NCBI GenBank assembly: GCA_002840355.1
Contig: PHAL01000013.1
Location: 1-46,742 of the forward strand
Direction of reading: 5' to 3'
Length of the DNA stretch: 46,742 nucleotides
DNA from: Elusimicrobia bacterium HGW-Elusimicrobia-3
GTDB taxonomy: Bacteria > Elusimicrobiota > Elusimicrobia > Elusimicrobiales > UBA9959
The position numbers and the translations under genes were made by a program. This document shows, one piece after another, positions 1 through 46,742 of this stretch; position 1 is the first letter of the stretch, and every line of letters begins with the position of its first letter. The notes under the pieces are model-generated. The model searched no databases and was not told the origin of the DNA. It saw only the letters and a program-made list of their open reading frames with translations.

Positions 1-401
1 ACCCCGGGGGCCTCGCCGGTGAGCAGCAGCACATGGCGAAACCCCAGGCCGTGGAGCACCCGGGCCTCGGCTTCGATCTCGTCCAGGGTCAAGGTGCGCC
101 GGGGGATGGCGTTGTGCACGTTGAACCCGCAGTAGGCGCAGGAGTTCGAACAGACGTTGGACAGGTACAGGGGGGCGTAGAGGAAGATATTGCGCCCGAA
201 GCGCTGCACGGTCAGGCGGTGGGCGCGGGCCGCCAACTCTTCGAGATGCGGCTCCGCCGCCGGGGAGAGCAGGGCGGCAAATTCCTCCACCCCCAACCGC
301 TCGGCGGCCAGGGCACGGGACACCTGCCGGGGAGAAGTAGCCTCGATCCGCGCCGCCACCTCGTCCGGCTGGTAGCGCGCCAGCACCTCGCCGAAGGCCA
401 C
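1..401 (-). CDS. thiH: 2-iminoacetate synthase ThiH, N-terminal part (cut by window edge)
   Basis: Radical SAM enzyme that cleaves tyrosine to dehydroglycine for the thiazole half of thiamine. Only the first ~133 codons are present; the rest lies beyond position 1. The frame shows the ThiH-type cluster motif CSNSCAYCGF (CxxxCxYC) preceded by APLYLSNV, and the helical N-terminal region with VSRALAAERL typical of ThiH. I place the start at a GTG (401-399), because the frame has a stop codon just upstream. This start lies one base past the stop of the preceding gene, which ends in ThiG sequence, so the order is the usual thiG-thiH. All four Ile codons seen are ATC, unlike most neighbours, which use ATA freely. 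Confidence 0.9.
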   Translation of the reverse strand, partial: MAFGEVLARYQPDEVAARIEATSPRQVSRALAAERLGVEEFAALLSPAAEPHLEELAARAHRLTVQRFGRNIFLYAPLYLSNVCSNSCAYCGFNVHNAIPRRTLTLDEIEAEARVLHGLGFRHVLLLTGEAPG

Positions 402-402
402 T

Positions 403-2838
403 TCAGTCCCTCAAAAAACCGGTCAGAGGGCTCGACGCCTCCGGCCGGTCGCGCTGGGGCCCCAGCCCCGCCAGGTAAGCCAAGCGCCCCGCCTCCACCC
501 CTTTGCGAAAGGCCAGGCCCATGGCCCCGGGGTCCCGGGCCACCGCCAGGGCGGTATTCACCAGCACCGCGTCGGCCCCCAGCTCCAGCGCCTCGGCGGC
601 GTGGGAGGGGGCGCCGAGCCCAGCGTCCACCACCACCGGCACCGTGGCCTGTTCGATGATGAGTTGCAGGCTGTCGCGGGTGCGCAGCCCCTTGTTGGTG
701 CCGATGGGCGACCCCAGGGGCATCACCGTGGCGGTGCCGGCTTCGGCCAGGCGGCGGGCCTGCTTTTCGTCGGCTATGAAGGCCGCCGTGTAGCTGGCGG
801 CAGCCGCTGCCAGGGCGGCGGCTGCCCTGCGCTGCGCCGCCGAGGGGGACGCGGGGATCTTTGTTTTCAGCGCGGCGCCAACGGCCTTCAGCCAGGCCGC
901 GGTGGCATTGAAACCATAAGGCGCCGGGGCGGCCAGCCACTTGTAGCCGGCTTTGCTGAAAGCGGGCGCCATTACCGGGTCCGGCCCGGGCAACAGCTGC
1001 AGGCGTGCGGCCGCGGCGTCGGTGTAGAAATCCTCTCCTGCTGCCGCGGCTTTGACGCCCCGCTCACGCAGCAGCGCGGCCAGCGGGGCGGCGGCCGCCC
1101 CGAAGTTCACCAGGTTTACGTCGCAGGCGGGCCTGGCGCGGCGCTTTTTAAGGCGCGAGGCCATGTAGGCCGCGTGGGCCGCGGCCCGCCCGGGGCTGCC
1201 GTCGTAAAAGCTGTTATGGTCCTCTACCGAAATACAGACGTCCATCTCCAGACCGACCTGGCGCGCTATGCCGCGGGCGTCGGTGGCCAGCAGTATCGGC
1301 GAGCAGCCCAGGCCCAGGTCCAGCAGGCCGCCCCTGCCGGCTGCGCCGGCCGCGGCCCTGAGCGAGCGGCGCAGCTTTTCCCCGTCGCCGAACACGGCGT
1401 CCGCCATGGTGAAATCGGTGCTGGCCGCGCCGGGCGCGGAGATGGGCAGCGCCGGCGCCGCCGGCGAACCGGGCCGCGCGCTGAAGAGGCCCATGGCGCC
1501 GCCGGCCCCGCCGCTGAAGCGGCACTCCATGTCGCCGTGGTCCAGCATGCGCGAACCGGGCGCGGCCCAGGAGAGTTTGTCTCCGGTCTGGAAGATGAAG
1601 CGGTCCCAGCGGCCCATGCCCACGTCGGGGCAGGGGCTGATATGCGGGGCGGCCAGCGTGCTGTCGCCGGGGCCGCACAAGGCGGAGGCAGCGGCGTAAA
1701 AATCCTCGCCGCAGGCGAATTCGGCCAGCAGGGCCCGGTAGCGCAGGCCGGCCAGCCGGTCCGCGGCGGCCCCGAGGGCGGCCACGGTTTCCCTGGAGTG
1801 CTCGCCCCCGCCGGTAGCGGGCAGGGAGAGGGACCAGTCCGAGCGGCGTACCAGGCGCTCGCGCGAAGAGGCGGCCGGTTCGAAAATTACGCGGGCGGGG
1901 CCGGAAGGGGAATGCCAGACGCAGGCCAGGTTGCCGTCCTCTATGCCTTCGAAAGAGAAGCCGGCCCGCTCCAGTTGCCGGCCCGCGCCGGCCGCCGGCG
2001 AGGGCCGCGCCGGGGCGGCGCGCCGCCCGGCGGTCTCGCCGCCTGTGATGAAGGCTATGAAATCCTCGTCGGACAAGGGGCGGGGCGGAGAGGCCGGGGG
2101 CGAGGCCTTGGCTATGGCCGCCGTCAGGCGTGCCGCGCGAGCCGCGAAATCGCTGCGCGGGCGGGCCAGCGCCGCGGGCCGGCGCTCCTTCTCCGCCTCG
2201 TGCACGGCCGGGTCGGGCAGGGTGACGCCCAGCACGCGCGCGTTCACCGCGGCGGCGAAAGCCTGCGCCCGCTCCAGGCCGGCGGGATCCTTGAGGTTAA
2301 TGGCGATGCCGGCCAGGTAGGGGCCGTTGCGCGAATAGTTATTGATCATGCGCAGCAGATTATTGGCCGCGTAGAGGGAGAGCGTCTCGCCGGAGGTGAC
2401 CACTACCGCCTTGCGCGCGAAGCCGCGGCGCAGCGGGGCGGCGAAGCCGCCGCAGACCACGTCGCCCAGCACGTCGAAGACGGCCGCGCCGTACCCGCCG
2501 GCACGCAGCAGGTCCTCGTCGCGCATGGCGTCGAGCATGGAGCCTATGCCGGCGCCGGCGCAGCCCACGCCGGCCTGGGGGCCGCCCGCCTCGATGCAGT
2601 CCACGCCCTTAACCGGGGAACTGAAGACGCTGGCGGCCAGGCCCGAGCCGCGGCCTTCGCCGTGGGCGGAGCAGAAAGGAGGGATGCGCCGTCCCATCAG
2701 GGATAGCGTGGAGTCGCGCTTGGGGTCGCAGCCCACGTGCAGCACGCGGCCGCCCCGGGCGGCCAGCAGCGCGCTGACGTTGGCGGCCAGCGTGCTCTTG
2801 CCGATGCCGCCTTTGCCGAAGAAAACTACGGAATCCAT
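403..2838 (-). CDS. NifH-like / nitrogenase component 1-like / C-terminal half ThiG chimera (811 aa)
   Basis: One uninterrupted frame with three parts. Residues 1-240 are NifH-like: P-loop GKGGIGKST (8-16), VGCDPK, and both Fe4S4 ligand contexts, VGCAG (Cys93) and DVVCGG (Cys129). Residues ~290-680 look like a nitrogenase component 1 (NifD/K) subunit: [22 protein letters not shown] (Cys512, matching the third P-cluster Cys region), [10 protein letters not shown], and [12 protein letters not shown]. From about residue 690 it is the C-terminal half of thiazole synthase ThiG ([45 protein letters not shown]). The ThiG N-terminal half with the Schiff-base Lys is missing, as is the last NifD/K subdomain. 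This is not a canonical nitrogenase. A TAACCT box lies 7 nt before the ATG. The join may be a real fusion or an assembly artefact. Confidence 0.75.
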
Positions 2839-2925
2839 TGGGTATAGGTTACAACAAAAAACAGGGCTTTATAAAGAGCCGGGCGCCCGTCGGCGGCGCG
2901 GCTTTTGCTATTATTAACAAGGCGT

Positions 2926-3651
2926 ATGGAATATTTCGACGCGCACAACCACCTGCAATTATATACCGCGGACGCCGCGTTGGACGCGGCTATGGCCGCT
3001 GCCGCCGCTGCCGGCGTAACCGGCATGCTGTGCTGCGGCACCAGCCCCGACGACTGGGGCCGCGTGCTGGAGATCTCCTGCCGCTATCCCGGCGTCACAC
3101 CCTGCTTCGGCCTGCATCCCTGGTTCGCCGGGGAGGACGGCTGGCAGGGCAGGCTGGAGGAGTTTTTGCGCCGCGTTCCAGGCGCCTGCCTGGGGGAGAT
3201 AGGCCTGGACGCCGCTAAGGACCGCCCCGGCCAGCTGGAGGATTGTGCCGCGCAGCTGGAGCTGGCCCGGGCTTTCAACCGGCCGGCCGTGCTGCATTGC
3301 GTGCGGGAATGGAGCGAGGTGCTGGGGCAGCTGAAGAAGGCCAGGCTGCCGGCTTTCATGCTGCACGGCTACGGCGGCTCGCCGGAAATGGTGAAGGATT
3401 TCGCGGCCCTCGGCGGTTATTTCTCTTTCGGCGGCGCTATCGCGGATCCCGGCCGGGAGCGTCTGCGTGCCGCGCTGGCCGCCGTGCCGGCCGACAGGCT
3501 GCTGTTCGAGACCGAAGCGCCGGACGCCGGCGGCCCCGCGGGCGTAACGGCCGTGGTGGACGCCGCGGCCGCGGCGCTGGGCCGCCCGGCGGAGGAGCTC
3601 GCCGAACTTTCGGCCGCCAACGGCGGCAGATTCTCAAAAGGATCGATATGA
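2926..3651 (+). CDS. TatD-family metal-dependent hydrolase
   Basis: TIM-barrel metallohydrolase of the TatD family (DNase/exonuclease-like), probably cytoplasmic. Seen: FDAHNHL at the N-terminus (first metal His pair), GEIGLD, LHCVREW, MLHGYGG and ETEAPD, in the order of TatD proteins. At 241 residues it is slightly shorter than the usual ~260. I chose the ATG at 2926, which places the HxH motif 6 residues in, over an in-frame TTG at 2905. A TATTAT box at 2909-2914 lies 11 nt before the ATG, so the leader would be very short. The stop overlaps the tcdA start (ATGA), so the two are co-translated. The nucleic acid substrate is inferred only from the family. Confidence 0.85.
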   Translation: MEYFDAHNHLQLYTADAALDAAMAAAAAAGVTGMLCCGTSPDDWGRVLEISCRYPGVTPCFGLHPWFAGEDGWQGRLEEFLRRVPGACLGEIGLDAAKDRPGQLEDCAAQLELARAFNRPAVLHCVREWSEVLGQLKKARLPAFMLHGYGGSPEMVKDFAALGGYFSFGGAIADPGRERLRAALAAVPADRLLFETEAPDAGGPAGVTAVVDAAAAALGRPAEELAELSAANGGRFSKGSI

Positions 3652-4394
3652 GCGAAGACAGGCTGGCCCGCATCCGGCTGATGCTGGGCGAAGAGAAACT
3701 GGAGCGGCTTAAAAAGTCGTTCGTGGTCGTCGTCGGTATGGGCGCCGTGGGCAGCTACGCCGTGGAGGGCCTGGCCCGCTCCGGCGTGGGCCGGCTGCGC
3801 TTGGTGGATTTCGACGTGATCCGCGCCAGCAATATCAACCGTCAGCTCTACGCGCTGGGCTCCACGCTGGGCCGCCACAAGGCCGACGCCGCCGCCGAGC
3901 GGGTGCTGGACATCAACCCGCATTGCCGCGCCGAGGCGATGAACGCCTTCGCCGACGAGAAGACTTTCGAAGCGATACTGGAAGGCAGCCCCGACCTGGT
4001 AATAGACGCCATAGACTCGCTGGGGCCCAAAGCCGGCCTGATAGCCGCCACGGTGAAGCGCGGCCTGCCGCTGATAGCGTCCATGGGCGCCGCCCTGCGC
4101 ACCGACGCCTCCGCCGTGCGGGTGGGCCCGATAAAGGAAGTGGCGGGCTGCCCGCTGGCGGCCAAGGTGCGCAATTTGCTGCGCAAGAGCGGCACGCATT
4201 TAGACTTTACCTGTGTTTATTCCACGGAGCCGGTGGGGGAACTGCGCAAGAAGCGGCAAGTGGATCCTGAAACCGAATTCTTCGAGCAAGGCCGCCGCCG
4301 CGCGGCGCTGGGCAGCCTGCCCACGCTCACCGGCATCTTCGGCCTTACCATCGCCAACGCGGCCATACAGCTGCTGGCCGCGGACAAAAAGTAA
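3648..4394 (+). CDS. tcdA: tRNA threonylcarbamoyladenosine dehydratase (TcdA/CsdL)
   Basis: E1-like ATP-dependent enzyme that cyclises t6A37 in tRNA to ct6A. Seen: adenylation Rossmann motif VVGMGAVGSYAVEGLARSG, the LVDFDVI..SNINRQLYAL segment typical of ThiF/MoeB/TcdA, DAIDSLGPKAGLI, and the TcdA-type tail with CVYSTEP. It has 248 residues (family ~250-270) and lacks the CxxC zinc pairs of ThiF and MoeB. That argues against a role in the thiamine genes nearby. The ATG overlaps the TatD stop by 4 bases. It ends 10 bp from the convergent hydrolase gene with no hairpin between them. Confidence 0.88.
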   Translation: MSEDRLARIRLMLGEEKLERLKKSFVVVVGMGAVGSYAVEGLARSGVGRLRLVDFDVIRASNINRQLYALGSTLGRHKADAAAERVLDINPHCRAEAMNAFADEKTFEAILEGSPDLVIDAIDSLGPKAGLIAATVKRGLPLIASMGAALRTDASAVRVGPIKEVAGCPLAAKVRNLLRKSGTHLDFTCVYSTEPVGELRKKRQVDPETEFFEQGRRRAALGSLPTLTGIFGLTIANAAIQLLAADKK

Positions 4395-4404
4395 GAACGC
4401 CGGG

Positions 4405-5106
4405 TTACAGGCCGGGGAGCCAGTCGAGCAGGGCTGCTATAAAGCCGGGCTTGCTGAACATGCCGGCGCCGTGGCCGCTGCTCCCGTCCAAAAAATCACA
4501 GAGGAACTTTTTCTCTTTCGCCGCGTCGCGCAGGCGCAGCGAACTCCGCCAGGCGTACTGGTCGGTAGCGGCCGCGGCTATCAGCATTCCTGTCCGGATA
4601 TAGGGCAGGCTTTGCACGCCGGCATAATCCAGCCCTGGCGAGAGCAGTATCACCCCGGCCGGCTTTACCGTTCCTTCGGCGGCGGCCTTCAGCGACAGGT
4701 TGGCGCCTATGCTGGCGCCGCAGAAGACCAGGCGCCCGGGAGCGTAGCCTTTCTTTTTCAGCCACAGAGCGGCGGCCTCGATGTCGCGGGAGGCTGCGGC
4801 CCAGTCGGCCCTGTTGAATCTGCGGTAGTCGGCCGGCCGGCCGCCGCAGGACTTGCTGCCGCCGTGGCCGCGCAGGTCCAGCGACAGGTAGCCGTGCTTG
4901 CGCCGCGCGGCGGCGGCCTGCAGCGGCCCCCACTCGCCCCTGTTGGAGCCGAGGCCGTGCGTGTTGACCAGAATATAGGAGCCTTTAGCCGGGGCGAGGA
5001 AGACCGCCTCTATGAGGCAGCCGTCGGCCGTGCGGAAGGTGACGGTGCTCTCCGCCGCGGCGGGCGCGGCCAGCGCCAGGCCGGCAGCCATCAACAGGTC
5101 GAACAT
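4405..5106 (-). CDS. Secreted alpha/beta hydrolase
   Basis: Serine hydrolase of the alpha/beta fold with an N-terminal signal peptide (MFDLLMAAGLALAAPAAAES), so it is probably periplasmic. Seen: oxyanion region NTHGLGSNRGEW, LDLRGHGGS, the nucleophile elbow GASIGAN (Ser), and a late His in SSGHGAGMF. The general shape (233 residues, dienelactone-hydrolase/BAAT-like) gives no substrate. It is the last gene of a minus-strand group, 27 bp after glpT, so it may act on a compound related to glycerol phosphate or nucleobase uptake. That link is only positional. Confidence 0.75.
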   Translation of the reverse strand: MFDLLMAAGLALAAPAAAESTVTFRTADGCLIEAVFLAPAKGSYILVNTHGLGSNRGEWGPLQAAAARRKHGYLSLDLRGHGGSKSCGGRPADYRRFNRADWAAASRDIEAAALWLKKKGYAPGRLVFCGASIGANLSLKAAAEGTVKPAGVILLSPGLDYAGVQSLPYIRTGMLIAAAATDQYAWRSSLRLRDAAKEKKFLCDFLDGSSGHGAGMFSKPGFIAALLDWLPGL

Positions 5107-5133
5107 GGAACCCCCTCGCGCGGCGGGGCCGCG

Positions 5134-6507
5134 CTAATCCTTCTCGTGGTGCTTCTTCCAGGTCAGCGCCAGCAGCACTATGGCCAGCACGCAGGAAACC
5201 AGCAGCATTTTGAAGCCGCCGTCCCAGCCGTATTTGTCCACCACGCGGCCGATACCGACCTCGGCGATGACCGCGCCGAACATGTAGCCGAAGAAGCCGG
5301 TGAAGCCCGCGGCCGTGCCGGCCGCTTTCTTGGGCACCATGTCCACGGCGCTGACGCCGATGAGCATCACCGGGCCGTAGATCAGGAAGCCGATGACGAA
5401 CAGCGACAGCGAGTCCACCCAGAAGCGGCCCGCCGGGTTCTGCCAGTACACGTAAACGGCGATGGTCACGAATAACATGTAAATGACGGACACCGGGCCG
5501 CGGCGGCCGTGGAAGAATCTGTCCGACGCCCAGCCGGCCAGCAGCGTGCCGGGAATGCCGGCCCACTCGTAGACGAAGTACTGCCAGCGGGCCATGTCCT
5601 GCGGGCAGCCTTTCACCGCCGTCAGGTAGGTGGGCGCCCAGTCCAGCACGCCGTAGCGGATGACATAGACGAAGATATTGGCGATCGCGATGATCCAGAG
5701 CGGCTTATTGTTGAGCACGTGCTCGAACAATATCTCCTTGGCCGTCATTTCGCGCTCCGGGTCGGCCACGCCGGTGTCGGGATTGTCGCCGGTATGTTCC
5801 TCTATGGACGGCAGGCCGCAGCTCTGCGGCGTATCGCGCAGGAAAGTCGCTATCAGTACGCCCATGCCTATGGCCATCAGGGCCGGCACGTAGAAGATCA
5901 GGTAGAACGGCAGCTTGTTGTCGCCCAGGACGGCCGTCAGCCCCAGCACCGCCGCCAGGGCCAGCGCCCCGTTGATGATGGGGCCCACCACGCCGCCGCC
6001 GACATTGTGCGCCAGATTCCAGACCGCGAACTTGGTGCCGCGCTCGTCGTCGGAGAACCAGTGCGTCAGCGTGCGCGCGCAGGGCGCCCAGCCCATGCCC
6101 TGCGCCCAGCCGTTGACGAACCACAGCGCGGCCATGGCCCACAGCGAACCGGCCAGCGACGGGAACAGCAGGCAGACCGCGCCGGAGAGGATGAGGCCGG
6201 TGGCCATGAAATAGCGCGGGTTGGAGCGGTCCGAGACATTGCCCATCACGAACTTGCTCAGGCCGTAGGAGACGGCCAGGCCGGTGGCGATCAGGCCCAC
6301 GTCGCCCTTGGAGAAGCCGTACTCGTTGATCAGGTAGGGCTTGGCCAGCGAGAAGTTCTTGCGCACCAGGTAGAAGCCGGCGTAGCCGAAGAAGATGGAG
6401 AGCATCACCTGCCAGCGCAGCGCCTTGTAGCGGGCGGCGTGGGCTTCCTTGGGCAGGCGTTCGATGTGGGCCGCGGGCTGGTAGATGGCTAGCAGTTTGG
6501 AGAGCAT
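5134..6507 (-). CDS. glpT: Glycerol-3-phosphate/organophosphate antiporter, GlpT family (MFS)
   Basis: Twelve-helix inner-membrane MFS transporter of the organophosphate:phosphate antiporter family. Diagnostic stretches match GlpT: YLVRKNFSLAKPYLI near the N-terminus, GLSKFVMGNVSDRSNPRYF, NGWAQGMGWAPCARTLTHWF, and WNLAHNVGGGVVGP. Length is 457 residues (E. coli GlpT 452). UhpT/UhpC-type sugar phosphate transporters are relatives, so the exact substrate is not certain. The start ATG has a good ribosome site (AAAGGA). It lies 8 bp downstream of the uraA stop, so both genes are probably one transcript. Confidence 0.88.
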   Translation of the reverse strand: MLSKLLAIYQPAAHIERLPKEAHAARYKALRWQVMLSIFFGYAGFYLVRKNFSLAKPYLINEYGFSKGDVGLIATGLAVSYGLSKFVMGNVSDRSNPRYFMATGLILSGAVCLLFPSLAGSLWAMAALWFVNGWAQGMGWAPCARTLTHWFSDDERGTKFAVWNLAHNVGGGVVGPIINGALALAAVLGLTAVLGDNKLPFYLIFYVPALMAIGMGVLIATFLRDTPQSCGLPSIEEHTGDNPDTGVADPEREMTAKEILFEHVLNNKPLWIIAIANIFVYVIRYGVLDWAPTYLTAVKGCPQDMARWQYFVYEWAGIPGTLLAGWASDRFFHGRRGPVSVIYMLFVTIAVYVYWQNPAGRFWVDSLSLFVIGFLIYGPVMLIGVSAVDMVPKKAAGTAAGFTGFFGYMFGAVIAEVGIGRVVDKYGWDGGFKMLLVSCVLAIVLLALTWKKHHEKD

Positions 6508-6515
6508 GTTGTCCT

Positions 6516-7814
6516 TTATTTAACCGGGGTCTCGCAGGCGCATTCAGCCTTGTCCTGCTCTTCGGCGCCGCCGAAGGAGAGGATGAAGTTCAGCGCCACG
6601 GCCAGCACGGTGCCGAAAGCTATGCCGGCGATGTTGAGGCCGTTGACGGTAAAGCCCTTTACGCCGAGGCCGGTGGCTATGATGATGGAGGAGCCCGCGA
6701 TGATCAGGTTCTTATGCGAGCAGAAATCCACTTTAGCGTCCAGCCAGATCTTTATGCCCATCACGGCGATCAGGCCGTAGAGTATCACCGTAACGCCGCC
6801 CAGCACCGGGGCCGGTATGGACTGTATCACCGCGCCGAACTTGGGGCACAGCCCCAGCAGCAGCGCTATGCAGGCCGCGGCGATGAAGTTATAGACGCTG
6901 AACACGCGGGTGATGGCCATCACGCCCATGTTCTCGGCGTAGGTGGTCTGCGGCGTGCCGCCGCCCAGGGCCGACACGAAGGTCGCCGCCGCGTCGCCCA
7001 GGTAGGCGCGGCCGAGATGCGGGTTGAGGTCGCGCTTCATGTAGCCGCCGATGGCCTCTATGTGGCCCTTATTCTCGGCCACCAGCACCACGAACACCGG
7101 CGCTATCACCAGGATGGCCTGCCAGCTGAAGGCGGGCGCGGTGAAAGGCGGCAGGCCGAGCCAGGCGGCGTTCCTGATGGCCTCCAGGCTGGCCAGGTCT
7201 ATAAGGCCCAGGGCGAAGGAGAGGGCGTAACCGGCCAGCACGCCGGTAAGGATGGGCAGCAGACGGATGAAGCCTTTGAGGTAGATGGAGACCGCCGAGG
7301 CCGTGACGAAAGTGACTCCGGCCACCAGCAGGCGGGTCGCGTCGTCCCGGGTGGCCAGGCGGAAGTCCTCGTTGAGGAAGTTGGCCACGGCTGAGGAGGA
7401 CAGGTTGAGGCCGATGATGGCCACCACGGCCCCAGTCACGATGGGCGGCATCAGGCGGTCTATCCAGGCCGAACCCCAGCGCACGGTGGCGGCGCCGGCC
7501 AGGGCGTACAATACGGCCGCGCCGGCTATGCCGGAGAGAGCCAGCGGTATGTTCTCGGCCAGGCCGCCGGTCACGGCCAGCACCGGGCCGATAAAGGCGA
7601 AAGAGGAGCCGAGGTAACTGGGCACCTTGGCGCGGGTGACGGCTATGAAGATCAGCGTGCCTATGCCCGAGAAGAAAATGGCCGTCTGCGGGTTGAAGCC
7701 CATCAGGATGGGGGCCAGCACCGTGGCCCCGAACATGGCCACCACATGCTGCATGCCCATCGGTATCAGGCGGGCCAGGGGCAGCTTGTCCTCGGGGTAA
7801 TAGAGCTTTTGCAT
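6516..7814 (-). CDS. uraA: Uracil/xanthine permease, NCS2 family (UraA-like)
   Basis: Proton-coupled nucleobase importer of the NCS2 (NAT) family. Seen: the UraA-like N-terminus MQHVVAMFGATVLAPILMGFNP (split here by context), KVPSYLGSSFAFIGP, the helix-8 Glu region LVAENKGHIEAIGGY, and the GGGTPQTTYAENMGVM segment conserved in uracil permeases. It has 432 residues (UraA 429) and about 14 hydrophobic segments. No Shine-Dalgarno sequence is visible. A TATTAT box ends 6 nt before the ATG, so the mRNA is probably leaderless. First gene of the uraA-glpT-hydrolase group. Uracil is the best guess over xanthine. Confidence 0.88.
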   Translation of the reverse strand: MQKLYYPEDKLPLARLIPMGMQHVVAMFGATVLAPILMGFNPQTAIFFSGIGTLIFIAVTRAKVPSYLGSSFAFIGPVLAVTGGLAENIPLALSGIAGAAVLYALAGAATVRWGSAWIDRLMPPIVTGAVVAIIGLNLSSSAVANFLNEDFRLATRDDATRLLVAGVTFVTASAVSIYLKGFIRLLPILTGVLAGYALSFALGLIDLASLEAIRNAAWLGLPPFTAPAFSWQAILVIAPVFVVLVAENKGHIEAIGGYMKRDLNPHLGRAYLGDAAATFVSALGGGTPQTTYAENMGVMAITRVFSVYNFIAAACIALLLGLCPKFGAVIQSIPAPVLGGVTVILYGLIAVMGIKIWLDAKVDFCSHKNLIIAGSSIIIATGLGVKGFTVNGLNIAGIAFGTVLAVALNFILSFGGAEEQDKAECACETPVK

Positions 7815-7820
7815 GATTCA

Positions 7821-7826
7821 ATAATA
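7821..7826 (-). promoter_or_regulatory. -10 box of uraA, leaderless arrangement
   Basis: TATTAT on the minus strand, followed by six bases (TGAATC) and then the uraA ATG. Transcription would start at or next to the A of the start codon. No -35 match or ribosome site is apparent. Confidence 0.55.
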
Positions 7827-7897
7827 ATATTAAAGGGCAACCACCGTAAAGCGATTTTGCCCCGCCTTGTACCTATATAGTAAACTTAAAGCGGGGT

Positions 7898-8176
7898 ATG
7901 AAAAAGCTGATTCCGCTTCTTTTTTTGTTCGTTTGCGCCGCGGCCTGCCTGCCGCCGGCCAAGCCGCAGCCTGTCAGGAAGGAGGCTGCCGTACGCCTCA
8001 GCCCGGAGCAGGCTAAAAAAGTGGAGCAGCTGTACTACAAGGCCGTGGGCGCCTACAGCCGCAACGACATGGCCGCCGCCGACGCCCTGATAAAAGAGAT
8101 ACTCGCCATCAACCCCTCCCATAAACCCTCGCAGGAGCTGAGGAAAAAAGTACGCCTGGCCGTTAAAGCGAACTAA
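7898..8176 (+). CDS. Small lipoprotein with TPR-like helix pair
   Basis: 92-residue lipoprotein: basic start (MKKLI), hydrophobic core and a lipobox ending in Cys (CAAACLPP), so it is lipidated and anchored in the envelope. The mature part, with LSPEQAKKVEQLYYKAVGAY and a following AADALIKEILAINP, resembles one or two tetratricopeptide helices. No catalytic motif. A TATAGT box lies about 16 nt before the ATG, with a weak GGGG ribosome site. It sits 14 bp upstream of the histidine kinase gene on the same strand, so it may be a sensing or assembly partner of that kinase; this is inferred from position. Confidence 0.7.
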   Translation: MKKLIPLLFLFVCAAACLPPAKPQPVRKEAAVRLSPEQAKKVEQLYYKAVGAYSRNDMAAADALIKEILAINPSHKPSQELRKKVRLAVKAN

Positions 8177-8190
8177 ATCCCCCGGGGCCT

Positions 8191-9534
8191 ATGAATATCA
8201 AACAGTACAGGGAGACCATAGTAAACGTCATCCTGGCGCTGTCGCTGGTCATACTGCTGGTCATTGCCGGCATCTCGGGCCTGATCCAGGAGTCGGCCAG
8301 GAACGCCGCTTTCGCGGCCATGGCGCAGCGGGCCGACATGTTCGCCGCCCGCGCCGGCGCCGCCCTGTTCCCGCGCACGGACCCATTTGCGCTGCATTTC
8401 CTGGTCAACACGGTCATGATGGACCCCACGGTGGGCTCGGCGGCCGTGCTGCGCCAGGACGGCACCATCCGCTCCCATTCCGACCCTGAAAAAATAGGCG
8501 AGACCGACGCCGGCAAAGAGAGCGAGGCTGCCCGGAGCGCCCGGACGCCGCTGCTGCAGGAGTTCCGCGACGCCGAGGGCAGGGACTGCTACTATTTCTC
8601 CAGCCCTGTCCTGGTGGGCAAGCGGCGCCTGGGCACGGCCGTGGTGGTAAGCACCGAGGACACGCTCGACGAGCTGCTCGGCCCTACCCGGCAGAAACTG
8701 CTCTTCATCTTCCTGGCCGCGCTGGCGGCCATACCGGTGCTGCTGCAGCTGCGCTACCTGCTGCGCGCCGAGCAGCGGGCGGCCGCCATGAAGTCGGCCA
8801 TGATGCGCACCGTCAGCCACGAGTTCAACAACGCCATCACCGTCATCGACGCCGCCGTGTTCATGCTCAGCGAGACCGAGCCGGACAAGAGCAACGCCCG
8901 CCGCGCCGCCGTCTACGACACGCTTAAATTCGAGACCAAGTCGCTGGGCCGCTACGTCAAGAACATCCTCAACGAGGCCAGGATGGCGTCCGGCCGCTTC
9001 AGGCTGGAGAAGAAGGAGATAGCGCTGCGCGACCTGGTGGCCCCCGCCGTCTATTCGATGGAAGGCCTGATGCGCCAGAAGAGCGTCACCTTCCGGCTGG
9101 ACATCACAGGCGGCCCGGTGCCGGTACTGGCCGACCAGGAGGCCATGTCGCTGGTGGTCTCCAATTTGATAGGAAACGCGGTAAAATACGTGCCGTCCGG
9201 AGGCAATGTGCTGGTGCGCCTCGGCCCGGACCAGGCCAACCCGGCGAACGTGCGCTTTTACGTGCAGAACAGCGGGCGCGGCATAGCGCCGGAAGATATC
9301 AAGAAGCTCAAGCAGGAGTTCTACCGCACCGAGGACGCCAAGGTCGCCGCTTCCGGCTTCGGCCTGGGGCTGCGCATCTCCAACGACATGCTGCAGCTGC
9401 ACGGCAGCGAGCTGGAGATCAACAGCGAGACCGGCAAGTACTCGGCTTTCTCTTTCACGCTGCCCGCTGCGGAGCGGCAGGGGCCGCCGCCCGCGCCCGC
9501 TATGGCGCCGGCCAAGAAGAAGGGGAAGGCTTAG
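8191..9534 (+). CDS. Membrane sensor histidine kinase
   Basis: Two-component sensor of 447 residues. An N-terminal membrane helix (~13-33), an extracytoplasmic single-Cache/PAS-like sensor (~34-165) and a second helix (~169-188) precede the kinase core. The phosphoacceptor is His210 in MRTVSHEFNNAI. Downstream are the N box (NLIGNAVKYV), a G1-like region (NSGRGI) and the GFGLGLRIS G2 box. The C-terminus is Pro/Ala/Lys-rich. The canonical HELR is replaced by HEFNN, as in several HisKA subfamilies. No response regulator directly follows; the nearest receiver protein is at 11000-11410 on the other strand. The signal is unknown. Confidence 0.87.
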   Translation: MNIKQYRETIVNVILALSLVILLVIAGISGLIQESARNAAFAAMAQRADMFAARAGAALFPRTDPFALHFLVNTVMMDPTVGSAAVLRQDGTIRSHSDPEKIGETDAGKESEAARSARTPLLQEFRDAEGRDCYYFSSPVLVGKRRLGTAVVVSTEDTLDELLGPTRQKLLFIFLAALAAIPVLLQLRYLLRAEQRAAAMKSAMMRTVSHEFNNAITVIDAAVFMLSETEPDKSNARRAAVYDTLKFETKSLGRYVKNILNEARMASGRFRLEKKEIALRDLVAPAVYSMEGLMRQKSVTFRLDITGGPVPVLADQEAMSLVVSNLIGNAVKYVPSGGNVLVRLGPDQANPANVRFYVQNSGRGIAPEDIKKLKQEFYRTEDAKVAASGFGLGLRISNDMLQLHGSELEINSETGKYSAFSFTLPAAERQGPPPAPAMAPAKKKGKA

Positions 9535-9824
9535 AATCCCAGCAAGTGGCGCAAGGCCAAGAGCGGGTGCCGGTACGCCATGCGCGGCCCGGCGTAGCGC
9601 ATAACCTCGCGGACGCGATCACGCATGACGGGCGAGTAACAGTGCACGGGGCAGTCTTTGCAGGCGGGTTTGGGATGGCGGGGGCAGAGGCGCAGGCGCT
9701 CGGACGAGTAGTCCAATAGTTCGCGGCAGCCGGCGCAGAGCGCCCGCCCGCCGTGCCTGGCGCGGCAGTAGATAATCAGCAGCTTCTCTAAAGTTTCAAG
9801 TTCTGCGCGGTAGCTGCGTTTCAT
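9531..9824 (-). CDS. YgbA-family protein (nitrous-oxide-stimulated-promoter family)
   Basis: 97-residue Cys-rich protein matching the E. coli YgbA family. Conserved blocks: IYCRARHGGRALCAGCRELL, CPRHPKPACKDCPVHCYSP, and the C-terminal YAGPRMAYRHPLLALRHLL. The Cys pattern (CxxC, then CxxCPxHC) suggests metal or Fe-S binding. In enterobacteria ygbA is induced by nitric oxide and helps recovery from nitrosative stress. That role here is an inference. Its stop overlaps the convergent kinase stop by 3 bases. It is divergent from the PilZ gene at 9870. Confidence 0.85.
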   Translation of the reverse strand: MKRSYRAELETLEKLLIIYCRARHGGRALCAGCRELLDYSSERLRLCPRHPKPACKDCPVHCYSPVMRDRVREVMRYAGPRMAYRHPLLALRHLLGF

Positions 9825-9869
9825 GCGGCCTCCGTGACTATCTTATAAAACTCGGGGCGGGAAAAATAT

Positions 9870-10184
9870 ATGGCTAACGACAAAAGGCGCGCCCGGCGCG
9901 ACAGGCACGACTCGGTAGTAGAGATCTTCGGGGCCGACGGTCGGCTCGAAGGCACCGGCCGGCTGGCCGATTTCTCGGAATCCGGAGTTTCTTTCTCTTC
10001 GGAGGAGACCTTCCCGAAAGGCGAGAAGGTGAAGGCCCGCCTGCGCCTGCTGCACAAGGGCGTGCTGGACGTCTCCGGCGAGGTGGTCTGGGTGCGCGGC
10101 GAGGGCAAGCGCCGCCAGTACGGCGTCAAATTCGACACGGTGCAAAAAGTCTACCCTACCGGGGAGAAGTCGGCGTGGGAGTAA
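9870..10184 (+). CDS. PilZ-domain protein (c-di-GMP receptor)
   Basis: Stand-alone PilZ domain of 104 residues. The N-terminal basic stretch KRRARRDRHD supplies the RxxxR signature. DFSESGVSF provides the (D/N)xSxxG motif, and a VVWVRGEG..YGVKF beta segment follows. The protein should bind c-di-GMP in the cytoplasm. Two HD-GYP phosphodiesterases lie in this window (11417-12598, 40727-41956), so the messenger is likely in use. Its stop is inside the first codons of the next gene, so both are translated together. Confidence 0.85.
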   Translation: MANDKRRARRDRHDSVVEIFGADGRLEGTGRLADFSESGVSFSSEETFPKGEKVKARLRLLHKGVLDVSGEVVWVRGEGKRRQYGVKFDTVQKVYPTGEKSAWE

Positions 10185-11035
10185 ACAGGCCCGGCTCCGA
10201 CGGCTCAGCCGCGGCCAGGGATATACTGCTGCTCTCTGCCTTCGAGGAGGCCAGGACCGCCGCGGCCGCGGCCGGCGTCGAGGTGATCGCGCTCAAGGGC
10301 GCGGCGCTGCTGGAACTGGGGTTGTACGCCCCAGGCGAGCGCGGCATGACCGACGCCGACGTGCTGGTGCGGCCCGCCGCCCTGAAAAAATTCGAGGAGA
10401 TACTCGCCGGCCTGGGCTACCTGCCCATGCCCAACAGCGCCGACGCCTGGTACAAGCCGGCTCCGGGCGAGGCCCCGCCCGTGGTGCTGGACGTGCATAC
10501 CGGCCTGTGGCATATCAAGAATACCGATGAGCTTTTCGACTGGGGCCTGGAGCCCGGGCCGTCCGGCCTGGCCCTTAATCTGGCGGACCTGTTCCTGCAC
10601 GCCGCCGTGCACCCGCTGCTGCATCACGGCGAGCTGACGCCCCGCGCGCTTGAGGACTGCGCCCGCATAGCCCGCAGCGCGCCCGGCGACGGCTCCAAAT
10701 TCTGGGCGCTGTGCGCCCGCAAGGCGGAAGTTTACGGCCTGCGCCCGGCCGTCTGGCCCGCCTTGTCCCGGCTGGGCCTGGCCGAGGGGCCGGCGCTGGA
10801 GGCGCTGCGGCCCCGCGGGGCCGAAAAAATAAAAGCGGCCCTCTTCGAAAAGGCCGCCAGGAAACATTCTGCCGCGCTGGAATATCTGCTGCCGGTGCTG
10901 CAGCGCCCGGCGCTGCTGGCCGGTTACGCCGTGCCCGACGAGCGCTTCATGCTGCGGCGTTACGGTTCGGCCGGCGCGGCCGCCTACGCTCTGCGGCCGC
11001 TAAGGCTGCTGCTCTCCCTGCTCGGCCGGCGCTAG
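10175..11035 (+). CDS. Nucleotidyltransferase-like protein (NTP_transf_5 type)
   Basis: 286-residue member of the uncharacterised nucleotidyltransferase family often found in surface polysaccharide loci. Seen: GVEVIALKGAALLELGLY, then RGMTDADVLVRP (the DxD metal site), LDVHTGLWH, and an all-helical second half. The start is a GTG at 10175 that overlaps the PilZ stop by 10 bases. The 3' end overlaps the convergent receiver gene by 36 bp. The acceptor molecule is unknown. Confidence 0.75.
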   Translation: MGVNRPGSDGSAAARDILLLSAFEEARTAAAAAGVEVIALKGAALLELGLYAPGERGMTDADVLVRPAALKKFEEILAGLGYLPMPNSADAWYKPAPGEAPPVVLDVHTGLWHIKNTDELFDWGLEPGPSGLALNLADLFLHAAVHPLLHHGELTPRALEDCARIARSAPGDGSKFWALCARKAEVYGLRPAVWPALSRLGLAEGPALEALRPRGAEKIKAALFEKAARKHSAALEYLLPVLQRPALLAGYAVPDERFMLRRYGSAGAAAYALRPLRLLLSLLGRR

Positions 11036-11410
11036 GCCGCGCAGCAGCGTCACCATCTTCAGCATGCTCGAGAGCCGCTCCAGCCCGGGCGGCTTTATCA
11101 CGAAATCGAAAGCGCCTTCCTTGACGGCTTTGGCCGCCATGTCGACGTTATCTATGCCGGTGATGAAGATGACGCAGGCGTTCTTGTTCTTTTCCAGGGC
11201 CTTGAAAGAGAACTCCAGGCCGCTGGCGCCGCGCAGGTAGATGTCGGTGATCACCACGTCGAAGGGTTTCTCTTCCAGCAGGGCCCGCGCCGATTCCGCG
11301 TCGTCCAGGCGTGTGACCTCGAAGTGAGGGAAAGCGCGCAGGATCTCCTCTACCCGGGCCACTACGTAGCCCTCTTCCTCTATGAAAAGCAGTTGTTTCT
11401 TGTCGGCCAT
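11000..11410 (-). CDS. Single-domain response regulator (receiver only)
   Basis: 136-residue CheY-like receiver with no output domain. Seen: phosphoacceptor Asp56 in VVITDIYL, Thr84 (IFITGID) and Lys106 (FVIKPPG). The usual acidic pair before the first helix (DD or DE) is replaced by Glu (FIEEEGYVV), which should still bind metal but is atypical. It starts 6 bp after the HD-GYP gene, so the two form an operon and probably one signalling unit. The kinase could be the one at 8191-9534; that pairing is a guess. Confidence 0.85.
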   Translation of the reverse strand: MADKKQLLFIEEEGYVVARVEEILRAFPHFEVTRLDDAESARALLEEKPFDVVITDIYLRGASGLEFSFKALEKNKNACVIFITGIDNVDMAAKAVKEGAFDFVIKPPGLERLSSMLKMVTLLRGLAPAEQGEQQP

Positions 11411-11416
11411 GGCGGC

Positions 11417-12598
11417 TTACCAGTCCGTCCACCAGCGGGAAAGCTCCAGCCGCCCGGCATAGGCGGGGTTCATCTCTTCCAGTTCGGCGAGGGTGAGGCC
11501 CCGGTCTATGGAGACCAGCGGCTGCTCGCGCAGGTCGGCCAGCTGCGGCACGGCCTCGGAAAAATCGGGAGCCAGGGCTATTTCCACCACGGGCCGGCTG
11601 AGCAGGCCCCGGTTGATCTTGAGCACGCGGGCCGTCTCGCCGGTAGACAGCTTTACCATCGAGCCCGGAGGATAGATGGAGATGACGGCGATCAGCATCT
11701 TCACGGCCGAGGCGTTGAAGCCGCGGCCTTCCTTCTCTATCAGTTCTTTTACGGCCGCCGGGGGATTTATCGCCTCGCGCCAGGCCCTGGGGTGGGTCAT
11801 GGCCTCGTAGGCGTCGGCGATGCTGATGATCTGGGCCAGCGGGTCCAGCTCCTCGCCGGTGGCGCGGTCGGGGTAGCCTGAGCCGTCGGCGCGCTCGTGG
11901 GTCTGGAGTATGATGCGGCGCGCGCGCTCCTTGATGCGGTGGTCCAGGTCCACGATGCGGTCGAGTTTGGCGGCGCCGGCTTCGGCGTGCAGCGACATCT
12001 CGGAGAAATCCCCGTCGTCGAGGCGGCCGGCCTTGTTGTAGATGGGGGCGTATTCGGTCATGCCGGCGTCGTGCGCCATGGCGCAGAAGCCGAGCAGGCC
12101 CAGTTCCCGGCTGTCCAGGCCGCCCTCCAGGCCCATCGCCAGCGACAGGATGAAGGTGTTGAGGGTATGGCCGCGCAGGTAATCGTCGGCGGTGGAATAG
12201 ACGGTGCAGCCGAGGAAAGCGGGGTTATTCTTTAACGTCTCGGCCGTCAGCGCCGTGGCCGCGAGCACGGACTCGTACTTTTCGCAGTAGGGCTGGTCCA
12301 CGGCCTTGAGGAAAGCGATGGCCTGTAGCATCAGCCGGGAGTAGAGTTCCTTGGCCTTGGCCTCGGACTCGTGAAAGGGGACTTGCGGCAGCGGCTGGGG
12401 CTTGGGGGCGGCCTGCCTGGCCGGTTCGGGTGCCGGCCTGGGCGCGGGTACGGCTTCAGGGGCCGTCTCTTTCGCCGGGGGAGGCGCGGGCGCGGGTGCC
12501 GGTGGCGTTACGGCGGGGGGCGCCTCACGGCGCGGCTGCGCGGCGCGCGAGTCGCTCTCGGCCGCGGCCTTTATCTTTTTAAGGTCTGAGAACCGCAT
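11417..12598 (-). CDS. HD-GYP domain phosphodiesterase with Pro/Ala-rich N-terminus
   Basis: Likely c-di-GMP phosphodiesterase, 393 residues. Residues ~20-73 form a Pro/Ala-rich linker. The HD-GYP domain starts near 140: RGHTLNTF, HD at 176-177 (AHDAGM), a HAEAGA His, and the signature THERADGSGYP (234-243), followed by IISIADAYEAMTHPRAW. The usual HDIGK is HDAGM here, a divergence in the metal centre. A C-terminal beta region follows (GSMVKLSTGETARVL). There is no sensory domain, so input may come from the co-transcribed receiver protein. A perfect TATAAT lies 6 nt before the ATG. Confidence 0.87.
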   Translation of the reverse strand: MRFSDLKKIKAAAESDSRAAQPRREAPPAVTPPAPAPAPPPAKETAPEAVPAPRPAPEPARQAAPKPQPLPQVPFHESEAKAKELYSRLMLQAIAFLKAVDQPYCEKYESVLAATALTAETLKNNPAFLGCTVYSTADDYLRGHTLNTFILSLAMGLEGGLDSRELGLLGFCAMAHDAGMTEYAPIYNKAGRLDDGDFSEMSLHAEAGAAKLDRIVDLDHRIKERARRIILQTHERADGSGYPDRATGEELDPLAQIISIADAYEAMTHPRAWREAINPPAAVKELIEKEGRGFNASAVKMLIAVISIYPPGSMVKLSTGETARVLKINRGLLSRPVVEIALAPDFSEAVPQLADLREQPLVSIDRGLTLAELEEMNPAYAGRLELSRWWTDW

Positions 12599-12604
12599 AG
12601 TAAT

Positions 12605-12610
12605 ATTATA
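12605..12610 (-). promoter_or_regulatory. -10 box of the HD-GYP/receiver operon, leaderless arrangement
   Basis: Perfect TATAAT on the minus strand, then six bases (ATTACT), then the ATG of the HD-GYP gene. No Shine-Dalgarno sequence fits between them, so translation is expected from a leaderless mRNA. Confidence 0.65.
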
Positions 12611-12659
12611 ACGGAAGGGGATTAAATAAAGATTGCGGAATAATTAAACCCGCGCGGGC

Positions 12660-13772
12660 CTAGAGCTTCTTTTCGAAGACGCGGTACTTGCGGTAGACGC
12701 GGCCGCCTATGGCCTCTATCACGCTGTTGATCTGCGCGTTGTCTTCCAGTGTCCAGGACATCTCGCCGTAGACCCACTTCATCTTCTGCCCGGCCTCGAA
12801 GCCCTTCTTTATCAGCAGCATCTCCAGGCCGCGCCCCCGGAATTCTTTTTTTACGCCCAGCGTGAGCATGCGGCCGGCCCGCATCTTGAAGTACAGGCGG
12901 TACAGGAAAGGCAGCAGGGTCAGCGGGTTCAGGCTGCCGCGGGCCGCCTTCAGGGGGATGTTGAGGTCCGGCAGCAGCAGCACGAAGGCGGCCGGCTTGC
13001 CGTCCACGTCGGCGAAATAGAGGTATTCGGGCTTGAGCACCGGCTTCATGGCCGCGGCCATGTCGTTGAACTCGGCGTCGGACATAGGCACGAAGCCCCA
13101 GTTCTTCTCCCAGGCGGAGTTGTAGATCTCTTTGACTTCGGCGATGGCCTTGTCCAGGCCGCCCGCGTCCACGTGGCGGACCTTGATGTCCTTGCCGCGG
13201 GTGAGGCGCTGCACGATCTTCTCGAAGCGCTCGCCGAAGCCGTGGGCCACTTCCACGCGGAAAGCCAGCAGGTCCCTGGCCTTGGAGAAGCCGGCCGACT
13301 CGGCCAGCCCCAGGTAATACTCGGGGGTGTAGGGCATCATCACCATCGGGGGGCCGTCGAAGCCCTCCAGCAGCATGCCGCAGGTCTCGTTGGTGGAGGG
13401 GTTCACGGGGCCCACGGCCGAGTCCATGCCCTTGGACTTGAGCCAGGCGCCGGCGGCGGCGAACAGGGCGTTCGCGACTTCCTTGTCGTCCTCGCAGTCG
13501 AAGAAGCCGAAGAAGCCGGTGCGGTCGCCGTGAAAATTATTGTGCGCCTGGTTGACGATGGCGGCCACGCGGCCTACGGGCTTGTCGCCGCGCCAGGCCA
13601 TGAAGAGCTTGCGTTCGCCGTGGCGCCAGAACGGGTGGCCCGTCTCCAGCAGGTGGCGCACGTCCTTCTTCAGTTCGCCTACCCAGTGCGGGTGGTCTTT
13701 GAAGAGGCTGTAGGGATAGTCTATGAAGACGCCGAGGTGCTTTTCGGAGATTTCCCGAATTTCCAGTGACAT
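12660..13772 (-). CDS. GNAT-fold acyltransferase-like protein (YghO-like)
   Basis: 370-residue protein of the YghO-like GNAT family. Conserved blocks: DHPHWVGELKKD, HGERKLFMAWRGDKPVGRVAAI, FGFFDCEDDKEVA, GPVNPSTNETCGMLLEGFD, MPYTPEYY, and a C-terminal acetyl-CoA fold region with KEFRGRGLEMLLI. It acts in the cytoplasm on an unknown acceptor. It lies 27 bp downstream of an alpha-oxoamine synthase gene in one apparent operon. Because some bacterial ceramide synthases are GNAT-fold proteins, a lipid N-acylation role is possible, but nothing in the sequence proves it. No clear ribosome site. Confidence 0.75.
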   Translation of the reverse strand: MSLEIREISEKHLGVFIDYPYSLFKDHPHWVGELKKDVRHLLETGHPFWRHGERKLFMAWRGDKPVGRVAAIVNQAHNNFHGDRTGFFGFFDCEDDKEVANALFAAAGAWLKSKGMDSAVGPVNPSTNETCGMLLEGFDGPPMVMMPYTPEYYLGLAESAGFSKARDLLAFRVEVAHGFGERFEKIVQRLTRGKDIKVRHVDAGGLDKAIAEVKEIYNSAWEKNWGFVPMSDAEFNDMAAAMKPVLKPEYLYFADVDGKPAAFVLLLPDLNIPLKAARGSLNPLTLLPFLYRLYFKMRAGRMLTLGVKKEFRGRGLEMLLIKKGFEAGQKMKWVYGEMSWTLEDNAQINSVIEAIGGRVYRKYRVFEKKL

Positions 13773-13799
13773 AAATTGAGGCGGTGCGGGTCCGGCCGC

Positions 13800-15008
13800 T
13801 TACTTCACGGCGGCGGCCGGCTTCTTCTTCAGGACTTTCTTGATGCAGGTCTCGAAGATGTCCAGCGCGCGGTCCAGCTGTTCCCTGGTATGGGTGGCGG
13901 TGGCCACTACGCGCAGCATGGCGCGCTTGGGCGGCACCGCGGGGCTTACTACCGGGTTGGTGAAGAGGCCGTGGTCGTAGAGCATGCGCCAGAGCATGAA
14001 AGTCTTTTCGTTGTCGCCGATGATGACGGGGATGATGGGGGTCTGCGTCTCGCCGGTGTTGAGGCCCATCTCCTTGAAGCGCTTCATCAGGTAGGCGGCG
14101 TTGTCCCACAGCCGCTTGATGCGCTGAGGTTCTTCGGTAATGATGTCGAGCGCCTTGGAGATGGCGGCCACGGAGGCCGGCGGCAGGGAGGCCGAGAAGA
14201 TCATCGAGCGGGAGATGTGCTGTATGTAGTGGAGGATGTCCGCGTCGCCAACCACGAAGCCGCCCACGGAGGCGAAGCTCTTGGAGCAGGTGCCGACCAC
14301 CAGGTCCACGTCCTTGTGGGACAGACCGAAATGCTCGATGGTGCCGCGGCCGTGCTTGCCCAGCACGCCGGTGGCGTGCGCGTCGTCCACCATCAGGCGG
14401 GCGCCGTGGCGGCGGCAGACCTTGGAGATCTCGGGGATGGGGGCGATGTCGCCTTCCATCGAGAAAACGCCGTCGACGATGACGAGCTTGCCGTGGTTGG
14501 GTCCTATTTCCTTGAGCACCTTTTCCAGGTCCTCGGGATTATTGTGCCTGAAGCGGCGCAGCTCGCCGTGGGAGAGGCGACAGCCGTCGAGGATGCTGGC
14601 GTGGTTGAGTTTGTCTACGATGGCGAAATCGCCCTTGCCCACCAGCGCTGAGACGACGCCGAGGTTCATCTGGTAGCCGGTGGCGTAAATGAGGGCGGCT
14701 TCGCGGCCTTTGAACTTGGCCAGCTTGGTCTCCAGTTCGGTGTGGAGAATGGTGTTGCCGTTGAGGAATCGGCTGCCGGCCACGCCGGTGCCGAATTTCT
14801 GCACCGCGTCGATGGCGGCTTTCTTCATGCGGGGGTCGTTGGCCAGGCCCAGGTAATTGTTGGAGCCGAACATGATGAACTTCTTGCCCTTGATCGTGAT
14901 CTCGGGGGCCTGTTCGCTCTCAAGTTCCTTGAAATAGGGATAGATGCCGGAGGCGATGAGTTGTTTTACAATGTGGAAATTGCGGCACTTGTTGAAAATG
15001 TCGGTCAT
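13800..15008 (-). CDS. Alpha-oxoamine synthase family PLP enzyme (SPT/KBL/BioF-like)
   Basis: 402-residue fold-type I PLP enzyme that condenses an amino acid with an acyl-CoA or acyl-ACP. Seen: GSNNYLGLANDPR, GTGVAGSRFLNGN, KLNHASILDG, DGVFSMEGDIAPI, DDAHATGVLG, and the PLP lysine in GTCSKSFASVGG. The family includes 2-amino-3-ketobutyrate-CoA ligase, 8-amino-7-oxononanoate synthase and serine palmitoyltransferase. No biotin or threonine-degradation gene is nearby. With the downstream GNAT gene, a sphingolipid-type pathway is one possibility. The exact reaction is unresolved. Confidence 0.85.
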   Translation of the reverse strand: MTDIFNKCRNFHIVKQLIASGIYPYFKELESEQAPEITIKGKKFIMFGSNNYLGLANDPRMKKAAIDAVQKFGTGVAGSRFLNGNTILHTELETKLAKFKGREAALIYATGYQMNLGVVSALVGKGDFAIVDKLNHASILDGCRLSHGELRRFRHNNPEDLEKVLKEIGPNHGKLVIVDGVFSMEGDIAPIPEISKVCRRHGARLMVDDAHATGVLGKHGRGTIEHFGLSHKDVDLVVGTCSKSFASVGGFVVGDADILHYIQHISRSMIFSASLPPASVAAISKALDIITEEPQRIKRLWDNAAYLMKRFKEMGLNTGETQTPIIPVIIGDNEKTFMLWRMLYDHGLFTNPVVSPAVPPKRAMLRVVATATHTREQLDRALDIFETCIKKVLKKKPAAAVK

Positions 15009-15024
15009 ATTGTCTTGATATTTT

Positions 15025-15030
15025 ATTATA
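15025..15030 (-). promoter_or_regulatory. -10 box of the alpha-oxoamine synthase/GNAT operon
   Basis: TATAAT on the minus strand, 16 nt before the ATG at 15008. The leader would be only about 8-10 nt long and no Shine-Dalgarno sequence is seen. Confidence 0.5.
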
Positions 15031-15065
15031 TTGGGGGGCTGCTTGGGCTAAAATAATGGAGTATT

Positions 15066-15533
15066 TTACTTCTTGCTGAGTTTCGCGGCCAGACCGGTGG
15101 TGGAGCGGCCCTTCAGCAGGGGGATCAGCGCCACCCGGCCGGCATATTCGGCCCCGACCACGGTGGCGTTGCGGTAGTCTGCGCCCTTGACCAAAATGTC
15201 CGGGCGCAGGGCTTTTATGAGCTTCAGGGGCGTGTCTTCGGAGAAGACCACCACGGCGTCCACAGCCGCCAGGGCGGCCAGCACCACGGCGCGGTCCCCC
15301 GCTTTGTTGATGGGGCGGGAAGGACCTTTGAGTCGGCGCACCGAGGCGTCGGAATTGAGGCCCAGGAACAGGAAATCCCCCAATGAACGGGCTTTTTCCA
15401 GCGAGTAGACGTGGCCGGCGTGCAGCAGGTCGAAGCAGCCGTTGGTGAAAACGGCCGTTTTACCGCTTTTCTTCAGGGCGGCCCGCAGGGCGGCGGCCCG
15501 CTTTACCGAAACTATCTTGCCGGCCGTGCGCAT
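15066..15533 (-). CDS. D-glycero-beta-D-manno-heptose 1-phosphate adenylyltransferase (HldE C-terminal type)
   Basis: 155-residue cytidylyltransferase-fold enzyme that makes ADP-heptose for the LPS inner core. Seen: TNGCFDLLHAGHVYSLEKA (HxGH nucleotide site), GLNSDASVRRLKG, RPINKAGDRA, and LVKGADY. Only the adenylyltransferase domain is present. The sugar kinase domain fused to it in E. coli HldE is absent, so kinase and phosphatase must be encoded elsewhere. The ATG shares one base with the accC stop (TGATG), so the two are translationally coupled. Confidence 0.88.
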   Translation of the reverse strand: MRTAGKIVSVKRAAALRAALKKSGKTAVFTNGCFDLLHAGHVYSLEKARSLGDFLFLGLNSDASVRRLKGPSRPINKAGDRAVVLAALAAVDAVVVFSEDTPLKLIKALRPDILVKGADYRNATVVGAEYAGRVALIPLLKGRSTTGLAAKLSKK

Positions 15534-16897
15534 CAGGCTGCCTTTACGGATTCGGCGGGGGCCAGCAGGCGCTCCATGAAGCCGGTGTCGGTCTTGCCGG
15601 CCTGGAAATCCGGGCTCTCCACTATCAGCTGGTGGGCGTCTATGGTGGTTTTCACGCCCGTTACCTTGAATTCGGCCAGCGCGCGGCGGGAGCGCTCCAC
15701 CGCCATCTCGCGGGTGGGGGCCCAGACTATCAGCTTGGCCAGCATGCTGTCGTAATAGATGGGCAGATTGTAGCCGGCGTAGACGTGCGTGTCCACGCGG
15801 ATGCCGGGGCCGCCGGGCAGCATCCATTCTTCTATGCGGCCCACGGAGGGCGCGAAGTTGCGGCTGAAATCCTCGGCGTTGATGCGGTGCTCGATGGAAT
15901 GGCCCAGCAGCGGCACGGTGTGGCCGCCGGTGTAGGTCAGCTTCTCTCCGGAGGCGGCCAGCAGCTGTTCGCGCACCAGGTCGAAGCCGGTCACGCACTC
16001 GGTCACCGGGTGTTCCACCTGCAGGCGGGTGTTCACTTCCATGAAATAGAACTCGCCGGTCTGGGTGAGCAGGAACTCCACGGTGCCCACGCCCACGTAC
16101 TTTGCCGCCTCGGCCAGGTCCACAGCCGCTTTTTCCAGCTTGGCGCGCAGTTTTTTGTCCACGGCGGGGCTGGGGGTCTCCTCCACCAGCTTCTGGTGGC
16201 GGCGCTGTATGGAGCAGTCGCGCTCGGGGAAAGCTATCACGTTGCCGTGCGTGTCGCGGGCGAACTGCACCTCTATGTGGCGGGGCAGCTCGATATATTT
16301 TTCAAAGTAAACTTCGCCGTTGCCGAAGGCGGCTTTGGCTTCGCTGGAGGCCATGTTCATCTCGTTGGCCAGCTGGTCCGCCGAACGCACTATGCGTATG
16401 CCCTTGCCGCCGCCGCCGGCGGCCGCCTTGATCATTATGGGGAAGCCGATCTTGGCCGCCGCGGCGGCCGCTTCCTTCACGGAGACGCAGTCCTTGGTGC
16501 CGGGCGTCACGGGTACGCCGGCCTTTGTCGCCATCTTGCGGGCCTCGGACTTATGGCCGAGCTGCTGTATGGACTTGGGGGAGGGCCCGATGAAGGTAAT
16601 GCCGTTGTCGCGGCAGGCGGCGGAGAACTCGGCGTTCTCGCTGAGGAAGCCGTAGCCGGGGTGTATCGCGTCCGCGCCGGTGACCTTGGCGGCGGAGATG
16701 ATGGCCGGGATGCTGAGGTAGCTTTCCTTGGCCATCGCCGGGCCTATGCAGACGGCCTCGTCGGCCAGGCGCACGTGCAGCGACGAGCGGTCGGCTTCGG
16801 AATAGACCGCCACCGAATCCACGCCGAGTTCGCGCAGCGTCCTCATGACGCGCACGGCTATTTCGCCGCGGTTGGCGATCAGAACTTTTTTAAACAT
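15533..16897 (-). CDS. accC: Acetyl-CoA carboxylase biotin carboxylase subunit
   Basis: ATP-grasp biotin carboxylase of 454 residues, the usual AccC size. Seen: KVLIANRGEIAVRV at the N-terminus, HPGYGFLSEN, the ATP-binding loop AAGGGGKGIRIV, the EFLLTQTGEFYFMEVN active-site strand, and NTRLQVEHPVTE. It would carboxylate biotin on a carrier protein in the first step of fatty acid synthesis. It has a strong ribosome site (GGAGG, 5 nt before ATG). The accB-like gene lies upstream in the same direction but separated by a membrane protein gene. That carrier has an altered biotin site, so the true partner may be elsewhere. Confidence 0.93.
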   Translation of the reverse strand: MFKKVLIANRGEIAVRVMRTLRELGVDSVAVYSEADRSSLHVRLADEAVCIGPAMAKESYLSIPAIISAAKVTGADAIHPGYGFLSENAEFSAACRDNGITFIGPSPKSIQQLGHKSEARKMATKAGVPVTPGTKDCVSVKEAAAAAAKIGFPIMIKAAAGGGGKGIRIVRSADQLANEMNMASSEAKAAFGNGEVYFEKYIELPRHIEVQFARDTHGNVIAFPERDCSIQRRHQKLVEETPSPAVDKKLRAKLEKAAVDLAEAAKYVGVGTVEFLLTQTGEFYFMEVNTRLQVEHPVTECVTGFDLVREQLLAASGEKLTYTGGHTVPLLGHSIEHRINAEDFSRNFAPSVGRIEEWMLPGGPGIRVDTHVYAGYNLPIYYDSMLAKLIVWAPTREMAVERSRRALAEFKVTGVKTTIDAHQLIVESPDFQAGKTDTGFMERLLAPAESVKAA

Positions 16898-16937
16898 GTT
16901 TCCTCCACTGAATGTAAGGCGGCGGAGAGCCGCGCGC

Positions 16938-18629
16938 CTACGGGTTCCGCCCCCTGGGGGCGGCGCCCGGCGGGGGCGGCATGGGCGGAGCTTTTTCCAC
17001 CTTGGCCTTGCCGGTCCACAGGTTGATCAGGAATATGAACACGTCCTGCGTTTCCGGTTTCCGCGTCTGCAAATTGTATCTTTCCTCGCGCAGGAAGACC
17101 CGGTACTCCGGGCCGGTCACGTGCACCGCCAGCCATTCGTCCCTGGGCAGCAGCCGCGTGTTCCTGGGGCCCAGGCGGCGCTTAATTTCCTCGAGCTGCA
17201 ACCTGCGCGCCTCCCCGATGGGGGGCATACCCTGCTGGAAGCGGGACTTCTGGGCGAAAGACACCGCGTCGCCGCCGGCGGCGCCGCTCATATAGCGCAG
17301 GCGCTTCTTCGCCTCGTCCCTGGCCGGGTTCTGCGTGCAGATATCTTCGGCCGTCATTACTTCCTGCAGGGCCCTGTCGTACTCTTTGAGGTAAATATAG
17401 GCGTCGGCGCGGTTCAGGCGCACCGGGCAGGCCTCGTCGGAGGTGATGCCGGGCCATTTCAGCAGCTTCTCGTATTCGGCCAGCGCCACGCGGTCGCGCT
17501 GCAGGTAGCGCAGGCTGTCGGCGTAATGCGACTGGTACTGGAACAGGTCCTTGCTGGTATAGCCCACCGGGTAGCTGGCCACGCTGTCGAGGGTGCGCTT
17601 GCAGGACTCGGCGGCTTTCTCGTAGAGGCCCATAAAAAACTCCACCTCGCAGAGGTAGGCGGAGGTGCGCGGGTCTATGGGGTCGGTCAGGTAAAGTTTT
17701 TGGGCCAGGAAGAGCGCTTGCGGCAGGTCCTGGCGCTTAATGGCGTCGTCTATGGGCTGGAACAGGATCCAGATATAAGGCCTGGTCCAGCGGTTATGCT
17801 CGCGCACGAAAGAGATGTAGTCGTTCTTCCACTCGCCGTCGCCTTCCTTGAGCTGGTAGCGTATCATCGCGGCGGTGTCGGTCATCGCCATCACCTGCAC
17901 GTCTTTGAACTGCCAGACGGGGGCCTTGGCGTAATAGTCCTGGCTGTTGCGGACATAGTCGCTCATCGTGCAGGCGGCCTTGGAATTGGTGGAGAGCAGG
18001 TCGTAGGCTTTTTCGAACTCGCCCTCGGAGATGTTGGTCAGGTACGACTTGGCCGTCATCACCAGGCGCAGGCGGGGCAGCGACGGGGCCACTATCATGT
18101 AGAGTATGCCCAGCAGTACGGCCGACAGGAAAGCTGTGATCACGGGGCCGGCCAGGCGCTTCATCAGCGGCGGGCGCGCCTGCTTGGGCAGCGGGCCCTG
18201 GGCCGGCAGGCGGGCGGAGTCGGGGCTGAAGGCGCTGGTCACCTTGGCGGGCGGCGCCGGCGGCGTTTTGGGCGCGGGCCCGGGCGGCGGGGGGGGCGCG
18301 GCCGGAGGCGGGGGTACCGCTTTGCTCCGGAACGAGGTGGCGCGGTCAGCGACGGTGTCCTGTATGGATTCCATCTCCACCTTGAAAGGGGGGGGCGCCG
18401 CCTGCTCGGGCTGCGCTTCCGGCGAGGGACCGGGCGCGGTCTTGGGCGGGGGCTGCAGCGCCAGCACGGCGCCGCACTGGTCGCAGTAATTCTTCTCCAC
18501 CGAGTTGGCAAAGCCGCACTCGCCGCAAACCTTCTCCAGGCGCGTGTTGCACTTTAGGCAGGTGTCGCCCAGCATGTTCGGCAGGTAGCCGCACTTGGGG
18601 CATTTTATTATCGAAGGCTTTGCTGTCAT
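16938..18629 (-). CDS. Double zinc-ribbon membrane protein with TPR-like region
   Basis: 563-residue protein with no assigned function. Two zinc ribbons at the N-terminus (Cys10, 13, 24, 27 and Cys35, 38, 49, 52), a Pro-rich linker (~56-155), one membrane helix (~158-180), then a soluble region. The first part of that region resembles small NTF2-like lipoprotein folds (SYLTNISEGEFEKAYDLLS). Helical TPR-like repeats follow (LAQKLYLTDPIDPRTSAYLCEVEFF, AYIYLKEYDRALQEV; both shown in parts). The tail is Pro-rich. It lies between accB-like and accC genes. The ATG has no ribosome site, and the upstream gap is 58 bp. Confidence 0.75.
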   Translation of the reverse strand: MTAKPSIIKCPKCGYLPNMLGDTCLKCNTRLEKVCGECGFANSVEKNYCDQCGAVLALQPPPKTAPGPSPEAQPEQAAPPPFKVEMESIQDTVADRATSFRSKAVPPPPAAPPPPPGPAPKTPPAPPAKVTSAFSPDSARLPAQGPLPKQARPPLMKRLAGPVITAFLSAVLLGILYMIVAPSLPRLRLVMTAKSYLTNISEGEFEKAYDLLSTNSKAACTMSDYVRNSQDYYAKAPVWQFKDVQVMAMTDTAAMIRYQLKEGDGEWKNDYISFVREHNRWTRPYIWILFQPIDDAIKRQDLPQALFLAQKLYLTDPIDPRTSAYLCEVEFFMGLYEKAAESCKRTLDSVASYPVGYTSKDLFQYQSHYADSLRYLQRDRVALAEYEKLLKWPGITSDEACPVRLNRADAYIYLKEYDRALQEVMTAEDICTQNPARDEAKKRLRYMSGAAGGDAVSFAQKSRFQQGMPPIGEARRLQLEEIKRRLGPRNTRLLPRDEWLAVHVTGPEYRVFLREERYNLQTRKPETQDVFIFLINLWTGKAKVEKAPPMPPPPGAAPRGRNP

Positions 18630-18687
18630 TTTTTGCCGCGTGCTCCGGGTGGCCCGGCCGCTTGGCCGGGCTCAGGCTTCCTCGCGC

Positions 18688-19065
18688 TTAGCGGGGTTCG
18701 AAGAAGAAGAGGGGCTGGCCGTATTCCACCGGCTTGCCGTCCTCTATGGAGATGATCTTGAGCAGGCCGTTGGAGGGGGCCTCGACGCTCTTGAAATCTT
18801 TGCCCACTTCCACGACGCCCAGTTCCTGGCCCCGCTTCACGGCGGAGCCTTCCTTGAGGTGGTTCGTCTTGCCCGGGCGGGCGAAGCGGAAAATGCCAAT
18901 ATAGGGGGCCAGCACCGGCTCCATAGAGGAGGCGATGGTGGCGCTGTGTTCGGGGTTATTGTTGATCTTGAGGCTGATCTTCTCGTCGCCGTTCTTCCAG
19001 GTGATCTCTTCCAGGTCGGTAGTTTCCATCCACTTCGTCAGTTTGGTCAGGGTTTTCACGTCCAT
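18688..19065 (-). CDS. AccB-like biotin carboxyl carrier protein with altered biotinylation motif
   Basis: 125-residue protein with the AccB layout: N-terminal helical segment (MDVKTLTKLTKWMETTDLEE), a short strand, then a C-terminal biotinyl/lipoyl hammerhead (~42-125). At the biotin site the usual EAMKMMN reads EVGKDFK. Lys89 is retained, but the Ala-Met before it and the Met after it are lost. Residues around it (VVE..K...VEAPSNG, EDGKPVEYGQPLF) match AccB well. The start at 19065 is chosen for its ribosome site (GGAGG) and AccB-like beginning. Whether biotin ligase still modifies it is unclear; it could carry lipoate or nothing. Confidence 0.8.
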   Translation of the reverse strand: MDVKTLTKLTKWMETTDLEEITWKNGDEKISLKINNNPEHSATIASSMEPVLAPYIGIFRFARPGKTNHLKEGSAVKRGQELGVVEVGKDFKSVEAPSNGLLKIISIEDGKPVEYGQPLFFFEPR

Positions 19066-19081
19066 AGAACCTCCGTAAATT

Positions 19082-19519
19082 TTAAAGTCCCGCTTCCGAC
19101 GGGTCAAAGGCCTGCGGCAGCAGGCGGCCGGCGCGCGTGCCGGTGATCTTGGCCGCTTTCGCCTTGGGGTGCCAGTCCACGTAGAAGACCGGCGCGTCCT
19201 TGGGGGCGAATTCTATTATGACCTGGCGGCAGGCGCCGCAGGGCTTGGCCGACTTGGCGGAGACGGCGAGGGCCATCACCTTCTTCTCGCCGGCGCTGAC
19301 GGCCTTGAAGATGGCTACGCGCTCGGCGCAGATGGCGAGGCCGTAGGAGGCGTTCTCAACGTTGCAGCCGGTGTAGATGGCGCCGGATTCGGTCATTACG
19401 GCGGCCCCTACCGGGTAATGGGAGTAGGGGCAGTAGGCGTGCCGCTGCGCCTCTTTGGCCGCTTCGATAAGCCTGGTCTTCCAGCCGGGGCTCTTTTTCT
19501 GAACGGGCTTTTTAGGCAT
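19082..19519 (-). CDS. cdd: Cytidine deaminase
   Basis: Zinc enzyme converting cytidine and deoxycytidine to uridine forms in pyrimidine salvage. Seen: CPYSHYPVGAAV, TGCNVENASYGLAICAERVA (the NxE..CAE catalytic block) and PCGACRQVIIEF (the other two zinc Cys). It has 145 residues with a lysine-rich N-terminal extension (MPKKPVQKKSPGW), typical of small tetrameric Cdd proteins. It starts 3 bp after mtnP ends, so the two salvage genes form one operon with the AccB-like gene 16 bp downstream. Confidence 0.92.
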   Translation of the reverse strand: MPKKPVQKKSPGWKTRLIEAAKEAQRHAYCPYSHYPVGAAVMTESGAIYTGCNVENASYGLAICAERVAIFKAVSAGEKKVMALAVSAKSAKPCGACRQVIIEFAPKDAPVFYVDWHPKAKAAKITGTRAGRLLPQAFDPSEAGL

Positions 19520-19522
19520 TGT

Positions 19523-20383
19523 TTACCCCAGTATCAGCTTGAGTTTCTTGTACGTCGCGGCCGGGAAGTTCTCTTTGTGCGTCAGCAGGGAGTTCTTGAT
19601 GAACTCCGGGCAGCCGCCGCGGCAGCCGGCCTTGGCCACCAGCGGGATGATCTTCACGAGCAGGCGGCGGATATTGTGGATATTCTTGGTCATGGTCTCG
19701 GAGACCTTGTGCTGGTCCACTTCCTCGCCTTCCTTCCAGCAGTCGTAGTCGGTCACCAGGGAAACCGGCGCGTAGTGGAAGCCGGCCTCGCGGGCCAGCT
19801 TGGCTTCGGTGGCCATCGTCATGCCGATGATGGAGTAGCCCATCTTGCGGTGGAACTCGGACTCGGCCTTGGTGGAGAAGCCGGGGCCTTCCATGCAGCA
19901 GTAGGTGCCGCCCTTGTGGGCCTTGATGCCGAGCTTCACGGCCTCTTTATACATCATGTCCGAGATGTTCATGCAGAAGGGCTCGGCCAGCGGGACATGG
20001 CCCACTATGCCGTTGCCGAAGAAGGTGGAGGGGCGGCCCTTGGTCTGGTCCACGAACTGGTCGGGGAAGACGAAATGGGTGGGGGGCAGCTCCTGGCGCA
20101 GGGAGCCGACGGCGCTGGCCGAGATGATGGTCTTTACGCCTATGGACTTGAGGGCCCACATGTTGGCCCGCTGGTTTATCTCGCCCGGGAGCATGGCATG
20201 CCGGCGGCCGTGGCGGGGCAGGAAAGCCACCCGGATACCGGCCAGGGTGCCGAGGATGATCTTATCAGAGGGGTCGCCGAAAGGGGTTTTTATCTTTATT
20301 TCTTTTAAAATCTTGAGTTCTTCCATCGCGTAGAGGCCAGTGCCGCCTATAACGCCTATTTCCGCCAGTACTTTGTTAGCCAT
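19523..20383 (-). CDS. mtnP: S-methyl-5'-thioadenosine phosphorylase
   Basis: Trimeric PNP-family phosphorylase that splits methylthioadenosine to adenine and methylthioribose-1-phosphate. Seen: IGVIGGTGLY near the N-terminus, LPRHGRRHAMLPGEINQRAN, SASAVGSLR, CMEGPGFSTKAES, GMTMATEAKLARE and VTDYDCWKE, all characteristic of MTAP. It has 286 residues (family ~270-290). The ATG at 20383 has a clear AAGGAG ribosome site 5-6 nt before it, so I reject the longer frame. It heads the mtnP-cdd-accB-like group. An AT-rich stretch upstream (20455-20475) probably holds the promoter. Confidence 0.92.
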   Translation of the reverse strand: MANKVLAEIGVIGGTGLYAMEELKILKEIKIKTPFGDPSDKIILGTLAGIRVAFLPRHGRRHAMLPGEINQRANMWALKSIGVKTIISASAVGSLRQELPPTHFVFPDQFVDQTKGRPSTFFGNGIVGHVPLAEPFCMNISDMMYKEAVKLGIKAHKGGTYCCMEGPGFSTKAESEFHRKMGYSIIGMTMATEAKLAREAGFHYAPVSLVTDYDCWKEGEEVDQHKVSETMTKNIHNIRRLLVKIIPLVAKAGCRGGCPEFIKNSLLTHKENFPAATYKKLKLILG

Positions 20384-20482
20384 TGTAGCTCCTTGCCTTA
20401 TATGGGAACGACTGCAGCGGCTGCCCGGAAAATGGGAAACCGCCATTATTAAGTATTTTATAATAAATAAAGGTCGAAAACA

Positions 20483-21709
20483 CTAGAAATACTTGCGCAG
20501 GGAGGCGTAAAAAGAGCGGTCGTATAAGCCGAATTCAGAGGCCGGGGAGGCGGTTAAGCCGTTAAAGCGGGCTCTCCGCCCCGAGGGCAGCAGGGCGCCG
20601 GCCCCCAGGTAGAGGTTCTCGGCGGCGTTCCAGTCCAGCGACGGCGTGGCGTAAAAAGAGCCGTCTCCCAGGTTCGCCATCACGGCCAAGCCGGCCGAAA
20701 CCAGCGCCGAAACCTGGGCGCCGGCCCCCGCCGCCAGGTAATGGCGGCCCAGCAGGTAGACATTGGCCTCCCGGTAGGCGGTCCTGGCCGCCCTGGCGGC
20801 ATAGCCGGAGGGCGCCGCCGCCCCGGCCCCGTTGTAGTGGTACTCCAGCCAGGCGTCGGTGCCGCCCAGCAGGTCGAAAACATATTCCGCCCCGGCCGTA
20901 AGCCGGTCGAAGTCCTCGCCGGGGTTCCTGTCGCCGAACCTGCCGGCCCAGACCCGGGCGGCCTCGGCCCGCAGCATGGCCCCGCCCAGGTGGCGCTCGA
21001 TGTCGGCGCCGGCCATCAAATTTCCGCGGAAGGCCGCGGCCAGCAGGGTAAGGTCCGCGCCGCCGAGCCGGCCGCGGCCGCGCAGAAAGCCGGCCCCGGT
21101 TCCGGAGACCCAGCGCCTGCCGGGCAGCCAGCCGGCGTCGAATTCCCCCATTTCGCCGTTAGGGGTCTTGAGGCGCAGGGCGTCCACGCCGCGCCGCTCC
21201 TCGGTGTCTATGGTGCCGAAAGGGTAGGGAGCCAGGATGTCGGTGGGGTTGACCGCCCGGCCGGAACCGAAAGCCAGGGGCTGTCGGCCGGCGTACAGGT
21301 CGAAGGCCGCGGGGGACCAGGTGAGGAAGGCCCGGTCCAGGTTCTGTATCAGTACGGAGGGTTTGCGCGCCCCGCCCGAGGCGGGGGAGAGGAAGGGTTC
21401 CGGGTCCGAGACCCGGTAATCGTTGCGGGCCGTCAGCGGCCGCGCCGCGGCGAGTTCCGACGGTCTGGCGGCGTAGACCAGCTCATAGGCGGCCTCGGCC
21501 TTGAGGCTGCCGGCGCTCCAGTAGGTTTTCAGCCTCAGTTTGTTCTCCGAAGCTGGGTAGGGGCCGTTTGGCTGCGGCGCCGGGACATCGCGCGCATTGA
21601 CCGGCTCTACGGCGTAGGCGTAGGTCTTGAAGTAGCCCTTGAGCGAGAAGTCACCGCCCAGCGCCGGGGCGGCCAGGCAAAGAGGGAGCAGGAGGGCCAG
21701 GGTTTTCAT
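20483..21709 (-). CDS. Outer-membrane beta-barrel protein
   Basis: 408-residue predicted outer-membrane barrel. It has a signal peptide (MKTLALLLPLCLAAPALGG), alternating amphipathic strands rich in Tyr/Gly/Arg, and a C-terminal aromatic residue (YASLRKYF) as needed for barrel insertion. Internal stretches such as AFDLYAGRQPLAFGSGRAVNPTD resemble alginate-type or carboxylate porins (DUF1302-like), but the family is not certain. The start overlaps the ATPase stop (ATGA), so it is the last gene of the LolA-like/FtsX/ATPase operon and probably the outer-membrane part of that system. Confidence 0.75.
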   Translation of the reverse strand: MKTLALLLPLCLAAPALGGDFSLKGYFKTYAYAVEPVNARDVPAPQPNGPYPASENKLRLKTYWSAGSLKAEAAYELVYAARPSELAAARPLTARNDYRVSDPEPFLSPASGGARKPSVLIQNLDRAFLTWSPAAFDLYAGRQPLAFGSGRAVNPTDILAPYPFGTIDTEERRGVDALRLKTPNGEMGEFDAGWLPGRRWVSGTGAGFLRGRGRLGGADLTLLAAAFRGNLMAGADIERHLGGAMLRAEAARVWAGRFGDRNPGEDFDRLTAGAEYVFDLLGGTDAWLEYHYNGAGAAAPSGYAARAARTAYREANVYLLGRHYLAAGAGAQVSALVSAGLAVMANLGDGSFYATPSLDWNAAENLYLGAGALLPSGRRARFNGLTASPASEFGLYDRSFYASLRKYF

Positions 21710-22398
21710 TTCAGGGTGTCGGACTGCACGCGGCCGTCTTTGAGCGTGATCAGGCGCGAGGATTTATCCATTATCATGCGGTCGTGGGTGGAGAAGACGA
21801 AGGTTATGCCGCGCCGCTCGTTGAGTTCCTTCATCATGTCCATCAGGGCGGAGCCGGTGGCCGAGTCCAGGTTGGCGGTGGGTTCGTCGGCGAGGATGAG
21901 GTCCGGCTCGGGCACCATGGCCCGGGCTATGGCGACGCGCTGCTGCTGGCCGCCGGAGAGCTGGGAGGGGAAGCGGTTCCGCTTGCCGCCGAGGCCTACC
22001 TCTTCGAGCACGCGGCGCACCCGCTCGGCGCGCTCGCCGGGCGCCATGCCGCGCAGCAGCAGCACGTACTCCACGTTCTCGCCCACGGTGAGCACGGGTA
22101 TCAAATTGTAGGCCTGAAAGATGAGGCCGATATGGTCGCGGCGAAAATCGGACAGCTCGCCCTGGCTCATGGCGCCTATCTCCTTGCCGGCCAGCCGCAC
22201 CCGGCCGGAGGTGGGCAGGTCGAGGCCGCTGACGAGGTTGAGCAGCGTGGTCTTGCCCGAGCCGCTGGGGCCGGCGATGGCGGTGAACTCGCCGCGCCGC
22301 ACGGCCAGGTCCGTCGGATGCAGGGCGTGCACCTTCACCTCACCCTCGGCGTAAGTCTTGGTGACCCCTTTAGCTTCGATGACGAATTCTTTTTCCAT
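21706..22398 (-). CDS. ABC transporter ATPase, LolD/MacB type
   Basis: 230-residue nucleotide-binding subunit of a mechanotransmission-type ABC transporter. Seen: Walker A GPSGSGKTT, Q-loop LIFQAYNLIPVLTV, the signature LSGGQQQRVAIARAM, Walker B LILADEPTANLD, and an H-loop STHD. The LolD/MacB-like NLIPVLTVGENV loop fits partners of FtsX-type permeases, two of which are encoded upstream. I start at 22398, where an AGGA ribosome site precedes the ATG. Upstream, 180 bp separates it from the permease and contains a palindromic element. Confidence 0.92.
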   Translation of the reverse strand: MEKEFVIEAKGVTKTYAEGEVKVHALHPTDLAVRRGEFTAIAGPSGSGKTTLLNLVSGLDLPTSGRVRLAGKEIGAMSQGELSDFRRDHIGLIFQAYNLIPVLTVGENVEYVLLLRGMAPGERAERVRRVLEEVGLGGKRNRFPSQLSGGQQQRVAIARAMVPEPDLILADEPTANLDSATGSALMDMMKELNERRGITFVFSTHDRMIMDKSSRLITLKDGRVQSDTLK

Positions 22399-22430
22399 AG
22401 CATTTCCTGTAATACTGAATGTTAGGCCGA

Positions 22431-22562
22431 GCGTGGCGGCGAGGGCATGCCTTCTACGGGTACGCTCGGCCACACCGTGGCCTCGCTCTTTCGCTACGGC
22501 TCGGCGCTACGCAAGCCTCGCCTCCGCGAGGCCCCTCCGAAGGCAAGCCCTCGCCGTCACTC
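22431..22562. repeat. Palindromic intergenic element inside an operon
   Basis: Imperfect long inverted repeat in the gap between permease and ATPase genes. The arm GGCGAGGGCATGCCTTC (22438-22454) pairs with 22539-22555, differing at one of 17 positions; weaker pairing extends to 22431 and 22562. The ~84 bp between the arms contains further short palindromes, such as GCCTCGCCTCCGCGAGGC (22515-22532). No gene is supported in it. It resembles dispersed extragenic palindromic elements, but no second copy is present in this window. In mRNA it would fold into a strong hairpin and could alter the permease:ATPase ratio. Confidence 0.65.
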
Positions 22563-22578
22563 CATCCCTTGGCGCCAT

Positions 22579-23802
22579 TCATAGACTTTTCCTCATGGCT
22601 TTTATGGGGTTCATGCGGGCGGCGTAGAGGGCGGGGTAAAGGCTTACTATAAGAGTAAAGAGGAAAAGGGCCGCGGGGTAGAGCCAGTACTGGAGGGGGC
22701 GGAACTTGGGGCGGATGGGTTCCAGGATAGTGACGCCGGCGAAGTCCACGCCGGTGTAGTCCAGGCCGTAGATGCCGGTAATATGCGAGGCCAGCCAGCC
22801 TATGGCCATGCCCACGGCCGCGCTGAGCAGGGCCAGCACGGCGGCCTCGGCGACTATCATCAGCGCCATGCGCCCGGGCCTCGTGCCCACGGCGCGCAGC
22901 ACGCCGAACTCGAACATGCGCTCGTAGAGGGACATGAAAAGGGTGTTCGTGATGCCCAGCGCCACGATGCCCGACAGGATGACGGCGGTGATGAAGATGC
23001 CGAAGGCCGACATGCCGCGCGCGGCGCCCAGCTCCGGCACCAGCTGCGGCCAGCCCTGCGCCTCGTTCGCGCCGCCGCCGTAGTCGGCCCAGAAAGGCAG
23101 CGAGGCGTCCTCGGCGTGGTCTATGTTTCCGAAGGCCACGGCGATCTCGTGGAAATTGCCTCCGAGGTTTAGAAGTTCCTGCGCCTTGGCCAGGCGGATA
23201 AAGGCCAGGTTCGAGTCCATCGCCCGCGAGCCGGTGTCCAGGATGCCGCCCACCCGGAACATGGCCTGGGCCAGATCGCCGCCGCCGGCGGCCGCCGCGG
23301 TGACCACCAGCTTGTCGCCGAGCTCAACCTCAAGCGTGGCGGCCAGGGCCGCGCCTATTACAATAGCGCCGGGTTCGCCGGCCAGGTAATCGCCGGCTTT
23401 AAGCGCGCGGTCCAGGCGCGAGACGCCCCGCTCGGCGGATGGTTCTATGCCGTACAGCATCACGGAGGCCGAGTTGGACGGCGAGGCTATCATCGCGAAA
23501 GTTACGGTGCGCGGCGCGGCGCCGGCTACCAGCGGGTCGGCGGCCAGGCGCGCCAGCAGGGCCGGCCCGCCTTCCACAAAAAGATCCGCGTCCATCGTGT
23601 CGGTAAAGCCGCGGCGGTGCACCTGCGCCTGGCCCATGAAAGTGCCGGTGGCGGTGTCGACTATGCCGGAGAGCATGCCCACCGATAGCGCGTCGGTGAA
23701 GATCAGCGCGGCCAGGCCCAGCCCGACGGCCAGCGCCGCGAGGCCGGTGCGGCGCTTGTTGCGCAGGTTGTTGCGCCAGGCCAGTTTCAGGTAGAAGTTC
23801 AT
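22579..23802 (-). CDS. FtsX-type ABC permease (second of pair)
   Basis: 407-residue inner-membrane permease of the LolC/E-MacB type: N-terminal helix (RRTGLAALAVGLGLAALIF), a large periplasmic domain (~45-270), then three C-terminal helices. The FtsX core shows ITNTLFMSLYERMFEFGVLRAVGT and ends with YPALYAARMNPIKAMRKSL. The start at 23802 overlaps the upstream permease stop by 4 bases. With the LolA-like carrier and LolD-like ATPase it should extract or move a lipoprotein or lipid from the inner membrane. The cargo is unknown. Confidence 0.87.
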   Translation of the reverse strand: MNFYLKLAWRNNLRNKRRTGLAALAVGLGLAALIFTDALSVGMLSGIVDTATGTFMGQAQVHRRGFTDTMDADLFVEGGPALLARLAADPLVAGAAPRTVTFAMIASPSNSASVMLYGIEPSAERGVSRLDRALKAGDYLAGEPGAIVIGAALAATLEVELGDKLVVTAAAAGGGDLAQAMFRVGGILDTGSRAMDSNLAFIRLAKAQELLNLGGNFHEIAVAFGNIDHAEDASLPFWADYGGGANEAQGWPQLVPELGAARGMSAFGIFITAVILSGIVALGITNTLFMSLYERMFEFGVLRAVGTRPGRMALMIVAEAAVLALLSAAVGMAIGWLASHITGIYGLDYTGVDFAGVTILEPIRPKFRPLQYWLYPAALFLFTLIVSLYPALYAARMNPIKAMRKSL

Positions 23803-25016
23803 CTGCTCCCCAGGGCCTTCACCGGCGTTATCCGGGCGGCCTTCAGCGCCGGGAATATCCCTACGATCAGCGCGGCGGCCAGCACGGTGACGGCCGGCTG
23901 CGTGAAGGTGCGCGCGGTCACCGCCGAGAGCATGCGCGTGAACTTTACCCCGCCGTAACTGACGGGGTCGGGTATGGGGATGCCGGTGCCGGACAGGTAA
24001 TGGTTCAGGCCCAGCGAGGCCAGCGCTCCGGCGGCGCAGGAGATCAGGGCCAGCAGCATCACCTCGGCCATGATCAGCCGGAAGATGGCGGCCGGCCGCG
24101 TGCCCAGGGCCTTGAGCACGCCGTATTCCCGCGTGCGCTCCAGCACGGCCATCAGCAGCGTGTTGAGCACGCCCACGGCCACGATGGCCATGATGATGAG
24201 GTTGGTGATGTCGCCGCCCTTCTTGTCGAGCAGCATGGCCTGGTAGAATTCCTTCTCGGTCACCTGCCAGGGCTGCACGTCGAGGCCCGGGTCGGCCAGC
24301 GCGGCGGCGGCCAGCGCGGCGTCCTCGCGCGCGGCGCGGTAGTCGGTGAAGACCAGCGCTATCTCGTGGGCGCGCCCGCCCAGCGCCAGGAACTCGCGGG
24401 CCGTGTCTATGTGCATCAGGCACCAGGGGGCCTCGAAGGCCGACTCGGTGGCCGACAGCACGCCCGCCACGCGGAAATTGTCGTTGGCGACGGAGCCGTC
24501 GGCCCCCTGGCCTATCAGCGAGAACTCGTCGCCGGTCTTTATCTTCAGCGCCGAGGCCAGCCGCGCGCTGATCACCACGCCAGGCGAGGCGGCGTCGGCC
24601 ACGAAGGCGCCGTCGGCCAGCTGCGTCTCCAGCCGCATTGCGGCGCGCTCCCTGGCCGGGTCTATGCCCATCACCTGCGTGCCCACGGTCTTGCTGCCGG
24701 CGAAGGCCAGCGCAGGCGCGTAAACCCGCGGGGCCCAGGCTTTCACTTCCTTCAGGCCGTCGAGCACCCGCCCGGCGCGGCCCATGTCGGAGACGGCGCG
24801 GTAGAGCGAGGGTTTTTCCAGGTAGCCGGCGGCGTGCACCTGCGCGTGGCCGGTGCGGCTGCGCGTGAACATGTCTATGATGGAGCCGTAGGTGCCTTCG
24901 GAGAGGCCGATGGTGGCCGAGAAAAGGACGAAGCCGCCGGCCATCATCAGGCCGGTCAGCAGCGAGCGCCGCCGGTTGCGGAAAACGTTGCGCAGCGCCA
25001 TCCGGAGGGTGAGCAT
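23799..25016 (-). CDS. FtsX-type ABC permease (first of pair)
   Basis: 405-residue permease with the same layout as its neighbour: N-terminal helix after RNVFRNRRRSLLTGLMM, a periplasmic domain, then three helices. The FtsX signature is VLNTLLMAVLERTREYGVLKALGT, and the end is FPALKAARITPVKALGSR. The two permeases differ clearly in sequence, so the transporter is probably a heterodimer like LolCE rather than a MacB homodimer. The ATG shares one base with the LolA-like stop (TAATG), so the genes are coupled. Confidence 0.88.
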   Translation of the reverse strand: MLTLRMALRNVFRNRRRSLLTGLMMAGGFVLFSATIGLSEGTYGSIIDMFTRSRTGHAQVHAAGYLEKPSLYRAVSDMGRAGRVLDGLKEVKAWAPRVYAPALAFAGSKTVGTQVMGIDPARERAAMRLETQLADGAFVADAASPGVVISARLASALKIKTGDEFSLIGQGADGSVANDNFRVAGVLSATESAFEAPWCLMHIDTAREFLALGGRAHEIALVFTDYRAAREDAALAAAALADPGLDVQPWQVTEKEFYQAMLLDKKGGDITNLIIMAIVAVGVLNTLLMAVLERTREYGVLKALGTRPAAIFRLIMAEVMLLALISCAAGALASLGLNHYLSGTGIPIPDPVSYGGVKFTRMLSAVTARTFTQPAVTVLAAALIVGIFPALKAARITPVKALGSR

Positions 25017-25792
25017 TATTTTGCCGCCGTGCGCTGCAGGTTGCGCAGCGTGAACGTGTCGCCCGGCAGGGCGCCGTCGAAGCTGGCGTCGAGGTAGCGT
25101 ATCGTGGTGCTGTGGCCGGCCTTGGAGAGCGGTATCATGCGCATGACGCGCGGCATGGTCCTGCCGCCCAGCGGGGCGATGTCGGAGAATTCCATGGAGC
25201 GCTGCCGGCGGCCTTTCTCGTCGTAGTAGTCCTCGCGCAGCGGCAGCAGGTCGGCCTTGCGGATGACCAGCTCTATGCTGCCCCAGAGCGAGACCGTCTC
25301 CGCCCGGGGTTTGAGGCGGATATAATGCAGGGCCGGGTCGGGTTTCTCCGGGGAGAAGAACTCGCCGTGGTAATCGTCCATCAGGGTGCTTTCCTTCACC
25401 AGGTCGTCGTTGGTGAAGTCGGAGCCCATCCACGAGCCCATCATCATCGACGGCGGCACTTTCATCACCTTGTTGATCTTTGGGAAGTAGTTCCACATCT
25501 CTCCGCCCTTGCGCAGGGTGGCGGCGCCGGCGTCGCGGGCCGGGGCCTTGACGCGGATGAAGGTCTTGTCCAGGCCCTCGGTCCAGAAATCCATGGCCAG
25601 GGTGCGGCGCCAGTCCGGGGTCACCACCTCCATCTCTATGCGCGCCCAGGAGCGGGAGCTGCGGTAGAGCCGGTCCACCTTCTCCAGCAGCGCCCTGACT
25701 TCGGGCGAACTTCGCCTGGGAGCGGCGGCCGGGGCGCCCGGGGCGGCGGCGGGCAGCAGCAGGGCCAGGAGCAGCAGGGCGGCTTTCTTCAT
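25016..25792 (-). CDS. LolA-like outer-membrane lipoprotein-sorting protein
   Basis: 258-residue periplasmic protein with a signal peptide (MKKAALLLLALLLPAAAPG). The mature domain matches the LolA-like family of outer-membrane lipoprotein-sorting proteins: DKTFIRVKAPARDAGAATLRKGGEMWNYFP (given by its parts), a Met-rich KVPPSMMMGSWMGSDF segment, a SDIAPLGGRTMPRVMRM block and a final LPGDTFTLRNL. These proteins form a half-barrel that shields lipid. First gene of the operon ahead of two permeases, an ATPase and a barrel protein, which fits a complete inner-to-outer-membrane lipid or lipoprotein route. Confidence 0.85.
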   Translation of the reverse strand: MKKAALLLLALLLPAAAPGAPAAAPRRSSPEVRALLEKVDRLYRSSRSWARIEMEVVTPDWRRTLAMDFWTEGLDKTFIRVKAPARDAGAATLRKGGEMWNYFPKINKVMKVPPSMMMGSWMGSDFTNDDLVKESTLMDDYHGEFFSPEKPDPALHYIRLKPRAETVSLWGSIELVIRKADLLPLREDYYDEKGRRQRSMEFSDIAPLGGRTMPRVMRMIPLSKAGHSTTIRYLDASFDGALPGDTFTLRNLQRTAAK

Positions 25793-25801
25793 AAGGCCAT
25801 A

Positions 25802-25873
25802 TTACAAAAAAATCCGGGCTCCCGGCCGGGATGGCGCAGCCGGCGGGCCCAACGCGGCGGTATTTTTTTGTAA
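25802..25873. repeat. 12-bp perfect terminal inverted repeats around a GC-rich core
   Basis: TTACAAAAAAAT at 25802-25813 is the exact reverse complement of 25862-25873. The 48 bp between them are GC-rich and contain a smaller palindrome (CCGGGCTCCCGGCCGGG). It fills the divergent promoter region between the LolA-like gene and the glycosyltransferase gene. It could be an operator, a cruciform-forming site or a very short transposon remnant. No target-site duplication is evident. Confidence 0.6.
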
Positions 25874-25892
25874 ACTATCGGTTTAATTATAT

Positions 25893-28118
25893 ATGGCGAA
25901 GAATAAGAGAAAAGAAGCCGCGAGGCAGGCCGCCGTTCCCGCTCCCGCCGGTTTTCGCGCCGCGGCCTGGCTGCTGCCCGCCGCCGCCGCCGTCTGGACG
26001 CTGGTGGTGCTGTTCAATTACAAGGCTCAGAATATTTTCTTCCGCCTGAACCCTTTCGACCCGCCGCTCTGGCTGGCCAACCTGAACCGGGCCGGGGCGC
26101 TGCTGCAATACCTCCCGCAACTGGGCCTGCTGGCCGTTTTTACGCTGTTCGCCCTCTCCGCCGGCGGCCTGCTGCTGCGCGCCGCCGCCGGGCCCGACAA
26201 TGAAGATATCGGCGCGCTGGACTGGCTGCTTTTCTCGCTTGGGCTGGGCTATGGCGCGCTCTCGCTGCTCACGCTTGGGCTGGGGGCCGCCGGACTGCTG
26301 AATTCCTCCGCGCTGATAGTTCTGCTGGGCTGCGGCCTGGCCGCCGGGGCCGCGCGGTTCCGCGCCGACTTCCTCCCGCGGTTGGCCGCCCTGCGCGCCG
26401 AGGTCCGGACGATCAGGTTTTCGGGCCTGGACCTGGTGCTGCTCTTCGTGCTGTTCCTGCTGGGCGCGTCCACGCTGGTGCTGACGCTGGCGCCGGAGAT
26501 CTTTTTCGATTCGCTGGTCTACCACCTGGGCACGCCCGCCTTCTATGTGAACGAGGGCCGCCTGCTGGCCGCGCCGGACAACCTGCATTCCGCCTCGCCG
26601 CTGCTGATGCAGATGCTCTACGCCGCGGCGCTGCTGCTCTCGGATGACACGCTGGCCAAGCTGCTGCATTTTACCGCCGGGGCCGGGCTGTGCGGCACCC
26701 TGTTCGCGATGGGCCGGCGCTACGCCGGCGTTACGGCCGGCCTGGCGGCCTGCGTGATCTTCCTGGGCATGCCGATGACCGGCCTGAACCTCGGTACCAC
26801 CGGAGTGGAGGTGGGCGCGGCCTGGTTCAGCCTGCTGGCGGCCTACGCGCTGTTCCTGTTCACCGCCCGCGAGCCCGAAGGCTCCGGTCCTTTCGACAGG
26901 ACGCTGCTGCTGGCCGGTGTCCTGGCCGGCCTGGCCGGCGGCACGAAATACACTTCGCTGTTCACGGTGGTGGCCGGCCTGGCCGTGCTGCTGCTGCGCC
27001 GTCCCGCCGAGGGAGGCCGCGGCCTGCCGGCGGTGAAGCAGGCGCTGGTTTTCGGCGCGGTGGCCGGCCTGGTCTTCTCGCCGTGGATGATCAAGAACCT
27101 GCTCTTTCACGGCAACCCGCTGTACCCCTATTTCTCGGGCCTGTTCGGCGGCCAGGTGGTGGATCCCTTCAGGTGGGGCGTGTTTAATTCCGACTGTTTC
27201 GCGCGCGACCTGCGCGCCGCCTTCGGGAGCCTGGCCGGCTTCTGGCAATTCCTCTCGCATCCCTGGCGCCTGACCATGTCCGGAGCGGGCAACGCGGATT
27301 TCATCGGCCCGTTCATCCTGCTCTGCGCGCCGCTGCCTTTCGCGCTGCGTCTGGAAAAAACGGCGCTGCGGCACATGGCGCTGTTCTCGGCGGTGATGTG
27401 GGCGCTGTGGGCCTTCTCCACCACCATGCCGCGCTACCTGCTGCCCGGCCTGGCCGTGATGAGCGTGCTGTTCGCCGCGCTGTTCACGGGCGCCACGCAC
27501 AAGGCGCTGCGCTGGCTGTTCCTCGGCCTGCTGGTCTTCTCCGGCCTGTACGGCGCGCGCTGGCTCGGCATGTTCGCCGAGTCGCAGGAGGGCTGGCAGG
27601 TGGTGTTCGGTCTGCAGAAGCGCGCCGATTACCTGCGCTCGCAGCACTCCAGCTACCCCACGCCCTACTACGCGGCGATGGAATATATCAACGCCGAATT
27701 GCCGCCGGACAGCCGAGTGCTTTTCGTAGGCGAATCGCGCGGCTACTACTGCGGGCGCAAGTTCGCGGCCTCCTCGGTCTACGATGACAACCTGCTGGTG
27801 CGGGCCGCCGCCGAAGCCGCCACCCCGGAAGAGCTGCAGGCCGGGCTTAAAGCCGCCGGCATAACCCATATTTTCCTCAATCTCGGAGAAGCCCTGCGCG
27901 TGGGAGACACCTACCGCCTGTTCCCGTGGAGCGAGCGCTCCATGGCGGTTTTCTCGGCCTGGTGGGAGCGCCACGCGCGTCAGGTCTGGGCGGACATGCG
28001 CCGGAACAACTGGGAACAGCGGCTGCTGCTGGTCTACAAGATCGAGGACGCGCCGGGGCCCGGCCCGGCGCCGCAGAACTATCTCCGCGAACTCTACCTC
28101 AGGAGCCAGAAAAAATGA
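25893..28118 (+). CDS. Polytopic membrane glycosyltransferase (GT39/ArnT-like)
   Basis: 741-residue inner-membrane protein with roughly a dozen hydrophobic segments and a soluble C-terminal part (~600-741). The acidic FFDSLVYHLGTPAFYV loop after the second hydrophobic block, and LAGGTKYTSLF, resemble GT39/ArnT-type enzymes that use polyprenyl-phosphate sugars. It would act on the periplasmic side. The stop overlaps the GT2 start (ATGA). That fits a GT2 enzyme charging the lipid carrier and this protein transferring the sugar. The ATG has no ribosome site, and a TTTAAT box ends 5 nt before it. Confidence 0.75.
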   Translation: MAKNKRKEAARQAAVPAPAGFRAAAWLLPAAAAVWTLVVLFNYKAQNIFFRLNPFDPPLWLANLNRAGALLQYLPQLGLLAVFTLFALSAGGLLLRAAAGPDNEDIGALDWLLFSLGLGYGALSLLTLGLGAAGLLNSSALIVLLGCGLAAGAARFRADFLPRLAALRAEVRTIRFSGLDLVLLFVLFLLGASTLVLTLAPEIFFDSLVYHLGTPAFYVNEGRLLAAPDNLHSASPLLMQMLYAAALLLSDDTLAKLLHFTAGAGLCGTLFAMGRRYAGVTAGLAACVIFLGMPMTGLNLGTTGVEVGAAWFSLLAAYALFLFTAREPEGSGPFDRTLLLAGVLAGLAGGTKYTSLFTVVAGLAVLLLRRPAEGGRGLPAVKQALVFGAVAGLVFSPWMIKNLLFHGNPLYPYFSGLFGGQVVDPFRWGVFNSDCFARDLRAAFGSLAGFWQFLSHPWRLTMSGAGNADFIGPFILLCAPLPFALRLEKTALRHMALFSAVMWALWAFSTTMPRYLLPGLAVMSVLFAALFTGATHKALRWLFLGLLVFSGLYGARWLGMFAESQEGWQVVFGLQKRADYLRSQHSSYPTPYYAAMEYINAELPPDSRVLFVGESRGYYCGRKFAASSVYDDNLLVRAAAEAATPEELQAGLKAAGITHIFLNLGEALRVGDTYRLFPWSERSMAVFSAWWERHARQVWADMRRNNWEQRLLLVYKIEDAPGPGPAPQNYLRELYLRSQKK

Positions 28119-28864
28119 GCGATACCCCTAAAGTCATAATCATCATGCCGGCCTACAACACCGGCCACATACTCGAGACCACCTACAACGATATCCCGAA
28201 GGCGGGGATCAGCGAGATGATCCTGGTGGACGACGGCAGCAGCGACGACACGGTGGCCGTGGCTAAGCGCCTGGGGATCACCGTGGTCAGCCACGAGCGG
28301 AACGGCGGCTACGGCGCGGCCCAGAAGACCGGCTACCGCGAGGCGCTGAAGAAAGGCGCCGACATCGTGGTGATGGTGCACTCCGACCACCAGTACGACC
28401 CCACGCTTACGCCGAAGTTCATCGAGCCCATCGCCGCCGGCCGGGCCGACATGGTGACCGGCTCGCGCATGCTCGAGGGCGGCGCGCTGGAGGGCGGCAT
28501 GCCGCTCTGGAAATACATCCCCAACCGCTTCCTGACCGGCCTGGAGAACCTGTCCTTCGGCACCAGCCTGACGGACTACCACAACGGCTTCAGGTCCTAC
28601 TCCCGCGCGGTGCTGGAGGCGGTGCCGTTCGAGCGGTTCTCCAACAAGTTCGACTTCGACACCGACATCATCCTGCAGGCCGCCATGCGCAAGTTCAGGA
28701 TAGCCGAGGTGGCGCACCAGACGCGCTACCGCGACGAGAACTCGCAGATGCCTTTCGGCAAGGCGGTGGTCTACGGCCTGAAGATCCTGAATACGATCTT
28801 CAAGTTCAAGCTGCACCAGCTGGGGCTGCGGCGCGACGACCTGTACGAAGCGAAAGCGAAGTAA
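28115..28864 (+). CDS. Glycosyltransferase family 2 (polyprenyl-phosphate sugar synthase-like)
   Basis: 249-residue GT-A glycosyltransferase. Seen: VIIIMPAYNTGHILE, EMILVDDGSSDDT (nucleotide-sugar binding), RNGGYGAAQKTGYREAL, a SDHQYDP metal motif, and TGSRML followed by SLTDYHNGFRSYSR. This pattern matches dolichol/polyprenyl-phosphate mannose or glucose synthases. There are no C-terminal membrane helices, unlike many relatives. Middle gene of the three-gene sugar operon; its partner membrane transferase is directly upstream. Confidence 0.9.
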   Translation: MSDTPKVIIIMPAYNTGHILETTYNDIPKAGISEMILVDDGSSDDTVAVAKRLGITVVSHERNGGYGAAQKTGYREALKKGADIVVMVHSDHQYDPTLTPKFIEPIAAGRADMVTGSRMLEGGALEGGMPLWKYIPNRFLTGLENLSFGTSLTDYHNGFRSYSRAVLEAVPFERFSNKFDFDTDIILQAAMRKFRIAEVAHQTRYRDENSQMPFGKAVVYGLKILNTIFKFKLHQLGLRRDDLYEAKAK

Positions 28865-28874
28865 GGGGGACGAT

Positions 28875-29885
28875 ATGGGCGACAAAAAAATCAGCCTCGT
28901 GACCGGCGGCGCCGGCTTCATCGGCTCGCACGTGGCGGACGCGCTGCTGGCCGCGGGCCACCAAACGGTGGTGCTCGACGACCTCTCCGGCGGTTTCAGG
29001 GAGAACGTCGGCCCCGGGCATATCTTCGTGCAGGGTTCCGTTACCGACGAGGCGCTGCTCGACAGGATTTTCGCCGAGCACAAGTTCGACTATGTCTACC
29101 ACCTGGCCGCCTACGCGGCCGAGGGGCTGAGCCATTTCATCCGGAAGTTCAACTACGAGAATAACCTGACCGGCTCGATCAACCTGATCAACCGCGCGGT
29201 GCGCCACGATGTGAAGCATTTTGTCTTCACTTCCAGCATCGCCGTCTACGGCGCCAACCAGGTGCCGATGACCGAGGACCTGGCCCCGCTGCCCAAGGAC
29301 CCGTACGGCGTGGCCAAGTACGCGGTGGAACTGGACCTGAAGGCCGCGGCCGAGATGTTCGGCCTGAACTACACCGTCTTCAGGCCGCACAACGTCTACG
29401 GCGAGCGGCAGAACCACGGCGACCCCTACCGCAACGTGCTGGGCATCTTCGTCAACAATATCATGAAGGGCGAGCCGCTGCCGGTGTTCGGCGACGGCCT
29501 GCAGACCCGGGCCTTCAGCTACGTCGGCGACGTGGCGCCCTACATCGCCGCGGCGCCGGACCTGCCGGCCGCCCGCAACGAGGTGTTCAACATCGGCGCG
29601 GACCAGGCCTATACCGTGCGCGACCTGGCCGAGCGCATAGCCGCCGCCATGGGCGTCAAGTGCGACCTGAAGTTCCTGCCGGCGCGCAACGAGGTGGTGC
29701 ACGCCTTCTCCAGCCACGACAAGTTCAACCGCGCCTTCAGCCCGGGGCCGCAGACCGGCCTGGACGAGGGGATAAAGAAGATGGTGGAGTGCGCTAAAAA
29801 GCTGGGGCCCATGTCCTCGGGCAAGTTCAAGAACATAGAGCTGACGCGCAACATGCCGCCCAGCTGGCAGCGCCTGACCGAATAG
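28875..29885 (+). CDS. NAD-dependent nucleotide-sugar epimerase (GalE-like)
   Basis: 336-residue extended short-chain dehydrogenase/reductase. Seen: NAD motif TGGAGFIGSH, DDLSGG, YHLAAYAAEG, TSSIAVYG, the catalytic YGVAK (YxxxK), RPHNVYGERQN, and FSYVGDVAPYI. It probably interconverts UDP-glucose and UDP-galactose or a related pair and feeds the two glycosyltransferases upstream. It starts 10 bp after the GT2 gene with an AGGGGG ribosome site. A strong hairpin terminator follows. Confidence 0.88.
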   Translation: MGDKKISLVTGGAGFIGSHVADALLAAGHQTVVLDDLSGGFRENVGPGHIFVQGSVTDEALLDRIFAEHKFDYVYHLAAYAAEGLSHFIRKFNYENNLTGSINLINRAVRHDVKHFVFTSSIAVYGANQVPMTEDLAPLPKDPYGVAKYAVELDLKAAAEMFGLNYTVFRPHNVYGERQNHGDPYRNVLGIFVNNIMKGEPLPVFGDGLQTRAFSYVGDVAPYIAAAPDLPAARNEVFNIGADQAYTVRDLAERIAAAMGVKCDLKFLPARNEVVHAFSSHDKFNRAFSPGPQTGLDEGIKKMVECAKKLGPMSSGKFKNIELTRNMPPSWQRLTE

Positions 29886-29901
29886 CCAGGGCGGGGCAAA
29901 T

Positions 29902-29933
29902 AAAAAACCGCGGGAGCGCTCCCGCGGTTTTTT
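29902..29933. terminator. Bidirectional intrinsic terminator
   Basis: Perfect 32-bp palindrome, AAAAAACCGCGGGAGC and its complement, with A and T runs on both sides. It lies between the convergent epimerase and PorV-OmpA genes and can stop transcription from either strand. Confidence 0.92.
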
Positions 29934-29987
29934 AATTATGCCGGCCGGCCCGGCTCTCGAAGCCGGCGGACAGGTGGAACCCGCCGG

Positions 29988-31355
29988 CTACTTCACGCTG
30001 ATAGTGAAAAGTACGCGCATGTTTGACTTGGCCGCGGCCGAGTTGATCTCGCTTGGGTCGGTTTCAAAAGTTTTGGGGCGCATCTCGCCGTGGCCTACGG
30101 CGGTGATCCTTTCCGGCGCGATGCCTTCCGCGATCAGGAACCTGGAAACCGCTATCGCCCTTCTCTCGCTTAACTGCTGGTTGTACTCCTCGGTGCCTTC
30201 CATCGAGGTGTAGCCGGCTACGCGCACCGTGGCCTTGGGATTGTCCTTAAGTATCCGGATATTTTTCCTGAGCGCCCGCATGCCGCCCGGCTTAAGTTCC
30301 GACTTGTCGAAGTCGAAATGTGAATCTTTGAGGACTACCTCTCTGGCCACCGGCGCTGGCTGCCGCGCTGCGGCCCCGGCTTTTTCCGGGCAATTGAACT
30401 TCATGGTCAGGCTGAGGCGGTGGGAGGAGCCCAGCTCGCCGGCGGATACCAGGCCGTAATCCAGCGCCATAGTGCGGGAGAACGTGTAGCCCAGGCCCAT
30501 GCTGAAGCCGTCCAGGCCTTCCAACTGGGGATTGGGGAAGTTGAGCTGGTAGCCGCCCCGCAGGGCCAGGATGCCGGCTTTCTCTTCGACATTGCCGACC
30601 AGGTATTCCGCGCCCAGCTGGACGCGGTCCATGGCGCTGTTCTGCAGTTCACCTGACGCCGCCAGGAGCAGCCGCTTGTCCAGGGTCCAGGCCGCGCCCA
30701 GGCGCAGGCCTGAAGCGAGCTGGCTGCCGCCTATCTTGCTGCCCAAATTGACGTTGGAATAGCTCACGCCCAGGTCCAGGTTAGGGAGCAGGGCGTATAA
30801 CAGGCCCAGGTCCGTGGTAAAGGCGTTGTAGCTCTTGGAGGCGAAGCGCGACTGATTGCCTTTCAGAACGATACCGCCGGAAAAGCGCGGCAGCAGCTCG
30901 ATACCCCAGCCCAGGCTGCCGGAAAAATCCCCGGACCGGTAGTCCCCGGTCGGGACTTCGTTGGCGTCCATGCCTCTGAAGCTACCATAGCTGACGTAGC
31001 CAAAGGAGGCGGCGATGCCGCCAAGGGCGCCACCTTTGCCCTCGTCTTTAACTTCTCCCAGCGGCATTCCGAAGATGGCGGTCTCCTGTATGGTGTCGCC
31101 AAGACCGGCGTTGTGATGGAGGCCGAGTTCAGAGCAGTCCAGCCGGCTCAGACTGGCCGGGTTCCAGAGCAGGGAAGCCGAGTCCTGCGGCACCGCCACT
31201 ACGGCCGAGCCCATGGCCGTGGCCCTGGCCGTTCCCCCGGCCTGCTGCAGGGGTAAAGCCTTGCTGCCGGCCGCGTAATAGGTTTCCACGGCCGCCGCCC
31301 GCCCGCAGAGCAGGACGGCTGAAACTAAGCCTATGCCAATTGATAATATTTTCAT
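29988..31355 (-). CDS. PorV/UPF0164-type barrel fused to a C-terminal OmpA domain
   Basis: 455-residue envelope protein with a signal peptide ending near AAAVET. Residues ~25-330 form a barrel of the PorV/UPF0164 type, recognised by RATAMGSAVVAVPQDSASLLWNPASLSRL (in parts) near the N-terminus and a GLGYTFSRTMALDYGLV end. After a Pro/Ala linker, residues ~345-455 are an OmpA peptidoglycan-binding domain: DSHFDFDKSELKPGG, VAGYTSMEGTEEYNQQLSERRA, VGHGEMRP. PorV proteins shuttle T9SS substrates; a T9SS-like cargo gene lies 19 bp upstream in the same operon. The OmpA fusion would anchor the barrel to peptidoglycan. Confidence 0.85.
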   Translation of the reverse strand: MKILSIGIGLVSAVLLCGRAAAVETYYAAGSKALPLQQAGGTARATAMGSAVVAVPQDSASLLWNPASLSRLDCSELGLHHNAGLGDTIQETAIFGMPLGEVKDEGKGGALGGIAASFGYVSYGSFRGMDANEVPTGDYRSGDFSGSLGWGIELLPRFSGGIVLKGNQSRFASKSYNAFTTDLGLLYALLPNLDLGVSYSNVNLGSKIGGSQLASGLRLGAAWTLDKRLLLAASGELQNSAMDRVQLGAEYLVGNVEEKAGILALRGGYQLNFPNPQLEGLDGFSMGLGYTFSRTMALDYGLVSAGELGSSHRLSLTMKFNCPEKAGAAARQPAPVAREVVLKDSHFDFDKSELKPGGMRALRKNIRILKDNPKATVRVAGYTSMEGTEEYNQQLSERRAIAVSRFLIAEGIAPERITAVGHGEMRPKTFETDPSEINSAAAKSNMRVLFTISVK

Positions 31356-31374
31356 TTAAATTCTCCAGTCGCTG

Positions 31375-33255
31375 TTAATGCTGTACCACGAACTTCTTCA
31401 CTTTGGAAACATCGGAGCTGCCGTTGTCGTAGTTCCTTTCCACCAGGTAGAGGTACACGCCGGGCGCGAGCCTGCCTGTATTGAGCGAGGAAGTATGGCT
31501 GCCCGCCGCCTTGGATTCCTCAACCTTGGCCACCAGGTCGCCGATCACGTTATAGACCCGGATCTTGACCTTGCCCGGCGAGGCCATGCAGTATCTGAAG
31601 TTGCCCGTGGCCCCTTTGGCCGGAGAGGGGAAGAAGTAGCCCGCGCTGCAAGAGTCGTCCACCGCCGCGAACGGGACCGCGCCGAACTTCGTGACAAAGG
31701 CGGTATTGGTGCCGGTGCCGCGGGTCTGCTGGAACCCGCCAGCCACCAGCGGGAAAGTCCCGGCGCCCGAGCCGGTATAGCCGGTGACATAAATATTGTT
31801 AAGGCTGTCAATGTCGAGCCCCTGCCCTCTGGTCGGGCCGGTTCCGCCCAGCCAGGTAGAGAAAGCCAGGGGGCCGCCAGTCTTGCTCAGTACCGTCACG
31901 AACGCTTCCGGCGACCCTATAAAGGTGCTCTGACCGGCTACCGGGTTGGCGCCCGCGATAGGAAAGTCCCCGGAGGTGGTATGGCCGGTCACATAGGCGT
32001 GGAAAGAGCTGTCCACTACGATCCCGGTCGCCCGGTCGTCGGTATTGCCGCCCAGGTAGGTCGCGTACACGCCGTCGTTATGCCCGCCACCGTTGCCCAT
32101 TCGCAGCTTCAGCACGAAAGCGTCGGGGCCGGTCGACATCGTAGTCCGCCCGCCGCCCAGGCCGGGCACGGTGGCGAAGACCGTGGAATTGTCGGGGAAG
32201 TCGGCGGAAAAGGTGTAGCCGGTTATATAAACGTCGTTCAGGCTGTCCACCGCTATGGAATTGCCCTGGTCGTCGTTGGCGCCGCCGATGTAAGTCTTAT
32301 AGTCGAAGCTGGACCCGTCGGCCAGCAGCCTGGCGGCGAAAGCGTCGCCTTCGCCGCTGCCGCCGCCCCAGGTGGGTTTAAAAGCCCCCGTGATGGCGGC
32401 GTCGGCCAGGCCGTCCCCGGTGTTGCCGGTGACATAAGCCCTGCCCGAGCCGTCGACGGCTATGCCCCGCCCGTTGGCGACGCCGGTGCAGCCCAGGTAG
32501 GTGCCATACACCTGCGCGCCGCCGGAAGTGAACTTCGTAACGAAAGCCTGGCCTGTCACGCTGCGCACGCCGGCGCAGGCGGACGCGTCTGTCGTGACCG
32601 GGAAGTTCGCGGTCGCCGGGTTATAGGCCCCGGAAACCACGGAAGCGTCGGTGGTTGTTCCGGCTATATAAAGGTTCTCGGCCGAGTCGATGGCGATGGC
32701 GTTGCCGGTATCATTTCCATCCCCGCCGAAGGTAACCTTGAAAGTCGTGGATTGGCCGTCCGCCGCGAAGCCCACCGCGAAAGCGTTCGTTCCCGTTAAG
32801 GGGGGGCCGCCGGCGGCCGCGCCCTTGATCGTCGTGCCGCCCAGATCGCCGCCTCCGCTGATCGAGCCGGTAATATACGCTCTGCCCGAAGGGCCGTCCA
32901 CGGCTATACCCAGCCCCGCCTCCTCGGTGGCGCCGCCCAGGTAGGTGGACCACACTATCGCGGTGCCGGCCGGGTTTATCTTGGTCACGAAGATGTCGTA
33001 GCCTGTACCCTTGACTGCCTGTATGAGGCTTCCCGCCACGCCCGGGAAATCGGGGGAATTCGTGGTGCCGGTCACGTAGGCGTTCTTGTTGTCGTCTACG
33101 GCGATAGCGAAGGCCTGGTCTTCGGTGGCGCCGGCGCCGCCGAGGAAGCTGGAGTAGGCGATGCTTGCCGCATGGGCCGGGCCGGTCAGGCCGGCTATCA
33201 GGGTTAGCGCCGCTATCGAGCGGCTCAGCTGAATAATTGTCGGGGCAGATCTCAT
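31375..33255 (-). CDS. Secreted SBBP beta-propeller protein with T9SS-like C-terminal domain
   Basis: 626-residue exported protein. It has a signal peptide (…LTLIAGLTGPAHA) and about seven SBBP-type repeats of the pattern D..G..IAVD....YVTG.T, predicted to form a beta-propeller. The ~85-residue C-terminal domain starts at FFPSPAKGATGNF and has SPGKVKIRVYNVIGDLV, then a GSHT..LN.GRLAPGVYLYLVE block and a final KVKKFVVQH. That C-terminus matches T9SS type A sorting or FlgD-like domains. It has a good ribosome site (AGAGG). A TATACT box (33304-33299) lies ~45 nt upstream. Probably a surface adhesin or binding protein. Confidence 0.85.
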   Translation of the reverse strand: MRSAPTIIQLSRSIAALTLIAGLTGPAHAASIAYSSFLGGAGATEDQAFAIAVDDNKNAYVTGTTNSPDFPGVAGSLIQAVKGTGYDIFVTKINPAGTAIVWSTYLGGATEEAGLGIAVDGPSGRAYITGSISGGGDLGGTTIKGAAAGGPPLTGTNAFAVGFAADGQSTTFKVTFGGDGNDTGNAIAIDSAENLYIAGTTTDASVVSGAYNPATANFPVTTDASACAGVRSVTGQAFVTKFTSGGAQVYGTYLGCTGVANGRGIAVDGSGRAYVTGNTGDGLADAAITGAFKPTWGGGSGEGDAFAARLLADGSSFDYKTYIGGANDDQGNSIAVDSLNDVYITGYTFSADFPDNSTVFATVPGLGGGRTTMSTGPDAFVLKLRMGNGGGHNDGVYATYLGGNTDDRATGIVVDSSFHAYVTGHTTSGDFPIAGANPVAGQSTFIGSPEAFVTVLSKTGGPLAFSTWLGGTGPTRGQGLDIDSLNNIYVTGYTGSGAGTFPLVAGGFQQTRGTGTNTAFVTKFGAVPFAAVDDSCSAGYFFPSPAKGATGNFRYCMASPGKVKIRVYNVIGDLVAKVEESKAAGSHTSSLNTGRLAPGVYLYLVERNYDNGSSDVSKVKKFVVQH

Positions 33256-33543
33256 TTTGGTTACCTCTTTGTCGTTCGGCCTGGTTGGCGGTGATCTAAG
33301 TATAACCGCTGCGCCCGTGCGCCATCTATTAGGAGTTCTGCCTGTGCGTATTGGTAGTATTACGGAGGTCCCGACGGGAACGGCCTTTTTCCCCGGGGCT
33401 AGAGGCCGCGGAGCGAACGCCCGCCCTCGCCTTAAGATTAACTCTGCCGCTCACCAGCCGCCGCCTCGCCGCCGGTCGCGTGGCCTGCCAGAGGTCCTGT
33501 TGCGGCGGGCCGCCGCGATTTGTATCATGGGGGAGGGGTGGAT
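33256..33543. other. 288-bp gene-free divergent region
   Basis: Between the propeller gene (minus) and the YjdF-like gene (plus). Near 33299-33304 is a TATACT box on the minus strand that can serve the propeller operon. At 33529-33540 is a GGGGGAGGGG stretch that acts as the ribosome site for the gene at 33544. The middle is GC-rich with no convincing ORF, RNA gene or repeat. Confidence 0.5.
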
Positions 33544-34266
33544 ATGTCTTCAGAACTTTACAATAAGACGCGCGCGGCGCACGACGAGGGCTGGGCCCAC
33601 AAATGGCTGGGCCGCGCGCTGCTGGCCGTCATGGCGGCCGAGTGGGTGTTCCTGCTCAGCGCCGGCCGCTGGCTGTCGGCCTTCCTGGTTACCATGATCA
33701 TCGCGGCCCTGGTGGCGCCGGGCGTATTCCGCCGGAAGCTGGATGTCGACATCCCGGTGGAGTTCCATATCACGGCGGTCGTCTTCATGACGGCCTCGCT
33801 GTATCTCGGCGAGGTGCACAGCTTCTACCAGCGATTCTGGTGGTGGGACATACTGCTCCATACCTCCGCTGGCCTGCTGATGGGTATCACCGGCTTCCTG
33901 CTGGTCTACCTGCTCAACGAGCGCAGGGAAGCCGGCCTGCACATGAGGCCCGGCTTCATCGCGCTGTTCGCCTTCTCTTTCGCGGTCACGATAGGCACCC
34001 TCTGGGAGATCTTCGAGTTCGCCGCTGATCAGGCGCTGGGGACAAATATGCAGAAGCCGATGCTGGGAGACATCTCCGGCCTGACCGACACCATCTGGGA
34101 CATAATAGTCAACGCCGTCGGAGCGCTGTTCGTCAGCCTGGTGGGCTGGCGCTATATGCTGCGCAAGGACATATTCCTGGTGCGCGACCTCATCCGGCGT
34201 TTCATCCGGAAGAACCCCTCCCTCTTCCGCGAGAGCGGCGGCCCGGAAGGGGGACACAATACTTAA
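33544..34266 (+). CDS. YjdF/DUF2238-family membrane protein
   Basis: 240-residue integral membrane protein with about six helices. The family hallmark is seen in FHITAVVFMTASLYLGEVHSFY (in parts), WWWDILLHTSAGLLMGITGF with its conserved Asp and His, GTLWEIFEFAADQALGTN, and DTIWDIIVNAVGA. Function is unknown for the family. The start at 33544 follows a strong GGGAGG ribosome site, preferred over an ATG 24 nt upstream. It appears to be a single gene, with a 151-bp gap to the next. Confidence 0.8.
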   Translation: MSSELYNKTRAAHDEGWAHKWLGRALLAVMAAEWVFLLSAGRWLSAFLVTMIIAALVAPGVFRRKLDVDIPVEFHITAVVFMTASLYLGEVHSFYQRFWWWDILLHTSAGLLMGITGFLLVYLLNERREAGLHMRPGFIALFAFSFAVTIGTLWEIFEFAADQALGTNMQKPMLGDISGLTDTIWDIIVNAVGALFVSLVGWRYMLRKDIFLVRDLIRRFIRKNPSLFRESGGPEGGHNT

Positions 34267-34417
34267 TTCAGCGTAGGACTCAGGTATTGTTTCCCAAAAG
34301 AATTGAGATCAATGCGGGGCTGGCGATACTGAACATGCTGCGGGGATTAAAAGTTAAAATGTAGCGGTCTGGTTTTGGCGGTCGGGCCGGGGCTGGAAAT
34401 TCCAAGAGGAGACTGGC

Positions 34418-35029
34418 GTGAACCCTATGATCAATTGTCCCAAATGTTCTTCCGAGGTGTTAGTCGAGACCCCCGCGCTGGGGAATATCCCGCTTGACGT
34501 CTGCCCGGCCTGCTCCGGGATCTGGTTCGAGAAGGGGGAGCTGGAAGCCCTGCTCCGCCAATCTCAGGGCGGCGGCCAGGCGGACCTTGGGCTCATCGAT
34601 CCCAAGCCTGAAGGCCACGACTGCCCCGCCTGCAAGGCAAAAATGTCCCGCGGCGGACTAGTGAACCCGCTGCTGCTGGTGGATAAATGCCAGGTCTGCG
34701 AAGGCGTCTGGCTGGACGCGCGCGAACTGGCCCTCGTGAAGAAGCTTCTCGGTCTTTCCGGCGGGGAGTCCGGCGTGAACGTGGCCAGGCCCGCCGCGGT
34801 CCCGGCCGCGCCTGAGCCGCGTGACCCTAAACTTATCCTGATAAAAATTGTCGCGGCCGGCTGCGCGATAGCCGGGCTTGTCGGTGTTAGCTATCAGATG
34901 TATCTGTATTTCAGCCCTGCGGAGGCCGTGTCCCGCGCGCCGTCCATAGGCAGGGCCGTGCTCAGCGTATTGCTTTTCGCCGGCGGGGTGCTGGCTCTGA
35001 ACTGGGGGAAAGAAGACCGCTGGCGCTAG
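34418..35029 (+). CDS. Membrane protein with two TFIIB-type zinc fingers
   Basis: 203-residue protein with two zf-TFIIB (zinc-ribbon-like) modules: CPKCSSEVLVE..CPACSGIWFEKGELEALL and CPACKAKMSRGG..CQVCEGVWLDARELALV. A linker and two membrane helices (~132-155 and ~178-195) follow. The GTG at 34418 lies 6-7 nt after AGAGGAGA and is preferred to the ATG at 34427. The role is unknown; such modules are common in small membrane-linked bacterial proteins. A hairpin terminator lies 25 bp after the stop. Confidence 0.8.
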   Translation: MNPMINCPKCSSEVLVETPALGNIPLDVCPACSGIWFEKGELEALLRQSQGGGQADLGLIDPKPEGHDCPACKAKMSRGGLVNPLLLVDKCQVCEGVWLDARELALVKKLLGLSGGESGVNVARPAAVPAAPEPRDPKLILIKIVAAGCAIAGLVGVSYQMYLYFSPAEAVSRAPSIGRAVLSVLLFAGGVLALNWGKEDRWR

Positions 35030-35053
35030 CCGGCAGGCCGCGCTATAAATGAC

Positions 35054-35079
35054 GAACCGCCGGGCTTTCCCGGCGGTTC
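35054..35079. terminator. Hairpin between convergent genes
   Basis: Perfect 11-bp stem (GAACCGCCGGG, 35054-35064, with 35069-35079) and a four-base loop. No long T run follows, so termination efficiency is uncertain. It separates the zinc-finger and SIMPL genes. Confidence 0.7.
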
Positions 35080-35098
35080 TGCTTTGTCCGGCGGGAGC

Positions 35099-35845
35099 TT
35101 ACTTGAGGAAATATTCCACGGTGGAGACCACGCGCAGTTTCTTGTCTTTCTGCTGCGTCTCCTGCGCGTCGGGGGTCTGGTACAGCGGCAGGATGGAGAA
35201 CTGCCCCTGCGAAGCGGACTTGATATCGCCCACCCTGGCGCCGGAATTCTTGGCGAATTCGTCGGCGGCCTGCCTGGCATTGCCGGTGGCCTCGCGCAGC
35301 ATGTCGGGCTTTACGTCGTTGAGCCGGGTGAAAAGGTAGGAGACCGAAGGCGGGTAGGAATCCCCATCGAAAATTACGCCCTGCCTGAGCAGTCCCTCGG
35401 TGCGGCCCACCAGTTTCTCTACCGCGTCTACCTTGGTGGTCCTGACCAGCACTGTCTGCTTTAGTATATAGCGGTTGTCGGGATTGACGCGCTCCGAGCG
35501 GTACTGGTTGGCCAGCTGGTCGAGCGTCTCCAGCCTGCCGGGCAGGATCTCGGCCTGGTCCAGGCCGCCTTCGGCGAGGAATTTAACCACTGCTTTCTGG
35601 TCCGCGGCCAGCCGGCCCCGCAGGGTCTCCAGGTTGGCTCCCGCGCGGATTATGCGGATGTTCCAGACGGCGATATCGGCTTTGACTTCTTTTTCGGCCA
35701 GGCCTTTCACGGTGACGGTCCTGTCTAGAACCTTGGCCTTGTAATAGTAGCGGCCCGGAAAGAACCCGCCCAGCGCCAGGCCGAGAGCGATTATGCCGGC
35801 CAGCCACAGGCGGCCCTTCTGTTCGGCGGTAAATTCCATATTCAT
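35099..35845 (-). CDS. SIMPL-domain (DUF541) protein, membrane-anchored
   Basis: 248-residue protein with an N-terminal membrane anchor (RLWLAGIIALGLALGGFFPG) and a SIMPL domain: TVTVKGLAEKEVKADIAVW at the start, an internal PDNRYILKQTVLVRT strand, and AREATGNARQAADEFAKNSG-like helix (here beginning LREATG). SIMPL proteins are periplasmic, and some relatives of Omp28/BP26 form barrel-shaped oligomers; their roles are poorly known. The start at 35845 is chosen because GGGAGG lies 6 nt upstream. Confidence 0.83.
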   Translation of the reverse strand: MNMEFTAEQKGRLWLAGIIALGLALGGFFPGRYYYKAKVLDRTVTVKGLAEKEVKADIAVWNIRIIRAGANLETLRGRLAADQKAVVKFLAEGGLDQAEILPGRLETLDQLANQYRSERVNPDNRYILKQTVLVRTTKVDAVEKLVGRTEGLLRQGVIFDGDSYPPSVSYLFTRLNDVKPDMLREATGNARQAADEFAKNSGARVGDIKSASQGQFSILPLYQTPDAQETQQKDKKLRVVSTVEYFLK

Positions 35846-36017
35846 ATTTTCCTCCCGGCTGAACATCCCTTAAAGAATTAAACCAAATTTAAACCGCCGC
35901 CGTTTCCCGGTCCGGCCCCGCCGGCGCCGCGCCCCTGGAAAGACCGCTGTGGCGGGCTTGTGCTTTTTGTTATCATTTACCGGGCCGGGCAGAGAAGGCG
36001 GAGGACATTAAAGACCG

Positions 36018-37301
36018 ATGACGCTCAATTACATCTGGATAGGGTTTTTCTTCACGGCGCTGATAGTGGCGCTGGCGCGGTTCGCGGGCTATATCATGTC
36101 GGCGCATCTCGATATGCTGCCGGGCCTGGTCTTCACCGCGGCCGACCGCGACGTCTTCGTGGCGATGGTCGAGAGCACCTTCGACATGGCCAAGATAAGC
36201 GTCACCATCGCCATCACGCTCATCGGCGTGATGGCCCTCTGGCTGGGCATCATGCGCGTAGGCGAGAAGGGCGGCGCGGTGGCGGCGCTCACGCGGCTGG
36301 TACAGCCCTTCTTCAGCCGCATCTTCCCGGACCTGCCGGCCGGCCACCCGGCCTTCGGCTCGATGATGATGAACATCAGCGCCAACATGCTGGGCCTCGA
36401 CAACGCGGCCACGCCGCTGGGCATCAAGGCCATGCGCGAGCTGCAGGAGGTCAACCCGGACAAGGAAACCGCCTCCAACCCGCAGATCATGTTCATCGCG
36501 CTCAACACCTCGGGCCTGACGCTCATCCCGGTCTCCATCATGGCCGTGCGCGCCGCCATGGGCGCGGCCAACCCGGCCGACATCTTCCTGCCGATACTGC
36601 TGACCACTTTCTTTTCCACGATGGCGGCGCTCGTCATCGTCTCGCTGGTGCAGCGGATAAACCTGCTGCAGCCGGTGATCCTGGCCTACCTCGGCGGCCT
36701 GTCGCTGGCCATAGGCTCGCTGCTCTGGGCCCTGAGCAACATGGCGGCCGGCCGGCTCGGCGCGGCTTCCACGTTCGCCGGCAACTTTATCCTGTTCCTG
36801 TTCATCATAGTCTTCCTGTTCCTGGCCTGGCGCAAAAAAGTGAACGTGTACCAGGAGTTCATCGAGGGGTCGAAGGAGGGCTTCCACGTGGCCGTCAGCA
36901 TCATTCCCTACCTGGTGGCGATGCTGGTGGCGATTGGCGTGTTCCGCGCCTCGGGCGCGCTGGACCTGCTGGTGGCGGGCGTCGGCAAGTTCCTGGGCCT
37001 GTTCGGCTTCGGCACCGATTTCGTCGGCGCCCTGCCGACGGCCTTCATGAAGCCGCTCAGCGGCAGCGGCGCGCGGGCGATGATGATAGAGGCGTTCAAC
37101 AACTACGGCGTGGATTCCTTCACGGGCCGGCTGGCGGCTACTTTCCAGGGTTCCACCGAGACCACTTTCTACACTATCGCCGTCTATTACGGCGCGGTGA
37201 ACGTGCGCAATACGCGCTATACGGTCACCGCCGGCCTGCTCTCCGAGCTGGCCGCGATAATAGCGGGCGTCTTCATCGCGAGGATCTTCTTCGGGGCCTG
37301 A
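36018..37301 (+). CDS. Fused SpmA-SpmB nucleoside-recognition (Gate) membrane protein
   Basis: 427-residue membrane protein made of two Gate domains. The first half is like SpmA (MMMNISANMLGLDNAATPLGIKAM, NPQIMFIALNTSGLTLIP). The second is like SpmB (KEGFHVAVSIIPYLVAMLVAIG, LMKPLSGSGARAM-like here FMKPLSGSGARAM, FQGSTETTFYTIAVYYGAV). In Bacillus these are two spore maturation proteins, but the fusion is common in non-sporulating Gram-negatives, so a role in sporulation is not implied. The substrate is unknown. GGAGG precedes the start by ~13 nt. The ATP-grasp gene follows at 28 bp. Confidence 0.85.
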   Translation: MTLNYIWIGFFFTALIVALARFAGYIMSAHLDMLPGLVFTAADRDVFVAMVESTFDMAKISVTIAITLIGVMALWLGIMRVGEKGGAVAALTRLVQPFFSRIFPDLPAGHPAFGSMMMNISANMLGLDNAATPLGIKAMRELQEVNPDKETASNPQIMFIALNTSGLTLIPVSIMAVRAAMGAANPADIFLPILLTTFFSTMAALVIVSLVQRINLLQPVILAYLGGLSLAIGSLLWALSNMAAGRLGAASTFAGNFILFLFIIVFLFLAWRKKVNVYQEFIEGSKEGFHVAVSIIPYLVAMLVAIGVFRASGALDLLVAGVGKFLGLFGFGTDFVGALPTAFMKPLSGSGARAMMIEAFNNYGVDSFTGRLAATFQGSTETTFYTIAVYYGAVNVRNTRYTVTAGLLSELAAIIAGVFIARIFFGA

Positions 37302-37329
37302 GCCGTGCGGCTGTGGCCGGCAATAAAAC

Positions 37330-38172
37330 ATGATCCCGTTGCTTTACCTTACAGATAAGAAGCACCGCGCCCTTATCCCCGACGAGGCCGGCATCGCCGG
37401 GGCTTTCGCGGAGGAGGGCGTCGGTCTTGATATCCGGGTATGGAATGAAACGGACTGGTCCGCCTGGCGCAACATCCTGATCCGCACTCCCTGGGATTAC
37501 GCCCGGGACCCCGGATTATTCCTGGGGAAGGTGGCCGCCGCCTCCGCGGCCGGGGCCTCGGTCATACACTCCGAAAAGATAGTGCGCTGGAACATAGACA
37601 AGCGCTACCTGGTCCAGCTTTCCGAGGCGGGCCACAAGGTGGTCCCCACGCACGTGGAAGAGAATTTCTCCGCCGCGGCGCTGCCCCCGTATTTCGCCAA
37701 GTACGGCCCGCTGGTCCTTAAGCCGCGGGTAGGCGCCGGCGGCATGGATACCTTCAAGGTTTTCCCCGGTGACGAGCCCGGCGTATTGGCCCCGCTGGCG
37801 GGCGTTTCCGTGCTGGTTCAGCCTTTCGTTCCGGAGATAGAGACCGAGGGCGAGTATTCATTCGTCTTTTTTGAGGAGGAATTCTCGCATTCCATTCTTA
37901 AGACGGCTAAAGCCGGCGAGTTCCGCGTGCAGGACGCCCATGGCGGCAGGGTTCACCTCTATAAGCCGGCCCCGGGAGAGGTGGCGGAAGTGACCGCCAT
38001 GCTTAGATCCGTAGGACTGGATACGGCGTACGCCAGGGTCGATGTGGTGCGCTGGAACGGAGGTTTCCACCTGATGGAACTGGAGATACTGGAACCCGAG
38101 CTGTTTTTCAGGTTCCGCCCCGAGGCCCTGGGCCGCTTCGCCCGGGCCGTGCGCAAAAGAATGCTGGCCTGA
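37330..38172 (+). CDS. ATP-grasp ligase, RimK/glutathione-synthetase-like
   Basis: 280-residue ATP-grasp protein likely to join a carboxylate to an amine using ATP. Seen: VIHSEKIVRWNIDKRYLVQL (start of the grasp fold), the ATP-lid strand LVLKPRVGAGGMDTFKV, VLVQPFVPEIETEGEYSFVFF, and the metal-binding DVVRWNGGFHLMELEILEPELFF. It resembles glutathione-synthase-like or DcsG-type ligases, but the substrates cannot be told. There is no ribosome site at the ATG. It is 28 bp after the SpmAB gene and has its own terminator. Confidence 0.8.
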   Translation: MIPLLYLTDKKHRALIPDEAGIAGAFAEEGVGLDIRVWNETDWSAWRNILIRTPWDYARDPGLFLGKVAAASAAGASVIHSEKIVRWNIDKRYLVQLSEAGHKVVPTHVEENFSAAALPPYFAKYGPLVLKPRVGAGGMDTFKVFPGDEPGVLAPLAGVSVLVQPFVPEIETEGEYSFVFFEEEFSHSILKTAKAGEFRVQDAHGGRVHLYKPAPGEVAEVTAMLRSVGLDTAYARVDVVRWNGGFHLMELEILEPELFFRFRPEALGRFARAVRKRMLA

Positions 38173-38220
38173 CGGCGGCCCTTCGCTGAAAACCGGTTTA
38201 ACTCTGGGGCAGGATAAAAA

Positions 38221-38249
38221 AGAAAGCCGCGCAACCTGCGCGGCTTTCT
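38221..38249. terminator. Hairpin terminator between convergent genes
   Basis: Perfect 12-bp stem AGAAAGCCGCGC (38221-38232) with 38238-38249 and a five-base loop. AAA and TTT tracts flank the GC core on both sides. It serves the ATP-grasp gene and the convergent glyA gene. Confidence 0.85.
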
Positions 38250-38266
38250 CGTTTCTGGCCCGGAGG

Positions 38267-39517
38267 TTAATTCTCGAAGCCGGGGTACATCGGGAAGCCG
38301 GCGCAGAGCTGCTTGACCTGCTCCTTGATCCCCTTCAGGGCCTTGTCGTCTTTGGCGTGCGCGATGGCCTCGTCCAGCAGGCCGGCCACGATGGCGATCT
38401 GCTTCTCCTTCATGCCGCGCGTGGTGATGGCCGGGGTGCCCAGGCGGATGCCGCTGGTGACCATCGGCTTCTGCGGGTCGAAGGGTATCGTGTTCTTGTT
38501 GACCGTGATCCCGGCCTTGTCCAGCGCCTTCTCGGCGTCGAGGCCGGTGATGTTCTTGGCGCGCAGGTCCACGCTCATCAGGTGGCAGTCGGTGCCGCCG
38601 CTGACGATGCGGTAGCCGCGGCCCTGCAGCTCGCGGGCCAGCTTGCGGGCGTTCTTGAGCACCTGCGTCTGGTATTCCTTGAACTTCGGGCTCATCGCTT
38701 CCTTGAAGCAGATGGCCTTGCCGGCGATGGCGTGCATCAGCGGGCCGCCCTGGTTGCCGGGGAAGTTGGTGCGGTCCACGTTCCTGGCGTAGCAGCCCTT
38801 GGAGAGGATCAGGCCGCCGCGCGGGCCGCGCAGGGTCTTGTGGGTGGTCGTAGTGACGATGTCGGCGTATTCCACCGGCGACGGGTAGATGCCGGCGGCG
38901 ATGAGGCCGGCGTAATGGGCGATGTCGGTCACCAGGAAGGCCTTCCAGGTGTCGGCGGCGCGCTTGATGCGGGCCCAGTCCCAGCGGCGGGAATAGTTTG
39001 ACGCCCCGGCCATGATGAGCTTGGGGCGGTGCTTCTCTATGAGCTTCTCCATCTCTTCGTAGTCTATCAGCTCGGTGTCCTGGCTGACGTTCATGGTGAT
39101 GATCTTGAAGTAGCGGCCGGAGAAGTTGAGCGGGTGGCCGTGGCTGAGGTGGCCGCCGTGGGAGAGGTTGAGGCCCATCACGGTGTCGCCGGGGTTGATG
39201 AGGGAGAGATAAGCGGCGATGTTGGCCTGCGTGCCGGAGTGGGGCTGCACGTTGGCGTGCTCGGCGCCGAAGAGCTTCTTGGCGCGGTTGATGGCCAGCT
39301 GCTCGGCCACGTCCACGTGCTCGCAGCCGCCGTAGTAGCGCTTGCCGGGATAGCCTTCGGCGTACTTGTTGGTCAGCACCGAGCCGAGGGCCTCGAGCAC
39401 GGCCTTGGAGGTGTAGTTCTCGGAGGCGATGAGCTCCAGGTTGTTCTGCTGGCGCAGCACTTCGCCGCGGACGGCCTGGTAAAGCTGGGGGTCGTTCTTC
39501 TTTATCTCGTCGTACAT
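38267..39517 (-). CDS. glyA: Serine hydroxymethyltransferase
   Basis: PLP enzyme that interconverts serine and glycine and supplies one-carbon units as 5,10-methylene-THF. Seen: LELIASENYTSKAVLEALGS, NKYAEGYPGKRYYGGCEHVD, NVQPHSGTQAN, DIAHYAGLIAAG, and the PLP lysine in VTTTTHKTLRGPRGG. It has 416 residues, the normal size. The start at 39517 has an AAAGGAG ribosome site 6-7 nt upstream, so the longer frame is rejected. It is the last gene of a minus-strand group beginning with the GAF/HD-GYP gene. Confidence 0.95.
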   Translation of the reverse strand: MYDEIKKNDPQLYQAVRGEVLRQQNNLELIASENYTSKAVLEALGSVLTNKYAEGYPGKRYYGGCEHVDVAEQLAINRAKKLFGAEHANVQPHSGTQANIAAYLSLINPGDTVMGLNLSHGGHLSHGHPLNFSGRYFKIITMNVSQDTELIDYEEMEKLIEKHRPKLIMAGASNYSRRWDWARIKRAADTWKAFLVTDIAHYAGLIAAGIYPSPVEYADIVTTTTHKTLRGPRGGLILSKGCYARNVDRTNFPGNQGGPLMHAIAGKAICFKEAMSPKFKEYQTQVLKNARKLARELQGRGYRIVSGGTDCHLMSVDLRAKNITGLDAEKALDKAGITVNKNTIPFDPQKPMVTSGIRLGTPAITTRGMKEKQIAIVAGLLDEAIAHAKDDKALKGIKEQVKQLCAGFPMYPGFEN

Positions 39518-39554
39518 GTTGGTCTCCTTTGTTGCCGCTAAATCCAAATCTATT

Positions 39555-40007
39555 TTACTTCTTTTTCAGCTTTTCCAGCGCCGCCCTGACCGCGGCCTTG
39601 ATCAGCTTGAAGATCTCGAAATAAAAGAAGTCGTCCCGGCCGTACGGGTCGGCGATATCGTCCCCGCCGAAGCCGGCGTACTCTATCAGCGTCTGCGTCT
39701 TCTTGGCGGCGCGCGGGTAGCGCCGTATGATCTCGGCCTTGTGGGCGGCCGTCATCGCCAGCACCAGGTCGTTGCCCTTGATCAGCTTGCCGGTCAGCAT
39801 GACGGGGACATGTTTGAAATCCTCGATGCCTTCCTTGGCCAGCAGGTCGGCCACGGCCCGGGGCTGGGGAATGCCCGCCCCGGCTTCGAGGCCGGCGGAG
39901 AAGAATTTTATTTTCAGTTTTTCGTCGGCCGCTATCTTGGCGGCGTAATGGTGGGCCAGCACGGAGCGGCAGGTGTTGCCGGTGCAGACGAACAGGACCC
40001 GCTTCAC
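39555..40007 (-). CDS. Low-molecular-weight protein tyrosine phosphatase (Wzb/ArsC fold)
   Basis: 150-residue phosphatase with the active-site loop C8-TGNTC-R14-S and the C-terminal catalytic Asp in DIADPYGRDD. The family acts on tyrosine-phosphorylated proteins or, in some cases, as arsenate reductase or on phosphoarginine. No tyrosine kinase is present nearby. The start is a GTG at 40007, whose GTGA overlaps the rsmI stop; this start places the strand KRVLFVCTGN directly at the N-terminus, as usual. Confidence 0.88.
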   Translation of the reverse strand: MKRVLFVCTGNTCRSVLAHHYAAKIAADEKLKIKFFSAGLEAGAGIPQPRAVADLLAKEGIEDFKHVPVMLTGKLIKGNDLVLAMTAAHKAEIIRRYPRAAKKTQTLIEYAGFGGDDIADPYGRDDFFYFEIFKLIKAAVRAALEKLKKK

Positions 40008-40723
40008 GGCAGGTCCCCGGGCCCGCCGGGTTCGTCGTCGGCCTCTTCTTCGGCCGCTTCCGGCGGCCGCAGCAGCAGCACGATCTCGCCCTTCACCTCG
40101 CCGGCGGCCTCTATTCTGGCGATGGTCTCGTCTATCAGCCCGCCGGTCCACTCCTCGTAGATCTTGCTGATCTCGCGGGCCACCAGGGCGGTCAGGCCCG
40201 GGCCGAACTCCTCGCGCGCCATGGCCAGGAACTTCTTGAGCCGGTACGGGGATTCGAAAAGGATGACGGTCTTTTTAAGCTCGAAGGCGGCTTTGAGCGC
40301 CTTGACGATCTTGCCGCGCGAGCGGGGCAGGAAGCCCAGGAAGACGAAGGAGTCGCAGGGCAGGCCGGAGCCGGCGGCCGCCGCGATCACGGCGGAGGGG
40401 CCGGGCAGGGCCGTCACCTTGATGCCGGTGGAGCGGGCGAGCGCCACCAGCCGGCGGCCGGGATCGGAGATGCAGGGAGAGCCGCCGTCGGTGACCAGCG
40501 CGGCGCTTTTGCCGGAACGCAGCCAGGCCATCGCGCCGGCCACGGAGCGCTCGTCGTGCTCGTTGTAGCGGAACAGCTTCTTGGAGAGGCCGAAATGGTT
40601 CATGAGGTTCAGCGTGCGGCGCGTGTCCTCGCAGAACACGGCGTCGACTTCCTTGAGCGCGTCGAGCGCGCGCAGGGTGATGTCCTTGAGGTTGCCTATC
40701 GGGGTGGGGACGATGAAGAGCAC
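40004..40723 (-). CDS. rsmI: 16S rRNA 2'-O-ribose C1402 methyltransferase
   Basis: SAM-dependent methyltransferase that modifies C1402 in the 16S rRNA decoding centre. Seen: the N-terminal IVPTPIGNLKDITLRAL, CEDTRRTLNLMNHF, the SAM loop VTDGGSPCISDPG, LPGPSAVIAAAAGSGLPCDSFVFLGFLPR (in parts), and FESPYRL. It has 239 residues; many RsmI proteins are nearer 280, and here the C-terminal tail is short and acidic. The start is a GTG at 40723, 3 bp after the HD-GYP stop. Confidence 0.93.
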   Translation of the reverse strand: MLFIVPTPIGNLKDITLRALDALKEVDAVFCEDTRRTLNLMNHFGLSKKLFRYNEHDERSVAGAMAWLRSGKSAALVTDGGSPCISDPGRRLVALARSTGIKVTALPGPSAVIAAAAGSGLPCDSFVFLGFLPRSRGKIVKALKAAFELKKTVILFESPYRLKKFLAMAREEFGPGLTALVAREISKIYEEWTGGLIDETIARIEAAGEVKGEIVLLLRPPEAAEEEADDEPGGPGDLP

Positions 40724-40726
40724 GGC

Positions 40727-41956
40727 TTATTTCTCGAATTCCGGCCAGCCGGCCTTCTCGAGCTTCAGGAAAGCCTTGACCACGTCGGGGTCGAACTGGC
40801 GGGCGGAGCCTTTGACCAGCTGGTCCTCGGCTATCTCCACGCTGAGGGCCTTGCGGTACGGGCGGTCGCTGCGCATGGCGTCCCAGGCGTCTATGGTGGC
40901 CACGATGCGCGCGCCCAGCGGGATCTCCTCGCCCTTGAGGCCCTCGGGGTAGCCCATGCCGTTGAACCACTCCTGGTGGTAGAGCACCATCTGGGAGACG
41001 GGCCCGAGGAAATGGATGGGGGACAGGATCTGGTAGCCGATGGCCGGGTGTTTCTTTATCTCCTCGTATTCCTCGTCGGTCAGCTTGCCCGGCTTGGAGA
41101 GGATGGCCCCGTCGATGCCGATCTTGCCGATGTCGTGCAGCAGCGCGGCGTATTCCACGTAGCGGATCATCTGCGCCGGCATGCGCAGTTCCTCGGCCAG
41201 GCGGCGGGCTTTCTGGCGGGCGCGCCCGGCGTGGTCGCCGGTATAGGAGTCCTTGGCGTCTATCACGCGCGCCAGGGTCTGCACCATCTCCAGGTAGAAA
41301 TTCTCGAGGCTCTCGTAAAGCTTGATGTTCTCGAGCGTGATGGCGGTCTCGCCGGCCAGCAGCGTCAGGAACTTGAGGTCGTAGTCGGTGAAGGATTCCT
41401 TCTCGCGCGACAGGTGCAGGTTCAGCACGCCGAACGGCTTATCCTTGAGCTTGAGCGGGATGGCGATGAACGGGTCCTTCTGCTCTTCCTTGCCGATGAA
41501 GTCCTTGTACTGGTTGTTCTGGGCCGGGTCGGTGACGAAGATGGTCTCGCCGGTCTGGAAGGCGCGGCCGGCGATGCCGAGGCCGGGCTTGATGCGGGTG
41601 GTGTCGATGACTTCCTTGGAGATGTTCTTGGAGGCGCAGATGCGCAGCTCGTCGGCCACTTCGTCGTGGATCATCAGCGAGCCGCGGGGGGAGCTGATGA
41701 GCTCGCAGGCGGATTCCACCACGGTCTGGTAGAACTCCTCCTTCTTTATCTGGCCGGCGTTGACGATGCCGATCTCGTGGATGGTCAGCAGGCTGGTGAG
41801 CAGCTCGTCGAACTTGCCCCAGGTGGTGCGCAGGGAGGCGTCGGCGCCGCCGGTGTCGGCCGAGGGCTTGTCCAGGCGCAGGTCATAGACCTTCCGCAGC
41901 AGCGCGCCGATGATGAAAAGGAGAATGACTATAGCCAGCGAAAGCAGGTATATCAT
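40727..41956 (-). CDS. GAF and HD-GYP domain membrane protein
   Basis: 409-residue predicted c-di-GMP phosphodiesterase. An N-terminal membrane helix (2-20), a GAF domain (~65-215; GIAGRAFQTGETIFV, IAIPLKLKDKPFGVLNLH), then HD-GYP: SYTGDHAGRARQKA, HDIGKIG (HD 274-275), KKHPAIGYQIL and HQEWFNGMGYP (GYP 335-337). The Arg and Asp of the standard HERxDGxGYP are Trp and Asn here. Start uncertain: ATG at 41956 lacks a ribosome site, and upstream in-frame TTG codons would lengthen the helix. It heads the group with rsmI, the phosphatase and glyA. Confidence 0.83.
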   Translation of the reverse strand: MIYLLSLAIVILLFIIGALLRKVYDLRLDKPSADTGGADASLRTTWGKFDELLTSLLTIHEIGIVNAGQIKKEEFYQTVVESACELISSPRGSLMIHDEVADELRICASKNISKEVIDTTRIKPGLGIAGRAFQTGETIFVTDPAQNNQYKDFIGKEEQKDPFIAIPLKLKDKPFGVLNLHLSREKESFTDYDLKFLTLLAGETAITLENIKLYESLENFYLEMVQTLARVIDAKDSYTGDHAGRARQKARRLAEELRMPAQMIRYVEYAALLHDIGKIGIDGAILSKPGKLTDEEYEEIKKHPAIGYQILSPIHFLGPVSQMVLYHQEWFNGMGYPEGLKGEEIPLGARIVATIDAWDAMRSDRPYRKALSVEIAEDQLVKGSARQFDPDVVKAFLKLEKAGWPEFEK

Positions 41957-42051
41957 TATCAAGAAGAATAGCAAAAGACGGACGCCAAAGCCAATAAAAA
42001 GGATATCGTTGGCGCGCCGCGGCGTTGTTGTGCGACCAATCCCATAAAGTT

Positions 42052-42057
42052 TATAAT
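42052..42057 (+). promoter_or_regulatory. -10 box of dapB, near-leaderless arrangement
   Basis: TATAAT followed by seven bases (TGAGGTC) and the dapB ATG. A GAGG lies in that spacer, so a transcript starting at the usual distance would carry no usable ribosome site unless it starts further upstream. Confidence 0.6.
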
Positions 42058-42064
42058 TGAGGTC

Positions 42065-42781
42065 ATGAAAAGCCGCCCTCTGAAAGTGCTGGTCTGCGGC
42101 GCGTCCGGCCGCATGGGCCGCGCGGTGCTCTCCGAGATAGAAGCCTCCCCGGCTTTCGCCCGCGCCGGCGGCGTGGACGCCAGGCCCGGGCCCGGCGCGG
42201 AGCCGCCCGACGCTTTCACGCGCCTGCTGGCCCTGGCCGACGCGGTAGTGGATTTTTCCTCCCCTGCGCCTTCGATCGCGTACGCGCAGGCCTGCGCCGC
42301 GGCCCGCAAGCCCTTCGTCACCGGCGTCACCGGCTACGCGCCCAAGCAGCAGGCCGCCCTGAAGGCCGCCGCCCGCCGCACCGCCGTCTTCCATTCCCCC
42401 AACATGAGCCCCGCGGTCAACCTGACCTTCGCGCTGGCGGCGCTGGCGGCCCGCCGGCTCAAAGATTTCGACATCCACGTGCACGAGGCCCATCACAGCG
42501 CCAAGAAAGACGCCCCGTCCGGCACGGCGCTGCGCTACGCCGAGCGCATCGCCGCGGCCCGCGGCGGCGCCCTGCCGCCCATCACCAGCGCGCGCGCCGG
42601 GGACATCGTGGGCGACCACACGGTGCTGTACGCCGGGCCGCACGAACGGGTGGAGATAGCCCACCGCGCCCATTCGCGGGCGGTTTTCGCCGCCGGCGCG
42701 CTCAAGGCCGCCGCCTGGCTGGCCGGGAAGAAACCCGGCTTTTACGACTATTCCGACCTGCTGGACCTTAAGAGTTTTTAG
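42065..42781 (+). CDS. dapB: 4-hydroxy-tetrahydrodipicolinate reductase
   Basis: NAD(P)H-dependent reductase of the lysine/diaminopimelate pathway, needed for peptidoglycan. Seen: the Rossmann motif VCGASGRMGRAV, VDFSSPAPSIAYAQ, FVTGVTGYAPKQ, SPNMSPAVNLTF, and the catalytic EAHHSAKKDAPSGTA. It has 238 residues (family ~240-270). No other dap gene is adjacent. The alpha/beta hydrolase gene starts 12 bp downstream, so both may be co-transcribed. Confidence 0.94.
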   Translation: MKSRPLKVLVCGASGRMGRAVLSEIEASPAFARAGGVDARPGPGAEPPDAFTRLLALADAVVDFSSPAPSIAYAQACAAARKPFVTGVTGYAPKQQAALKAAARRTAVFHSPNMSPAVNLTFALAALAARRLKDFDIHVHEAHHSAKKDAPSGTALRYAERIAAARGGALPPITSARAGDIVGDHTVLYAGPHERVEIAHRAHSRAVFAAGALKAAAWLAGKKPGFYDYSDLLDLKSF

Positions 42782-42793
42782 TCACGGAGACCT

Positions 42794-43732
42794 ATGAATA
42801 AGGCTGAGATCATAAACTGGTTCCTCTTCGCGCTGGCGCTGTTCAGCGCGCTGCTCGTCTACCTCTCCTATTCCAAGAGCTCGGAGATCATCCAGCCGGC
42901 CCGCAAGGCCGGGCTGGCCCATACCCCCGACCAGTACAAGCTGGCCCACGAGCCCGTGGAGTTCTCCACGGCCGACGGCGTGCGGCTGAAGGGCTGGTTC
43001 ATCCCCGCGCCGGGCGGAGAGAGCGGCCGCACCATCATCTTCTGCCACGGCTGGGGCTCCAACCGCGGCGAGGCGCTGCGCGACACCTGGTTCCTCGCCG
43101 AGCAGGGCTTCAACCTGTTCTACTTCGACTTCCGCGCCTCCGGAGAGAGCAAGGGGGCCGTGGCCAGCGTGGGCTACCTGGAAACCCGGGACTTCGACGC
43201 CGCCTACGAGTTCCTCAGGAACAACCGGCCGCACGCGGCCGAGGCCGTGGGTGTGTTCGGCACGTCGATGGGCGGCTCGGTGGCCGTCTACGCGGCCGCC
43301 AAGTACCCCGAGATCTCCTGCCTGCTCTCCGAGAATACCTTCCTCTCATACGAGCGCGTGGTGGCCAACTGGAGCTGGCGCCGGCTCAAGACCCCGTATT
43401 TCCCGCTGGTCGCGATGACGCTGTTCTTCGTGCGTCGCAAGCTCAAGAACGATCCGGAGCCTTACAGCCCGCTCTACAACGCCCCCCGCGTGAAATGCCC
43501 GGCCATGTTCATCAACGGCGACCACGACGACCTCGTGCCGCTGGCCGACGCGGAGCGCCTGTTCGGGCTGTGCGGCTCGGAGAGCAAGCAGATGTGGGTG
43601 ATCGCCGGGGCCTCACACGCCAAATGCGCCGAGGTGGGCGGCGAGGTTTACCGCAACAAGCTCTCGGCTTTCTTCGCCGGGGCCCTGCCGGAACCGGTGC
43701 AGGAGCAGCCCGTTATAAACTCGAAAAAGTGA
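42794..43732 (+). CDS. Membrane-anchored alpha/beta hydrolase
   Basis: 312-residue serine hydrolase with one N-terminal membrane helix (EIINWFLFALALFSALLVYL). Seen: IFCHGWGSNRGEALRD (oxyanion region), FYFDFRASGESKG, the nucleophile elbow GTSMGGSVA, INGDHDDLVPLADA (acid), and GASHAKCAE (His). This is the BEM46/YqkD-like type, with unknown lipid or ester substrates. The ATG follows CGGAGA by 5 nt. No terminator is obvious before the next promoter. Confidence 0.8.
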   Translation: MNKAEIINWFLFALALFSALLVYLSYSKSSEIIQPARKAGLAHTPDQYKLAHEPVEFSTADGVRLKGWFIPAPGGESGRTIIFCHGWGSNRGEALRDTWFLAEQGFNLFYFDFRASGESKGAVASVGYLETRDFDAAYEFLRNNRPHAAEAVGVFGTSMGGSVAVYAAAKYPEISCLLSENTFLSYERVVANWSWRRLKTPYFPLVAMTLFFVRRKLKNDPEPYSPLYNAPRVKCPAMFINGDHDDLVPLADAERLFGLCGSESKQMWVIAGASHAKCAEVGGEVYRNKLSAFFAGALPEPVQEQPVINSKK

Positions 43733-43780
43733 ACGCCGGCCGCCAGACAGGCCCGGCTGCCGGCGGCGCCGATAAAGGTC

Positions 43781-43850
43781 TTGCATTCCCCGTCGGCATA
43801 ATGTAATATTTTCGTATCGCCCCCGACGGGAGCGAAAATATGCCCCGACG
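43781..43850 (+). promoter_or_regulatory. Promoter with overlapping inverted repeat ahead of the small basic protein gene
   Basis: TTGCAT (43781-43786), 17 bp, then TAATAT (43804-43809) gives a good sigma70-type promoter. A perfect 9-bp inverted repeat, ATATTTTCG (43806-43814) with 43833-43841, overlaps the -10 box. It is nested in CGTCGG/CCGACG (43791-43796, 43845-43850). CCCCGACG also occurs as a direct repeat (43821-43828, 43843-43850). It could be an operator or a structured leader. Confidence 0.6.
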
Positions 43851-43886
43851 ATAACAGTGGGGGGAAGTTAACGGAGGAAAGTGAAA

Positions 43887-44123
43887 ATGGCTGAAATGAT
43901 ACAGAAAGTTGGTCTGAAGCGTGAGAAGGGTTACCTGTACTTCATCGACAAGAAAGGCGACATCTCCTGCGCGCTCATGGCCCGCGGCAAAAAGAAAGGC
44001 GGCAAGGCCAAGGTTGCCGTGAAGGTCGGCCTGAAGAAAGAGAAAGGCTACCTGTACTTCATCGATAAGAAGGGCAACGTCTCCCGCGCCATCATGAAGA
44101 ATTCCGGCAAGAAAAAGAAGTAA
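43887..44123 (+). CDS. Small basic protein with tandem-duplicated KGYLYFIDKKG motif
   Basis: 78-residue, strongly basic protein made of two near-identical 30-residue units (8-37 and 47-76). Each has VGLK-x-EKGYLYFIDKKG followed by a short I/V-S-x-A segment and a Lys/Gly-rich tail. I know of no function. The YLYFIDKKG hairpin with lysines suggests a nucleic-acid-binding or structural protein. The start at 43887 lies 9 nt after GGAGG, better placed than a GTG at 43881. It has a dedicated promoter and strong terminator, so it is probably a well-expressed single gene. Confidence 0.8.
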   Translation: MAEMIQKVGLKREKGYLYFIDKKGDISCALMARGKKKGGKAKVAVKVGLKKEKGYLYFIDKKGNVSRAIMKNSGKKKK

Positions 44124-44141
44124 TCCTTCTTTCTCTTGACG

Positions 44142-44177
44142 AACCGCCCGGCCGCAACGCCGGGCGGTTTTATTTTA
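44142..44177 (+). terminator. Intrinsic terminator after the small basic protein gene
   Basis: 11-bp stem AACCGCCCGGC (44142-44152) with 44159-44169, loop of six bases, followed by TTTTATTTT. Classic rho-independent form. Confidence 0.9.
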
Positions 44178-44195
44178 GGCACCGGCCGCCGGGGC

Positions 44196-44236
44196 AAAAT
44201 GAGGGCGGCCCTCCTCGCGGGGGGCCGCCCATTTTT
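44196..44236. terminator. Second, bidirectional terminator hairpin
   Basis: 9-bp stem GGGCGGCCC (44203-44211) with 44222-44230, flanked by AAAAT on the left and ATTTTTT on the right. It can end transcription of the Cys-rich protein gene on the minus strand and backs up the terminator just before it on the plus strand. Confidence 0.82.
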
Positions 44237-44258
44237 TGTCGCGGAAGAACGGCGGGAG

Positions 44259-44795
44259 TTAAACTTTTTTGCCCTTCTCTTCCAGCCGCTCCTTCATCCG
44301 CTCCACGCGGGTCTTGCACCCGTCGGTGAGCTTGGAGGCGTTCTTGATCAGGCAGTCGCGCACGCGGCCTTCGCCGGGCTTGACGTCCTTGCAGAGCTTC
44401 TGCGCGTCGGCGCCGCAGACTTTCGCGCCCTTCGCACCCTTGCCGCGCGCCTTGCCCTGCCCGAGGCCCGAGCGCACGCCGCTCTTGAACCCGGATGAGT
44501 AGCCCTTGCCGTACTCGCGCAGGCAGCCGTTGGCGCCGCCGCGGCCCATCCGCTCGCCGCGCTTGCCGCGCTTTTCGCCGGCCAGGGCCTTGCGGTCCTT
44601 GCAAGCCTGGGACAGCTCGGCCTGGTGCTCCTTGAGGCAGGCCGCCACGCGCCCTTCTCCCGGCTTCACGTCCTTGCAGAACTTCGCCGCGTCGGCCGCG
44701 CAGGGCCCCTTTCCCTTCTCTGCCGCGGCCGGCAGGCTGAGGGCCAGCCCGAGTCCGCCGCTGAGGGCTAAAACCGCTATTATGTAGTTTTTCAT
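44259..44795 (-). CDS. Secreted protein with two GLG1-type Cys-rich repeats
   Basis: 178-residue exported protein: signal peptide (MKNYIIAVLALSGGLGLALSLPAAAE), then two Cys-rich repeats of the eukaryotic Golgi GLG1/ESL-1 type. Each has C-x7-C-KDVKPGEGRV-x2-C-x11-C. They are separated by a Gly/Lys/Arg-rich spacer with one more Cys (GANGCLREYGKGYSSGF). The C-terminus is highly charged. Each repeat should form two disulfides in the periplasm. The start at 44795 has AAAGGAG upstream; the longer frame is rejected. The role is unknown. Confidence 0.83.
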   Translation of the reverse strand: MKNYIIAVLALSGGLGLALSLPAAAEKGKGPCAADAAKFCKDVKPGEGRVAACLKEHQAELSQACKDRKALAGEKRGKRGERMGRGGANGCLREYGKGYSSGFKSGVRSGLGQGKARGKGAKGAKVCGADAQKLCKDVKPGEGRVRDCLIKNASKLTDGCKTRVERMKERLEEKGKKV

Positions 44796-44879
44796 AACCT
44801 TTGCTCCTTTCTTCCGCTGCTGTCTATACAACGCGGCGGCCCCCGGTTTTATTGCACCGGGCAGAGGGGCTTCTTATTA

Positions 44880-45236
44880 TTAAGGAAGGTCTACGTAGAC
44901 AACGCCGTTCTCCACCTTGACCGGGTAGGTCCGGAGGGAACGGGTGGCCAGGGCGGGATCGGCCGGGTCCGGATGTTTGCTGTCAGGAGCTTTGGGGGCG
45001 GGGCCGCTGAGGGCCTCGCCGCTGCGGATGTCGAACTGGGCGTAATGCAGCGGGCAGGTGAGGATCCAGCCGGTCAGCGCGCCGCGCTCCAGCCGGGCGT
45101 TGGCGTGGCCGCAGGCGCGCTCCACCGCGTAGAAGGCGCCCTCCCAGTTGCAGAGCACCAGTTCGCGCCCGCCCAGGGTCACGGCCTTCATCCCGCCGGG
45201 CAGCAGCTCGGAGGTTTCAGCGGCTTTTGTCAGCAT
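44880..45236 (-). CDS. Rieske-type [2Fe-2S] protein (118 aa)
   Basis: Small soluble Rieske ferredoxin with cluster ligands C42-G-H44 and C61-PL-H64 in WILTCPLHYAQFDIRSGEAL. Such proteins pass single electrons, often to oxygenases. The segment after the second box has an insertion (GPAPKAPDSKHPDPADPALATRS, in parts) not found in the other Rieske gene of the operon. The start overlaps the end of the FTR-like gene by 20 bp in another frame, so it is tightly coupled. Last gene of the four-gene redox operon. Confidence 0.87.
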   Translation of the reverse strand: MLTKAAETSELLPGGMKAVTLGGRELVLCNWEGAFYAVERACGHANARLERGALTGWILTCPLHYAQFDIRSGEALSGPAPKAPDSKHPDPADPALATRSLRTYPVKVENGVVYVDLP

Positions 45237-45561
45237 AGAATACGGCCTCGGGGATCTGTTTGAGCTTGTCCGGGTCCGTCACGTCCTTGTGCACGAACAG
45301 GCCGCACCAGCAGCGCTTCATGGCGTCGTAATGCTCGCGGTGGAAAGGGATGCAGGGGCAGACGATGCGCATGTTCTCGGCGCGGTCACGGGTGCGGGCC
45401 TGGCAGGGGCAATAGGGCACGCCGGTCTCGGCCTCGAGGGCCGCCTCCTGCTCCAGCAGGAAATCGGCGTCCTCTTCTAGCGGGGTGAATTTGTAGCCCA
45501 GCGAGTCAATCAGCGGTTCGAACAGGTAGCGCAGCGCGCGCTTGCGCGGCTCGAAGGTCAC
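45217..45561 (-). CDS. Ferredoxin-thioredoxin reductase catalytic-chain-like protein
   Basis: 114-residue Fe-S/disulfide protein with the three paired-Cys motifs of the FTR catalytic chain: C51-P-C53, C68-P-C70 and C84-W-C86 (CHC in plants). Spacings are 14 and 13 residues. FTR uses a [4Fe-4S] cluster next to a disulfide to turn single electrons into dithiol reduction. There is no FTR variable chain, as in many bacterial forms. The start is a GTG at 45561 whose GTGA overlaps the glutaredoxin stop. The partner is probably that glutaredoxin. Confidence 0.87.
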   Translation of the reverse strand: MTFEPRKRALRYLFEPLIDSLGYKFTPLEEDADFLLEQEAALEAETGVPYCPCQARTRDRAENMRIVCPCIPFHREHYDAMKRCWCGLFVHKDVTDPDKLKQIPEAVFYADKSR

Positions 45562-45809
45562 TTCTTCTCCAGCAGCTTCTCGAACTCGTTCGGGTCGTAG
45601 CCCTGCACGCAGCTGTCGCCGATGCGGGTGAACGGGAAGGAGCCGGTGCAGCCCTGCCCCTTCATCTCCTTCATGATCTCCGCCTGCTTCGCTTCGTCCT
45701 GTTTGTCGTAGTCGACGCTCTCGAAAGGGAGTTTCTTGTCCTCGAAAAACTTCTTTGTCTTCTTGCACCAGAGGCAGGTGGTGAGCGCGTAGATAACTAT
45801 TTTTTTCAT
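45558..45809 (-). CDS. Glutaredoxin-like thiol oxidoreductase
   Basis: 83-residue thioredoxin-fold protein with the active site C12-LW-C15 (TTCLWCKKTK) and the cis-Pro loop TGSFPFTRIG, then GYDPNEFEKLL. Size and shape fit NrdH/Grx-type glutaredoxins. The end overlaps the FTR-like start by 4 bases, and the start lies 1 bp after the upstream Rieske gene. This suggests it is reduced by the FTR-like protein rather than by glutathione. Confidence 0.88.
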   Translation of the reverse strand: MKKIVIYALTTCLWCKKTKKFFEDKKLPFESVDYDKQDEAKQAEIMKEMKGQGCTGSFPFTRIGDSCVQGYDPNEFEKLLEKK

Positions 45810-45810
45810 G

Positions 45811-46116
45811 TCAGATCCTCACGCGGACTTTTCCGCCCGAAATTTCCACCGCGTAAACGCGCGCTTTTATTTCCGCCGCGTTTAAAAACTTTCCGTCGCG
45901 GATATCGAAGCGCCAGTCGTGGCAGGGACACTGCAGGATGTAGCCTTCAAGCGCGCCGGCGGCGAGCGGGCAGCCCATGTGCGGGCAGCGGTTCTCCAGC
46001 GCGAAAACCTCGTTTCCACGACGGACGAGCAGCACGGGCAGGCCGCGCGGGAAAACCGCGAGGGGTTTCCCTTCGGGCAGGGCCGCGAGCTCGCAGACTT
46101 CTTCGGCGGGGTTCAT
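45811..46116 (-). CDS. Rieske-type [2Fe-2S] protein (101 aa), first gene of the redox operon
   Basis: Small Rieske ferredoxin resembling NirD or dioxygenase ferredoxins. Ligands: C44-P-H46 (RCPHMGCPLAAG) and C63-PC-H66 (QCPCHDWRFDIRDG). Extra Cys next to both boxes, as in many Rieske ferredoxins, could form the stabilising disulfide (C49 and C65). It would feed electrons to the downstream partners or to an outside oxygenase. The ATG has no ribosome site; a TATAAT box ends 6 nt upstream. Confidence 0.88.
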   Translation of the reverse strand: MNPAEEVCELAALPEGKPLAVFPRGLPVLLVRRGNEVFALENRCPHMGCPLAAGALEGYILQCPCHDWRFDIRDGKFLNAAEIKARVYAVEISGGKVRVRI

Positions 46117-46122
46117 TTTTTC

Positions 46123-46128
46123 ATTATA
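46123..46128 (-). promoter_or_regulatory. -10 box of the Rieske/Grx/FTR operon, leaderless arrangement
   Basis: Perfect TATAAT on the minus strand, six bases (GAAAAA), then the ATG of the first Rieske gene. No ribosome site fits, so initiation on a leaderless mRNA is likely. Confidence 0.65.
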
Positions 46129-46185
46129 TAAAACCTTGCCAGGGCCGGCGCGCGAAAAATATTTTTAAAAAAACAAAAAAAACTG

Positions 46186-46214
46186 TTGCAATTACTAATG
46201 ACAATATATAGAAT
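46186..46214 (+). promoter_or_regulatory. Strong promoter of the lysine-rich peptide gene
   Basis: TTGCAA (46186-46191), 17 bp, then TAGAAT (46209-46214). Just upstream (46154-46183) is an A/T-tract region that looks like an UP element. Transcription would start near 46221, giving a ~27-nt leader with an AAGGAG ribosome site. Confidence 0.7.
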
Positions 46215-46247
46215 CAATTTCGCGCAGTAATTGCGCAAGGAGATAAA

Positions 46248-46340
46248 ATGCCCACTAAAAAGAAGGTTGCCAAGAAAGCCGTGAAGAAAGTCGCGAAGAA
46301 AGCCGTGAAGAAAGTCGCGAAGAAAGCCAAGAAGAAGTAG
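46248..46340 (+). CDS. 30-residue lysine/alanine-rich histone-H1-like peptide
   Basis: Short ORF encoding MPTKKKVAKKAVKKV and then repeats of VAKKAVKK, ending AKKAKKK: 17 of 30 residues are Lys and the rest mostly Ala/Val. It resembles the C-terminal tails of histone H1 and of bacterial H1-like proteins, which bind DNA or RNA without a fold. Support for expression: a near-consensus promoter, an AAGGAG ribosome site 4 nt before the ATG, and a strong terminator right after the stop. Codons vary among repeats (GTG/GTC, AAG/AAA). Possibly a nucleoid-compacting peptide. Confidence 0.75.
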   Translation: MPTKKKVAKKAVKKVAKKAVKKVAKKAKKK

Positions 46341-46360
46341 TTCTCGGCTCACGGAAAAAA

Positions 46361-46402
46361 AGGCGGCGCAGAAGCGGATGCTTCCAGCGCCGCCTCTATT
46401 TT
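46361..46402 (+). terminator. Intrinsic terminator after the lysine-rich peptide gene
   Basis: Hairpin with outer stem AGGCGGCGC pairing with GCGCCGCCT (to 46395), extended inside by GAAGC/GCTTC around GGAT, then a T-rich tail (CTATTTTTAT). An A tract precedes it, so it may also work on the minus strand. Confidence 0.9.
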
Positions 46403-46454
46403 TATATGCCGCGGCCCCGGCCCGCGGGCGGAATTTGTAAAATCAATCCATACC

Positions 46455-46742
46455 ATGCCGGGCAACTATTTTATAATCAACCCCGCGGCGGGCCACGGCC
46501 GCGCCGGGCGCTTCTGGGAGGCCATGAGCGCCCCGGCGCTGCGCCTCGTCCCGGGCTCCTCTTTCTCGCTGACGGCGCGCCACGGCCACGCCGCCGAGCT
46601 CGCGCGCGCGGCGGCGCTGGCCGGCGCCGACAGGATCATCGCCGTAGGCGGCGACGGCACTTTCTGCGAGGCCCTCGAGGGCGTGCTGGGCGACCCGGAG
46701 GCGGCGCGCCGCAGCCCGGCGCTGGGCGCCGTGCCGGCGGGC
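46455..46742 (+). CDS. Diacylglycerol kinase/YegS family lipid kinase, N-terminal part (cut by window edge)
   Basis: First 96 codons of a gene that continues past the window. Seen: YFIINPAAGHGRAGRFW (N-terminal strand and Gly-rich loop), IIAVGGDGTFCEALEGVL (the GGDGT nucleotide site of the DAGK catalytic family), and LGAVPAG, the start of the conserved PxGTxND motif. Such enzymes phosphorylate diacylglycerol, sphingoid bases or related lipids. Since an alpha-oxoamine synthase is in the same window, a sphingoid substrate is conceivable, but the locus is distant. No clear ribosome site is seen at the ATG. Confidence 0.85.
   Translation, partial: MPGNYFIINPAAGHGRAGRFWEAMSAPALRLVPGSSFSLTARHGHAAELARAAALAGADRIIAVGGDGTFCEALEGVLGDPEAARRSPALGAVPAG

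Follow-up and report, generated by a model that had tools for sequence, protein, structure and literature searches.

The question raised by this locus is what two Rieske proteins, a glutaredoxin (Grx) and an FTR-type protein do together in a single operon. The genes lie on the minus strand of the window (the whole stretch of 46,742 nucleotides that we analysed), at positions 44880–46116, in the order RieA–Grx–FTR–RieB. RieA (45811–46116, 101 aa; PF00355, E=1.2e-18) is followed after a 1-bp gap by Grx (45558–45809, 83 aa; PF00462, E=6.8e-9), whose stop overlaps by 4 bp (GTGA) with the GTG start, at 45561, of FTR (45217–45561, 114 aa; PF02943, E=2.6e-22). The start of RieB (44880–45236, 118 aa; PF00355, E=1.1e-16) falls inside the end of FTR, with a 20-bp overlap. 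The Pfam assignments (Rieske, Glutaredoxin, FeThRed_B and Rieske) were all well over the curated cut-offs: 67.3 and 60.9 bits for the two Rieske proteins (cut-off 20.3), 36.2 bits for Grx (cut-off 22.9) and 79.3 bits for FTR (gathering cut-off 22). The first-pass annotation had described four small, tightly packed redox genes in this order, and both the Pfam matches and the coordinates bear it out. The genome is a 2.88-Mb MAG, 97% complete, whose close relatives are Elusimicrobiota. The arrangement is not a product of chance, since the same order recurs across phyla.

We gathered homologues by FTR similarity alone, without reference to Rieske genes, so that the Rieske linkage is not built into the counts. 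A GTDB scan with the FTR protein alone recovered 77 loci from Elusimicrobiota, Omnitrophota, Actinomycetota, Myxococcota, Acidobacteriota, Bacteroidota/Ignavibacteria, Bacillota, Spirochaetota, Methanosarcinaceae, Methanoperedens, Bathyarchaeota and others, and mapping with four profiles placed the cassette at 76 of them. The exception (L078:4989–5126, a Gracilibacter MAG) is a truncated CWC-type FTR remnant with no Grx or Rieske gene nearby, which is probably a decayed cassette. Further loci came from whole-genome searches and fetched stretches; after removal of duplicates, 107 distinct close homologues (>150 bits to the FTR family profile) were counted. A Rieske and a Grx gene were directly upstream of FTR in all 107, from more than 10 bacterial and archaeal phyla; their common descent means that they cannot be counted as 107 separate events, yet both bacteria and archaea are represented in the clade. 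The full RieA–Grx–FTR–RieB order was present in 67 of the 107 loci and RieA–Grx–FTR in 18, while most of the others had two or three upstream Rieske genes. We found no Rieske gene at any of the 25 more distant FTR homologues, 16 of which had a Grx–FTR pair. The gene order that had been proposed for survey is thus conserved far past close relatives. As a four-gene set it holds in part: the set is conserved, but the downstream Rieske is optional, being absent in Bacillota and Methanosarcinaceae, and the core is therefore Rieske–Grx–FTR.

Many of the genomes are MAGs, and single placements (e.g. Rhodocyclaceae L068 and Methanoperedens L032) might reflect faulty binning; the pattern is independent of any one such placement. 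The cassette is shared by anaerobic bacteria of many unrelated groups and by methanogenic archaea, with cultured Methanolobus species among the carriers (L057, L058, L062). Pairwise distances of the genes were correlated (r=0.68–0.77, against a permutation maximum of 0.24), and these sequence distances fit inheritance as a unit.

We found that the close FTR family forms one clade on a fully supported branch (100/99). Whole-genome searches gave a clean split between close members (>170 bits) and all others (<72 bits). The CPC-x13-CWC motif was present in 107 of 107 close homologues, and the scorable distant ones had a spacing of 12 with CYC, CFC or CHC. A C-terminal rubredoxin motif was found in none of the 107 close homologues, against 14 of the 25 distant ones: 13 of the 16 distant loci with an adjacent Grx, and a fourteenth locus with no adjacent Grx. 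FDR-type sister enzymes (CYC or CFC, x12) from the same phyla mostly combine the same kind of Grx with a rubredoxin-fused FTR. Among 295 Elusimicrobiota genomes, 25 had the cassette, 31 had other FTR types and none had both, a comparison that is confounded by relatedness. The Rieske genes of the cassette stand where FDR has its rubredoxin domain, and the simplest reading of these sequences is that Rieske was swapped in for rubredoxin as the one-electron module. The first-pass suggestion that Rieske proteins act as one-electron partners is strengthened by this replacement. The RieB-bearing loci form a 67-row branch (95/80), throughout which RieB is kept, with the RieB-less Bacillota and Methanosarcinaceae outside it; on this branching order, RieA–Grx–FTR probably came first as the core, and RieB joined it later.

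The catalytic core of the window FTR, CPC-x14-CPC-x13-CWC (45304–45411, minus strand), has six cysteines that are predicted to hold a [4Fe-4S] cluster and a redox disulfide. C51, C53, C68, C70, C84 and C86 were invariant in the alignment, together with W85 and H77; the latter is seven residues ahead of C84 and, as a guess, could stand in for the His that plant FTR has between its final two Cys. By sequence and by fold, the latter from a model of only moderate confidence (pLDDT 74), the protein is closest to 4TPU, an FDR, and 7PWE, a Grx/FDR fusion, and plant FTR structures ranked lower. The FDR of Methanosarcina acetivorans (4TPU), which works with methanoredoxin, is a [4Fe-4S] disulfide reductase of the same FTR-fold family with a Grx-like acceptor, and has a similarly long CPC-to-CxC spacing (12 vs 13). 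Unlike the cassette FTR, it carries rubredoxin as a C-terminal domain and has Tyr or Phe separating the final two Cys, whereas the cassette has Trp (CWC) and separate Rieske proteins, with no rubredoxin domain in the window FTR. The solved natural fusion from Desulfotalea psychrophila (7PWE) joins Grx and FTR-type catalyst one to one and its halves match the cassette profiles, but it is a single polypeptide and the solved construct has no Rieske partner. The catalytic chain of plant and cyanobacterial FTR (1DJ7, 2PU9) shares the six-Cys CPC...CPC...CxC core; the plant type, however, has an 8-residue spacing, CHC, a thioredoxin acceptor, a variable subunit and a plant-type ferredoxin donor, in place of the spacing of 13 and the CWC seen here. 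No gene for an FTR variable (alpha) subunit was found between or beside the cassette genes.

Membership in FDR or in plant FTR was ruled out by the missing rubredoxin domain together with CWC and x13. We also compared the cassette with FtrB_double_U (NF041072) and the Uxx-star glutaredoxin-like families, to which its FTR and Grx are weakly related; identity with the selenoprotein FtrB_double_U was rejected (32.7 bits, cut-off 160; Cys, not Sec), and we know of no Rieske protein associated with these families.

The two Rieske proteins differ from each other. The cluster-binding region of RieA (CPHMGC...CPCH; 45919–45987, minus strand) follows the pattern C44-x-H46-x2-C49 ... C63-x-C65-H66, with C44, H46, C63 and H66 as predicted ligands and C49 and C65 as an additional Cys pair like that of bc1 Rieskes; all of these residues and W68 were invariant in an alignment of 37 diverse relatives. 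In RieB (CGH...CPLH; 45045–45113, minus strand) the ligands C42, H44, C61 and H64 are kept and likewise invariant, without the extra pair, so the difference in Cys context described at first pass is real and conserved. Neither sequence has an N-terminal membrane segment, unlike the bc1/b6f Rieske. The Ser and Tyr of the motif CPCHGSxYD raise the potential of bc1 Rieskes; in 99 of the 106 RieA segments having the motif it reads DWxF, i.e. without this Ser and Tyr.

The closest solved structures to the Rieske proteins are dioxygenase ferredoxins, the RieA AlphaFold model (pLDDT 95.5) being nearest to 2QPZ (TM 0.92), and the NCBIfam NirD and HcaC models match the Rieske genes under their cut-offs only. 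These matches would fit Rieske proteins that serve ring hydroxylation or a nitrite reductase and stand beside Grx–FTR by accident, which we consider extremely improbable: the linkage to FTR was present in 107 of 107 loci, and the genome encodes no further Rieske domain and hence no Rieske oxygenase. PF00355 occurs twice in the genome, both times in the cassette, which leaves RieA and RieB without a Rieske oxygenase or bc complex as a partner; PF02943 occurs once. Dioxygenase Rieske ferredoxins (2QPZ, 1FQT) resemble RieA in their soluble Rieske fold of about 100 residues and in having neither the Ser nor the Tyr of high-potential bc1 Rieskes, but are without its bc1-like extra Cys pair, and the RieA genome is without an oxygenase. 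A dioxygenase, NirD or bc1 role for either protein was ruled out by this genome-wide count of two.

The invariance of the extra Cys pair in RieA bears on another arrangement, in which an ordinary ferredoxin would reduce FTR directly, the Rieske proteins would be targets or sensors and the RieA pair would form a disulfide under Grx control. The M. acetivorans FDR, titled ferredoxin-dependent in 4TPU, uses ferredoxin, in agreement with such a scheme. We find it quite doubtful, however, as RieB has no Cys pair and yet is kept through its whole clade, and the rubredoxin domain is lacking at precisely those loci that have Rieske.

The Grx protein is a glutaredoxin-like redoxin of the YruB/methanoredoxin-like kind with an FPF cis-Pro region and a C12-L-W-C15 active site (CLWC; 45765–45776, minus strand), both cysteines of which were invariant in the alignment. 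Its family profile best matched the archaeal glutaredoxins 3IC4, 3NZN and 5CAX and the Grx half of 7PWE. Glutathione synthetase GshB (PF02955) was not found in the 97%-complete genome, which makes glutathione less likely as the reductant, though other thiols or imported glutathione are possible; the case that Grx is reduced only by glutathione, named at first pass as the one that would count against the relay, is weakened to that extent. Some Methanosarcinaceae loci contained a second or replacement Grx whose Grx domain is fused to an N-terminal segment resembling the FTR N-terminus (MDTQKIIDDARSMLRKVAEPLG...), a partial natural FTR–Grx fusion within the cassette (L044:4598–5002, L050:4649–5005, L112:1003–1416, L121:2620–3027 and L180:5377–5763).

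We found no conserved fifth gene across phyla, only nitroreductase and superoxide dismutase (SOD) genes in subsets, adjoining 32 and 15 of the 107 distinct loci, respectively. Thermoleophilia have a nitroreductase ahead of the cassette and an Fe/Mn superoxide dismutase behind it; many Methanosarcinaceae have a nitroreductase after FTR, and in an Ignavibacteria locus (L069) SOD comes after the cassette. This linkage hints at a part in redox or oxygen defence, with a flavoprotein as a possible donor to Rieske, but it is missing from the window and from most phyla. Other neighbours were recorded in passing. Just upstream of the operon, in divergent orientation (46248–46340, plus strand), lies a 30-residue Lys/Ala-rich histone H1-like peptide (MPTKKKVAKKAVKKVAKKAVKKVAKKAKKK), and directly downstream (44259–44795, minus strand) a secreted-looking Cys-rich repeat protein (PF00839, two stretches), a gene similar to which comes after the cassette in L031. 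The cassette of one Myxococcota/Deltaproteobacteria MAG is followed, 139 bp downstream, by a gene of glutamate-cysteine ligase family 2 (PF04107; L039:5861–7009), a possible link to a low-molecular-weight thiol.

FTR and FDR receive electrons one at a time at a [4Fe-4S] cluster that adjoins a disulfide; FDR reduces methanoredoxin and serves class III ribonucleotide reductase. From the sequence evidence above, we think that the operon probably specifies a disulfide reductase system linked to Rieske proteins, as a variant of the FDR/glutaredoxin (methanoredoxin) pathway. RieA, with RieB where present, would take the part postulated for rubredoxin and pass single electrons to the FTR subunit, in which a [4Fe-4S] cluster would lie beside the redox disulfide. 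By its homology to FTR and FDR, this subunit should reduce the Grx disulfide, in two successive one-electron steps through a Cys-ligated cluster intermediate. Reduced Grx would then act on protein or thiol targets, for which O2-oxidised proteins and the anaerobic ribonucleotide reductase encoded elsewhere in the genome are candidates, and a nitroreductase-type flavoprotein, where adjacent, is the candidate donor to Rieske. The cassette would not be the sole thiol reductant, as a standard thioredoxin reductase is encoded elsewhere in the genome. The pI values of the partner proteins showed no clear pattern of charge complementarity.

Dioxygenase-type Rieske ferredoxins usually have potentials of about -150 mV and FTR disulfides of about -320 mV, and electron transfer in the forward direction may thus be unfavourable unless these values are shifted or the products are drawn off. 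Rieske ferredoxins being normally of higher potential than FTR disulfides, and nitroreductase and SOD being neighbours, the relay might instead run in reverse: FTR would oxidise Grx or cellular dithiols, and single electrons would pass through Rieske to a downstream acceptor. This would amount to disulfide formation or thiol-powered detoxification with O2/ROS-linked or nitroreductase chemistry at the acceptor, RieA and RieB feeding an acceptor by which O2, superoxide or nitro/quinone compounds would be cleared. We regard the reversed direction as unlikely, since no gene for a terminal acceptor enzyme consistently accompanies the cassette and the sister Grx–FDR systems reportedly act as ferredoxin-fed reductases.

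FTR-type enzymes belong to a rare class that makes a dithiol from electrons delivered singly. Ferredoxins are their known donors, and in FDR rubredoxin serves as an internal relay. Work on the FDR of M. barkeri is cited in PMC9176816. In the open-licence literature searched, we found no description of a Rieske–Grx–FTR partnership. The first-pass view that no pathway with this set had been described thus holds, in the literature covered, for the Rieske part but not for the coupling of Grx to an FTR-type enzyme, which is already known from 7PWE and from FDR/methanoredoxin; only the Rieske part is new. As cultured Methanolobus species carry the cassette, the case is testable. If true, an FTR clade always tied to Rieske in more than 10 phyla would add a new class of donor to those known for disulfide reduction. 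It would further mean that the one-electron module of FTR/FDR-type systems can be swapped, and would give Rieske proteins a function in anaerobes that have neither oxygenases nor bc complexes.
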